This document shows, piece by piece, positions 1 to 42,839 of a stretch of 42,839 bases of DNA. The notes beneath the pieces were generated by a model that ran no database searches, was not told where the DNA came from, and saw only the letters and a list, made by a program, of their open reading frames with translations. The position numbers and the translations under genes were made by a program. Numbering within the stretch: position 1 is the stretch's first letter; every line of letters begins with the position of its first letter. Source of the stretch: a virus. The DNA lies in the IMG/VR virus record IMGVR_UViG_3300034050_000139, positions 1 to 42,839 of that record; one strand, written 5' to 3'.

Positions 1-605
1 TGCTCAGTGGTTGTTTGGGGGATATTAATTTGAAATTTCTCCGGCACGACATCACTTTTTGTGGTCGTATAAGATATTTTGTATTCCAGAAAAGCCGTCT
101 CAATATAGGTGTGGACCTCTGCGACAAAGAGCGTGTTTAATTCCTGCTCAGGTATCGGTTGCTGTTGCCTGTCGAAAAATACGTATTCGACCCCATCAAA
201 CTTACCCTCTGGGGTGTCGGGCATGGCGGTCCCAAACGGAATATCCAAAGGTTGGAAACCCTCGCGCAACGTTACGTATGAGCGTTGGACGACTCGAAAC
301 TCGCGGCCCCCTACGTTACCGATGACGTTACGATAACCGGAAGAGAAGTTGTAGAGGTCTTGATTCTCGCGCTCCGCTGCATAGAAGAACTCAAAAATCT
401 CATTACGCTCGATATCTACGGGCTTAATGAAAATTAACTTGTGATAGGGCCACTTCGCTGCGTTGGGGTGCGGGGTTCCGTATTCAGGGAACTCGCTACG
501 GTTGCAGTCCCGAACTTCACTGAACAGAACATCCGTAATAAGGGGAGTCGGAAATACTTTCCGATCCTGCCGGAACGGAGCTTGTGGTAGTTGGGATATT
601 GGCAT
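1..605 (-). CDS. Partial gene at window edge, probable virion protein of unknown function
   Basis: The frame opens at ATG (complement of 603-605) and stays open for 201 codons to the first base of the window, so the C-terminus and stop are missing. I do not recognise the family. The protein is soluble-looking, rich in charged and aromatic residues, with no signal peptide or membrane segment; one distinctive stretch reads FFDRQQQPIPEQEL. It lies 5 nt behind the fibre gene on the same strand, at the end of the visible structural run. That position, not any motif, is why I call it a likely tail or fibre-related virion protein. Confidence 0.75.
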   Translation of the reverse strand, partial: MPISQLPQAPFRQDRKVFPTPLITDVLFSEVRDCNRSEFPEYGTPHPNAAKWPYHKLIFIKPVDIERNEIFEFFYAAERENQDLYNFSSGYRNVIGNVGGREFRVVQRSYVTLREGFQPLDIPFGTAMPDTPEGKFDGVEYVFFDRQQQPIPEQELNTLFVAEVHTYIETAFLEYKISYTTTKSDVVPEKFQINIPQTTTE

Positions 606-610
606 AATTT

Positions 611-2350
611 TTAGATGAGTGCCATTGCCGTTATGTTCATGAAGTCTACAGTTGCATTATTTGCAGCATCTGCATTCGTAACAAACACTTCAATATATTC
701 GTTAGTTGCCAGCTCAACAATACACTGGCACGAGACATGAGCTAAACTGCCCGCACCTGTAGCTGTAGTTGAAATAATTGACGTAGTTAATGCAGTTGAT
801 GTATTCTCATAAAATGCAAACTTATAGTCGTTACCGTTAGTCCCGTGAAAACTTAGCGCCACAGTTATCAGAAACTTACGGGTTGCAGTTCCTGTATACG
901 TTAATCGGTTGCTACTAGGGTGTGTGAAGTTAGATAACGTACCCGCTGTGGTAGTGCCAGCAACTTTTACAAAAGTGCCAGTCGTAGCTATTGTTGTTGC
1001 AGTGATGCTCGAAATGTAGCACTCACCATATGCCGATTGGGTGGCTCCCGTTCCGCCATTGGCGACGGGTAGAGTTCCAGTTACGCCTGTGGTTAAAGGC
1101 AAACCAGTGCAGCTTGTAAGCGTGCCAGAAGTAGGTGTGCCCAAGATAGGCGTAACCAAAGTCGGAGAAGTATCGAATACGAGCGCACCTGATCCTGTCT
1201 CCCCTGTAACTGCCGCAGCTAGATTCGCACTTGAAGGAGTTGCAAGGAAAGTTGCCACTCCGGTGCCGAGTCCAGAAACGCCCGTTGTCAGCGGCAAGCC
1301 AGTGCAGTTGGTGAGCGTGCCGGAGGTAGGTGTGCCCAAGATAGGTGTGACTAAAGTCGGAGAAGTAGCCAGTGCGTTAGCTCCGCTTCCAGTTGAAGTG
1401 GTTACGTTAGTTCCACCATTAGCTACAGGCAAAATGCCTGTAACATCCGTCGTAAGGACGACTGCCCCATATGAGGGAGCTGTTGAAATTCCGGTTGAGC
1501 GGAGTACAGTATTAGCCGCACCACTGGCGAGTTTCGATAGGGCCGTAGAGCCACTTGCATACAGGATATCTCCGATGGCATATATCGACTGTCCGGTACC
1601 GCCACTAGAGGCCGTTACGGAATTTTGGGTAGCGAGAGTACCCAAACCCAAAGCCGTTCTGGCGGTGGAGGCATCTGCCTGTCTCAGGAATCCTGTACCG
1701 GATTCTAGCATAAAGGAAGAGGAGCCGATCTCTGCGGCATCGCCGGAACTCGTAGTGGGTTTTCCAAGAAGCGTGTAGCCGGATACAGGTTGCATCTTCG
1801 CGAACGTGACAGCGTCATTCGCAATCGTAGTAACCCCAACACTAGAAACAGTAATATCACCGGTAACTGCAACGGACGTGGGGACGCTGCCGCTGCTACC
1901 GACGAGGATGTTACCGCTCGACATAGAGGCGAGCTTTGAGTGAGCAATAGCGGCGGATGCGTTGACATCTGCATTTACGATAGCCCCAGACGCGATAGCC
2001 GTAACTCCGGCATTGGAGATGGTGATGTCACCAGTAACCGCAACGGACGCGGCAGCATTAGAGCCATTGCCAACAAGGATGTTTCCGCTGGTCAGGGGCG
2101 CTAGCTTACTAAACGCAAGTGCTGCGATAGAAGTAACTCCGGTATTAGAGAGGGCAACATCACCAGTAACCGCAACGGATGTAGGAACGTTTGCGGCACT
2201 GCCAACAAGGATGTTTCCGTTGGTCAGAGGTGCCAGCTTACTAAACGCAATTGCCGCGTCAGTCGCGACGGAAGCGTTTGTAACGGAAAGAGATGCCGGA
2301 GTGCTGACTCCAACATCGGAAATAGTAAGGGTGTAAGTGTCGGATGGCAT
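611..2350 (-). CDS. Repeat-rich tail fibre / head fibre protein, 579 aa
   Basis: The protein is built of repeats low in charge and rich in Thr, Ser, Gly and Ala. Three copies of a module with the core FSKLAPLTxGNILVG...SVAVTGD lie at about residues 33-77, 78-120 and 132-177. A fibre motif TARTALGLGTLATQ follows near 229. Two copies of SPTLVTPILGTPTSGTL, a stretch common in phage fibres, sit near 330 and 395, each beside a LPVANGGT turn. The last ~130 residues (447-579) lack the repeats and look like a compact beta-rich C-terminal domain, possibly C1q-like. The length and architecture fit a trimeric fibre shaft with a terminal knob. The receptor is unknown. It follows the 115-aa gene by 5 nt. 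Confidence 0.8.
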   Translation of the reverse strand: MPSDTYTLTISDVGVSTPASLSVTNASVATDAAIAFSKLAPLTNGNILVGSAANVPTSVAVTGDVALSNTGVTSIAALAFSKLAPLTSGNILVGNGSNAAASVAVTGDITISNAGVTAIASGAIVNADVNASAAIAHSKLASMSSGNILVGSSGSVPTSVAVTGDITVSSVGVTTIANDAVTFAKMQPVSGYTLLGKPTTSSGDAAEIGSSSFMLESGTGFLRQADASTARTALGLGTLATQNSVTASSGGTGQSIYAIGDILYASGSTALSKLASGAANTVLRSTGISTAPSYGAVVLTTDVTGILPVANGGTNVTTSTGSGANALATSPTLVTPILGTPTSGTLTNCTGLPLTTGVSGLGTGVATFLATPSSANLAAAVTGETGSGALVFDTSPTLVTPILGTPTSGTLTSCTGLPLTTGVTGTLPVANGGTGATQSAYGECYISSITATTIATTGTFVKVAGTTTAGTLSNFTHPSSNRLTYTGTATRKFLITVALSFHGTNGNDYKFAFYENTSTALTTSIISTTATGAGSLAHVSCQCIVELATNEYIEVFVTNADAANNATVDFMNITAMALI

Positions 2351-2355
2351 AATGA

Positions 2356-2703
2356 TTAAGCGTCGTTGGTAATTTGTTCGCGTGCAACAAGCGATCCGTA
2401 AAGAAGCCTAGTGCGAGAGCCACTACGATCCATGAATATGTCCCACTCGTAGAGGCCTCTGCCAGCCCGCAAAGTTTTGGTTTGGGCTTTGGTAAGTGAA
2501 ATGAGAACTTGACCATTAGTGGCGGAGCCGGTAATAGTGGGTGTGAGGTCGAGTGCTTCTTTCTTCGAAGCAACCTCACGGACATCAGCATAAAACACCG
2601 CGCCAGTAATATCGACGGCAACGCCAGCTTGATTTTTAATAGTCAGAACGAAGCTGTAATCCGCTGCACGGTCAAGGGTGATGTCGTAATTGGCTGCGAG
2701 CAT
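2356..2703 (-). CDS. Small fibre-associated virion protein, 115 aa
   Basis: This 115-aa protein has alternating hydrophobic and polar strands (YDITLDRAADYSFVLTIKN near the start, GRGLYEWDIFMDRSG near residue 80) with no membrane segment. The pattern suggests an immunoglobulin-like or BppU-N-like beta domain, the kind used to attach receptor-binding proteins; that likeness is by eye only. It lies between the 105-aa fibre-associated gene and the 579-aa fibre gene, which supports a role in tail or fibre assembly. No Shine-Dalgarno is visible before the ATG. Confidence 0.65.
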   Translation of the reverse strand: MLAANYDITLDRAADYSFVLTIKNQAGVAVDITGAVFYADVREVASKKEALDLTPTITGSATNGQVLISLTKAQTKTLRAGRGLYEWDIFMDRSGSRTRLLYGSLVAREQITNDA

Positions 2704-2740
2704 TGGTGAACTTTACAGGATTAATGGTACAGGGTCAAGG

Positions 2741-3058
2741 TTAAGCCCACCAGATATTGGGGACACCATCAGAGATTGGTCTTGGGACTTGGACGGGATT
2801 GCCGTCTTCATCGTCAACTGTCCAAGTTGAAGCCCAGTAGATGAATTGCTCGCCACCTGCGGGAATCGGGATGCCTACGAGATCGCGGAATAGCACCCAC
2901 CATGATCCGGCAAACTCGCCAACCACACACAATGCGTGTTCATGTGACGCGAGACTGGATTGCACCACGCCGTCACCATCTGGCGCGGCAAAGCCATTGG
3001 CGATGCCGAATTGCTCTGCGATTGCTTTCGATGGGAAGTTTAGGATGTAGTCGGTCAT
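2741..3058 (-). CDS. Small fibre-associated protein, copy 1 (105 aa)
   Basis: The protein starts MTDYILNFPSKAIAEQFG and ends PNIWWA. It is acidic and tryptophan-rich, with no membrane segment. The ATG (3056-3058) overlaps the stop of the tail-fibre gene in an ATGA arrangement, so the two are translationally coupled; that decides this start over a longer non-ATG one running into the fibre gene. A second copy at 42431-42748 differs at 12 of 105 residues and also sits directly behind the end of a fibre gene. The constant pairing suggests a fibre accessory, chaperone or tip protein. No known family is assigned. Confidence 0.75.
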   Translation of the reverse strand: MTDYILNFPSKAIAEQFGIANGFAAPDGDGVVQSSLASHEHALCVVGEFAGSWWVLFRDLVGIPIPAGGEQFIYWASTWTVDDEDGNPVQVPRPISDGVPNIWWA

Positions 3059-3149
3059 GCTGTGAGTGATTGGAGTTTGTCGTTGGGCAGGCGTTTCTTG
3101 TAGTATCTCAGAGATGCAACACACCCGCACAGGATATTCCCGTTCTTCT
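3023..3149. repeat. 127-nt sequence repeated exactly at the window's right end
   Basis: These 127 bases are identical to 42713-42839, the last bases of the window. The first mismatch on the left is T at 3022 against C at 42712; on the right the comparison is cut by the window end, so the real repeat may be longer. The repeat covers the last ~31 codons of the tail-fibre gene and the first codons of the small fibre-associated gene. Confidence 0.95.
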
Positions 3150-4278
3150 CGTATCCTATTTTTAATTGGTTAGGCGTTGGGAGAGTCCCCGAGCCATCAG
3201 TTTGGGGAGCAACGCCATTTTTGGTGAGCGCAAAATCATTCAGCTTGTATGCACAAGCCAGTTTGAAAGCTACGTTTGAGGCTATTGGCGATCCAGAGCT
3301 CAAATTTACCTGAGTAGCACCGTTGTCAGTTACTGACAGCTGTGCAGCACTTGACCCTGTAAAAAGAGTGATGTTTTCAGTGCTACCATTAGCGTCTATC
3401 GACACAAGGTCTCTGGTTCCGCTGGTTACAGTGCGAGCTTCAACAAGCACCGACCCCTCGGTTTGGTTATACATACCAGTAAAGTTCGCTCCGGCAATAC
3501 TGCAAACATCCGCACTACGCGCCAAACCAACCGTTGTCGTAGGGATGTAGCTTGTAACAAATGCGCCTGATTCAAACTGCGCACCCCAAACAAAGATGCC
3601 AGATGTGCCGTCTCCCGTGTATGTCGTGGTAATACCATCAGCAGACATTTGAAAAGAACTTTGTGTTGCTACTGTAGCAACTACTGAACATCTATACCAC
3701 CCATTACCAAATGCAGTTATCTTAGGAGAATTTACGTTTGTTGTAGCAACTCCTGTATCAAGATTAAAGAAATCGTTTGAGCCTCCAACCCTTAGCACGA
3801 TCCAATTTCTTTCTCCTTTTTTAGCGAATACGCTGAATGTTGCTGGAACTGTTGGAATACTTGTACTGTTTAAGGTGTGAGTATTTGAAATAGATGTATC
3901 CTCAACTAACTTGTCCGCAGTAAGCGATCCGTCTGGTGCTGTTGTGGCATTTGCGGTAATTGATGATCTTGTTTTAGTCCAATTCGCGTTAGTGAAATCT
4001 TGTGAAGCAACAAAAACGTTAGTCCTAGATTCCTCAATGAGTAGCCCATTGCAAGCCAGTGTGATCGGATCGTGGTCGAATCTCGCGGCGTCGATTGCTG
4101 CACTCTGGATCAAGCCGTTATTTCCGATGAATGTCCCTGTGCTTGCACGGGTCAACACCGGAGTCGGCCCCTTGCGAGCCGTCAGCGTCTTGTCGGTGGC
4201 GAACTGGAGGTCGAGGGATAGACCGTCTGGGTTCAACCCACCAGCCCCATTCAGCATATTTCCAAGAGCGTATTTCAT
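3055..4278 (-). CDS. Tail fibre / receptor-binding-type protein with lectin-like module, 407 aa
   Basis: Residues 43-87 hold the segment LTRASTGTFIGNNG...LLIEESRTN, a conserved signature of phage tail proteins that carry a concanavalin-like (carbohydrate-binding) domain. The end, SLRYYKKRLPNDKLQSLTA, is the usual finish of such proteins. The middle is Thr/Ser-rich beta sequence. The start ATG (4276-4278) overlaps the stop of the connector gene upstream, and its stop overlaps the ATG of the 105-aa gene. It probably helps recognise host surface sugars. The last ~31 codons recur at the right end of the window, so a second copy of at least the C-terminus exists. Confidence 0.8.
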   Translation of the reverse strand: MKYALGNMLNGAGGLNPDGLSLDLQFATDKTLTARKGPTPVLTRASTGTFIGNNGLIQSAAIDAARFDHDPITLACNGLLIEESRTNVFVASQDFTNANWTKTRSSITANATTAPDGSLTADKLVEDTSISNTHTLNSTSIPTVPATFSVFAKKGERNWIVLRVGGSNDFFNLDTGVATTNVNSPKITAFGNGWYRCSVVATVATQSSFQMSADGITTTYTGDGTSGIFVWGAQFESGAFVTSYIPTTTVGLARSADVCSIAGANFTGMYNQTEGSVLVEARTVTSGTRDLVSIDANGSTENITLFTGSSAAQLSVTDNGATQVNLSSGSPIASNVAFKLACAYKLNDFALTKNGVAPQTDGSGTLPTPNQLKIGYEKNGNILCGCVASLRYYKKRLPNDKLQSLTA

Positions 4279-4892
4279 TAGTAGCGCATTTGCATATTCG
4301 CGTTTGTAAAGATGCGGTTGGAGACTAATCCGCTTGTGTGGTTCTCGTCAAGTCGGATCATTTCATCCTGAAGAAGCAACTCAGCCTCTTGATCTGCAAT
4401 CACGGACTTTTCTTGCTGTCCTTCAGCGCGGAGGTAGTCAGCGTAAGTCCCATGGGCCATGTATTGATACCATTCAGCGGGAATAGTAGTCGATTCTCCA
4501 GATCCATCACCATAGGTATCGGAAAGTTGCGCCTTGTAAGTTACAAACGCCTCGGTGGGATTTAAGTCTCCTGATACGAGTGTTGCACCGCTAGCAGTAA
4601 CCATAATGTCATACTCTTGAACCGATGACGAAATATATGGAGCTTGCTTGTAAACTCGCAAAAACGTGTCAATAGATGAAAGTCCTGACTCTGAATATGG
4701 AATTACAGAGTTTGAAATTACACGTTCCTCGCCAATCTTTAGGAACCGTGTCCAGTAGTTACTAGCCCGATACGCACGCATAGCACGGCGGTTAATCAAA
4801 GCCTTGATTCGGGGAGTTTCAATAGACGCAAACACCACTCCGCAAAGTGCTTGGATAAGCGCAAACAATTCAGCGTATGTCTTGGTTTGCAT
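4278..4892 (-). CDS. Probable head-tail connector / tail tubular A-like protein, 204 aa
   Basis: Mostly helical sequence at the N-terminus with basic patches (IKALINRRAMRAYRAS near residue 30), followed by mixed beta sequence and a charged helical tail (AEWYQYMAHGTYADYLRAEG, then DQEAELLLQDEMIRLDEN). The length and helical, charged character fit the adaptor that sits between portal and tail in podoviruses (T7 gp11-like). Its position between the decoration-protein block and the tail fibre agrees. No catalytic motif. The functional call rests on length, context and general resemblance, not on a signature. Confidence 0.6.
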   Translation of the reverse strand: MQTKTYAELFALIQALCGVVFASIETPRIKALINRRAMRAYRASNYWTRFLKIGEERVISNSVIPYSESGLSSIDTFLRVYKQAPYISSSVQEYDIMVTASGATLVSGDLNPTEAFVTYKAQLSDTYGDGSGESTTIPAEWYQYMAHGTYADYLRAEGQQEKSVIADQEAELLLQDEMIRLDENHTSGLVSNRIFTNANMQMRY

Positions 4893-4893
4893 A

Positions 4894-5172
4894 TTAAATG
4901 TTTCCTGCTCTCAGGTGTGACTGGGACTTAAAAAAACCACGGACAAATGAACGGTCGTCCCAGCATTCGGAACCGTATTTGTTTGCAATGTTGAGATACT
5001 CGTATTGAGGAATTGCCCCGATTGGCTTGCCCAACGTGGACTTAGCTTCCCTCATGGCCCGCGCTTCAGCCGCCGCTTCAATCTCGCGCTTGTTCTGGAG
5101 TGCTTCTTTGAACTTCCGCCCAGAGCACAACTCTTTGACCAGAGCGTCGGTAATAGCGTCTTCGCAAATCAT
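4894..5172 (-). CDS. Conserved-looking small protein of unknown function, 92 aa
   Basis: A 92-aa protein with an alanine/glutamate-rich helix (about residues 22-48, including KREIEAAAEARAMREAKS) and an aromatic C-terminal half (YEYLNIANKYGSECWDDRSF). No known domain. It lies just after the terminator that closes the capsid cassette and 1 nt before the connector gene. Possible roles are head completion or a small internal protein; neither is shown by sequence. Confidence 0.65.
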   Translation of the reverse strand: MICEDAITDALVKELCSGRKFKEALQNKREIEAAAEARAMREAKSTLGKPIGAIPQYEYLNIANKYGSECWDDRSFVRGFFKSQSHLRAGNI

Positions 5173-5176
5173 CGGA

Positions 5177-5216
5177 AAGAAAAGGGAAGGGGCGACGTTT
5201 TAAACCACCCCCTCCC
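5177..5216 (-). terminator. Intrinsic terminator after the capsid-decoration gene
   Basis: On the minus-strand transcript a GC-rich stem forms between GGGAGGGG (complement of 5209-5216) and CCCCTTCCC (complement of 5184-5192), with one bulged A, and is followed by TTTTCTTT (complement of 5177-5183 and neighbours). It lies 10 nt beyond the stop of the decoration gene and just before the ATG of the 92-aa gene. Termination here may be partial, since genes continue downstream. Confidence 0.65.
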
Positions 5217-5225
5217 GATTAGGAT

Positions 5226-5684
5226 TTAAGCCAGATATTGGGCAAGATCAAGGATCTCAAGACCAATGACAATTTCGCCAGCGGTGATGCTTGCAACAGC
5301 AGCGTCAGTCACTTTGATGTAAACTGGCGTAGATGCGGAAGCAGCAGCCTTTGGAAGATAGCCACCAGCAATGGTGGTATCCCCAGAAGCCTGCACGAAC
5401 ACATCTCCAGTGTTGAACGATGGCAAGCCAGTGGTCATCGCGTCAACGTCAAGAGCGTCGATGAATTCATCTGGGTCTTCCAATGTGGTTCCGATGTTTA
5501 CGACAAGGCTTGTGGAGCCTACGACGGCAACGGATTCAATCACAGCACACAGCGACACCGCACCACCAGCAGGGATTGTCGCAATTTGGCGAGTCCCACC
5601 ATTGCCGATAGCAATAAGGTCAGCCGCAGTGAGACGAATCACATCCGTGTATGGGGAACGCTCGTTATTAGTTAATTTAGCCAT
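5226..5684 (-). CDS. Probable capsid decoration / head protein, 152 aa
   Basis: A small, beta-rich, low-charge protein (AGGAVSLCAVIESVAVVGST, later GGYLPKAAASASTPVYIKV) directly downstream of the major capsid gene, between it and a terminator. Size and position are those of head decoration or head-stabilising proteins. No family signature was recognised. The leader before its ATG is A/T-rich (AAAAATAAAAAT) without a Shine-Dalgarno sequence. Confidence 0.65.
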   Translation of the reverse strand: MAKLTNNERSPYTDVIRLTAADLIAIGNGGTRQIATIPAGGAVSLCAVIESVAVVGSTSLVVNIGTTLEDPDEFIDALDVDAMTTGLPSFNTGDVFVQASGDTTIAGGYLPKAAASASTPVYIKVTDAAVASITAGEIVIGLEILDLAQYLA

Positions 5685-5706
5685 ATTTTTATTTTTCTAG
5701 TTATAA

Positions 5707-6702
5707 TTAGTAAGCAATCTTGCCGTGTGCTTGCGGGTGCTTGACGCAGAGAGTGCCAGCAACGTCAACGTAGCCACGCTCGCCACCTCCTTGGTTCTCA
5801 AGACGAGTGCCGCCCATTGGGATCAGGGTGTTGAAGCCAAGATACTTAGGGTTGAGGACGTAACCGACGTTGGTCGATGCGGTTGGCATACAGCTTGGGT
5901 TGCCGTTGATGATCTTCACAATACCAAAGTCGGAATCATAGAGGTTGACCGAAAGCGTGATCGCCTTGCTCGTCGCGTCTTGATTGACATGGTAGGTAAC
6001 GCCAGCACTCGCAGGTTGAGCGCGGGTGAAGCCGCTGATAACTTGGCGAAGAGCCGTGTTGGCAACGAGCGTCAGGCTGTTCATTTCGCCATTCTTACTA
6101 AAGATCGAACCCAACATGGTGTTGAAAGTCGATTCAGTAACAGTGGCAGCAAGGATCGAACCGGAAGGGGTTCGATAATCAGCAGGAACAGCATTGGTAG
6201 CTTGGGCGGTGGACTGAATCCACTTGCCAAGGCCACGCATACCGTAAGGAGTGCCAGCACCGTTTTCGACAGTCATTTCGTTGTCGGAAGCAATGGTAGC
6301 CTCGATGTCACGCTTGATTTCACGCATCGACTTTGCCTCAGCTTGAGCAACATTGGCAGGCCCAACGCTGGTGACTGCTTGTTGCAGATTCGACACAAGG
6401 TAATCCCGGCGCATCAGTTGGATGTAGTTACCCAAACGAGCGCGATCAGCAAACTTGTCGCTGAACGAGGTAACGTCGGAACCTTCGGAAATACCAGTCG
6501 TAACTGGGGATGCGAGGGAATCAACGGTCCACTCAGTGAACGTCGAAGCTGCTTTGCCTTTGGAGCAAAGCGACAGGATTGGGGTTTCTTCTGGAGCAAG
6601 GATAGCAAGTTCATTGCTGAGATCCTCACGGTTGGAGATTGCGGAACCCTTGCCAGTCTTGGCTTGGGGCGCATTTGGTTGATAAGTAGCACTAATTGGC
6701 AT
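5707..6702 (-). CDS. Major capsid protein, SU10/DUF5309 type, 331 aa
   Basis: The N-terminal third matches the pattern of DUF5309 (SU10-type) capsid proteins: an ELAILAPEETPILSLCSKGK segment, a TEWTVDSL strand, EGSD, then NYIQLMRRDYLVSNLQQAV and a REIKRDIEATI helix near residues 127-137. The C-terminal half has the mixed beta sequence of an HK97 fold (ITLSVNLYDSDFGIVKIING). It follows the scaffold gene and precedes the decoration gene in a block flanked by terminators. It should form the icosahedral or prolate shell. Start ATG at 6700-6702; no Shine-Dalgarno is visible. Confidence 0.88.
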   Translation of the reverse strand: MPISATYQPNAPQAKTGKGSAISNREDLSNELAILAPEETPILSLCSKGKAASTFTEWTVDSLASPVTTGISEGSDVTSFSDKFADRARLGNYIQLMRRDYLVSNLQQAVTSVGPANVAQAEAKSMREIKRDIEATIASDNEMTVENGAGTPYGMRGLGKWIQSTAQATNAVPADYRTPSGSILAATVTESTFNTMLGSIFSKNGEMNSLTLVANTALRQVISGFTRAQPASAGVTYHVNQDATSKAITLSVNLYDSDFGIVKIINGNPSCMPTASTNVGYVLNPKYLGFNTLIPMGGTRLENQGGGERGYVDVAGTLCVKHPQAHGKIAY

Positions 6703-6721
6703 GATATTTGATATTTAGAAG

Positions 6722-7756
6722 TTATTTGAATTTAGCGATTCTGGCAGCAATCCATTCTTCCGGGCTACCACTTCTTTCAAAGCGATTATACGCATCTCCT
6801 ACTTTCGCCTTTGCGGGAGAAGAAGACCTTGCAGCACCAGCTCCATATGGGGTTGAAGATGGATTTACCTTCAATTTATTTCCCATTGCTGGTTGCTTCA
6901 TGACCTTCTTTTTTTCGTAAATAGAATTAGCGGCGTGAGCCAAGATATATTCAATTTGAAATCCGATTTCTGGGACTTGCGCTTTAATGCGGTCGATCAA
7001 CGGGTCCGACACCAGTGCCTTGTAGCTTTTCCCGATATCAGACTTTTCATCTTGGATCTCTGGGACTTCACTCTTAGCTGCCTCTGAATACTGCTGATAC
7101 ATCTGCTCATACTGGGCAATCTTAACAAGATGCTGTTGTTGAGCAGGGATGTATTTAGTCAGTGCTTCTCGGGCATTCCGGTTTGCTTTCCGAATTTGCT
7201 TTTTGCTGAACTCTTTGTCGCCAACTACGATGATATCGTCAGGACCATAATCTTCATGTTCCTCTAGGATTTCATCAGTAGTCTCAAGCGTCCGTTCAAG
7301 CTCGTCATACTTTCCTTTGAGTGCTTCAAACGAAGCAACTTCTCGGAAAGGATTCTCGTCTTGAGGGACAACCTTGGCTTGCGACTGAGGCTGTGATTGA
7401 ATCTTCTCCTCCAAGGCTTTTTTCTGAGCGGTCAGCTCACCGATACGTTGCAACAATCGGCTTTTACCTTTTTTGGCTAAAGATTGAATCTGCTCAGTCG
7501 TAAGAGATAGCAGGTCAATTTCGGACTCTTCTTCGGCTTCCTCCTCGGATTCCTCTTCGGTTTCTTCTTCCGATTCTGGCGATTCCTCGTCTTCTAGACT
7601 GGCAGGCTCTTCGTCAGCTTCGGTAGATTCCTCAGACTCTTCTTCGGGTTCTTCCTCTGGAGAGGTTTGTCGGGCCACACGTTGAGCTACAAGCTCTTCG
7701 AATGACAAATTAGACACCGATTCAATAGCTTCGGCGGTAGCTTCTGGATTACTCAT
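6722..7756 (-). CDS. Scaffolding protein, 344 aa
   Basis: The N-terminal ~100 residues are dominated by Glu and Ser (runs such as EEPEEESEESTEADEEP), followed by long charged helices (residues ~85-240) and a basic C-terminal stretch. An acidic, helical protein of this length directly upstream of the capsid gene is the standard form of a scaffold that guides procapsid assembly and is later lost. It has no active-site motif for a fused protease. It is the first gene after a terminator and candidate promoter. Confidence 0.8.
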   Translation of the reverse strand: MSNPEATAEAIESVSNLSFEELVAQRVARQTSPEEEPEEESEESTEADEEPASLEDEESPESEEETEEESEEEAEEESEIDLLSLTTEQIQSLAKKGKSRLLQRIGELTAQKKALEEKIQSQPQSQAKVVPQDENPFREVASFEALKGKYDELERTLETTDEILEEHEDYGPDDIIVVGDKEFSKKQIRKANRNAREALTKYIPAQQQHLVKIAQYEQMYQQYSEAAKSEVPEIQDEKSDIGKSYKALVSDPLIDRIKAQVPEIGFQIEYILAHAANSIYEKKKVMKQPAMGNKLKVNPSSTPYGAGAARSSSPAKAKVGDAYNRFERSGSPEEWIAARIAKFK

Positions 7757-7805
7757 AATGTTTATTTAAAACGCCATTTACGCTCGGCGATGCGTGTTCG
7801 CGAAG

Positions 7806-7834
7806 AATCAAGCATTAAATCATTAGTATGTCAA
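7806..7834 (-). promoter_or_regulatory. Candidate promoter for the scaffold-capsid cassette
   Basis: On the minus strand a perfect TTGACA (complement of 7829-7834) is followed after 17 nt by TTGATT (complement of 7806-7811), a weak -10. It lies 35 nt beyond the terminator at 7864-7904 and about 50 nt ahead of the scaffold ATG, so the position is right. The -10 match is poor, which keeps confidence moderate. Confidence 0.45.
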
Positions 7835-7863
7835 GCAATTTAGTAAGGTATGGAAATTGACAC

Positions 7864-7904
7864 AAAAAAGAGGCCGTAGGGAAAACGAAAACCCTACGAC
7901 CTCT
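7864..7904 (-). terminator. Strong intrinsic terminator before the scaffold gene
   Basis: On the minus-strand transcript AGAGGTCGTAGGG (complement of 7892-7904) pairs with CCCTACGGCCTCT (complement of 7869-7881): 13 pairs, one a G-U wobble, around a 10-nt loop. It is followed directly by six T residues (complement of 7864-7869). This is a textbook rho-independent terminator. It lies 90 nt past the stop of the 71-aa gene and separates the portal block from the capsid block. Confidence 0.88.
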
Positions 7905-7994
7905 AGTATGACACAAACCACAAAACACGCGCTAACTACAGTGGTCAGACATTCACCAGCGCACAGCAACTAAAACACGAAGTTGAAAACAATG

Positions 7995-8210
7995 TCAACC
8001 ATTTTCAGCCGTCAGCAATGACAACAACTCGTCAAGAGTAGAAACGCTACCTACAATCTTCATTAGGTCGTTTGTCTCGGAGCATTGGCGAAGGTCAGCA
8101 AAGAAACGCTCGCGCTCGTCTCGGACAAATTGCACGATAGCCTTGAACTCGTCACGATCAGAGAGAGATTCAATGGCTTGTTGGATGGTTGGTTTAGGTA
8201 GTGATGTCAT
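7995..8210 (-). CDS. Conserved small phage protein, 71 aa
   Basis: A 71-aa helical, acidic protein (KPTIQQAIESLSDRDEF, VRDERERFFADLRQ, ending in a leucine-rich helix STLDELLSLLTAENG). This resembles a small protein often found near portal and scaffold genes in podoviruses, but no function is known to me. It is the last gene before the terminator at 7864-7904 and starts 2 nt downstream of the 196-aa gene. Confidence 0.65.
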   Translation of the reverse strand: MTSLPKPTIQQAIESLSDRDEFKAIVQFVRDERERFFADLRQCSETNDLMKIVGSVSTLDELLSLLTAENG

Positions 8211-8212
8211 AA

Positions 8213-8803
8213 TTATTTGTTTTTCATTCCCATTGCAGACATAATGGATTGGGTAATTGTTGGCTTAGACGCCTGCTCTGCTTTGTTCAAATTGCTTTGC
8301 ACAACGCTAACTTCTTTTAATGCGTCACTACTTAACTGTGGGATATTACGATCTCCTCCAATTCGCCTCGAAATTATTGTTTGCCGAAACGCATTATCAT
8401 CATTCAAATATGATTCGCCAGCGGGCCCGATATTTGCAAAGTTTTTTTTGCGCCACTCCTGCATCTCAGGCGTTATTTTGAATTTGGGAGAGTAGTCATT
8501 TTCTCCCATCCAATGCCTAGATGCTTCCAGTTTCACCAACGCATTGTATCCAGTTGGATCGTTTCTAAAATAATTTTGATTTGGAATAATGACTGAAGGC
8601 TCCCCGCCTCCTTGCCCCGGAGGATTCTTGCTACCTCCCCATGCCATTCCCGCTACTTGCTTGCCGTCTTTATTGTAGTAATCTTCAAGACCCATGCTTT
8701 TGGCGGGAATTACTGGATACCCCGCATAACTAGTCAGCAACGGGACATTATATGTTTGTTGTGTTTTTTTATTGGCTTTGCTCAGCAATGGTAATTCAGG
8801 CAT
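8213..8803 (-). CDS. Unknown protein in the portal-scaffold interval, 196 aa
   Basis: No known domain. The N-terminal half is Gly/Pro/Tyr-rich and probably loop-dominated (KNPPGQGGGEPSVIIPNQNY); the C-terminal half is helical (residues ~150-196). A patch VKLEASRHWMGENDYSP near residue 92 might be a conserved core. No signal peptide or membrane segment. Neighbours are small proteins of the portal block, so a minor virion or internal protein is likely, without direct evidence. Confidence 0.6.
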   Translation of the reverse strand: MPELPLLSKANKKTQQTYNVPLLTSYAGYPVIPAKSMGLEDYYNKDGKQVAGMAWGGSKNPPGQGGGEPSVIIPNQNYFRNDPTGYNALVKLEASRHWMGENDYSPKFKITPEMQEWRKKNFANIGPAGESYLNDDNAFRQTIISRRIGGDRNIPQLSSDALKEVSVVQSNLNKAEQASKPTITQSIMSAMGMKNK

Positions 8804-8807
8804 AAAA

Positions 8808-9050
8808 TTATTTCATTGATTTGCTTCCGCTGCACTTCCATTTGCGGCGTGACAGGTTGTTTGGAGAGTTCTTGTCGCTGCGCCAATCGCCTTTTATAGC
8901 ATTGGATCTAGCGCAATAGGCATCGCCTTTGGCTGTGCCGGGACGAATCCTGTCACCGCCATCAGCGGCTTTACCCGCTTGCCCATACTTGACGGTCTTC
9001 TTGCGTCCTGTATCGGGATTGGTGACGATCTTTTTAAACCGCTTTTCCAT
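8808..9050 (-). CDS. Small basic conserved phage protein, 80 aa
   Basis: A short, very basic protein (KKTVKYGQAGKAADGGDRIR, then SPNNLSRRKWKCSGSKSMK at the end). The final NLSRRKWKC pattern is one I associate with small proteins of unknown function in phage virion blocks. The charge suggests nucleic-acid contact, perhaps internal to the capsid. Two cysteines are present but no zinc-finger spacing. Confidence 0.6.
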   Translation of the reverse strand: MEKRFKKIVTNPDTGRKKTVKYGQAGKAADGGDRIRPGTAKGDAYCARSNAIKGDWRSDKNSPNNLSRRKWKCSGSKSMK

Positions 9051-9086
9051 TACTGTTTCATTCCTTGAGTTATTACTCCACTCATC

Positions 9087-9356
9087 CTATTTGATTAGTT
9101 TGCGTGTAGCGGATGAATCAGTGCCTCTTGACTTCTTATCCATTAAAGACATAAGTGCTTTACCCAATGTCGGTGATCCTGACAAATCACCACGCTTCCT
9201 TCTTTCGTGTTCTTCTGCGGAACGAATATTTGCTTTATTAGCAAATCCAGCTTGGTTTCGAGCTTCTTCTTTTTTTGATAAATCAGAATAGAATTCTTCA
9301 TATTTCCTAATCGGAGTCATGACGATGTCTTTAATTACTTTTCTTTTATCTGGCAT
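9087..9356 (-). CDS. Small basic helical protein of unknown function, 89 aa
   Basis: An 89-aa, highly charged helical protein (YSDLSKKEEARNQAGFANKA) with a basic C-terminus. No known domain. It sits between the portal gene and the 80-aa basic protein, in a run of small genes whose products are probably minor virion or assembly proteins. Its ATG is preceded by an A/T-rich leader without a Shine-Dalgarno sequence. Confidence 0.6.
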   Translation of the reverse strand: MPDKRKVIKDIVMTPIRKYEEFYSDLSKKEEARNQAGFANKANIRSAEEHERRKRGDLSGSPTLGKALMSLMDKKSRGTDSSATRKLIK

Positions 9357-9375
9357 ATTTTTATTTGTTTGATTT

Positions 9376-11442
9376 CTATTGTTTCATTCCTTGAGTTGTC
9401 ACGCCTCCCATTTGAGCTGGATTTGTTCCGATTTTGCCGATCTCAGCGTTCTGCATCTGTTGCATCTGGAATTGATACTGCTCCATGTATTTCTGCAAGC
9501 GACCACCAAAGGCTTCATCAGACTGAGCGCGTTGCATGATGTCTGGCTGCTGGACATATGCTTGAACCATCTGCATGGCAATCTGTGCGCCGTTTGGTTG
9601 AGCCGGAACCTCGATTCCTGCAAAGATCTTAGCGAGGTCGTCAGTGACGTTCTTAGCAACCTTCTGTTGCGCTTCCTCGACTGGTTGCAGAACGTAGTCC
9701 GCAAAGATCGGGTTGATGCTCGACGCGGTAAATTCAAGGAGCTTGTTAATATCAAGAACCCCGTTGCGATCAAGCTGGACAAGCGAAACCATGTTTTTGA
9801 GTTGGGTTTCAGCAGTCTCTGGATCAGTAGTCAACGAGTCAAAGGAAACGGTAATGCTGAAGTTCTCGTCAGGACTGCCCTTAGTCATCGTTTGAGGATT
9901 GGGATTACCAGTAACTTGGAAGAACACCTCGTCCGGTCCCATGCGCTGATACAGCTTCCACGCCATATTGAGCACATCGCGGACATGATCGAGGAACTTG
10001 CCAACGTAGAATTGTTGACGGGCAACCGTGAGCGGGTTTGTAAGATCCAAGCCGACAGCGCGATCCGCTTGCGCCCGCATGGATACTTCGGCTTCTACTG
10101 AACCCTGATCCATCTGCGGAACTGGTCCCCAAGCAATCTCTCCAAGGCGACGATAAGGAACGCGACGGCCCGGACCCCAATCGGATGGAGGGCGCCCAGC
10201 TGGGTGCATAAGAGGCGGCAGAGTAGCAAGGGATGCCCGGTCAATCCGACTATCGCGCTCAGTCTTAATTTGCATCTGCGCCCCACGAAGGACGTCGGAA
10301 AACGTCTGAACCTCATACATCCGCTTCTGGTCATTGGCTAGCCGGGTTACAACAAATGGATAATCATCATATCCATTGAGAAGTTCATGCTTTGCGTAGC
10401 CATCGGTAGTTGGGTGGAATACCGTGCAGTAGATACCTTCAGATCCATCCTCTTCATCAATCAATCGTTGATATCCATATACAACCATCACAAGGTCATT
10501 ATCGTCAGTGATTGGTAAACGAGTGACGGTTTTCACCTTCTCTCCATCAAGATACATGGAGTCTTTTCCACGAAGGCTGGAGATAGCGTGATCGACCCAT
10601 TTCCGATCCCATCCTTCATTAGTGACTTTTTTCTCAAGCTCTTGTGCCGTCAAGAACGTGCGCCAGAAGATGTATGGAGCGCGTTGAGGATCGGAAATAT
10701 ACGGAGGGAAGATGACTTCTCCATCTGGAGCGCACGAATAAACAATCGGGCAATCAACGGTTTGGCGTGGAATTGGGATTTCAGAGGTCCCTGTCTTTCG
10801 CAGCTCCCTGATTGCTTTCTTTGTTCGCTTGTTCGACAAGTCTGGAAATGCTTGCTGGATCAATCCAAGAAGCATCTCGTCATCGTCACCATCAATAATA
10901 AGGTTCGCTAGATCAGGAGATTGTTGGGCAATCTGTTCGATGGTTACTTGTTGCAAATATGTCCTTTTTTCTCGCTTCCATCCGACATAGGATACCATAA
11001 TCCCCTTCTCTAGCAAATAGTTCGCACCCAACTCCATTTGGTTCTTGAAGTCAGGAATGTAGGTCGAGCGCATCCACTTAAGGAACGACGACACAACAGA
11101 AGCTCGTGGCATTGATGCCATAGACGTTGGAAACGCCTTGATGTGGCTGCGCTGGAGAGCTTGGTCAAACAGAGACACATACATGTCAATCCGTTCACCA
11201 ACCACGTTAACCTCTTGATCTGAAGCACCTTGCCACGGGAATGCGTTTGCTCCGTTCTTGCGAAGATCGTCAGACTTACCATCCCAAATATTGCGCCGAT
11301 CATTGTAAGAGCGTAGACAAGACTCAAAATAATATTCAAGATCAAGCAGGCATGTGTCATAAGCATTAGTCAATACAGCGATATCTGGTTCTTTGTCTGC
11401 ATAGACAAGCGACTCGTCTTCAATTTCTTGTGATTCAATCAT
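9376..11442 (-). CDS. Portal protein, 688 aa
   Basis: Length, position after the terminase genes and sequence features fit a podovirus portal: an N-terminal helical part with WDGKSDDLRKNGANAFPWQG, a clip/wing region with YIFWRTFLTAQELEKKV, and a C-terminal Gln/Met-rich helical barrel (QKYMEQYQFQMQQMQNAE). Twelve copies would form the DNA entry channel. I chose ATG 11442 (MIESQEIEDE) over an upstream non-ATG start because it overlaps the stop of the 96-aa gene in an ATGA coupling. Confidence 0.85.
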   Translation of the reverse strand: MIESQEIEDESLVYADKEPDIAVLTNAYDTCLLDLEYYFESCLRSYNDRRNIWDGKSDDLRKNGANAFPWQGASDQEVNVVGERIDMYVSLFDQALQRSHIKAFPTSMASMPRASVVSSFLKWMRSTYIPDFKNQMELGANYLLEKGIMVSYVGWKREKRTYLQQVTIEQIAQQSPDLANLIIDGDDDEMLLGLIQQAFPDLSNKRTKKAIRELRKTGTSEIPIPRQTVDCPIVYSCAPDGEVIFPPYISDPQRAPYIFWRTFLTAQELEKKVTNEGWDRKWVDHAISSLRGKDSMYLDGEKVKTVTRLPITDDNDLVMVVYGYQRLIDEEDGSEGIYCTVFHPTTDGYAKHELLNGYDDYPFVVTRLANDQKRMYEVQTFSDVLRGAQMQIKTERDSRIDRASLATLPPLMHPAGRPPSDWGPGRRVPYRRLGEIAWGPVPQMDQGSVEAEVSMRAQADRAVGLDLTNPLTVARQQFYVGKFLDHVRDVLNMAWKLYQRMGPDEVFFQVTGNPNPQTMTKGSPDENFSITVSFDSLTTDPETAETQLKNMVSLVQLDRNGVLDINKLLEFTASSINPIFADYVLQPVEEAQQKVAKNVTDDLAKIFAGIEVPAQPNGAQIAMQMVQAYVQQPDIMQRAQSDEAFGGRLQKYMEQYQFQMQQMQNAEIGKIGTNPAQMGGVTTQGMKQ

Positions 11443-11729
11443 GATGCGTATTCGTAAAAGTCTTCGGGGTCGGCAGATACTAAGCACACTTTAATGCGTT
11501 TGCCAACAAGTTTATTTGATAAGCGTGCCGGACATTTCACTGGAACTGCTAATCCATCCATACGCACAATGACCCAGCTTGGGTTGTTGCAAACACGCAT
11601 AACAATGAAATCCTCATAAATTTGTTGATTGATAAGGCTGTCAAGGCTGCATGAAGACTCATCAATGGTGATTGTCTTCTTTGCGGGGCGACCTCGTTTG
11701 GCTGCTTTCTTAGGTGTCGGTGGATTCAT
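11439..11729 (-). CDS. Small protein with AT-hook-like N-terminus, 96 aa
   Basis: The N-terminus carries a basic PKKAAKRGRPAKK segment resembling an AT-hook (RGRP core), which binds the minor groove of AT-rich DNA. The rest is a small beta-type domain (PSWVIVRMDGLAVPVKCPAR). It lies between terminase and portal and overlaps both neighbours by a few bases. It could touch DNA during packaging; that is inference. Confidence 0.6.
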   Translation of the reverse strand: MNPPTPKKAAKRGRPAKKTITIDESSCSLDSLINQQIYEDFIVMRVCNNPSWVIVRMDGLAVPVKCPARLSNKLVGKRIKVCLVSADPEDFYEYAS

Positions 11730-11898
11730 TTGGAAGTGTTTTCTGAAAGTCTTTAATGACTGATTGTAAAATATCTAGTTCTTGGGTGATTCTTTTGGTG
11801 CTTCCAAGCTTCTCGTCTCTTGCTCGGCGGAAGTAAGCCTCTTTCAGAACGTCTAAGACAAACCCCTTCGCAGTTAATGGTTTAGGCTCGGTTTCCAT
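11710..11898 (-). CDS. Small helical protein of unknown function, 62 aa
   Basis: A 62-aa protein with two amphipathic helices (KGFVLDVLKEAYFRRARDEK, then TQELDILQSVIKDFQ). No known domain. It starts 2 nt after the large terminase stop and overlaps the next gene by 20 nt, consistent with a real gene in a tight operon. Possible packaging accessory by position only. Confidence 0.6.
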   Translation of the reverse strand: METEPKPLTAKGFVLDVLKEAYFRRARDEKLGSTKRITQELDILQSVIKDFQKTLPNESTDT

Positions 11899-11900
11899 AA

Positions 11901-13499
11901 TTAATATCCTCCAGACCCATGAGTTGTAACAAATGACTGGCTGTTGTCAACATGATCGAGATTAGCAATCGCGGCGTATCGGCAAACGTCAATAGGATCT
12001 TTCCACGCTTCTTTTAGTCCACCTTCGCCCGTGTATTCGCTGAGTGCCTGAATTATGTTCTCGCAGTCGCTACTGACATAGAAATGCGGTCTGTTGACAG
12101 AATCCAGCGGCTTAGTCGTATCCCATGACATTTTGCCGATAAGTGCTTGCAATCCGTCGTCAATGTCAAGTCCGGGGGCGGGGATGCAAACCATGCCGGA
12201 TTCATTTAGATCCTCGATGATTGAAGATGATCCGTCTTGCGCTTGATACTTTGCTGCCCCAAGACGAGGGTCAATCAATCGCTCAAAGATCTCCTCGTCA
12301 CCCTCCATCTCTTGAATAGACTCAATGTAGTCACGGATACCAAAACCTTGCCCCTTGGCTCCCGGCCCCGGCATCCACTTGCCGCTTTTCCATTCCGCCC
12401 AGTCACCAACGTCAACTCCCGGCCACTCACGGTAAACCCAGAAGGTTCCGCTCTCGTCAATGGCGATCCAGCACATGAACCAATTCTTTGCTCCAGCAGG
12501 GTCAATGATATGGTAGCGCGTAATGTTTTTAGTTGGAATAGTGTCGGGGGAGACCACGTTGACAACCTTGTTGAACTTAGGGAATTTAGTCGCATGGGAC
12601 TTCATCGGCACTCCATAGGCGCGAATGAGGATTTCCTCCCGCGTGCGTCCTGCCAGCGTCTCCTTGATTCGGTCGTATCCGCCAAAAGCATTGTCCTGAG
12701 AGTGGAAGTAATGCACTGACGCGTTAAGCCTCTTAGACTTCTGGACGTATGGAACCAACTCCCCGTTAAGCAGTTCAGCCGGGCGAGACTCAATGGTCGT
12801 CGCTCCATCAAGATACTCCTTGATGACTTCCGTCCAACCGTCAATCGGAGTGAACGTCACCAGCAACTTTGAGTTCCGCGTGGCTAGTCGGAACCTGAGC
12901 GTATTGATTAACTCTGGCCCCAAAAGATATTCATCGAGCCACACTCCAATGTTATGCCACACAGCATTCTTAGATCCAAGTTCCGCGCCTTCCAGAATCG
13001 TCGGATTGTTCTGATACTGCGAATATGTCTTGAAGATGATCTGGGAACCGTTTGGAAGGATTAGCGACGAGTCCGTGAACCCGGTCTTCTTCTTGTAGGA
13101 AATGTAAGTATTTGCGCTAGTCTGCTTGGTTTTGAGGTTCTCTGGCAACCAGTCCCAAACGGCACTTTGTTGCTGGCGAATGCTGACCTCGGAAGTCTGC
13201 GCGAAGCAGAAGATTTCAGACTTTGGATTCTCAATGGCAGCACGGACAACTGAGAATGCTCCCCACTGCGTCTTGCCACTGCGGTTGCCTCCTAGCGCAA
13301 GGATCTCGTTGACCTCGAACAACTGCTCTTCAGCCTTGCCCCAATGCGGAAGGCGGAAACCGTAGTGATACGGGTCTTTCTCAGCATTCTCAATCGCCTC
13401 ATGGTAAACTGAGTGAAGTCCGATCAGCTCGTCAGGCTCCATTTGCACCATCTCCTCATCGGTAGGTGGCGTTAGGATTGCGTGCTTTTTCCAGATCAT
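11901..13499 (-). CDS. terL: Terminase large subunit, 532 aa
   Basis: This is the DNA-packaging motor and headful or site nuclease. The ATPase domain has a Walker A GGNRSGKT (residues 70-77) and a Walker B ending in WLDE (D189, E190). The nuclease domain starts near ITRYHIIDPAG (D333) and has the later IDPR motif (409-412) typical of the Terminase_6C RNase H fold. Length is normal. Its ATG overlaps the stop of the small-subunit gene, and the portal gene lies downstream, the classic packaging order. Confidence 0.93.
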   Translation of the reverse strand: MIWKKHAILTPPTDEEMVQMEPDELIGLHSVYHEAIENAEKDPYHYGFRLPHWGKAEEQLFEVNEILALGGNRSGKTQWGAFSVVRAAIENPKSEIFCFAQTSEVSIRQQQSAVWDWLPENLKTKQTSANTYISYKKKTGFTDSSLILPNGSQIIFKTYSQYQNNPTILEGAELGSKNAVWHNIGVWLDEYLLGPELINTLRFRLATRNSKLLVTFTPIDGWTEVIKEYLDGATTIESRPAELLNGELVPYVQKSKRLNASVHYFHSQDNAFGGYDRIKETLAGRTREEILIRAYGVPMKSHATKFPKFNKVVNVVSPDTIPTKNITRYHIIDPAGAKNWFMCWIAIDESGTFWVYREWPGVDVGDWAEWKSGKWMPGPGAKGQGFGIRDYIESIQEMEGDEEIFERLIDPRLGAAKYQAQDGSSSIIEDLNESGMVCIPAPGLDIDDGLQALIGKMSWDTTKPLDSVNRPHFYVSSDCENIIQALSEYTGEGGLKEAWKDPIDVCRYAAIANLDHVDNSQSFVTTHGSGGY

Positions 13500-14062
13500 A
13501 GAATCTCCGCTTCGATTGCGTCTTCCCTGATTTTGCTGGCAATACGCGCCTTAGCGTCAAAGATCATCTTGGCAGCGTCATCTAGGCTTGCCCCCTTGCG
13601 ATGCTCCACGATTGAAGACGCCATGCCCGTGAGTTGCGCGGCCTTGTCGGTAAGGATGCCAACCGTTACGGCTAGCTTATCAGGGCTGATCTTGGCAAGT
13701 TCGTCAGGATTATCAAACAACTGTTGGGAACGCTCAAATAGCAAATCCGTGTAATCCTGAGCCGCAATCGCGTATCTCATCGAGAATTCCTTGCGCTTTG
13801 TCTCCAGCGTGTCGTTATGACGCCATTGCAGCCCCCTGATGGTCTCCCTGCCGAGTCCCGTCTTCTTTTGGATGTCGGTTATCCTCGCGCCTTGTGCGGC
13901 CAGCCACAGGGCCATTGCGGCCTTGTTTGGGGCATAGTGCTCGACGCAGTTTGAAGGATTTAGCTTTGCACGCTCCTTGACCTCAAGAAACCACGCGGAC
14001 TTGTCTCCTCGCTCGTCAACGTAATCTGCCTTCAGCTTTTCGTTTGGATCATCACTCATCAT
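13496..14062 (-). CDS. terS: Terminase small subunit, 188 aa
   Basis: A DNA-recognition protein with a helix-turn-helix at about residues 55-82 (GARITDIQKKTGLGRETIRG), followed by long helices suited to oligomerisation. It directly precedes the large terminase and overlaps it by 4 nt, and overlaps the giant virion gene upstream by 4 nt. The HTH plus position support the call; small terminases are too diverse for a firm family assignment by eye. Confidence 0.78.
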   Translation of the reverse strand: MMSDDPNEKLKADYVDERGDKSAWFLEVKERAKLNPSNCVEHYAPNKAAMALWLAAQGARITDIQKKTGLGRETIRGLQWRHNDTLETKRKEFSMRYAIAAQDYTDLLFERSQQLFDNPDELAKISPDKLAVTVGILTDKAAQLTGMASSIVEHRKGASLDDAAKMIFDAKARIASKIREDAIEAEIL

Positions 14063-17000
14063 TTATCCTTGATTTGTGGAATGTTTCTAAATGCCGAAGA
14101 TTTTGATTTTCCTTCATTAGTTTCAGGCAATATATATAAAATTCCACCATTCTCAAAGTGAGAAATTGCTCCCGGAACAGCATCTGGATCTAAATTGATG
14201 CAGCCGCTTGTTATCCTATTATCTTGCGCATCTTGTGATTTAAGTGCCTTTCTTCGTTGTTCCGGCGTAGCTGTTATTGATTTTGAAGGAATGCGATGGA
14301 TTAAAAAATTATTTGTTCCAACACGATCAAATCTTAATGATGGGCCATAATCTTCAGAGTCGTATCTTTTGGCGTCAAATCTTCCAGCTGGAGTTCTGTG
14401 CGATACTTCGCCAGTAGTTATTATGTCATCTCCTTTTTTTCTTCCAAATAATGCTGGAACACTTGAAACTAAATGTCCATTCTTATTGAAAAACATAATA
14501 GATCCATTGTTTTTATCGGCTATTGCAAATGGAGCATCATTATTGTCTTTGTTTTTAACAATCCATTCAGATGTTATTGCTGAAATTGACGATGCGATGA
14601 TTTCGTTATTTTTGGCAGGATCTTTAATTTTAGGAATCTCTTCAAGATTCGCGCTTGGAATAATTGTGGGAAGTTGCTCATCATCAGAAGCATACAAAGA
14701 AGATTTAATCATTTGTATTTGCTTAGATTCATCAGTTGTCGGACTATATTTAGGTATTTCAATTTTCCCATCGTAATCAACAGGTGCTGAAACTGGCAAT
14801 GATTTCATTACGGGGACTTTTCTGATTGAACCTCTAGGTGCTAGACTTGATCTTAAACTAACAACAACAGTATTTGAATTTAATTTTTTACTTAGACCTG
14901 ACCAAGTTTTTGAAATAATTTCATGTAATCGTGGAGATACGGACTTAGGAGACACAACCCAATCAGCGATCTGCTCCACAAATTTACCGGAAGTGTTGTG
15001 ATTCCACGAATTTTCTCCCAAAACACTCAGTGTTTTTTTGCGCTCTTGATTTGATAAGGAATCTTCAACACTGGCGATAACATTAGATTGTAGTTTTTGG
15101 TAGTTGTTTTCATTCTGGTCTTCCCGCTGCATTTGACGCGATGCTGCGCCAGAAAGCAAGAGTGAAATTGAATTTGATGATTTTTTACCCTTAGAGATTG
15201 GCGGGATCTCGATAACTAGCTCCCCATTTCGGTTCATCCGTGGAGGCTGAGGCATCAAGTTGTCTCGCAAGCTGTAATACGAGTTTTGCCCGTAAGGAAC
15301 AGCAACCTCGCCAGTCATTTGGATCTTGTCCCCAAGGCGGTCCCATGCAAACGTCCGGTAGATACCAGAAGTCTTATTGAGATTTCTTTTATCAAATAGA
15401 GGGTTTGTTTTCTTTTGCGACTCAGTAAGAAGACCTTGAACGGAGTTGATGAAGTTCTTACGCTTTTCCCAATTCTTAGGATCTTTGCTTTGGAAGTAAG
15501 CATCAGTAGTTTGATTCTTTGCGTGAAGCAGTGCTGAATTGTCAATATCGTTTAAGATGTCAGCATACTTCATCCCAAGTTTTTTGGCGATGCTGCTTTT
15601 CACCGCTTTTGCGATGTTTAACTTCAACTGAACCATGTCCATTCCGACAAGATAAAGACGGCCATTTTTCAATTCCCAGTTAATCGGAACAATATTGTTT
15701 GATGTGATTCCCTCAACTTGAACTGATCTGCCTTGTTCTATCGGTTTGTCCGTAAGAAGATATGACGATGGCGTCCCCATAGAGCTGTTGATTGCAATAA
15801 CTCCAGCAAAGTCTCCATTGGCAATAACGCCGCTTTTATCAAGCCCTTTAATTGCACCGTCCGTCAAGTATCCAAACCCATTCCCATTAGCGTCTGGATT
15901 AAGCACGTTGTCTGGAAGCGGAGCTCCACCTTGGACGGCTTCCTCATTGGCCTTCCTGATTATCTCTCCGCCCTTATAGTGCTTTGGATCTTGGGATGGG
16001 GCATCTTTAATGATCTGTGGCTTAGGGGCTTGTTTTGGAAGCCCAGCCGATTCACGATACATGTTGCGAATCATCGCCTTAACTTCTGGAAGCTCCTTCA
16101 TGCCCTTGGCGAGTAATCCTGAACCATCCACCATACGACCAAGATTGTCTGTTGCTCCACCAAGTTTGAAGTGAAGGTTTTTCACGATTGGAGTCGCCGC
16201 CATTGTTGACTTAAACACGCTTTCAATGCTGCGCCTGAGAGGAGTTTTTTGTGAAGCCTTATACAAGCCTCCTCCCAGAACATCCTCAAATAGTGTTTGC
16301 GCTCCGTTGTCGGTAAAATACTCAATCGCCGCGTCGTTAATGTCGATCTTTGGCAATCCTTGCGCGTCCAGTCGTGAATTATACTCATCCCAGAATTGCT
16401 TGAACTCAGGGTCAAGACTGCCATCTGTATTGCGCACAAGCCCCTTGCGCGTTTCGTCACCAAGCATTAGGGATGCCACAGCACCATCGCTTTGATGCTT
16501 AAACTGAATTCCATGAAGAGCTTCGTGAGCAGCCGCAGCCTTCACAATGCCAGCACGATCATTATAGTTGATTGTTGCTTGCTTGTTTACTGGATCAAAC
16601 TTGCTATTGCCATCTTTAACGAATCTCCAAGAATCAAACATTCCGGGATAAGCGGCATCAATGGAAGATGCAAATTGCTTAACGTCTCTGTATGGAACAG
16701 ACTCAAATTGCCGGAATCCTTCTGGATTGGTTGCCTTTACTTTGTTTCTAAAGTTGTAGAACTCGTTGTTCTTTACTTGATTCCAGTTGTTCCTGCTTCC
16801 AATTACTCTGCCAAAAGATCCAAAGACAAACGCACCCGCTCCCGCTCGCTCCATTGCGTTCTCATCTAGCCCTTGCGAGTTGATTGCTTCATACAGCGTC
16901 ATCGCCGGAAGCGCATGTGCTGTCCCCTTGGCCGCGCCAACAACTCCTCTGGTAATAGGAGTGGTGTAATCCATCAACCCACCAAACGCTTTCGTCATGC

Positions 17001-18657
17001 GACCAGCGTCTTCATTTGCGGCAACACGCCTCCAGAATGGAGAGCTGTTCGTAAGCTGAAGCATCTCGTCACCAACAATGTTGGAGAACGCCGCCGCCTT
17101 TTTTAATAGAGGTGCAGCGACAAGTGATCCGACACGGATTGCACCATAAACCTTATAAGCCGTCCCAAGTGTTGCAACACCCGCCGCGTGAACAAGATAT
17201 GGAAGCCTTCCCATTCCAATCCCTCTTTCAATTGCTCTTAGCTTACGGTTTGTCCACAAAAACCCGTTGCCAAGAGCATCCGCCGCGTCAGCAACCTTTT
17301 TGGCTGCACCGCTAGTTATCTTCCTGCCAACCATGCTTGGAGCGTTGAGGTCGTCAATTTTAGTCGATGCGCTTTGAACGATACCTTCGTTATGCTTGAT
17401 GCCATCGCTTACTAATCCTAATCGAGTTTGCGACTCACCAATTGTTGCTGTTACATTGTCGAGTTGAGACTTCGCCAATCCGGCAGCTTCTGTATTGCCA
17501 ACAAGTAGCGCGTCATCCAATTGCTTCTGGAAAACCGAAACACTAGCCGTAGCCTCGTCAATGTTCTTTGCAATTAAAGTTGACGCTTCTCCAAGTCTTC
17601 CGAGATTTGTGCTTGCAGCTGCAGCTTCTTTGGCAAACTTGGCTGTTTTAATAGTCCTTCCCAAAGAGAGCAATTTTCCTCCACCAACCGTCAAAGCCCC
17701 AACTGCTAATCCCGGAACATCTGTAACCATGCCTCCAGCTGCGTATGCCCCACGATCCATTTCCGCCATTTTCCTCGCTCCATCAACAGGACCAAATTGA
17801 CGAGTGTAGTCTTCCGATGCCCTTGCACGCATTTCAACCGCTTGCGTTGTTGCCGTGAGGGCATCCCAAGTTTTCTCTGCTGTAACGTCTTCGTATAAAG
17901 CGTCTCGAGTGTCTACAACAAACTTTCCCCACAAGTTGTCAACTTTGATTTGCTCGTCAGTTGCACCAAGTGCTTTGCGGGCCGGGTTGATAACGTTCTT
18001 ATCAAGAAAAGCCCCAAGTTTTCCAGATGACGTTACTGCCGTTTCGGCAGCACCCTCTGCAATTTTTGCGATTGCGGCAGTCCGCTGGTCAAGAGTGAGG
18101 CCACCAAGAGGTGATGCCGTAACAGCGATAATTGATTTCCCCATCTCACCAATTCCCTTGAAGATGTTCATGATAGCATTACCTTCATCTTCAGGTTTTT
18201 CATTAAGCCTAGCCTCCTCACGAATCTTCCACTTTGAAAACCGCTCCAGATTCTCTGGGTCATTAGGGTCAAGCATTGTCCCAGCATCCATTTTAGACGT
18301 AGGCAAAAGATCTTCGTCTGGAGTGGTGAAAGCAACTCCCTTTTCCGTAAGAGCACCATCCTTAATTAAGCCACGTTCCTCCATCAACAAATAATCACTG
18401 CCAAGGGGAGTTGCTTCTCCATTTGAGTCAAGCAATCCTCGGGCCTTCATTCCTTCTTCGGTGGCAAACTCTGGAATTTGATATTCAGGCGCAACAATTC
18501 TAGGATCGCTTAGTTCAAGCTCTCTCCAATTTGGTGGTTTGGCAGCATCCTTCTGTGCTTGTAAATTACCCTGCTCTTGTTCAAGATACTCAAAAATAGC
18601 ACCTTGTTCAAGCTTGCTGGTCTCTGGATCTACCTGCTCGTCTTCTTGGTTTTCCAT
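14059..18657 (-). CDS. Giant multidomain virion protein with zinc-protease motif and L,D-transpeptidase domain, 1532 aa
   Basis: The N-terminal ~480 residues are helical and acidic. A hydrophobic, glycine-rich stretch (about 485-517) could enter a membrane. HEALHG at residues 711-716 is a zinc-metallopeptidase HExxH motif, with a later AIEYFTDNGA segment that may supply the third ligand. The C-terminus (about 1390-1532) is a YkuD-like L,D-transpeptidase: an APFAIADKNNG start, TPAGRF, IHRIP (H1454) and TSGCINL with catalytic Cys1486. It lies between ejection-protein genes and terminase. It is probably an internal virion protein ejected into the host, where the two enzymatic parts could open or remodel peptidoglycan and process proteins. 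The enzyme roles follow from motifs; ejection is inference. Confidence 0.85.
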   Translation of the reverse strand: MENQEDEQVDPETSKLEQGAIFEYLEQEQGNLQAQKDAAKPPNWRELELSDPRIVAPEYQIPEFATEEGMKARGLLDSNGEATPLGSDYLLMEERGLIKDGALTEKGVAFTTPDEDLLPTSKMDAGTMLDPNDPENLERFSKWKIREEARLNEKPEDEGNAIMNIFKGIGEMGKSIIAVTASPLGGLTLDQRTAAIAKIAEGAAETAVTSSGKLGAFLDKNVINPARKALGATDEQIKVDNLWGKFVVDTRDALYEDVTAEKTWDALTATTQAVEMRARASEDYTRQFGPVDGARKMAEMDRGAYAAGGMVTDVPGLAVGALTVGGGKLLSLGRTIKTAKFAKEAAAASTNLGRLGEASTLIAKNIDEATASVSVFQKQLDDALLVGNTEAAGLAKSQLDNVTATIGESQTRLGLVSDGIKHNEGIVQSASTKIDDLNAPSMVGRKITSGAAKKVADAADALGNGFLWTNRKLRAIERGIGMGRLPYLVHAAGVATLGTAYKVYGAIRVGSLVAAPLLKKAAAFSNIVGDEMLQLTNSSPFWRRVAANEDAGRMTKAFGGLMDYTTPITRGVVGAAKGTAHALPAMTLYEAINSQGLDENAMERAGAGAFVFGSFGRVIGSRNNWNQVKNNEFYNFRNKVKATNPEGFRQFESVPYRDVKQFASSIDAAYPGMFDSWRFVKDGNSKFDPVNKQATINYNDRAGIVKAAAAHEALHGIQFKHQSDGAVASLMLGDETRKGLVRNTDGSLDPEFKQFWDEYNSRLDAQGLPKIDINDAAIEYFTDNGAQTLFEDVLGGGLYKASQKTPLRRSIESVFKSTMAATPIVKNLHFKLGGATDNLGRMVDGSGLLAKGMKELPEVKAMIRNMYRESAGLPKQAPKPQIIKDAPSQDPKHYKGGEIIRKANEEAVQGGAPLPDNVLNPDANGNGFGYLTDGAIKGLDKSGVIANGDFAGVIAINSSMGTPSSYLLTDKPIEQGRSVQVEGITSNNIVPINWELKNGRLYLVGMDMVQLKLNIAKAVKSSIAKKLGMKYADILNDIDNSALLHAKNQTTDAYFQSKDPKNWEKRKNFINSVQGLLTESQKKTNPLFDKRNLNKTSGIYRTFAWDRLGDKIQMTGEVAVPYGQNSYYSLRDNLMPQPPRMNRNGELVIEIPPISKGKKSSNSISLLLSGAASRQMQREDQNENNYQKLQSNVIASVEDSLSNQERKKTLSVLGENSWNHNTSGKFVEQIADWVVSPKSVSPRLHEIISKTWSGLSKKLNSNTVVVSLRSSLAPRGSIRKVPVMKSLPVSAPVDYDGKIEIPKYSPTTDESKQIQMIKSSLYASDDEQLPTIIPSANLEEIPKIKDPAKNNEIIASSISAITSEWIVKNKDNNDAPFAIADKNNGSIMFFNKNGHLVSSVPALFGRKKGDDIITTGEVSHRTPAGRFDAKRYDSEDYGPSLRFDRVGTNNFLIHRIPSKSITATPEQRRKALKSQDAQDNRITSGCINLDPDAVPGAISHFENGGILYILPETNEGKSKSSAFRNIPQIKDK

Positions 18658-18658
18658 T

Positions 18659-19537
18659 TCACTTAATGTTTGCCCTGAGCAATTCAGTTTTTGTCTTTGG
18701 TGTCGCGGTCTCTTCGGTCGATGATACTTTTGATTTGGCTAGGTTCGCCATTGCTTCGCTAATCATTTTCTCTGAACTGCCTTTTGGAATTTTACCTAGC
18801 TCTTCTGCGCGTCGAATTGAGGTGGAAAAATAATCTCTAAGCCTGTTTAACTCTTGAGCGGCTGCTTCATCTGAAATATATGTGTCCTCTAGTTTTGTCG
18901 CCGCTGATTTGGCTACGGCGAATTCCGCATCAGACATAGAACCTAATCCTTGGAATTTCCTCATGCTGTCAGTAGTGGCTAACGAAACTATTGTTTTTCT
19001 TGATGCTTCAGCATCTCTAGCCTTGGTTCCCGGCAACCACTTGAATCCAGATTTTGCCCCGAAAACACCCGAAAATCCGGGTGAAGATGTCAACTCGTTT
19101 ATTGTTTTAATTGCATAAGAAGCGTCACCAGCCGCTCTCAATGCTGCTTCACTACCTGCTAATTTAACCTCGTTACTTTTACGCTCTTCTTCTTCTTTTA
19201 GGGTTCTTTTTGTATCCTCAGCTTGCTTGATAGCCAGTGGCTGCCCGGCAAGTTCAAGTGCTTTCTCTTGTTGCCCTGTTTGCATCAGTCCTAAAGCAGC
19301 GGAAATTCTGTCTTGGGGGATTTCAACTCCAGCTTCCTTGCTTTGTTTTACTGTTTCGGCCATTTGTATGTCCGCTGCTACTTGTCGGGCTTTAGCCGCA
19401 TTAGTAGATTCAAGTTTTTCTTCTGCGTCCTGAATGTATTTATTGTATTTTGCCTGCAATGCCTGAGCTTCGCGCCGAGGTATAAATTGCCCTGATTGAT
19501 ATCCAAGCTCTTGTTTCAAGTAAGTTCCAAAGTCCAT
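18659..19537 (-). CDS. Coiled-coil internal/ejection-type virion protein, 292 aa
   Basis: Almost entirely helical and charged, with heptad-like stretches (residues 22-60 and 100-135). The central part has a glycine-rich segment (SSPGFSGVFGAKSGFKWLPG) and then SMRKFQGLGSMSDAEFA, a pattern I associate with phage DNA-transfer proteins. It directly precedes the giant virion gene (1 nt apart). Role: probably one of the internal proteins released with the DNA. No enzymatic motif. Confidence 0.65.
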   Translation of the reverse strand: MDFGTYLKQELGYQSGQFIPRREAQALQAKYNKYIQDAEEKLESTNAAKARQVAADIQMAETVKQSKEAGVEIPQDRISAALGLMQTGQQEKALELAGQPLAIKQAEDTKRTLKEEEERKSNEVKLAGSEAALRAAGDASYAIKTINELTSSPGFSGVFGAKSGFKWLPGTKARDAEASRKTIVSLATTDSMRKFQGLGSMSDAEFAVAKSAATKLEDTYISDEAAAQELNRLRDYFSTSIRRAEELGKIPKGSSEKMISEAMANLAKSKVSSTEETATPKTKTELLRANIK

Positions 19538-19560
19538 TATGAATTTATGTAATTGTTCTG

Positions 19561-20010
19561 TTAAGGAACGGTGTATCCATCCGCTTGATCTTGAGGACCG
19601 CCTGCAACAGCAGTTTGTGCGCCCATCCGAGCTTCGCGTTCGCTGGCTAGTTCCATTGCTGACTTCATTTTCATCATGTTTAGCGAATTAGTAATGAAGT
19701 CTCCAGTTTGGCCCGCAATAAACGATCTTTCATCCAATGAGACATTCTCATCGCGGATTTGATCTTTATACGGTTGAAGCACACTAGCCATTTCAGGAAA
19801 TAGCTTCAAAGCAGCGTCAATCTGAATGTCGCTTTGCTTGATTAGCTTTTTCTTTTCGCCTTGTTGCTTGAAGTAGTCAGTAACTTGACCGATTCCTTTT
19901 GCAACACCTTGCGCCCCAGCCATGGATTGCTCACGCGCCGCCGCAACAGACCCAGAATAATCTGGAGCCTGATACGGGGTTGTTCTTACGTCTCCTCCGA
20001 ATAGTGCCAT
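19561..20010 (-). CDS. Small internal/ejection-type virion protein, 149 aa
   Basis: A 149-aa helical protein, with a Gly/Ala-rich N-terminal third (AAAREQSMAGAQGVAKGIGQ) that may associate with membranes, followed by a charged helical middle. No known domain. It lies between two other probable ejection proteins, in a block resembling the P22/T7 internal-protein clusters; the function is inferred from that position. Confidence 0.6.
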   Translation of the reverse strand: MALFGGDVRTTPYQAPDYSGSVAAAREQSMAGAQGVAKGIGQVTDYFKQQGEKKKLIKQSDIQIDAALKLFPEMASVLQPYKDQIRDENVSLDERSFIAGQTGDFITNSLNMMKMKSAMELASEREARMGAQTAVAGGPQDQADGYTVP

Positions 20011-20014
20011 AATT

Positions 20015-21055
20015 TTAAACTGTGTATGCTCTAAGTGGTTGACCCGTCATGCTCCTACCAAAGTTACCAGCATAAGTTCCCATATTCCCTGCTGTCATTG
20101 ATCCCGGCGCGGCAAAATTACCTCCGATAGAGCTACCAAGTCCTGAAATCCCACTTCCAAGACTGCTCCACATCTGCGCTTTGGCTTGTTGGTTTGCAGC
20201 GTTGATTTGGTAATTTGCTTGGTTCGCTTGATTCTGCGCTCCGGCTTGTTGTTGGGCAAGGTTAAGCGGCATGTTAAAATCAAATCCACCTGCTGCTTCC
20301 GGCCCAAGGGTTAAAGCAGTGCGAAGATCTTGTTGTCCAGCACCATACGACAATGGGGCAGTGCGGAGAGCTTGCAGTCCGGGATTCGTGTAAAACTCAC
20401 CAGCTTGGGAGTATGCACGTTGTCCAGCTTGTGCTGCTTCCGCCCGCTTACGAGCCATGACATCCTCACGCCCCATTGCTTCGCTGACGATACCAAGGTT
20501 TCCTCCAAGCCGTCCAGATGCTTGGAACGTCTCTCGCGCTTGTTGCTCGTATCCCCGACGCTCTTCTGGAGTTACGCCTTGTGCTGATGCCCTAGCTCGT
20601 TCTGCCTCTTGGGCAGATGCTTGAACTGCGGCTGCTTGTTCTGGCGAAAGTGCTTGCATCAAGCCTCGCGTCATACCAGCCTGACCTGTCATTTGGCCAA
20701 GTTCTTCAGCGCGAAGCTGCTCTAAGGTTTTACCTGCTTGTTGCGATGTGCTTAGTTGAAGCCCTTGGAAGCCCGGTTGACCGTCAACACCACCAAGGAA
20801 TTGCCCGGTTTGCCCGAACATTTGGCCCATGAGTTGAGGCCCGAACCTGTCCTGAAGTGCAAGGAATCCCGGGATGTTTTGACCATAATAATCAAGCAGA
20901 CCAGTAGCTTGCCTGCCTGCAAGGTTGGTTCCGCTTCTGTCGGATCGAAAAATATCAACTGGCTCAGGTGCTTTGTTACCTTTTCTTGCTTGCTTTGCAC
21001 CGTATGCGGATACCGCACCCCCAACTACTGCTGTTCCCACTGCTAAAAAAGACAT
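20015..21055 (-). CDS. Gln/Ala/Gly-rich ejection-type virion protein, 346 aa
   Basis: The N-terminus is a hydrophobic Gly/Ala segment (FLAVGTAVVGGAVSAYGAKQ). The rest is low-complexity, rich in Gln, Ala and Gly (QALSPEQAAAVQASAQEAER; NLAQQQAGAQNQANQANYQI), ending in a glycine-rich tail. This composition is common in podovirus internal proteins that form a channel for DNA. Its ATG lies one base from the stop of the cupin gene. The role is inferred from composition and neighbourhood. Confidence 0.65.
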   Translation of the reverse strand: MSFLAVGTAVVGGAVSAYGAKQARKGNKAPEPVDIFRSDRSGTNLAGRQATGLLDYYGQNIPGFLALQDRFGPQLMGQMFGQTGQFLGGVDGQPGFQGLQLSTSQQAGKTLEQLRAEELGQMTGQAGMTRGLMQALSPEQAAAVQASAQEAERARASAQGVTPEERRGYEQQARETFQASGRLGGNLGIVSEAMGREDVMARKRAEAAQAGQRAYSQAGEFYTNPGLQALRTAPLSYGAGQQDLRTALTLGPEAAGGFDFNMPLNLAQQQAGAQNQANQANYQINAANQQAKAQMWSSLGSGISGLGSSIGGNFAAPGSMTAGNMGTYAGNFGRSMTGQPLRAYTV

Positions 21056-21636
21056 TAGCTCAACTCACCTCCGGAGTCGTTAATTGTGTTTTCCGTATAA
21101 GTTTCCATTATTTTAATTCCTTCTTGCTCGTATCTATTTTTTTTCCACGAATTAATTCTTTCATCATCTTTATCGAAAAGCGGGTTTTTATTTGGATAAG
21201 TCAAATATTCAACCATCTCATCAGGATCGCTGATATTCTCCGGATTAGCGTGGAACGTGAGCCAAGTTGTATCTTCGTGAATGTAAAGAACTCTTTTTGT
21301 TCCAGCTTCAGTAACACCAATAAATGGAGCTTCGTATTCCACTGCTTCCATCTGATCCATGACACGCAATTTACCAGACAGAATCACAAAAGGATGTGTT
21401 GTTTTATGCTGCATACTCGTAAGCAACGATCCCGCTGGCATAAATATCTTTCGGATATACATTCCATGAAGAAACAAATGTTCAGTAGGGAAAAACCCAT
21501 CTGGCATTTGAGATAATTGATATTCGAGTTGCTCAACTGGAGACGCGGCAGCAATCTCTTCAATAGTCGGCACTTTAGAACCAACCACGTTTCCGTGATT
21601 GTTTTCTTTTTCTGGTGCTTCTAGTTGACTAGTCAT
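21055..21636 (-). CDS. Cupin-fold protein in the virion block, 193 aa
   Basis: The central region (about residues 58-130) has the beta-strand pattern of a cupin barrel: YIRKIFMPAGSLLTSMQHKT, PFVILSGKLRVMD, and FIGVTEAGTKRVLYIHEDTTW followed by LTFHANPE. Histidines near the first and last strands could bind a metal, but the full cupin metal triad is not clear. The flanks are acidic. Cupin-like proteins occur in other podovirus structural blocks with no settled role. It may be a virion or assembly protein or a small enzyme. Confidence 0.7.
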   Translation of the reverse strand: MTSQLEAPEKENNHGNVVGSKVPTIEEIAAASPVEQLEYQLSQMPDGFFPTEHLFLHGMYIRKIFMPAGSLLTSMQHKTTHPFVILSGKLRVMDQMEAVEYEAPFIGVTEAGTKRVLYIHEDTTWLTFHANPENISDPDEMVEYLTYPNKNPLFDKDDERINSWKKNRYEQEGIKIMETYTENTINDSGGELS

Positions 21637-21727
21637 AAAGGGTAATCAAGGCTGCTAAGTGCCAATACAAAAGTTTGTGAAAGTCTTCGCCATATATTTG
21701 TGCTGCATTCTCAAAGTGGGCGTTCAT
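21629..21727 (-). CDS. Candidate 32-aa microgene between collar fibre and cupin genes
   Basis: The minus strand reads MNAHFENAAQIYGEDFHKLL followed by YWHLAALITLYD and a TAG stop. Its ATG (21725-21727) abuts the stop of the collar gene in a TAAATG arrangement, and its stop overlaps the cupin ATG, so it fills the gap exactly. The sequence looks like one amphipathic helix. Support is positional only. Confidence 0.45.
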   Translation of the reverse strand: MNAHFENAAQIYGEDFHKLLYWHLAALITLYD

Positions 21728-22387
21728 TTAATACTTAATGCAGTAAAGCATTGCAATGTTTTTGGGGCGGGTTTCTGCGCCGCCAGTCGAGGCTGTGTTT
21801 GTTGTGTTAGTATAACCTCCAAGGGAGGTTCCTTGTTGGGCTTGGAACCCTGTATTCACAGCACCATCTGCGTGAAAATGGCTTTTAAGCTCATCTGCTT
21901 GTTTTGCAGCAAAAGATCCAGCCGCAGTTCCATCTGAGTTAGTCCCTGCACCTCGAACAAAATAACCACGCAGGTCAGGAAGATTAAAAGTTGTTGATCC
22001 ATCTCCAACGCCATAAGTCGTGGCTATTGCCGCAAATAAAGTTGCATAAGTAGAGCGAGATACAGCAGTGCCATCAGCAGCCAACCATCCTGTCGGCGCA
22101 CTATTCATAGCAAATGGCATAATTGCACCAGCAGGAATAAGCATATTAGATGCTTTGGCTTGGGTTACTGCGCCATCAAGAATTGCAATTGTTGTAACCG
22201 CATCTGCTGCAAGCTCGTTTGATGTAACACCGCCAGCAGCAACAAGGAGTTTTCCACTAGCAATAGAAAGCGTCGAGTTGAAAATAGCAGTAGCCGTAAT
22301 AGTGCTTTGATCGAGGATGTTATTCATCTTCGTGCTAGTGATTACGTCAGTAGCCGTGAAGGTGTAAGTTGTATCAATTGCTCCCAT
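21728..22387 (-). CDS. Tail collar-domain fibre protein, 219 aa
   Basis: The C-terminal half carries a Phage Tail Collar domain (PF07484 type): IPAGAIMPFAMNSAPTGWLA, DGTAVSRSTYATLFAAI, TFNLPDLRGYFVRG, then the KSHFHADG stretch and a closing RPKNIAMLYCIKY. These run from about residue 83 to the end. Short collar-domain proteins form short fibres or tail tips. The N-terminus (TATDVITSTKMNNILDQS) is probably the attachment part. It follows the beta-propeller tail protein by 3 nt. Confidence 0.88.
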   Translation of the reverse strand: MGAIDTTYTFTATDVITSTKMNNILDQSTITATAIFNSTLSIASGKLLVAAGGVTSNELAADAVTTIAILDGAVTQAKASNMLIPAGAIMPFAMNSAPTGWLAADGTAVSRSTYATLFAAIATTYGVGDGSTTFNLPDLRGYFVRGAGTNSDGTAAGSFAAKQADELKSHFHADGAVNTGFQAQQGTSLGGYTNTTNTASTGGAETRPKNIAMLYCIKY

Positions 22388-22390
22388 ACT

Positions 22391-25126
22391 TTATCTTTGT
22401 GAAATGATTTGTCTATTGGTGACTGAACCAGCTACCTTTACTGAGTTGACCTTGGGTGATCCGATAGTTCTTGTCAAGATCATTGTTCCTGTAAAGCCCC
22501 TGATACCACCCAACCTACACCGGATGCTTGCCGTCTCAGCCTCAGTAGCTGTGCTAGGGGTAAGCAACCCACCAAGCAAAGTTGTAGTTGTGCCTATGGA
22601 TTGAGCGTCGTCAGGATCTTCCGCTGCAAACGCAATGTTATATTCCGAGTTTTGGCCGGGAAGGGACTGGATGTTGACCTGTGCGTCGGTAAACCGTTTG
22701 CGTTCCATTGTCCCGAGGTCGTATCCCCTAGTCGTAAGAGACGCATTGATTGTTGGGGACACAACAGCCGCAGAGTTGTCTATGTTCAGAGTGTCATTGG
22801 AGCTTTCGAATGCTTCGATTTGATGCAGCCCGCCATTGGATGTCACCGCATAGAGGTTGTTCCTCTCGCTTGCGCTGCCAATCACGAAGTCTTTAATCAA
22901 GAACCTAGAATCACCAAAGGTATCTAGTGATTCCCACCCTTTATTTAGGAAGTTATACACCAAAATGGCGTTGTTCCCATATGCGTCACCCGCTCCCGGA
23001 ACTGAATCTAGCGGGACAGCAAGGTAATACCTGTTTTCAAACAAGACTCCCACTGCTCGGTCAGAGTAATCATCATTGATCCGGTCGATATACGGCTGAA
23101 TGTTCTTGGAAAGTGGTTCTTCAGTGCCTCGCAGGTTGTAATCGTTAAGAAACTCAATCCCATACACGCCATCGTCAGACAAAAACAGCATTGCATTGCC
23201 GCGCATGACAACAGACTTGCGAGCTAGGCATCCAATCTCAGATGTAAGTTCCTTGACGGTGACATCCAGAAGGCCTCCAAGCGTTCCCTTGACAATATGG
23301 AGGCTATTCCTGTTGAGGACAACCAACCCGTCGTCATAAAAGCCGTGCATTGCAACCACGTAGTCGGCAGTTCCGCCACTTACACGGAATTGGTTCTCGA
23401 TTTGGTCGAATGTAGTCGTATCGAGGATGTCAGACACGGAAATCTCGTCAGTAATCTTGCGGCTAGCGTATGCAACTGCATTATAAGCCCCAGACTGGTC
23501 GTAGTAAAACGGAACCCACAAGCGGCGTTGGAAATGAACACCCCACGGTGCACCCGGTTGGTGCATGAATCCACCGCCTACGCTGAACCTTCCCCCAAAC
23601 TCGAAAACGTCTGAAGTTGTGTTTGTATTATAATTCCCTACTGGCGCATACCACTTGATTGTGGTAGTTGTTGCCTCTACAACTTGATATTCTTTGCCAA
23701 CCATTTCGGCAAAATCGGGAGTTGTTGCTTGACGGACAACAATAACATCTCCGGCCTTAACCGTAACGTTGCCCGTTACTGTCGCAGTTACCAATCCGCC
23801 AGCCACATCCACGTCTCTTTCCGTGATGTTAAATGTCTGTGGCTGAGTATATGCTCCACCGGGAGATAGTGTGAACCCATCAGTAGCCGTAGCAACAGTA
23901 GCAACAAACGTCGTGCTAGTGGATATGCCTGCCGCCAGAAAGGTAAATGTGTCTTGGTCAACTACAGTGGCAACAGCGTAGTCTCCATCTGGGGGTGTCC
24001 CGCCAGTAAGTCCAGTAATCGTGATTAAGGTCCCTACTATTAGCCCGTGTTCTCTGAGGTTTACCGTGACAACAGTATTTGGGCTAGCCGTGGCATTTGA
24101 ACTCGCTGAAAGAATTGGCCGGCCATTGGGAAACCACTCCAAGGCTTGTTGCCCATCACGGAATAGCATCACCTTGTCAAACACCTGAATCATGTCGGTG
24201 TCAGCACCAAGAGCTTCTCCAGAAGGATACGGGATGTCTGTAATCGAGTAACCATCCAAGTCGATCTTCTTGGCGACAGTATCCAGAGCAATAATCACAT
24301 ACTCCTTGTTGCTGTCGTTTGGATCGCTGAACAAGCAGGATGCACGGACATTGGCCGCAGCGTCGTCGTTGATTAAAAGCTGCGTCATTCTTGGGCTTGT
24401 CCCAAGGGTAACTACACTTGTAGTTCCAGTTATTACCAGTTTTAGGGTTGTTGTGGTAATAACCTCAAGCTGTCTTATGCCGTTTAGGTCTTCACCCGTA
24501 AAAACCAATCCACTCAAAACTGTTTTTCCAATCTCACCGATATTGTCCGGCGATATAAATGGGTCTCCGGATATTGTGAACGTGATAAACGCAGGGGTTA
24601 CTCCAGCAGCCGCTGTAAATGTAGCGGCTGTAATTGTCCTCCCCATTCTGCTTGTTGTTGCGGAAACAAAGGTATATGTTCCAGCAGCACCCGTCAACGC
24701 ATAGGCAAAGGAGGTTGTGGTTGCTACCGCTGTAATCTGGATCAAACCATTTGGATTAGGTCCGCTTGAGAAACCTAAATCAAGAACTGAAACAAAATCA
24801 CCAACCGTAAATCCGTGAATAGAGGCCGTTGTAATTGTTACCGTATTTGTTGAGGCTACAGCATTGCTAATTGCAACAGGATCTGTAGCCAGCAGAAGAA
24901 ATGGCAGCTGCAAGGGAGAACCTCCCGTAGTTAACGCACCTGTCCTACTCACCACGTTCTTCCGTGGCTTCCAATACCCCTCCATGCGCCCATTCAAAGA
25001 CTCCCGAACCTCACCCTCTTGGAGTTGGTTAAGTTGAAGCCTCTGGTTCACGCGCTCAAAGAAACGATCAGCGTCTTCGCCAATCGCAGCATCCATCGGG
25101 CTACCACTCTGGGCAAACTGGGACAT
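22391..25126 (-). CDS. Large tail/neck protein with beta-propeller features, 911 aa
   Basis: A long, beta-rich protein. The N-terminal ~110 residues (MEGYWKPRKNVVSRTGALTT) resemble the start of podovirus tail tube/nozzle or P22 gp10-type DNA-stabilisation proteins. The middle (about 120-510) has Thr/Val/Ala-rich insert domains. The C-terminal half has propeller-like blades: VVMRGNAMLFLSDDGVYGIE, YYLAVPLDS, AILVYNFLNKGWESL, NNLYAVTSNGGLHQIE. It is probably the tail nozzle or stabilisation component. The precise class (T7 gp12-like or P22 gp10-like) cannot be settled by eye. Confidence 0.72.
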   Translation of the reverse strand: MSQFAQSGSPMDAAIGEDADRFFERVNQRLQLNQLQEGEVRESLNGRMEGYWKPRKNVVSRTGALTTGGSPLQLPFLLLATDPVAISNAVASTNTVTITTASIHGFTVGDFVSVLDLGFSSGPNPNGLIQITAVATTTSFAYALTGAAGTYTFVSATTSRMGRTITAATFTAAAGVTPAFITFTISGDPFISPDNIGEIGKTVLSGLVFTGEDLNGIRQLEVITTTTLKLVITGTTSVVTLGTSPRMTQLLINDDAAANVRASCLFSDPNDSNKEYVIIALDTVAKKIDLDGYSITDIPYPSGEALGADTDMIQVFDKVMLFRDGQQALEWFPNGRPILSASSNATASPNTVVTVNLREHGLIVGTLITITGLTGGTPPDGDYAVATVVDQDTFTFLAAGISTSTTFVATVATATDGFTLSPGGAYTQPQTFNITERDVDVAGGLVTATVTGNVTVKAGDVIVVRQATTPDFAEMVGKEYQVVEATTTTIKWYAPVGNYNTNTTSDVFEFGGRFSVGGGFMHQPGAPWGVHFQRRLWVPFYYDQSGAYNAVAYASRKITDEISVSDILDTTTFDQIENQFRVSGGTADYVVAMHGFYDDGLVVLNRNSLHIVKGTLGGLLDVTVKELTSEIGCLARKSVVMRGNAMLFLSDDGVYGIEFLNDYNLRGTEEPLSKNIQPYIDRINDDYSDRAVGVLFENRYYLAVPLDSVPGAGDAYGNNAILVYNFLNKGWESLDTFGDSRFLIKDFVIGSASERNNLYAVTSNGGLHQIEAFESSNDTLNIDNSAAVVSPTINASLTTRGYDLGTMERKRFTDAQVNIQSLPGQNSEYNIAFAAEDPDDAQSIGTTTTLLGGLLTPSTATEAETASIRCRLGGIRGFTGTMILTRTIGSPKVNSVKVAGSVTNRQIISQR

Positions 25127-25386
25127 TACGCGTAGTAGACAATCACCACACCGGATGTCAGGACCACGGAGCTAAAGTCACCACCAATACCCAAGCCCGC
25201 AGGAAGGGTAATGGTTTGCAACCTCGATGCACCCGTGATGCTCCCAGACGCGCTAGCCACAGTAGCCAACACAGCGTCATTGACCACCTGAATCCAGCGG
25301 ATCTTGCCAGTGTAAGTAGTTGCCGCAGTGGAAAGCACAATGCCTCCGCCTTGGCCTTGAAGGTCGTAACTAGTCGGACTCGCCAT
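25126..25386 (-). CDS. Small beta-rich virion protein, 86 aa
   Basis: An 86-aa Gly/Ser/Thr-rich beta protein without charge clusters (GKIRWIQVVNDAVLATV, ending in SSVVLTSGVVIVYYA). It shares one base with the start of the 911-aa tail gene. This type of small low-charge protein is usually a minor head or tail component. It is the first gene of the structural run after the methyltransferase, 57 nt downstream of it. Confidence 0.62.
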   Translation of the reverse strand: MASPTSYDLQGQGGGIVLSTAATTYTGKIRWIQVVNDAVLATVASASGSITGASRLQTITLPAGLGIGGDFSSVVLTSGVVIVYYA

Positions 25387-25443
25387 AAATGTATTAATGT
25401 ATCACCACCGCAACACGCAATGGTTCACGCGCAAAGTAACACA

Positions 25444-26610
25444 TTACACATTCTTGTCAAGCACGTTCATTATGGCCGCAGCTATACGACTCTTCGCAAT
25501 CTTCATGTATTCCTTATCGCGCTCTACGCCGATAAATTGAAAGCCCTCCAGCACCGCTGCCTTGCCGGTGCTACCGCTGCCCATGAAGGGATCGAGCACG
25601 ATACCCTCAGGAGGTGTAACGAGCCTGCATAGGTAGCGCATGAGGGCGGTGGGCTTGACGGTGGGGTGGTGGTTGCGGCGTTGCACTTGCTCTCGGTTAT
25701 CGCGCATCGGGGTAGCGGCGGCTTCACTGTAAACATCCCGCCCTTCCAACCCCTCGCATCCCTCGTCCCGATCCTTCTTGCTGGCTTTAGGCACATAAAA
25801 AAAACGTGATGCTGAACCTTGCTTATCAGATGGAAACAACCCCACCACCTCGTCGCTGCCGTCGTGGATTAGGTTGGCTGGCCAGCGGCCAATAGTTTGA
25901 GTTGTTTCACCAGTTTCTTTTTGAGGAACTCCAACAGCTTTTTCTCCTATTGATTTCCCTCCAACAACCGTGGCTAATCGTTGTGTAATCGTTTCCGTTC
26001 CTACCCTGCACCCATCCACATTGATCGCCCCCGTCCCATGCGCCAGCACGTTTGCCGCTACCGTCTTTTCACCGAGAGGCTTGCGGGCTACGGTGATTGG
26101 CTCCAGCGCGGGCTTGAGGGCGGTTCCCCAGCCTTGCCATTGCTTGGCGGCTTTGGTGGAGGGGGTAGTGATGTTTTTAATTATTTCTGTTTCTTTGCCT
26201 AGTATTCCACCGCTTCTTCCTGATCGTGAATAAGTATCAACTACTTCACGATCTGCCCCCGCCGCCTTGTCAATAGCCTTGCTCACATCCAGCGACTTCG
26301 GGAACCCACTCCCATACACCCAAGCAATCATGTCCCGAATCTCAAAACCCGCATCCTCAATCCTTACCGCCATCCGATGCTGCGTCCTCGTCCCCGCAAA
26401 AGCCAGTAAATGCCCACCCGGCTTCAACACCCTTAAACACTCCTTCCACACCTCAACACTCGGCACATCGTAATCCCACTTCTTCCCCATGAAACTCAAC
26501 CCATACGGAGGGTCAGTCACCACACTATCAACACTATTGTCAGGCAACTCCCGCAACCGCTCTAAGCAGTCTCCCAACATCAACGATACACTACTTGCGC
26601 TCTCAGTCAT
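25444..26610 (-). CDS. Orphan DNA methyltransferase, N6-adenine/N4-cytosine, beta-class order, 388 aa
   Basis: The catalytic motif IV DPPYGL is near the N-terminus (D33) and the SAM-binding motif I DPFMGSGST near the C-terminus (from residue 340). This order is the beta class of N6-adenine or N4-cytosine methyltransferases; the variable stretch between them (about 105-290) should hold target recognition. LKPGGHLLAFAG follows motif IV as usual. No restriction enzyme is nearby, so it probably protects phage DNA or marks it. ATG 26610 is used; the frame continues upstream only from a TTG. It is the most upstream gene of the minus-strand block. Confidence 0.88.
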   Translation of the reverse strand: MTESASSVSLMLGDCLERLRELPDNSVDSVVTDPPYGLSFMGKKWDYDVPSVEVWKECLRVLKPGGHLLAFAGTRTQHRMAVRIEDAGFEIRDMIAWVYGSGFPKSLDVSKAIDKAAGADREVVDTYSRSGRSGGILGKETEIIKNITTPSTKAAKQWQGWGTALKPALEPITVARKPLGEKTVAANVLAHGTGAINVDGCRVGTETITQRLATVVGGKSIGEKAVGVPQKETGETTQTIGRWPANLIHDGSDEVVGLFPSDKQGSASRFFYVPKASKKDRDEGCEGLEGRDVYSEAAATPMRDNREQVQRRNHHPTVKPTALMRYLCRLVTPPEGIVLDPFMGSGSTGKAAVLEGFQFIGVERDKEYMKIAKSRIAAAIMNVLDKNV

Positions 26611-26764
26611 GCTCCCAACTAGCCGCAAAGAACCAATCCGTCAAGCCCCTTTGGCAAAAAATTGTCTGGCAGGCTTATCGCTCAGGATTTTTCACCGCGC
26701 AAGAAATTCCAACCCCCTCCCCCCCTACTGCGACCGCGTCTCATTAGCAACGTGAGAATCCCAA

Positions 26765-26869
26765 CGCTCGTTTGAATCCATCGTTCGATTGAAACATCCG
26801 TTTGATACGCGCCGATACCTTAGTGCCTGGCTAATGTATCGCGCCATGTTAAACGCTCGTTTGAATCAC
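26765..26869. repeat. Cluster of operator-like repeats, consensus CGYTCGWTTGAAWC
   Basis: Copies: CGCTCGTTTGAATCC (26765-26779), CGTTCGATTGAAACA (26782-26796), a shorter CCGTTTGATACG (26798-26809), and CGCTCGTTTGAATCAC (26854-26869). The first three start about 17 nt apart. A further weak match, CGCTTTGAATTG, lies near 26970. Short spaced repeats between divergent gene blocks look like binding sites for a regulator. No obvious repressor gene is present. Confidence 0.5.
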
Positions 26870-27071
26870 CCGCTTGCCTAGCTTGTCGCACGTAGCTTGC
26901 ACCTGCTTATTTGTTGCGCTTGTGCATTGCCGTGCCAAGTGACCTGATAGAGAGATGATAGATCAAAATCGCTTTGAATTGCCCGGCCTTGCCATGGTCC
27001 CAGAATCACACCCGATGCGTCAGAAACGATCCTCGTGCCATGTCAGCGGAATGTTCATAAATACAGAAAAC

Positions 27072-27101
27072 TTGACATCTTTTTAAAAACCTGATTAAAA
27101 T
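27072..27101 (+). promoter_or_regulatory. Early promoter, TTGACA-18-TAAAAT
   Basis: A perfect -35 TTGACA (27072-27077) is followed after 18 nt by TAAAAT (27096-27101), giving a strong sigma-70-like promoter pointing at the plus-strand early genes. The palindrome CCTCCGGAGG (27103-27112) sits at the expected start site, and the inverted repeat GAGTC-6-GACTC (27121-27136) lies just inside the transcript. Both could be operators. The first gene is more than 400 nt downstream. Confidence 0.65.
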
Positions 27102-27544
27102 TCCTCCGGAGGACGAGACGGAGTCGATTCTGACTCTGCTAGTGTGCGCGTTGAAGATATCCTGCGTCTTGTGGGAATGGATTTCACCGGGCTTGATTCG
27201 TGGCATTTCCCAGAGCCGTTCCGGGTGATTGCCCTTGCTTGCTCTTCCCTAGTCCCCGCTAAATCCCGACAAGCGACCAATAAGGAGCTACGCTAGACGC
27301 TGTGCCATCCTCTTAGAGTCCGAGGCGGCGTCTTTTGTACTAGGTTCTTTGCCTGCGTTCCGGCTCGTTTGCTCGTGGTCCGGCTTTCCCGGTAATTGTG
27401 AATCCCTTGTATTTCCTGGGTTCGTGGCTTGTCTTGAAAGTATTTTCGCTTTTTGTGAACTTTTTCTCGCCAATGGGAATCCGGTGGGATAAGTTCTTCT
27501 CAGTTGGCCGCCGCGCCGCTCTTAGCCTCTGACCTTATACATCA

Positions 27545-27723
27545 TGACTGCCATACCTAAAACCGCTTGGATTATTTCCCGCTGCACGCCCTGCGAGAGC
27601 GTGACTGTTCACACATTCGCCTCTGAGTACGAAGCCTTATCTGCCTGCAAGACGCTAATCCGCATGTCCTCCTCGGAGCGTGAGTACTGGTACGAGGTAT
27701 CTGAGCTGATCGAGTTTGCATAA
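27545..27723 (+). CDS. Candidate small gene of about 59 aa, frame uncertain
   Basis: The frame ending at TAA 27721-27723 reads like a real short protein (RCTPCESVTVHTFASEYEAL ... SSSEREYWYEVSELIEFA) and lies in the expected place for a first early gene. However, by my count the only nearby ATG (27545-27547) is one base out of frame with that stop, with the shift falling in an A-run near 27560. Either the gene starts at GTG 27601, or a base is missing in the assembly, or it is a pseudogene. Confidence 0.4.
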
Positions 27724-27747
27724 TCACACACACACACACACAAAACC

Positions 27748-27984
27748 ATGAAAACATACGACGAAAAAGCTGAATCAGTATTGAATCACAAAAACTGGAC
27801 GGGTCTTTCACTTGCCGAGCTAGTTGACGCCGGGAGGATTTCGCCAAGCGAACACAAGGTGATCTGGTCGTTCACGACTGCCACGCTTGGAGATCCTGCC
27901 GACATGGCCGAATGGCAGGAAATGAGAAAGGTGGACAAGCTGGTCACAGAGAAGCTGATTGCATTGGAAGGGGGGGCAAAGTGA
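27748..27984 (+). CDS. Small early protein of unknown function, 78 aa
   Basis: A helical 78-aa protein (MKTYDEKAESVLNHKNWTGL, then AELVDAGRISPSEHKVIWSF) ending LEGGAK. No known domain. It follows a CA-dinucleotide run (27725-27742) that forms the leader. Its last codons belong to a 30-nt repeat (27964-27993) that also carries a Shine-Dalgarno-like AAGGGGGGG and the GTG of the next gene, so the two are coupled. Confidence 0.7.
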   Translation: MKTYDEKAESVLNHKNWTGLSLAELVDAGRISPSEHKVIWSFTTATLGDPADMAEWQEMRKVDKLVTEKLIALEGGAK

Positions 27985-27993
27985 ATCCCTCAA
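27964..27993 (+). repeat. 30-nt direct repeat at a gene junction, copy 1
   Basis: Thirty bases running from TTGGAAGGGGGGG to GAATCCCTCAA recur exactly at 28197-28226. Each copy spans the end of one gene (coding LEGGAK), a Shine-Dalgarno-like G run, and the GTG start plus first codons (MNPS) of the next gene. Confidence 0.85.
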
Positions 27994-28217
27994 GCAAAGC
28001 CGGGCAAATAGCCATGTGCTACGATGCGAGCCGTCATGCCACAATCCAAGGCATGGTCAAATTCATTGCCGGACTAAATGCGGAACGGTCCGTGCTTGTC
28101 TCTAAATGGCGGGAAAATGGCGGGAATGATTCTGGCTGGCTGGCTATTGAAGAGCTAGACAAGGTGATTGACTCTCAGGAAAACGTCCTTATGAGCTTGG
28201 AAGGGGGGGCAAAGTGA
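27981..28217 (+). CDS. Small early protein of unknown function, 78 aa, GTG start
   Basis: The GTG at 27981-27983 overlaps the stop of the previous gene (GTGA) and is preceded by a G-rich ribosome-binding-like run, which decides this start over an earlier non-ATG codon inside the upstream gene. The protein (MNPSSKAGQIAMCYDASRHA ... VDKVIDSQENV-like helix, ending LEGGAK) is helical with no known domain. It is the middle of three coupled genes joined by the 30-nt repeat. Confidence 0.7.
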   Translation: MNPSSKAGQIAMCYDASRHATIQGMVKFIAGLNAERSVLVSKWRENGGNDSGWLAIEELDKVIDSQENVLMSLEGGAK

Positions 28218-28226
28218 ATCCCTCAA
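28197..28226 (+). repeat. 30-nt direct repeat at a gene junction, copy 2
   Basis: Exact copy of 27964-27993, joining the 78-aa gene to the 48-aa membrane-protein gene in the same way: last codons, G-rich ribosome-binding-like run, GTG start, MNPS codons. Confidence 0.85.
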
Positions 28227-28360
28227 TCCTCATCATTCCCGCCGTCTTTTTCGTCGCAATGGTCGCAATCTTTGGCTGGCGCAAAGCACCGGGGATTTTC
28301 CTTGGAATCATGGCCGCCTGTGCCGTGATTTACTGCGCCGCCGCAATTATTCACGCTTAA
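28214..28360 (+). CDS. Tiny two-span membrane protein, 48 aa, GTG start
   Basis: GTG 28214-28216 overlaps the preceding stop. The protein has two hydrophobic stretches, SILIIPAVFFVAMVAIFGW and GIFLGIMAACAVIYCAAAII, with a short basic loop (RKAP) between, so it should sit in the inner membrane as a hairpin. Such early membrane peptides can act on host membrane functions or exclusion; nothing here says which. It is too short for a family assignment. Confidence 0.65.
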   Translation: MNPSILIIPAVFFVAMVAIFGWRKAPGIFLGIMAACAVIYCAAAIIHA

Positions 28361-28381
28361 AAGAATTAGAATTTAATTCTT
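28361..28381. other. AT-rich hairpin beside the iteron array
   Basis: AAGAATTA (28361-28368) pairs with TAATTCTT (28374-28381) around a 5-nt loop. It begins at the base after the stop of the 48-aa gene, has no T-run after it, and lies 34 nt before the first iteron. It could be an AT-rich unwinding element or a weak transcript end. Confidence 0.45.
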
Positions 28382-28415
28382 GAGTATCGGCAATTTTCCG
28401 CCATTCTCTCCACAA

Positions 28416-28574
28416 GACAAGCGCGGCCCGCGATGCAGGGCGATCAAAAGAAACATAACGACAGACGCGGCCCGCGATGCAGGGCTGATTCAATACCTAA
28501 AATAGACAAGCGTGGCCCGCGACGCAGGGCGAACTTCACAACAATATCGACAGACGTGACCCGCGATGCAGGGC
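28416..28574 (+). repeat. Four iteron-like 26-bp repeats, candidate replication origin
   Basis: Copies start at 28416, 28460, 28505 and 28549, so the period is 44-45 bp (about four helical turns). The core is GGCCCGCGAYGCAGGGC. The first eight bases alternate: copies 1 and 3 begin GACAAGCG, copies 2 and 4 GACAGACG. The spacers are A-rich and unrelated. Each copy contains a small dyad (CGYG-GCC-CGCG) in which the C-to-T change in copies 3 and 4 keeps a G-U pair. Spacing on one helix face plus the AT-rich flank suggests initiator binding sites. No homologous origin is recognised. Confidence 0.7.
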
Positions 28575-28608
28575 GAATCTCACAAATCAAATCAAAATAA
28601 ATCAAACT

Positions 28609-28974
28609 ATGAAAACGACACTCAGCACCTCAGATATCGCTCGCGCCCTTAAATCCGACGAAAATGCCGCTTGGACATGGAACGGGGCGAAAGCCTTGGC
28701 GGAATACTTGGAACAGCTTGAGGAGGAAACTGGCGAGGAAATGGAGCTAGACGTGTGCGCCATTCGCTGCGACTTCTCAGAGTCCGCGAGCTTGCAAGAT
28801 TGGCTGAAAGAATACCAAGGCGAAGATTGCCTTGCTGTTGCGCTTGAGCGTGCCGGAATTGACTTGGACGGCGACGAGGAAGACAAAGAAATTGACGATT
28901 TGATCCGTTCATTCATTCAAGATCATGGCACGGTAATCGAGTTTGACGGCGGTGTCATCGTTTCCTGCTTCTAA
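28609..28974 (+). CDS. Acidic conserved phage protein, 121 aa
   Basis: A strongly acidic protein (EYLEQLEEETGEEMELDV, CAIRCDFSESASLQDWLKEY, GIDLDGDEEDKEIDDLIRSF). The pattern ELDVxAIRCxxSE followed by SLQ and an acidic tail is one I recognise from a widespread family of small phage proteins of unknown function. The acidity suggests DNA mimicry, but that is speculation. It is the first gene after the iteron array; its ATG has an A-rich leader and no Shine-Dalgarno. Confidence 0.72.
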   Translation: MKTTLSTSDIARALKSDENAAWTWNGAKALAEYLEQLEEETGEEMELDVCAIRCDFSESASLQDWLKEYQGEDCLAVALERAGIDLDGDEEDKEIDDLIRSFIQDHGTVIEFDGGVIVSCF

Positions 28975-28984
28975 ATCCAAACCC

Positions 28985-29005
28985 GGCGAGGTTCGACCCC
29001 TCGCC
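28985..29005 (+). other. tRNA T-arm-like hairpin
   Basis: GGCGAGG (28985-28991) pairs with CCTCGCC (28999-29005) around the loop TTCGACC, which matches the tRNA T-loop consensus TTCRANY at the right size. It starts 11 nt past a stop codon. No acceptor, anticodon or D arm surrounds it, so it is not a tRNA. It may be a transcript end, a T-loop mimic, or a tRNA-derived remnant. Confidence 0.5.
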
Positions 29006-29024
29006 AATACTTCAAATCAAAACG

Positions 29025-29207
29025 ATGACACTTCAAGAACAATTCAAAAGCGGAATGAAAAGCGGGGAGTTTCCGCATGCAGAAAACACCCTGAAAGCAA
29101 TTCGGGCCGTCACCAGAAAAGACACAGAGCCGCACGTCCGGGCTTACTGGTCGGGGTATCTATGCAAGCTCACATTCCGCCAGATCGACGACGCTTGCTC
29201 ACCATAA
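29025..29207 (+). CDS. Small protein of unknown function, 60 aa
   Basis: A 60-aa, mainly helical protein (MTLQEQFKSGMKSGEFPHAE ... RAYWSGYLCKLTFRQIDDAC). No known domain. The leader TCAAATCAAAACG before ATG matches the A-rich leaders of neighbouring genes. An overlapping longer frame in another phase looks like noise. Confidence 0.55.
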   Translation: MTLQEQFKSGMKSGEFPHAENTLKAIRAVTRKDTEPHVRAYWSGYLCKLTFRQIDDACSP

Positions 29208-29276
29208 ATTCCGAAACGCTGAGAAGCGTCTTGCGGTAATTCCGCAACTGATGAGGAAAACAAACAAAACGAAACC

Positions 29277-29561
29277 ATGACACACACACACACACCCGGT
29301 CCTTGGCACATCACAGATGAGGGAAGCCAGATTGTTGTCCAGACATTTTCCGATCACCCCACTGGCACTTTGGCAAGAATCTACAGGGTGGATGAATTGG
29401 CACATTCTGACGCTCGCCTTATTTCCGCCGCGCCGGAATTACTTGAGGCCCTGCAAATGCTCATGCCACAGGAACCACGGGAAGCTGACAGCTACGACCG
29501 CGCAATGTGGGACAACGCCAGAGCCGCAATCGCAAAAGCAACCGGAAAGGTGGACGCATGA
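29277..29561 (+). CDS. Conserved phage protein of the HTPGPW...DARLIxAAPELLEAL family, 94 aa
   Basis: Residues 4-11 (HTHTPGPWH), then DARLISAAPELLEALQ near 46-61 and ARAAIAKATG near the end, are the signature of a very common small phage protein of unknown function, usually in early or accessory regions. Length is typical. The leader carries AAACAAACAAAAC. Its stop overlaps the ATG of the next gene, with GGAAAGGTGG acting as a Shine-Dalgarno-like run. Confidence 0.8.
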   Translation: MTHTHTPGPWHITDEGSQIVVQTFSDHPTGTLARIYRVDELAHSDARLISAAPELLEALQMLMPQEPREADSYDRAMWDNARAAIAKATGKVDA

Positions 29562-29881
29562 AACAAATCACAAGCAAACAGGCGGAAAAGCTCGCCTTGA
29601 TGGACGACAACAAGCTCAAATATGAAATTGAATACTGCCAACAAGATTGGATCATCAAAAATGCAAGATTCATTGCAGACATCGAAACCAAACGATCTGA
29701 CAAAACTCTATTCGGGGAATGGCCTAAAGGCTGGAAAGCCCAAATGGTTAAAGATTCCGTTGAAATTGCTAAGGCGGCTCTATTATCCAGATTCCTGCGT
29801 GACGAATGCAAGCAATTGGACGGCGCGATCTGGCTGGGAAACTGGCAAATGATTCAAGATCTTGAAAGGGGGGACGCATGA
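29558..29881 (+). CDS. Unknown helical early protein, 107 aa
   Basis: ATG 29558 overlaps the preceding stop (ATGA) and is used instead of an earlier non-ATG codon. The protein is helical and charged (KQITSKQAEKLALMDDNKLK; KDSVEIAKAALLSRFLRDEC) with no known domain. Its last bases include an AAGGGGGG run that can serve as the ribosome-binding site for the next gene, again overlapping by ATGA. Confidence 0.68.
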   Translation: MKQITSKQAEKLALMDDNKLKYEIEYCQQDWIIKNARFIADIETKRSDKTLFGEWPKGWKAQMVKDSVEIAKAALLSRFLRDECKQLDGAIWLGNWQMIQDLERGDA

Positions 29882-30258
29882 AATTTGCCTGCTCACGATG
29901 CGGGAGCCGTAATTGGCCCGATCCTGAGAGTTCTTGCCCGCTATGCAATGACGGGAGGGAAGAACCCTGCGAAGACCCTGAAGGCCCCTTGTGGGCGCGA
30001 GAACAGGCCCTTGAGAGGTTCACTCGTGAGGGATGCTGGTTTACTTCCGCTCAAAGGTGGTGGGATTTGATCGACAAGCAAACCGACGAGCAGCAAACGC
30101 CGGAAACGATGGCGGAAAGGCTGGCATGGCTTCACACGGAGGCTTGCAGGGACGCATGGGAAGACATGGAAAAATCACCTTCGCATTTCGCATGGGCGGA
30201 CGCTTGCGCCCTCGCAGGATTTGACATGGCAAAACACTACAGAAAAACAAACCAATAG
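29878..30258 (+). CDS. Zinc-ribbon-like early protein, 126 aa
   Basis: Two CxxC pairs near the N-terminus, CSRC (C5, C8) and CPLC (C20, C23), suit one structural zinc site. The rest is helical with many Trp residues (AQRWWDLIDKQ, RLAWLHTEACRDAWEDME). No catalytic motif is visible. It could be a small nucleic-acid or protein-binding factor. It is coupled to the upstream gene through an ATGA overlap. Confidence 0.65.
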   Translation: MKFACSRCGSRNWPDPESSCPLCNDGREEPCEDPEGPLWAREQALERFTREGCWFTSAQRWWDLIDKQTDEQQTPETMAERLAWLHTEACRDAWEDMEKSPSHFAWADACALAGFDMAKHYRKTNQ

Positions 30259-30270
30259 AAAACAAACAAA

Positions 30271-30510
30271 ATGAGAAAAACTAAAAGTGAAAGCAGCAAC
30301 CAATACGGGCAGGGGGACGTGAGCCTTTGCGTTTTACGCGCAAAATGGAAACAGGAAAATGGGGTGCGGAAGAGCATTGAGCCGACTCTTTTCATTTCAG
30401 GGGCTTATGGTGGAATCAGTCGGAAGTTTGCCGCTGGAATCATTCGCCAATTCCGGCGAACCGACACGGGAATCAAAAACCTCGGAAATGCCAACAATAC
30501 AGGGAAATGA
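30271..30510 (+). CDS. Small basic early protein of unknown function, 79 aa
   Basis: A basic 79-aa protein (SLCVLRAKWKQENGVRKSIE, then GGISRKFAAGIIRQFRRTDT). No known domain. Its leader AAAACAAACAAA-ATG is the recurring start context of this region. Its stop overlaps the ATG of the DnaA-domain-like gene (ATGA), so the two are probably made together. Confidence 0.6.
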   Translation: MRKTKSESSNQYGQGDVSLCVLRAKWKQENGVRKSIEPTLFISGAYGGISRKFAAGIIRQFRRTDTGIKNLGNANNTGK

Positions 30511-30836
30511 TTACCAATTTCAACAGGCTTTTAAGCGAAACCGCCGATGTTTTCGGGGTTTCCCCTGAGGACATCTTAGGACCGAAAAGGACAAAATACG
30601 CATCCTTGGCTCGTCATGTCGTCATGGCGTGCTGGTCAGATTACCACCCATATCAGGACACTGCGAACCGTTGCAACAGGACTTGTCACAGCACGGTGAT
30701 ATGGGCGCGGCAGAGGATCTTGAACGAAGCCGAAATGAACGTTTCATTTGCCAAGATGCTTGCAACTATTTCAAGCCGCTGCCAATACGGAGCCGAACAG
30801 GAACCCGAAAAAAAAGAGAAACAAATTGAAATTTGA
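30507..30836 (+). CDS. DnaA domain IV-like DNA-binding protein, 109 aa
   Basis: Residues ~13-75 follow the pattern of the DnaA C-terminal DNA-binding domain: FGVSPEDILGPKRTKYASLARHVVM-type first helices and a CHSTVIWARQRIL signature helix in place of the usual DHTTV-LHA. No AAA+ ATPase part is present. It may bind DnaA-box-like sites or the nearby iterons and recruit or block host initiation. Whether it acts as initiator or as competitor of host DnaA cannot be told. The C-terminus is a short charged tail. Confidence 0.68.
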   Translation: MITNFNRLLSETADVFGVSPEDILGPKRTKYASLARHVVMACWSDYHPYQDTANRCNRTCHSTVIWARQRILNEAEMNVSFAKMLATISSRCQYGAEQEPEKKEKQIEI

Positions 30837-30907
30837 GCTTGAACCCGGATCGAACCCGGCTAAAACGAACACGCATTCAGCACAAAACAAAACGAAAACA
30901 AATAAAT

Positions 30908-31543
30908 ATGCAACTAGAACACAGCACGCCTGAATTGTTCGCCGCCCTTGCAAAAATGCAGGGAGAGGTGGAAAACGCAACAAAAGGGAGCGTCAACCCA
31001 CACTTCAAGAGCCGATATGCGGACTTAGCGGAGGTTTTGAATACCGTCCGCCCGGTGATGGCTGCAAACGGTCTAAGCGTTATTCAGTCGCCGTCATTCG
31101 ATGGAACCAAGGTTAGCGTTACGACGACGATTTGCCATGCAAGCGGCGGATACGTTAGCGGTGAAATCTCATGCGTCCCGGCAAAACATGACGGGCAAGG
31201 CGTTGGAGCGGCCACAACCTACCTTAGGCGCTATGCCCTCGCCGCATTCGCAGGAGTCGCACAGGAGGACGACGACGGGCAATCGGCTACGACTACGCAG
31301 CGGGTCGCTTATCCTAAAATCACGCCGGGCCAAGTGTCCTCGATCAAAAGCGATTTGGACGAACTAGCAATTGACGAGGCCGCATTTTTGAAGCATTACG
31401 GCGTGACGACAATTGCTGAAATCACAACAGACAAGGTTTCGCTCATTGACAGGGCTTTTGCAGCCAAGCGGAAACCAAAAACAACACCCGAAAGCCTCAA
31501 CGCTACTTTCGAGGCGATAGCTAAAAACATTAAGACGAACTGA
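30908..31543 (+). CDS. erf: ERF-family single-strand annealing protein, 211 aa
   Basis: The N-terminal half has the ERF signature: KGSVNPHFKSRYADLAEVLN, RPVMAANGLSVIQSPSF, and AATTYLRRYALAAFAGVAQ near residue 105, followed by an acidic patch. ERF proteins anneal complementary single strands during phage recombination and genome circularisation. The ATG at 30908 is preceded by AACAAATAAAT. Downstream in the same operon lie the exonuclease, SSB-like protein and resolvase that would complete the pathway. Confidence 0.9.
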   Translation: MQLEHSTPELFAALAKMQGEVENATKGSVNPHFKSRYADLAEVLNTVRPVMAANGLSVIQSPSFDGTKVSVTTTICHASGGYVSGEISCVPAKHDGQGVGAATTYLRRYALAAFAGVAQEDDDGQSATTTQRVAYPKITPGQVSSIKSDLDELAIDEAAFLKHYGVTTIAEITTDKVSLIDRAFAAKRKPKTTPESLNATFEAIAKNIKTN

Positions 31544-31546
31544 ATC

Positions 31547-31699
31547 ATGAGAACCTATTACGACCCAGAAGACGACAGTTTCTGCGAGAAATACGACCGC
31601 TACGAGCGGCTGCTGGACCTCGCAGACCACCTCCGCGACGAGGCGAAAGACCGAGAGGTCGAGGACGCCGAACCTGAACAATTTCGCGGTATCGAGTGA
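31547..31699 (+). CDS. Small acidic protein, 50 aa
   Basis: A 50-aa, highly charged protein (MRTYYDPEDDSFCEKYDRYE ... DEAKDREVEDAEPEQFRGIE) starting 3 nt after the ERF stop. No known domain. The strong acidity and tight spacing suggest a genuine small gene. A structured, gene-free stretch follows. Confidence 0.58.
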   Translation: MRTYYDPEDDSFCEKYDRYERLLDLADHLRDEAKDREVEDAEPEQFRGIE

Positions 31700-31711
31700 T
31701 GCCGCAAAAAT

Positions 31712-31785
31712 CCTCCCGTGCTCAAGTGAGCGGCGGATTATGACACTTATCTTGTGGGAGTGGGAGTCATAGACGCAGCGGGAGG
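31712..31785 (+). ncRNA. Candidate structured RNA element, about 74 nt
   Basis: Outer stem: CCTCCCG-t-GCT (31712-31722) with AGCGGGAGG (31777-31785), one bulge. Inner stem: TATGAC (31739-31744) with GTCATA (31766-31771). A small hairpin GCTC-AAGT-GAGC starts at 31720. The element lies in a 110-nt gap in an otherwise gapless operon, before the 32-aa gene. It has no T-run, so it is not an ordinary terminator. It could be a regulatory leader or processed RNA. I recognise no known class. Confidence 0.5.
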
Positions 31786-31810
31786 AACCAACTTAACCAA
31801 AACAAACGAA

Positions 31811-31909
31811 ATGAAACCGACATTACTAAGCATGGCAATGAAAAGCAAGGACAGGTTTTCACCTTCAGACTATCAAAAACTAATAACAGCAATTCTAAAA
31901 GCCAAATAA
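31811..31909 (+). CDS. Candidate 32-aa protein
   Basis: Short frame reading MKPTLLSMAMKSKDRFSPSD and YQKLITAILKAK, preceded by the recurring leader AAACAAACGAA-ATG. It ends 1 nt before the ATG of the 159-aa gene. The leader match and snug position are the support; the peptide has no known family. Confidence 0.5.
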   Translation: MKPTLLSMAMKSKDRFSPSDYQKLITAILKAK

Positions 31910-31910
31910 T

Positions 31911-32390
31911 ATGTGGGCGAAAGACATGACAGATGGCGGTCCGCTACAGTATGCAAACCACCCAACCATGAAAGACCGAGACGGTGGACCATTGATGGAT
32001 ATGAATCGAGTCGCTCCATTCATAGCAAAGAAGGCAATCACAGAATCCAAAACCATAAAAAACGAAATGAACACACTAATCGAAGACACAAACGAAGCAA
32101 AACAAGCACTTGCGTCAGCCGTTGAAGGCATTGGCGAAAATATGGACAAGATCAAGCCAATGAAAAAGGAATTGATCGAGAATCTGCGGGGGATGCGGAT
32201 GACGACCACCACCGAAGTGGCCGCGATGCTTAAACCGCTGGAGGATCTGCGAAAGTTTTTCCTTGGTGCTGAGCATGACAAGGAAATCACCAGATTGCGG
32301 GAATTTGTGGATCTTTGCGAGCGACTGGAAACGCTGAAGAAAAGCGGGTTCTTGGACACCGTGGCAGACACCATGCTTAAGCTATCATGA
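31911..32390 (+). CDS. Coiled-coil early protein, 159 aa
   Basis: After a Pro/Gly/Asp-rich N-terminus, residues ~40-159 form long charged helices (ESKTIKNEMNTLIEDTNEAK; KPMKKELIENLRGMRM; DKEITRLREFVDLCERLETL) suited to a coiled coil. No catalytic motif. It overlaps the next gene by 4 nt. The function is unknown. Confidence 0.68.
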   Translation: MWAKDMTDGGPLQYANHPTMKDRDGGPLMDMNRVAPFIAKKAITESKTIKNEMNTLIEDTNEAKQALASAVEGIGENMDKIKPMKKELIENLRGMRMTTTTEVAAMLKPLEDLRKFFLGAEHDKEITRLREFVDLCERLETLKKSGFLDTVADTMLKLS

Positions 32391-32629
32391 ACAACATGGA
32401 GGAATCGCTTTACCGGGCCGGAGCACACATCGTTTTTAAGACCGCGCAACCCAAGCCGGAGCCCGAAACGCCAACCAGACGGATGAAAATCCCCATTCCA
32501 GTGTGGCGCAAGCGCAAGATGGAGCGCAAGGCGAATCAAAGGATCATCGGGAGCATTGCTCTTGACCCCGTGAACCGCCAAGCGGCTATTGTAACGTCAA
32601 AAGCCCCACTAGAGTGTCGCCTCCAATAA
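32387..32629 (+). CDS. Small basic early protein, 80 aa
   Basis: Pro-rich and strongly basic in the middle (TPTRRMKIPIPVWRKRKMER), with the rest mixed. No known domain. It is coupled to the coiled-coil gene by an ATGA overlap. The charge could mean nucleic-acid binding, but no fold is recognisable. Confidence 0.58.
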   Translation: MNNMEESLYRAGAHIVFKTAQPKPEPETPTRRMKIPIPVWRKRKMERKANQRIIGSIALDPVNRQAAIVTSKAPLECRLQ

Positions 32630-32669
32630 TTCTTTTGAACACATTATCAAACTACAAAAAACAAACAAA

Positions 32670-32828
32670 ATGAGAGTTACACACACACCGTTTAAAACGA
32701 AAACCCGCGCAATCGGAAGCGACCTCGAAATGACATTGGCATTGTTGGGCGCATTGAAGAACCCAAACAAAAGCGCAATCAGCAAACTAGGCAAGATCGC
32801 CACAACCCTCACAAAGCTATTCAAATGA
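32670..32828 (+). CDS. Small basic protein, 52 aa
   Basis: A 52-aa frame (MRVTHTPFKTKTRAIGSDLE ... SKLGKIATTLTKLFK) with a basic, amphipathic C-terminal helix. The leader is AAAACAAACAAA-ATG, the recurring start context. Its stop overlaps the ATG of the following gene. No family is known. Confidence 0.58.
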   Translation: MRVTHTPFKTKTRAIGSDLEMTLALLGALKNPNKSAISKLGKIATTLTKLFK

Positions 32829-33013
32829 AAGTGTATGCAGCACATTACGAGTCAACGGCCAATTTATTTAAGGGGACTCTTCATATCGAAGCCGAAGACC
32901 ACAAGGAAGCAATGCTAAAATTCTTCAAGTGGGTTCAGACAAAAGAAGTTTGGGGCCATTTATGGAAAATTAACGTCAGCATGCAAGAAGTAGAACAAAT
33001 CGAAACAATATGA
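32825..33013 (+). CDS. Small early protein, 62 aa
   Basis: A compact alpha/beta-looking 62-aa protein (MKVYAAHYESTANLFKGTLH, then EAEDHKEAMLKFFKWVQ). No known domain. It overlaps both neighbours by 4 nt, placing it in the same translational chain as the exonuclease. It might be an exonuclease partner by position only. Confidence 0.6.
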   Translation: MKVYAAHYESTANLFKGTLHIEAEDHKEAMLKFFKWVQTKEVWGHLWKINVSMQEVEQIETI

Positions 33014-33813
33014 AAATCGAGCAAGGACTAGGCAAAACGTATTACGAGCGCACAGCTACCCCTTCAAACCCCAAGGCGGGGCCAGTGTCAAAGTCTCTGC
33101 TCTGGGATTTCAACAGGTCTCCTTTCAAGTGGCGACACAGCAAGCCAAGGGAGGCATCGAAGGCAATGGATCTAGGGACGCTTATTCACGCCGCGACTCT
33201 GGAGCCGGAAACGGTAGAGCAAATCATCGCAATCTCTCCCTACGCAGACTTCCGCACGAAGGAGGCACGCGAATGGAAAGACGCACAGGCTGAATCCGGC
33301 AAAATCCTGACATCACGAGACGAAATCGACAAAGCCCTCTCCATTGCCGAGACCGTCACGGATGACTACCTTGCCCATTTCGCCGCTAAATACCAAACCG
33401 AGGTTGCTGTTTTCGGCAAGATTGGGGCAACGGAAATCAAGGGGCTAATTGACATCGTGCCGGATGGGTTGGACTGCCTAGTTGACCTCAAGACGACCGG
33501 GGAGATTGGGAGCCTAGAATCCCTCCAGCGGACAATCGTTAACCGTGGCTACCATTGGCAAGCCGCGCTTTATCTCGACCTCTGGAACGCTGCAAGCGGA
33601 GAGAAGCGCACACGGTTCGTTTTCTGCTTCGTTGAGACGGAATCACCGCACGAAACGGCATGGGTGGAATTATCTGAGAATTTGCTTGAACTCGGTCGAA
33701 CCGGGTATATGAATGCCGTGGCGAAGTGGCAAACCTGCGTTGCAACAGACCATTGGCCGAAACAAATCGAAGGAATCGCATTAATCGAAACACCTAAATA
33801 CATAAAACAATGA
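33010..33813 (+). CDS. PDDEXK exonuclease, YqaJ/RecE-like recombination nuclease, 267 aa
   Basis: Early motif KAMDLGTLIHAATLEP (residues 52-67) is typical of phage RecB-family/PF12684-type nucleases. The catalytic core follows: E131 (TEVAVFG), D148 (KGLIDIVPDG), then D159 and K161 (VDLKTTG), and GYHWQAALYLD near 185. It should resect double-stranded ends to make the single strands that the ERF protein anneals. It overlaps the SSB-like gene downstream by 4 nt. Length is normal for the family. Confidence 0.87.
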   Translation: MKIEQGLGKTYYERTATPSNPKAGPVSKSLLWDFNRSPFKWRHSKPREASKAMDLGTLIHAATLEPETVEQIIAISPYADFRTKEAREWKDAQAESGKILTSRDEIDKALSIAETVTDDYLAHFAAKYQTEVAVFGKIGATEIKGLIDIVPDGLDCLVDLKTTGEIGSLESLQRTIVNRGYHWQAALYLDLWNAASGEKRTRFVFCFVETESPHETAWVELSENLLELGRTGYMNAVAKWQTCVATDHWPKQIEGIALIETPKYIKQ

Positions 33814-34130
33814 AACAAACAATTGATATCAGCCTAGACGTTAGCAAGATCGACAAGACGGCTCTTTACGAGTCTCCGAAGACAGGCAAGAAATACCTGA
33901 ATATTTCGGTGCTCATCCGTGATGAAAAGGACCAATACGGAAACGATGGGTTCATCGTCCAGAAGATCAGCAAGGAACGTAAAGCATCTGGTGAAAAGGG
34001 GCCAATTCTCGGAAACGCGAAGATCATGGACTGGGATGCGCCAAGGCAAAGCATGCACGGAAGTGAGAAGTCTAATGGGTATGCACCGCAAGCTCAGGAC
34101 GATGACGACTTAGATATTATCCCCTTCTAA
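33810..34130 (+). CDS. Small single-stranded-DNA-binding-like protein, 106 aa
   Basis: The N-terminal ~70 residues have the strand pattern of a short OB-fold (TIDISLDVSKIDKTALYES; KYLNISVLIRDEKDQYGNDG). The last ten residues, DDDDLDIIPF, closely resemble the acidic tip of bacterial SSB (DDDIPF) that recruits partner proteins. It lies directly after the recombination exonuclease. An SSB-like role with partner recruitment is likely; the OB-fold is inferred from pattern. Confidence 0.75.
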   Translation: MKQTIDISLDVSKIDKTALYESPKTGKKYLNISVLIRDEKDQYGNDGFIVQKISKERKASGEKGPILGNAKIMDWDAPRQSMHGSEKSNGYAPQAQDDDDLDIIPF

Positions 34131-34146
34131 AACGGTGAAACAATAA

Positions 34147-34175
34147 TTGACAATCTCCTTTATTCTGACTATTTT
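34147..34175 (+). promoter_or_regulatory. Promoter of the HNH gene, probable leaderless transcript
   Basis: TTGACA (34147-34152), a 17-nt spacer, and TATTTT (34170-34175). Transcription would start about six to eight bases later, at or just before the ATG at 34184, so the mRNA would have almost no leader. It lies in a 53-nt gap in an otherwise overlapping operon. Confidence 0.55.
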
Positions 34176-34183
34176 AACGGCGC

Positions 34184-34684
34184 ATGAAAAAGTGTTTTAA
34201 ATGTAATGTAATAAAGGAGTTGTCAGATTTTTATCGGCACAAAGAAATGGCTGACGGGCATCTTAATAAATGCAAAGAATGCGCCAAGAAAGACTCCGAT
34301 GAAAACTTCAAGCGAAAAATGCTTGATCCGAACTGGCAAATTAAAGAGCGTGAACGGCAACGAAATAAAGAAGCTAATCGCAGAGACCTTGGCTTAGCAA
34401 AAAAATACAAGAAAAAAACGATCCCGCGCGGAGAGAGGAAAGCGAAATACGGAGAATACATGAATGCAATACGAAACGGATGGCTTACACCTCAGCCATG
34501 CGAGGCTTGTGGGAAAGAAAAGTCACAAGGACATCATGAGGATTATTCAAGGCCCTTGGACGTAATTTGGCTTTGCATTCGCCATCACCAAGATAGACAT
34601 ATACACCTGAGAAACGCAAAAACATTAAATCAAGAGCCGATGCCAATTGGTTATTTCATCAAATCATTACAAGTTACATTATGA
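34184..34684 (+). CDS. HNH endonuclease with zinc motifs, 166 aa
   Basis: The N-terminus has CFKC (C4, C7) and CKEC (C30, C33), a zinc-binding set often seen in phage HNH proteins. A basic helical linker follows. The C-terminal domain has CEAC, GHHEDYSRPLDVIWLCIRHH-type and HQDRH motifs, the betabeta-alpha-metal HNH core. It is probably a free-standing homing endonuclease. Gaps on both sides (53 and 38 nt) and a private promoter set it apart from the overlapping genes around it, as expected for an inserted selfish gene. Confidence 0.85.
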   Translation: MKKCFKCNVIKELSDFYRHKEMADGHLNKCKECAKKDSDENFKRKMLDPNWQIKERERQRNKEANRRDLGLAKKYKKKTIPRGERKAKYGEYMNAIRNGWLTPQPCEACGKEKSQGHHEDYSRPLDVIWLCIRHHQDRHIHLRNAKTLNQEPMPIGYFIKSLQVTL

Positions 34685-34722
34685 CAACAGACCAAATAAC
34701 TCTAACACAACAAGCCAATTAA

Positions 34723-34938
34723 ATGGAAATTGAAATTTTAACGCCAGTTGACGCACACAAAAACGGCTATTTGTCATTAACAACTCCCTACAACCAAGAA
34801 AACCCGCAGGATGTTGAGTGGATGCGAACGGTGTTGCACGACCTCAAGGGGTGCAAAATCGTCCTAGTAGAAGTGATCGGTGGCCTTGAGGTAGCGCGTC
34901 ACAAATCTGAAATGATCCTCGCAGGGCAACGTATATGA
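34723..34938 (+). CDS. Small early protein, 71 aa
   Basis: A 71-aa mixed alpha/beta protein (NPQDVEWMRTVLHDLKGCKI, VLVEVIGGLEVARHKSEMIL). No known domain. Its last bases overlap the next gene (ATGA). The leader before ATG (CAACAAGCCAATTAA) is A-rich without a Shine-Dalgarno. Confidence 0.62.
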   Translation: MEIEILTPVDAHKNGYLSLTTPYNQENPQDVEWMRTVLHDLKGCKIVLVEVIGGLEVARHKSEMILAGQRI

Positions 34939-35141
34939 GCGACCTATTCCCAGAAACAGGAGGCAACTTGTCCCCTCGCCTTAAATGGCAGGAAGAGAAG
35001 CGCATCAAGACGCTACGCCGTGAAGACGGAAAGTGGGTCGCGTTCAAATCCGAGACCAGCCATAGCTTTACCGACGAGGTTGAACTGGACGCAGTGATCG
35101 GACTAGCAAAGAAGCTGAAACTTAAACTTTGGAACGAATGA
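34935..35141 (+). CDS. Small early protein, 68 aa
   Basis: A 68-aa charged protein with a possible beta hairpin (REDGKWVAFKSETSHSF) and a basic C-terminal helix (VIGLAKKLKLKLWNE). No known domain. It overlaps both neighbours by 4 nt in the ATGA manner. Confidence 0.62.
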   Translation: MSDLFPETGGNLSPRLKWQEEKRIKTLRREDGKWVAFKSETSHSFTDEVELDAVIGLAKKLKLKLWNE

Positions 35142-35317
35142 ATTCTGAACAACAACAAGACCTAGATTATTTCATATTCCAACAAATCAAGAACTTGGAG
35201 GATTTCGAAAATGAGTGGAGGCTTTGCAATCGAAAAGACAAGGAAAACTATCCATTGAAAATGCTTGGGGGCGACTGGATTAAACAACTTTTAACCTATG
35301 GAAACCATGAATCCTGA
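35138..35317 (+). CDS. Small acidic early protein, 59 aa
   Basis: Start ATG 35138 overlaps the upstream stop; a more upstream non-ATG start inside the previous gene is less likely. The protein is helical and rich in Gln, Asp and aromatic residues (MNSEQQQDLDYFIFQQIKNL). No known domain. Its end overlaps the next gene. Confidence 0.58.
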   Translation: MNSEQQQDLDYFIFQQIKNLEDFENEWRLCNRKDKENYPLKMLGGDWIKQLLTYGNHES

Positions 35318-35627
35318 AGCACAACGGATCGCCATCGCGGAAGCGTGTGGGTGGAAGTTCATCCCTGAGTATTACCACGGCGAAGACCAGCCTCCTGAAT
35401 TCACTACGGTAACTCCAGAGGGCAAACACCTTTGTGGCTACTACCCAGACTACCTCAACGACCTCAACGCGATGGCAGCAGCCGAGTCCATCATCATCAA
35501 GGCTGGGGCGCAAACCATTCGGCTTTATGAGGACGCACTCCAAAAGTTTGTTGCTAACATCGTATTTGCCACCGCAGCCCAACGTGCTGAAGCCTTTTTG
35601 AAAACACTCAACCTATGGAAGCCATGA
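35307..35627 (+). CDS. Conserved phage protein of the MNPEAQRIAIAEACGW family, 106 aa
   Basis: The start MNPEAQRIAIAEACGWK, the middle PDYLNDLNAMAAAE and the end ATAAQRAEAFLKTLNLW form a pattern I recognise from a widespread family of small phage proteins of unknown function. ATG 35307 gives the usual family start; ATG 35298 in the same frame is possible and adds three residues. Its stop overlaps the ATG of the coiled-coil gene. Confidence 0.75.
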   Translation: MNPEAQRIAIAEACGWKFIPEYYHGEDQPPEFTTVTPEGKHLCGYYPDYLNDLNAMAAAESIIIKAGAQTIRLYEDALQKFVANIVFATAAQRAEAFLKTLNLWKP

Positions 35628-36268
35628 ACACAGACACACCCGAAACAGACGGAGAATGGAACCGCCTAGCTTGCCAAGACCACCCGGAATTTGAACGGAA
35701 CCTAGCTGACTTCGCCCGCAAGTTAGAACGCGGGCGCGACGAGGCGCGACAGGCGTTTGTCATTGCAACGGACCAAATGGTTATCGCTCAAGGCAAGGTG
35801 CGCAAAGCAGAGCGCGAGCGAGACGAGGCGAGGGAGGAACGGGACAAGCTAGCGGAGGCTATTGAGGCTAACCACAATGGGACACTCATGCTAGAACAAA
35901 TGATTTATGCTGCGCGGGAGCAGCGGGATGAAATGAAAATATATGCAGACAAGCTAGCAGAAGGACTACCGGATGGGATGCTCCCAAAAGATGTCGAGGT
36001 GCTGCGCGAAGCCAACCTTGGTCTAGCTATGGAGCTTGCTGAGGCGCGGGGGGCTTTAGCGTCCCGGCTAGAGCTTTACCAATTCCAAAATCAATTACTG
36101 AAAAAACGCAGTAAGGATAAATGGGCTGCTATTGACCAACGCGACAGGCTGGCGGAGGCACTGCGAAGCATCAAAAATGAACTTGGAGTTCCGCAACCAG
36201 AGTATCCAGCACCCGTGGCAAATGCAGTTAAGATTGCCGACGAAGCCCTCAACCAACTAAATCTATGA
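35624..36268 (+). CDS. Coiled-coil protein with MNTDTPET start, paralogue A, 214 aa
   Basis: I use ATG 35624, which overlaps the upstream stop and gives the same MNTDTPET start as the next gene; ATG 35615 is an alternative. The protein is dominated by charged helices (RKAERERDEAREERDKLAEA; NLGLAMELAEARGALASRLE), a long coiled coil. No catalytic motif. The first 23 nt are identical to those of the next gene, so the two are diverged duplicates at least at their 5' ends. Confidence 0.68.
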   Translation: MNTDTPETDGEWNRLACQDHPEFERNLADFARKLERGRDEARQAFVIATDQMVIAQGKVRKAERERDEAREERDKLAEAIEANHNGTLMLEQMIYAAREQRDEMKIYADKLAEGLPDGMLPKDVEVLREANLGLAMELAEARGALASRLELYQFQNQLLKKRSKDKWAAIDQRDRLAEALRSIKNELGVPQPEYPAPVANAVKIADEALNQLNL

Positions 36269-36843
36269 ACACAGACACACCCGAAACAAATGAAGCCCTC
36301 GCCGCCATCCTAGATAAGGACGGCTACCTATCCGAAGACAATGCTCCCGATGTGCTTGTGAAGCTCAGCAGAACGATGGAGCGCGAGCGCGACGAGTGGC
36401 AAATTAACGCCCTGCTTAAACTTGCAGTCAAGAAACTGGCTTGCATGTGGTGCGGGGAGATAGTCCACGCGCCAACCGGATACGAGCCGGGGACGCCGCT
36501 GTCAGAGGAGCAACGCGGGCAGGCATATCGCGAGCATGTCGCTACCTGCCAGAAGCATCCCATCCGCGACGTTGAGCGCGAGCGCGACGAGGCGCGGAAG
36601 TTGTCGACAACGCTGGCAGATGCAGGCGACGAGATCCGCTCCCAGCTACGCGAGGAGCAACAACTTCATGTCCAGACGCTTAACGAGCGCGACCAATGGA
36701 GGAATGAGCACGACCGAGTGGTGCATGAATACCAGCACCGTATGATGGTGATCGGGATGTCCGTGATCGATGCAACCAGTTATCCAGAAAGCTCAATGGG
36801 TGACGGATCGCCGTCGCAAAACTCCAACGAATGCAACCCATGA
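36265..36843 (+). CDS. Coiled-coil protein with zinc-finger-like insert, paralogue B, 192 aa
   Basis: It starts MNTDTPET like its upstream neighbour, then RTMERERDEW leads into a Cys/His segment (CMWCGEIVHAPTG, later HVATCQKH; about residues 54-95) that could bind one zinc. A second coiled-coil part follows (ERERDEARKLSTTLADAGDE). The repeated ERERDE phrase also appears in paralogue A. Function unknown. It overlaps the RuvC-like gene by 4 nt. Confidence 0.65.
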   Translation: MNTDTPETNEALAAILDKDGYLSEDNAPDVLVKLSRTMERERDEWQINALLKLAVKKLACMWCGEIVHAPTGYEPGTPLSEEQRGQAYREHVATCQKHPIRDVERERDEARKLSTTLADAGDEIRSQLREEQQLHVQTLNERDQWRNEHDRVVHEYQHRMMVIGMSVIDATSYPESSMGDGSPSQNSNECNP

Positions 36844-37265
36844 ACACAATAATCGGCTGCGACCCCGGAACCAATGGCGGTATCGCATGGATTCAGGACG
36901 GCAAAGCCTGCGTCGAGAAAATGCCTGATACGTTGCAAGACCTGTGGGAGCTATTCCGTGACATTGCCAGCGAAGGGAACTGCCGTGCCTACCTTGAGCA
37001 AGTCCACAGCTCGCCGCAAATGGGAGTTGTCTCTAGCTTCACCTTTGGCAATGGCTTCGGACACCTTGAGATGGCACTTACGGCAGCGGGAATCCCATTT
37101 GAACGAGTCAGGCCGCAAGTCTGGCAGAAAGCAATGGGGTGCATGACCAAGGGAGACAAAAACGTATCCAAGCGCAAAGCTCAGGAGTTGTTCCCGCAAA
37201 TCAAGGTGAGTCACGCAACCGCTGACGCATTACTAATCGCCTCATACGGGGCAAAACAACCATGA
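36840..37265 (+). CDS. RuvC-like Holliday junction resolvase, 141 aa
   Basis: RNase H-fold signature at the start (MNTIIGCDPGTNGGIAWI, D8), then AYLEQVHSSPQMGV with E53, and a closing SHATADALLIASYG with D129; these are the expected acidic residues. The GVVSSFTFGNGFG segment near 62 matches RuvC/phage resolvases. It should cut recombination or replication branches before packaging. ATG 36840 overlaps the upstream stop and is preferred to an earlier in-frame non-ATG. Length is near the family minimum but complete. Confidence 0.88.
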   Translation: MNTIIGCDPGTNGGIAWIQDGKACVEKMPDTLQDLWELFRDIASEGNCRAYLEQVHSSPQMGVVSSFTFGNGFGHLEMALTAAGIPFERVRPQVWQKAMGCMTKGDKNVSKRKAQELFPQIKVSHATADALLIASYGAKQP

Positions 37266-37627
37266 GACAAATCAACCCCACCAGATTCGCATACAAGGAA
37301 GCTGAAAATCGCCTCAGCAGGCAGGAATACGCACAGGCTCTTAATCGCAGGAAACAGAAGGAAATCGACTCTTGGGGGGCTGAATTGCATACTGTAATGG
37401 AGCTTGTTGGAGGCGAACCAACCGGACTCATCAAGGAGATGCTTGGGACGGCTATACTCAACCAGAACGCAAACGCACTGGCGATCTATTTACAAGAAAT
37501 GGGCAACTGGAATGCTTTTGGGAACGAACCAAAACCAATGTTGCGCGAGCTTGTGACCCCCAACAAATTCAAAAACCTTGTTTATAGAGAGAAGAAACAA
37601 AACAATAAACGAAATGACACCAATTGA
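37262..37627 (+). CDS. Unknown early protein, 121 aa
   Basis: A helical, basic protein (RFAYKEAENRLSRQEYAQAL; NANALAIYLQEMGNWNAFGN) with a Lys/Asn-rich C-terminus (YREKKQNNKRNDTN). No known domain. It starts in an ATGA overlap with the resolvase gene and its last codons overlap the start of the next gene. Confidence 0.62.
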   Translation: MRQINPTRFAYKEAENRLSRQEYAQALNRRKQKEIDSWGAELHTVMELVGGEPTGLIKEMLGTAILNQNANALAIYLQEMGNWNAFGNEPKPMLRELVTPNKFKNLVYREKKQNNKRNDTN

Positions 37628-37874
37628 CAGAAATCCAGATATTGATCTCGACAAAGAAGAAATTCCTGCTGGGATGAACCTCGTTGAAGGGAAATGCCTA
37701 ATGCACACAGCCAGATCGAATAAAATTCCTTTTGGGGTGGCTTCAGCAAGAAACAAGGAGTCCAAGAACGCAAGGAGGGACACAATCGGACTAATTATCC
37801 GAGACGCAGATCTTGAACGATTCAAGGACGCCGTAGAAAAGAAGATTGAAAAAAGATTGTTGAAAAACAAATAA
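37614..37874 (+). CDS. Unknown early protein, 86 aa
   Basis: ATG 37614 is preceded by AAACAATAAACGAA, the recurring leader type, and is preferred to an upstream non-ATG codon. The protein has a Pro/Asp-rich start (MTPIDRNPDIDLDKEEIPAG) and a basic C-terminal helix (LERFKDAVEKKIEKRLLKNK). No known domain. It overlaps the upstream gene by 14 nt. Confidence 0.62.
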   Translation: MTPIDRNPDIDLDKEEIPAGMNLVEGKCLMHTARSNKIPFGVASARNKESKNARRDTIGLIIRDADLERFKDAVEKKIEKRLLKNK

Positions 37875-37879
37875 TCTCT

Positions 37880-38212
37880 ATGAACACACCGAACGACCCG
37901 AAAGGCGCGGCTGGCGCACTCAAAACTCCACTAGGATTAATCCCGCCGCATTCTATGGAGCAAGCTGCACTGGTTCACAAGTTTGGAGCTTCTAGGTATG
38001 GCCCATTCAACTGGCGCGATACCGGAGTATGCGCTTCAACATACGTGAACGCTATCATGCGCCACCTGAACGCGTGGAGAGACGGAGAGGATCTCGACCC
38101 CGAATCAGGAATCTCTCACATAGCGCACATTGCTTGTAGTTGCAATATCCTCATGGATGCGGACTACTGCGGAACTTTGATGGACGACAGAAACAAAGCA
38201 CAAAACAAATGA
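37880..38212 (+). CDS. DUF5664 / dATP-dGTP diphosphohydrolase-like protein, 110 aa
   Basis: The sequence follows the DUF5664 pattern: KTPLGLIPPHSMEQAALVHK, FGASRYGPFNWRDTG, YVNAIMRHLNAWRDGEDLDP and SGISHIAHIACSCNILMD. This all-alpha family has been annotated as dATP/dGTP diphosphohydrolase-like, with the E/D/H residues of the RHLNAW...DGEDLDPESG region as candidates for metal binding. It may shape the nucleotide pool during infection. The activity is not proven by the sequence alone. Confidence 0.8.
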   Translation: MNTPNDPKGAAGALKTPLGLIPPHSMEQAALVHKFGASRYGPFNWRDTGVCASTYVNAIMRHLNAWRDGEDLDPESGISHIAHIACSCNILMDADYCGTLMDDRNKAQNK

Positions 38213-38421
38213 ACAAAACAATTGCAGAATTACAAGAACGAATCGAGGAACTTGCTTCCGAAAACGAAGCGTGGAAGAAAGAGGCGAAACGATGGAGAGA
38301 CATGTATATCGAATACGATGAAATGCTTGAGAAGGATCTTGAGAAAGCCAAGACGCGCATTGCAAATGTGATGGCTAAAATTAAGTCGCTGGAGAAAGAA
38401 ATGAACGACGAGAAATACTAA
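38209..38421 (+). CDS. Short coiled-coil protein, 70 aa
   Basis: Nearly all of the 70 residues form one charged heptad-like helix (AELQERIEELASENEAWKKE; LEKAKTRIANVMAKIKSLEK). ATG 38209 overlaps the upstream stop. No known domain; coiled coils of this size often act as partners or inhibitors of other proteins. Confidence 0.62.
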   Translation: MNKTIAELQERIEELASENEAWKKEAKRWRDMYIEYDEMLEKDLEKAKTRIANVMAKIKSLEKEMNDEKY

Positions 38422-38424
38422 AAC

Positions 38425-38625
38425 ATGAAGCCAAATTACTATCAAATCATTAGGGAATGCGTTGAAACAGGAACCCGTCACGGAGTGTCCCGAGCACATA
38501 AACATACCGATGACCCGCCATACGACGTTATCGAAACCTGCGTTCAGGACGCAATTATGATTGAAATCACAACCAAATTTAGCTTTGCTCAATGCGAAGA
38601 CGAAATCAACTACCAAGAACTATGA
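38425..38625 (+). CDS. Small early protein, 66 aa
   Basis: A 66-aa helical protein (NYYQIIRECVETGTRHGVSR, AHKHTDDPPYDVIETCVQDA) with no known domain. It starts 3 nt after the coiled-coil gene and its stop overlaps the ATG of the next gene. Confidence 0.65.
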   Translation: MKPNYYQIIRECVETGTRHGVSRAHKHTDDPPYDVIETCVQDAIMIEITTKFSFAQCEDEINYQEL

Positions 38626-38825
38626 AAAAGAGCGTAATCGAAAAATTGGAATCATGGCTGTGGCGCGGTTATGGAATCACTCAGCTTCAGGCGCTGGAGA
38701 AGTGGGGATGTATGCGACTCTCCGCTAGGATCAACGAACTTCGGAAGATCGGAATGCCAATCATCACGCATACCATTAAGCAAGACGGCAAAAGCTTCGC
38801 CAAATACACAATTACTAAACCATGA
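38622..38825 (+). CDS. Winged helix-turn-helix (HTH_39-like) DNA-binding protein, 67 aa
   Basis: The segment GITQLQALEKWGCMRLSARI (residues 18-37) followed by NELRKIGMPIITHTIKQDGK is the small winged-helix pattern of HTH_39-type phage proteins: helix-turn-helix, recognition helix RLSARINELR, then a beta wing. It probably binds DNA as a regulator. It overlaps its neighbours by 4 nt on each side. Confidence 0.75.
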   Translation: MKKSVIEKLESWLWRGYGITQLQALEKWGCMRLSARINELRKIGMPIITHTIKQDGKSFAKYTITKP

Positions 38826-39127
38826 CAAGACAAGAAGTAATTCAAAAGCAGACTGACGAAATCATGGATGAATTTGATTTCGAGCTAGTCAGGAAGATGT
38901 TTGAGGAAAACAAGTGGACCTATCGCGGGAATTTTGAAACCCCTTCGCTTGGAGAACTAAGGAAGTTAGCAAGACAAGTAATAAGAGGCGCAGCCGATGA
39001 TGGGTATTGCTTTTCGGGGAGATTCTCCGCAATTTGCACCGAGGACTCTGACGAGAAGTGGCTGCGGCTAAACCTCATGTTTACCCCGACAAGCTGGTTC
39101 ATTGATGAAGGGGAGGTATACGAATGA
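38822..39127 (+). CDS. Conserved small phage protein, 101 aa
   Basis: The pattern FELVRKMFEENKWTYRG, PSLGELRKLARQVIRGA and RLNLMFTPTSWFIDEGE resembles a family of small phage proteins of unknown function. It is acidic at both ends with a mixed alpha/beta middle. ATGA overlaps join it to the genes on both sides. Confidence 0.68.
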   Translation: MTRQEVIQKQTDEIMDEFDFELVRKMFEENKWTYRGNFETPSLGELRKLARQVIRGAADDGYCFSGRFSAICTEDSDEKWLRLNLMFTPTSWFIDEGEVYE

Positions 39128-39300
39128 GCGCAGGAAAGGGGGATTCACCGCGCCCGGTGAACGCAAAGACCTACGGTGAAAACTACGACAACATATTCAG
39201 AAAGTGGCAAACTACACCAAAGACAACGGATTCAGAATCATCGCAGGAAGACCAAGACACAAACCTTGGGAGCAACGAGTTACCGCCACATTTCGACTGA
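39124..39300 (+). CDS. Conserved small phage protein of the GKGDSPRPVN family, 58 aa
   Basis: The start MSAGKGDSPRPVNAKTYGEN and YDNIFRKW are the signature of a common small phage protein of unknown function. After about residue 28 the sequence becomes Thr/Ser/Asp-rich and looks unconstrained, exactly where the next gene overlaps it in another frame. The start overlaps the stop of the upstream gene. Confidence 0.7.
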   Translation: MSAGKGDSPRPVNAKTYGENYDNIFRKWQTTPKTTDSESSQEDQDTNLGSNELPPHFD

Positions 39301-39491
39301 CCTACGAGACTTACCAGCGAATCCAGCGGCTTGCAAAGAGGGAAAGAATTATTCCATCAAAAGCACTGGAATTGCTGGTAAGGACGGCGGAATCAGAGAA
39401 GATTGAGCCGACGCAAGTAGTGGACTACACCAAGATCCACCACAAGAGCAGTTATTCCTGTTCAAACATTTTAGACAAGCACTTCAAATGA
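39204..39491 (+). CDS. Ribbon-helix-helix-like small protein, 95 aa, probable GTG start
   Basis: The stretch QRVTATFRLTYETYQRIQRL followed by AKRERIIPSKALELLVR (residues ~25-60) fits a beta strand plus two helices like MetJ/Arc-type ribbon-helix-helix DNA-binding proteins. No ATG exists in frame before it, so GTG 39204 is the likely start. It overlaps the 58-aa gene by 97 nt in another frame. The 3' end overlaps the helicase-loader gene. The exact start is uncertain. Confidence 0.62.
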   Translation: MANYTKDNGFRIIAGRPRHKPWEQRVTATFRLTYETYQRIQRLAKRERIIPSKALELLVRTAESEKIEPTQVVDYTKIHHKSSYSCSNILDKHFK

Positions 39492-40075
39492 AACTGTTAA
39501 AAGGATTCCCTAGCCGCTACAAGGATGCCCCTGAGGCCACCGGAGACGACTGGTGGGCACATTACCGCCTAGCCCTCGCCACGGTCGATTCTGGAGGCAT
39601 TGTGGTGATGTATGGGGCGCACGGGACGGGCAAGACGCGAATGGCTTGGGAAGTTGCCCGAAAATGCACGCCTAAAGACGCAACGGTGAGTATCGCAGGC
39701 GTTGGATGGACTACCGCCAAGCGTGACAGGCCAGCGATCTACACTACGGCTGTTGGGTTATTCCGCGACATTCGGGGGACATACTCGAAAGATGCGGACG
39801 CCTCCGAGGCGCAAGTAATCAAGAATCACACGGATGCCGGGTTGCTGGTCATTGACGAAATGCAAGAGCGTGGGAAGACTGAGTTTGAGGACAGGGAACT
39901 GACCTCGATTATTGACGAGAGATACGCTCACGAAAGGCCGACGATCCTGATTACGAACTACACAAGGGAGAAGCTGGCAGCGTCACTTTCACCCGCTGTC
40001 CTAGACCGGATTCGTGAGAATGGATGCGGACTCAATTTTAACTGGACAAGCTTCAGGAAACAGGGCAGTATCTGA
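39488..40075 (+). CDS. DnaC-like helicase loader ATPase, 195 aa
   Basis: AAA+ ATPase with Walker A GAHGTGKT (residues 43-50), Walker B GLLVIDEMQ (D123, E124), a sensor-like TILITNYTREKL and the closing PAVLDRIRENGCGLNF with a possible arginine finger, all typical of DnaC/IstB-type loaders. It should place a replicative helicase, here presumably that of the host because no helicase gene is seen. It is the last gene of the plus-strand block; a convergent hairpin-rich gap follows. Confidence 0.85.
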   Translation: MKLLKGFPSRYKDAPEATGDDWWAHYRLALATVDSGGIVVMYGAHGTGKTRMAWEVARKCTPKDATVSIAGVGWTTAKRDRPAIYTTAVGLFRDIRGTYSKDADASEAQVIKNHTDAGLLVIDEMQERGKTEFEDRELTSIIDERYAHERPTILITNYTREKLAASLSPAVLDRIRENGCGLNFNWTSFRKQGSI

Positions 40076-40133
40076 CTCACGCCCCACAAGCCTCTCAACG
40101 ATGCTCAAACCATATCGTGAATTAACACGTGAA

Positions 40134-40151
40134 CCCCTAGGACGCTAGGGG
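40134..40151. terminator. Hairpin in the convergent gap, possible terminator of the plus block
   Basis: CCCCTAG (40134-40140) pairs perfectly with CTAGGGG (40145-40151) around the loop GACG. It lies about 60 nt after the stop of the helicase-loader gene. The sequence after it (TAGGGGATTTCTTG) has only a short T-rich stretch, so termination is plausible but not strong. Confidence 0.5.
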
Positions 40152-40230
40152 GTAGGGGATTTCTTGTTCGTGAGGCGTCCCGCTTGGCCCGTCGGGATCA
40201 CCCTTTCACGAGCAAACCGGGACGGATTCC

Positions 40231-40247
40231 AACTCCAGCCCGGAGTT
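40231..40247. terminator. Second hairpin in the convergent gap
   Basis: AACTCC (40231-40236) pairs with GGAGTT (40242-40247) around AGCCC. A further possible stem, TCGTGA with TCACGA, encloses a TCCCG/CGGGA stem upstream (about 40168-40212). These stacked inverted repeats between converging gene blocks probably stop transcription from both sides. T-runs are weak, hence modest confidence. Confidence 0.4.
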
Positions 40248-40266
40248 AACGGGCCTTCACTTTCTG

Positions 40267-40503
40267 TCAAGCCTTGCGGTAAAGCGTGCAACGGTTACCG
40301 TTAACACAGAACGGCCTTTTCAACAAGTCTCCATTGCTCACCATTCGCTTTAGTTTTGCTTCAGCGGAGGATCTGGATGCCCCGCCGCCTAATTGAAGAA
40401 ACTCTTCACAGGTAAACTCGTCTTCTTGTCGAGGCGGTTCGACTGATTGGGCAATCGCCCATTCTAAGCTACTCAATGCCTTTTCCGTTTTTGTGTTTTT
40501 CAT
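40267..40503 (-). CDS. Small winged-helix-like protein at the end of the lysis block, 78 aa
   Basis: ATG 40501-40503 overlaps the metallophosphoesterase stop; a longer non-ATG start is less likely. The C-terminal part (SSAEAKLKRMVSNGDLLKRP, then FCVNGNRCTLYRKA) has the helix-plus-wing look of a small DNA-binding domain, after an acidic N-terminal half. It may be a regulator. The fold is a guess from pattern. Confidence 0.58.
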   Translation of the reverse strand: MKNTKTEKALSSLEWAIAQSVEPPRQEDEFTCEEFLQLGGGASRSSAEAKLKRMVSNGDLLKRPFCVNGNRCTLYRKA

Positions 40504-41234
40504 AAAATTCCCATTGGTGAGATCCAATCATTGCCCTCCTTGATGACGTGCCATGCGTGCCAAGCACCGGTCTTGTCGTTAATCATGCCGTAGATGAATC
40601 CTTGTCTCCAGCCCATCTTGGAGGAGTAGCGATCAGCGTAGTGCATTTTCTCGATGTCACCGATGCAGCCGGAAGACATGCTCATCCCCCCGTCAGCGTG
40701 AGTTGCAACGTAAGTATCAGGCTTGTGAACGTGTCCGTGGATGCAGCTCCCCCAGTCGGCATGATGGAGCTTGGCGGGGCTCACCATGGATGAACGGAAT
40801 CCGTGCATGAATTTTGGTCCACCTTCCGGTATTTTCAAATACTTACCAACAACGTATGGAATCCACGTAATCTTGCGCTTCTTAAACTCGACTTCGCTTT
40901 GCTTGGCTAGTTCGGCACAATGCTCACGAAGGACTCCGTTGCTGTTGTCTCGTCCGATTTGCCAGATCCGGTCATCGTGATTGCCCAGCGTCAGAATGTT
41001 TGGCTTGTATTCATCCAAGAACTTGATGCCCGCATTGTAGTCCTCAGAGATTCCTCCTGCTCGATCTTCAGGGCTTGCTCCACCGCGCAACGGCGAGAAG
41101 TCCCACAGGTCGCCACCGTGAATGCGGTAATGCGGTTTGAAGTCCTCAGCGAACTTTAGCAGCTTTTTGCGTGATTCATCGTGAATCAAATCGCCATGAG
41201 AGTCGGCACAATAAAGGAAGCGTTTGAATGCCAT
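40500..41234 (-). CDS. Calcineurin-like metallophosphoesterase, 244 aa
   Basis: All metallophosphoesterase motifs are present: ADSHGD (D11, H13), GGDLWD (D42), LGNHDD (N85, H86), FMHGF (H144) and HGHVH (166-170). It hydrolyses phosphoester bonds using two metal ions; the substrate (nucleotide, nucleic acid or protein) is unknown. No signal peptide, so it acts in the cytoplasm. It lies between the amidase and a small gene in the lysis block, an unusual but not unknown position in phages. Confidence 0.88.
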   Translation of the reverse strand: MAFKRFLYCADSHGDLIHDESRKKLLKFAEDFKPHYRIHGGDLWDFSPLRGGASPEDRAGGISEDYNAGIKFLDEYKPNILTLGNHDDRIWQIGRDNSNGVLREHCAELAKQSEVEFKKRKITWIPYVVGKYLKIPEGGPKFMHGFRSSMVSPAKLHHADWGSCIHGHVHKPDTYVATHADGGMSMSSGCIGDIEKMHYADRYSSKMGWRQGFIYGMINDKTGAWHAWHVIKEGNDWISPMGIL

Positions 41235-41245
41235 GTTTTCTTGAG

Positions 41246-41818
41246 TTAGTCTAGATAGCCCATGACTCCGTGAGCGATAGCTCTTGCAATGTCAAGTTTT
41301 TTACTCGTCATCAATGCCCAGTCTTTCGGGCTACTTCCGAAACCAACCTCGCAAATGATCGCTGGACAATGCGTTCCCGAAAGGAATTCTGAGCCGCGAT
41401 CACCTTGGAAGCGTGGTTTTGCTCCTCTGGCTTTTATTTCGCCAACTCCCAAACACATTTCGTCGTGGAGGCTTTTAGCCAAGGCCTTCCCGTTGCTGCT
41501 GCTGCTCCAATACAGCCACTCATGGCCGTTCGCCTTTGGATCATCAGAGGAGTTGAAATGCAACTCAATTGCAATAGTCGCGTTGCACTCCTTTAGCCTT
41601 TTAGCTAACCACCTTTGCGCGGAACCGTAACCGGCCCCTTCATACTTGGAGATTTCAACAGTGTCGACAGCCCTTTTCCCAAGCTCGTCAACGATCATTT
41701 CTCCAAGTTGACGATTGTAGCTCCATTCTGATTCGCCACCTACTGATACCGCTCCACCCTCGATTCGCCCGTTGACGCTGCGAGAATGCCCAATGCAAAT
41801 TGCTACTAGTTGACTCAT
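41246..41818 (-). CDS. Endolysin, N-acetylmuramoyl-L-alanine amidase (Amidase_3 type), 190 aa
   Basis: Zinc and catalytic residues of the Amidase_3 fold are visible: IGHSR (H11), SEWSYNRQL (E31), IELHFNSS (H87) and IICEVGFGSS (E157). It should cut the bond between muramic acid and the peptide stem to release progeny. There is no signal peptide and no added cell-wall-binding domain, so export depends on a holin; the tiny membrane proteins directly upstream are candidates. A single-domain endolysin fits a Gram-negative-type wall. Confidence 0.88.
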   Translation of the reverse strand: MSQLVAICIGHSRSVNGRIEGGAVSVGGESEWSYNRQLGEMIVDELGKRAVDTVEISKYEGAGYGSAQRWLAKRLKECNATIAIELHFNSSDDPKANGHEWLYWSSSSNGKALAKSLHDEMCLGVGEIKARGAKPRFQGDRGSEFLSGTHCPAIICEVGFGSSPKDWALMTSKKLDIARAIAHGVMGYLD

Positions 41819-41819
41819 A

Positions 41820-41915
41820 TTAATATTTCACAAGAATGTAAGCAACCCAAACCAAAGTGAGTGCTACTACGGCAATAATACCTGACCAGAAAGACTGGTC
41901 TTGATAAGGGTCCAT
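41820..41915 (-). CDS. Tiny single-span membrane protein, 31 aa
   Basis: The frame reads MDPYQDQSFWSG and then IIAVVALTLVWVAYILVKY, one clear membrane span with a short N-terminal tail. It ends 1 nt before the amidase ATG. Position between the lipoprotein and the endolysin suggests a lysis role (small holin, antiholin or spanin partner), not proven. Confidence 0.6.
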   Translation of the reverse strand: MDPYQDQSFWSGIIAVVALTLVWVAYILVKY

Positions 41916-41928
41916 ATTGGAATGATGT

Positions 41929-42075
41929 TCACTTAGAAGAATAAGTCACGTAAGCTTTAGCTGCGTTTTCCATATCAAGCGCAAAGTTTCGAGTGCCATC
42001 TGGAGAAACACTCACAGAACAACCTGCGAGTAAAAGAATCGAAGAAATGATTGCAAATATCTCGTTTAGTTTCAT
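41929..42075 (-). CDS. Small lipoprotein in the lysis block, 48 aa
   Basis: MKLNEIFAIISSILLLAGCS is a lipoprotein signal peptide: basic/polar start, hydrophobic core, and an LLAG-C lipobox with the cysteine at residue 19. The mature part is only about 30 residues. Small outer-membrane lipoproteins next to an endolysin are often o-spanins (Rz1-like), but no inner-membrane spanin partner with a long periplasmic helix is visible. Confidence 0.68.
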   Translation of the reverse strand: MKLNEIFAIISSILLLAGCSVSVSPDGTRNFALDMENAAKAYVTYSSK

Positions 42076-42088
42076 AGGTTTTTTTAGT

Positions 42089-42265
42089 TCACCGCTTCTT
42101 AAGAAGTTTCAGCAAAGAAAGCAAGCCAACAATTATTCCGATTGTCAACGATGTCATTCGCATACCCCATTCAAGCTGCTCTTGGAATGATGTCACAAAT
42201 CCAATAGCCGGGGCTACCGTTCCGACTACTCCGTGCAAGAAGTCTCTTCCTTGGTCAGCAGTCAC
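42089..42265 (-). CDS. Holin-like membrane protein, 58 aa, GTG start
   Basis: GTG 42263-42265 overlaps the stop of the gene upstream (GTGA). The protein has two hydrophobic stretches (about residues 12-26, GVVGTVAPAIGFVTS, and 37-54, TSLTIGIIVGLLSLLKLL) and a basic end (LKKR), the plan of a small class II-type holin. It lies two genes ahead of the endolysin. The holin call rests on topology and context. Confidence 0.62.
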   Translation of the reverse strand: MTADQGRDFLHGVVGTVAPAIGFVTSFQEQLEWGMRMTSLTIGIIVGLLSLLKLLKKR

Positions 42266-42414
42266 TTATTGTCGCGTGCCTTAATGAGTCCAATTCCTGC
42301 GGTAACGGCTGCAAACGCGCTCATCAAATCAGGTGCTCCACCCTTGAGGACTTGAATGCCAACATTAGACAATGTGGCGACGATAGTAAGGATTCCCAGT
42401 GCTGTGGTTTTCAT
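42262..42414 (-). CDS. Small two-span membrane protein, 50 aa
   Basis: MKTTALGILTIVATLSNVGI and APDLMSAFAAVTAGIGLIKA give two probable membrane spans with a short loop (KGG). Small proteins of this design are common beside phage holins and may be holin or antiholin. ATG 42412-42414 is used; a longer frame in the same phase runs into the upstream gene and is not credible. Confidence 0.65.
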   Translation of the reverse strand: MKTTALGILTIVATLSNVGIQVLKGGAPDLMSAFAAVTAGIGLIKARDNK

Positions 42415-42430
42415 ATGTTTTTGTGTTAAA

Positions 42431-42748
42431 TTATGCCCACCAGATATTGGGGACATCATCAGAGATTGGTCTTGGGACTTGGACGGGATTGCCGTCTTCA
42501 TCGTCCACGGTCCAGTCGGAAGACCAGTAGATGAACTGCTCGCCACCTGCCGGAATCGGGATGCCGACGAGATCTCGGAATAGCACCCACCATGCTCCAT
42601 CAAACTCTCCCACAACGCACAACGCGTGTTCATGGGACGCGAGATTAGATTGCACCTCGCCATTCTCATCTGGCGAGGAAAAGCCATTGGCGATGCCGAA
42701 CTGCTCCGCGACTGCTTTCGATGGGAAGTTTAGGATGTAGTCGGTCAT
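42431..42748 (-). CDS. Small fibre-associated protein, copy 2 (105 aa)
   Basis: Same length as the copy at 2741-3058 with 93 of 105 residues identical. The changes are concentrated in residues 24-36 and a few surface-type positions, mostly gaining acidic or polar residues. The aromatic core and the end PNIWWA are kept. Its ATG overlaps the stop of a second tail-fibre gene just as in copy 1, so the fibre-plus-accessory pair was duplicated as a unit. Confidence 0.78.
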   Translation of the reverse strand: MTDYILNFPSKAVAEQFGIANGFSSPDENGEVQSNLASHEHALCVVGEFDGAWWVLFRDLVGIPIPAGGEQFIYWSSDWTVDDEDGNPVQVPRPISDDVPNIWWA

Positions 42749-42839
42749 GCTGTGAGTGATTGGAGTTTGTCGTTGGGCAGGCGTTTCTTGTAGTATCTCA
42801 GAGATGCAACACACCCGCACAGGATATTCCCGTTCTTCT
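42713..42839. repeat. Terminal copy of the 127-nt repeat
   Basis: The last 127 bases of the window are identical to 3023-3149. See the first copy. The exact length is typical of an overlap left by k=127 short-read assembly, so the right end is probably an assembly break inside a longer repeat. Confidence 0.93.
42745..42839 (-). CDS. C-terminal fragment of a second tail-fibre gene
   Basis: The minus strand encodes NILCGCVASLRYYKKRLPND and then KLQSLTA and a TGA stop overlapping the next ATG. This is identical to the last ~30 residues of the 407-aa fibre. The rest of the gene lies beyond the window. Confidence 0.85.
   Translation of the reverse strand, partial: KNGNILCGCVASLRYYKKRLPNDKLQSLTA

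Follow-up and report, generated by a model that had tools for sequence, protein, structure and literature searches.

Do phages bring a peptidoglycan stem-editing enzyme into the cells they infect? The question is posed by an open reading frame (ORF) of 1532 codons in a virus record that is 42,839 bases long and is called the window here. The initial annotation described the product as a virion protein that joins an HExxH zinc protease to an L,D-transpeptidase. The ORF is intact over the proposed extent and lies on the minus strand, and HEALHG (711–716), His1454 and TSGCINL with Cys1486 are all found in one chain at the residues given. The joining itself needs restating: both parts share the chain, but not as a fixed two-enzyme machine, the YkuD domain being a swappable payload on a conserved body. 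The features are collected in Table 1.

Table 1. Features of the 1532-residue ORF, its neighbouring genes, and other giant phage proteins with a YkuD domain
Feature	Residues or length	Position	Strand	Basis or remark
Terminase large subunit		11901..13499	(-)	
Small terminase subunit, probable		13496..14062	(-)	inferred from position and helix-turn-helix-like sequence
ORF of polyvalent type, at the place of P22 gp16	1532 aa	14059..18657	(-)	intact, ATG start
YkuD L,D-transpeptidase-fold domain	1378–1492	14182..14526	(-)	Pfam match
Putative catalytic Cys in DNRITSGCINL	Cys1486	14200..14202	(-)	alignments
Putative catalytic His	His1454	14296..14298	(-)	alignments
Leader and linker before YkuD	1196–1340	14638..15072	(-)	homologous to giant phage protein L050
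Conserved tail NSISLLLSGAASRQMQRED	1162–1180	15118..15174	(-)	opens the stretch common to L007; ends many relatives
Conserved body	1–1148	15214..18657	(-)	common to about 40 IMG/VR relatives (40–94% identity)
Zincin-like region	about 640–800	16258..16740	(-)	motif and conservation; limits approximate
Probable third zinc ligand	Glu779	16321..16323	(-)	invariant
HEALHG	711–716	16510..16527	(-)	HExxH invariant across relatives
Relative of P22 gp20 / Sf6 gp12 ejection protein	292 aa	18659..19537	(-)	
L050	at least 5371 codons			embedded YkuD
L052	2770 codons			embedded YkuD
L053	2568 codons			embedded YkuD
L060/L061	2392 codons			embedded YkuD
L062	at least 4199 codons			embedded YkuD
L063	2651 codons			embedded YkuD
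P0002	2318 aa			embedded YkuD; polyvalent-type protein

Gene neighbourhood

The ORF is located in a co-directional late block, one base from an upstream gene that is related to P22 gp20 and Sf6 gp12 in sequence searches (E 4e-6 to 6e-5). Homologues of this gene carry the annotation 'released from the phage upon host infection' or that of a DNA ejection protein, in keeping with the ejection-type neighbours reported earlier. Downstream are the probable small terminase subunit and then the large terminase. In a P22-type phage gp16 directly follows gp20, and since the upstream gene is a gp20/Sf6 gp12 relative, the ORF occupies the place of gp16. The likeness is one of place: P22 gp16 gives no significant sequence match to the ORF, which is more than twice as long and carries enzyme-type domains, and homology to gp16 at the sequence level was rejected. 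C75C1 (L150), the annotated phage whose TerL and capsid are closest to those of the window, has in the corresponding place proteins of 2769, 375 and 1343 residues, with neither an HExxH nor a YkuD motif.

The YkuD domain

The Pfam YkuD profile (PF03734) scores 23.6 bits, narrowly over its curated cut-off of 23.4, and 27.9 bits in a search of the phage's own genome. Three other lines agree with the assignment. Bacterial relatives of the domain are found by tblastn, some of them annotated as L,D-transpeptidases; His1454, Cys1486 and the DNRI[ST]xGC motif are invariant in all copies aligned (two alignments); and all 38 PDB matches at E ≤ 0.001 in a fold search are YkuD-fold L,D-transpeptidases or L,D-carboxypeptidases. 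The AlphaFold2 model used for this search (residues 1330–1532) is of moderate quality, with pLDDT 68 and pTM 0.70. Its best structural matches include Csd6, LdtMt1 and Pgp2, of which Csd6 and Pgp2 are carboxypeptidases; a pLDDT of 68 is too low to pick a reaction. A sequence search of the PDB with the YkuD alignment gave mainly NHL-repeat noise, ranked over weak L,D-transpeptidase matches. The pattern [ST]xGC[IV][NR] arises in 0.04% of shuffles of the 1532-residue protein. Profile and model together assign the YkuD fold to the C-terminal domain, as the initial annotation had expected; its enzymatic activity is putative. The Ser before Gly-Cys, to which that annotation drew attention as replacing the usual His, is unremarkable. 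The residue at this position varies within the YkuD subgroup (H 44, F 30, Y 3, N 2 and S 1 in 80 bacterial relatives), and a special variant was rejected.

The zincin-like region

Across an alignment of 16 proteins, down to 40% identity, H711, E712, H715 and E779 do not vary, and an HExxH motif arises in 0.8% of shuffles of the 1532-residue protein. Strands and helices follow one another around HExxH as described in PMC5512222. Zinc-peptidase profiles match the relatives weakly (DUF6782 best, 0.0042; M10 and others), the MPTase-PolyVal profile (PF18818) gives no match at E ≤ 10, and a PDB sequence search with the zincin alignment returned nothing useful. A fold test of the region yielded a poor model (pLDDT 54.7) with no Foldseek match. 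The zinc-protease claim is thus upheld at the level of conserved residues and not by the fold model: the HExxH motif and the downstream Glu779 indicate a probable zincin-like metallopeptidase.

Interchangeable payloads on a conserved body

Relatives of the body were collected from two IMG/VR scans (41 loci, L002–L042, all from uncultured sources and many of them fragments); none was found in the phage collection, the plasmid collection or the genome-collection scan. Pfam finds no polyvalent (LPD) domain in residues 1–1148, and the ORF as a whole contains no named LPD domain. After residue 1148 the relatives diverge: some stop at once, some finish in the tail NSISLLLSGAASRQMQREDK, and others carry modules. 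The module of L005 is an ART-PolyVal domain. Modules of the L031–L036 type (L031, L032, L034, L036 and L041) open with a domain resembling the E3-binding domain of 2-oxoacid dehydrogenases (E 2.5e-5 in L034), and the remaining C-terminal modules match nothing known or give weak matches. YkuD is present in L002, L007 and L028 only; L003, with a body 94% identical to that of the window, is without it. The C-terminal payload is exchangeable while the body is conserved, and YkuD is one of several such payloads.

Identity between the window and L007 is 85.8% in the body and 97.8% from residue 1162 onward, and the G+C content of the module is 0.35–0.38 as compared to 0.47 for the body; the higher identity and lower G+C of the module suggest that the payload moved recently between phages. 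The two YkuD domains have only nine differences (dS 0.041, dN 0.009). Close relatives with different payloads form a natural set of phages for comparison.

The tail at the swap site may serve as a binding or packaging peptide and may mark a point of recombination. In distant relatives the tail, found at 15118–15174 of the window and at the C-termini of relatives, has the variant ARSISSAISGAS. Read-through past the stop codon in L006 and L021 was considered and rejected, the second open stretch being the downstream small-terminase gene. The E3-binding-like domain is odd for a phage ejection protein. L008 and L015 have a large C-terminal module in common (SHFPDIPNYVAHMR...EIQSDRHQ); it weakly matches a family of giant phage proteins named 'endolysin'. 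The modules of L014 and L018 look ART-like by eye only and were not counted as evidence.

YkuD domains in other giant phage proteins

A YkuD domain of the same subgroup is embedded in no fewer than seven further giant phage proteins, from 2318 to over 5300 residues; the viral YkuD scan relied on one short motif, and many loci are fragments. LPD38, LPD1 or ART-PolyVal occurs alongside YkuD in four of them (L050, L060, L063 and P0002), an N4 virion-RNA-polymerase-like N-terminus in P0002 and L060, and HExxH in L050, L053 and L060. L060 and L063 adjoin a member of a 'DNA ejection protein' family. P0002 is encoded by L043 (CP061838.1), a 60.5-kb circular molecule annotated as an E. coli plasmid, which also has holin and lysozyme genes and is probably a phage-plasmid. 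Before YkuD, the window and L050 share a homologous stretch; it includes a hydrophobic segment in several giants but not in the window. Among the results of a structure search of viral proteins are large phage proteins with the automatic names 'Large polyvalent protein associated domain-containing' and 'L,D-TPase catalytic domain-containing', so databases already contain such proteins.

The YkuD tree is limited by its long branches, its reliance on one short domain and the choice of bacterial sequences by similarity. In it, seven of the eight embedded domains group together, separately from the sampled bacterial enzymes, and the AU test does not reject a single clade of all eight (p-AU 0.197). 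The bacterial L,D-transpeptidase-like proteins (Sphingomonas, Stenotrophomonas, Lysobacter, Variovorax and Comamonas) belong to the same DNRI[ST]xGC[IV]N subgroup as the window domain, at roughly 27–39% identity. They are encoded by ORFs of 222–545 codons, none of them giant, and form a separate branch, whereas the window domain sits in a giant ORF.

Genes of about 115 codons encoding stand-alone YkuD-like proteins were seen in Stenotrophomonas and Xanthomonas phages (L065:6004-6354, L066:3947-4294 and L067:4944-5288). Each adjoins a gene for a hypothetical protein of 390–530 residues, a recurring pair.

Proposed function

We favour, at somewhat better than even odds, a virion-ejected polyvalent protein at the place of P22 gp16, whose YkuD payload would edit stem peptides of the host peptidoglycan in the periplasm. 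The body with its zincin-like peptidase would be the delivery and processing part, with the payload site after residue 1148; in the window phage the payload consists of the short tail, a helical leader and the YkuD domain. Judging from gene order and neighbour homology, the protein would be packaged and ejected along with the P22 gp20-like protein. YkuD would then be exposed in the periplasm, the site of its substrate, during ejection. We infer this exposure because peptidoglycan stem peptides are the substrates of YkuD enzymes and because no strongly hydrophobic segment usable as an export signal was found in the ORF. As in other members of the family, His1454 and Cys1486 would form an acyl-enzyme with a tetrapeptide stem, leading to L,D-carboxypeptidase trimming, or to exchange or cross-linking, and to a local change in the wall of the infected cell. 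The zincin may release payloads from the body by cutting, as proposed for polyvalent proteins in PMC5512222. Such a protein would extend the cargo that phages appear to inject by a wall-editing domain that depends on a cysteine, and its single swap site would link P22-type ejection blocks to polyvalent proteins.

The payload probably provides an accessory activity directed at the host or at competitors and not a core step of DNA entry, since payloads differ among close relatives, most of which lack YkuD. A more specific version is tentative, and we would sooner bet against it: a virion-delivered, Tlde1a-like L,D-carboxypeptidase or D-amino-acid exchange enzyme, one of the interchangeable payloads of the ejection protein, might alter the infected cell's wall, for instance as a defence against later phages or to make entry into certain hosts easier, with YkuD an unrecorded, long-standing domain lineage of polyvalent proteins.

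The strongest competitor, itself unlikely, makes YkuD an entry tool that loosens the wall hole for passage of the DNA or reseals it with 3-3 cross-links. The ORF does lie within an ejection block, and the T7 gp16 transglycosylase, conditional on highly cross-linked peptidoglycan, is a precedent for an accessory wall enzyme (PMC8954989). However, most relatives, including L003 with its 94% identical body, carry nothing or unrelated payloads in place of YkuD, so the domain is not generally required for entry, and the general resealing role suggested in the initial annotation is improbable. We give about half as much credence to cysteine chemistry with a protein target, either a host lipoprotein or the phage conduit, or to action in the cytoplasm. 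An ART payload occupies the same site, and ARTs are described as a class that modifies proteins, nucleic acids or nucleotides (PMC5512222); the fold and the annotated L,D-transpeptidases among the closest cellular relatives nevertheless indicate stem peptides. Slightly less credible again is a late-made protein that is not ejected and works on the wall during lysis. Its position in the late block would suit this role, and stand-alone YkuD genes are known from other phages, but an Amidase_3 endolysin is already encoded elsewhere in the window (41246-41818), the neighbour is related to ejection proteins, and no strongly hydrophobic segment for export was found in the ORF. That YkuD is a decayed or structural remnant devoid of activity is very improbable, as the catalytic residues are all kept, the ORF is intact and nonsynonymous changes between the window and L007 are few, despite the long tree branch and the bare Pfam score.

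Comparison with known systems

The ORF resembles polyvalent proteins as described by Iyer et al. 2017 (PMC5512222): these are large multidomain proteins, presumed to be injected, in which a zincin-like peptidase is combined with unrelated enzymes. Here a zincin-type motif and YkuD, two unrelated enzyme-type domains, likewise share one large chain of a mobile element. The ART-PolyVal sister payload in L005 and the company that YkuD keeps in other giants (LPD38, LPD1 and ART-PolyVal) add to the likeness; a named LPD domain, common but not required in polyvalent proteins, is what the body of the window ORF lacks. The peptidoglycan-attacking domains listed in the main text of PMC5512222, the founding paper on these proteins, are a lysozyme, a SpoIID-like transglycosylase and a DD-peptidase, and that text mentions neither YkuD nor a transpeptidase. 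In the open-access literature, we found no paper that combines 'polyvalent protein', transpeptidase and phage, nor one that combines D-transpeptidase, phage and ejection protein.

By analogy, the T7 gp16 transglycosylase and the type VI secretion (T6SS) effector Tlde1a may be the two nearest precedents for the working of the YkuD payload. T7 gp16 is also an ejection protein with a wall-acting domain, needed only when the peptidoglycan is highly cross-linked (PMC8954989). Its transglycosylase is N-terminal, whereas the window ORF has a C-terminal, swappable YkuD cysteine enzyme. Tlde1a also has the YkuD fold; it trims and exchanges stem peptides (PMC9638812) and is delivered into the periplasm of another bacterium. 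Unlike the window domain, it is a stand-alone effector with an immunity protein. It ranks 46 and 48 in the fold search, in which the window YkuD is better matched by Csd6, LdtMt1 and Pgp2.
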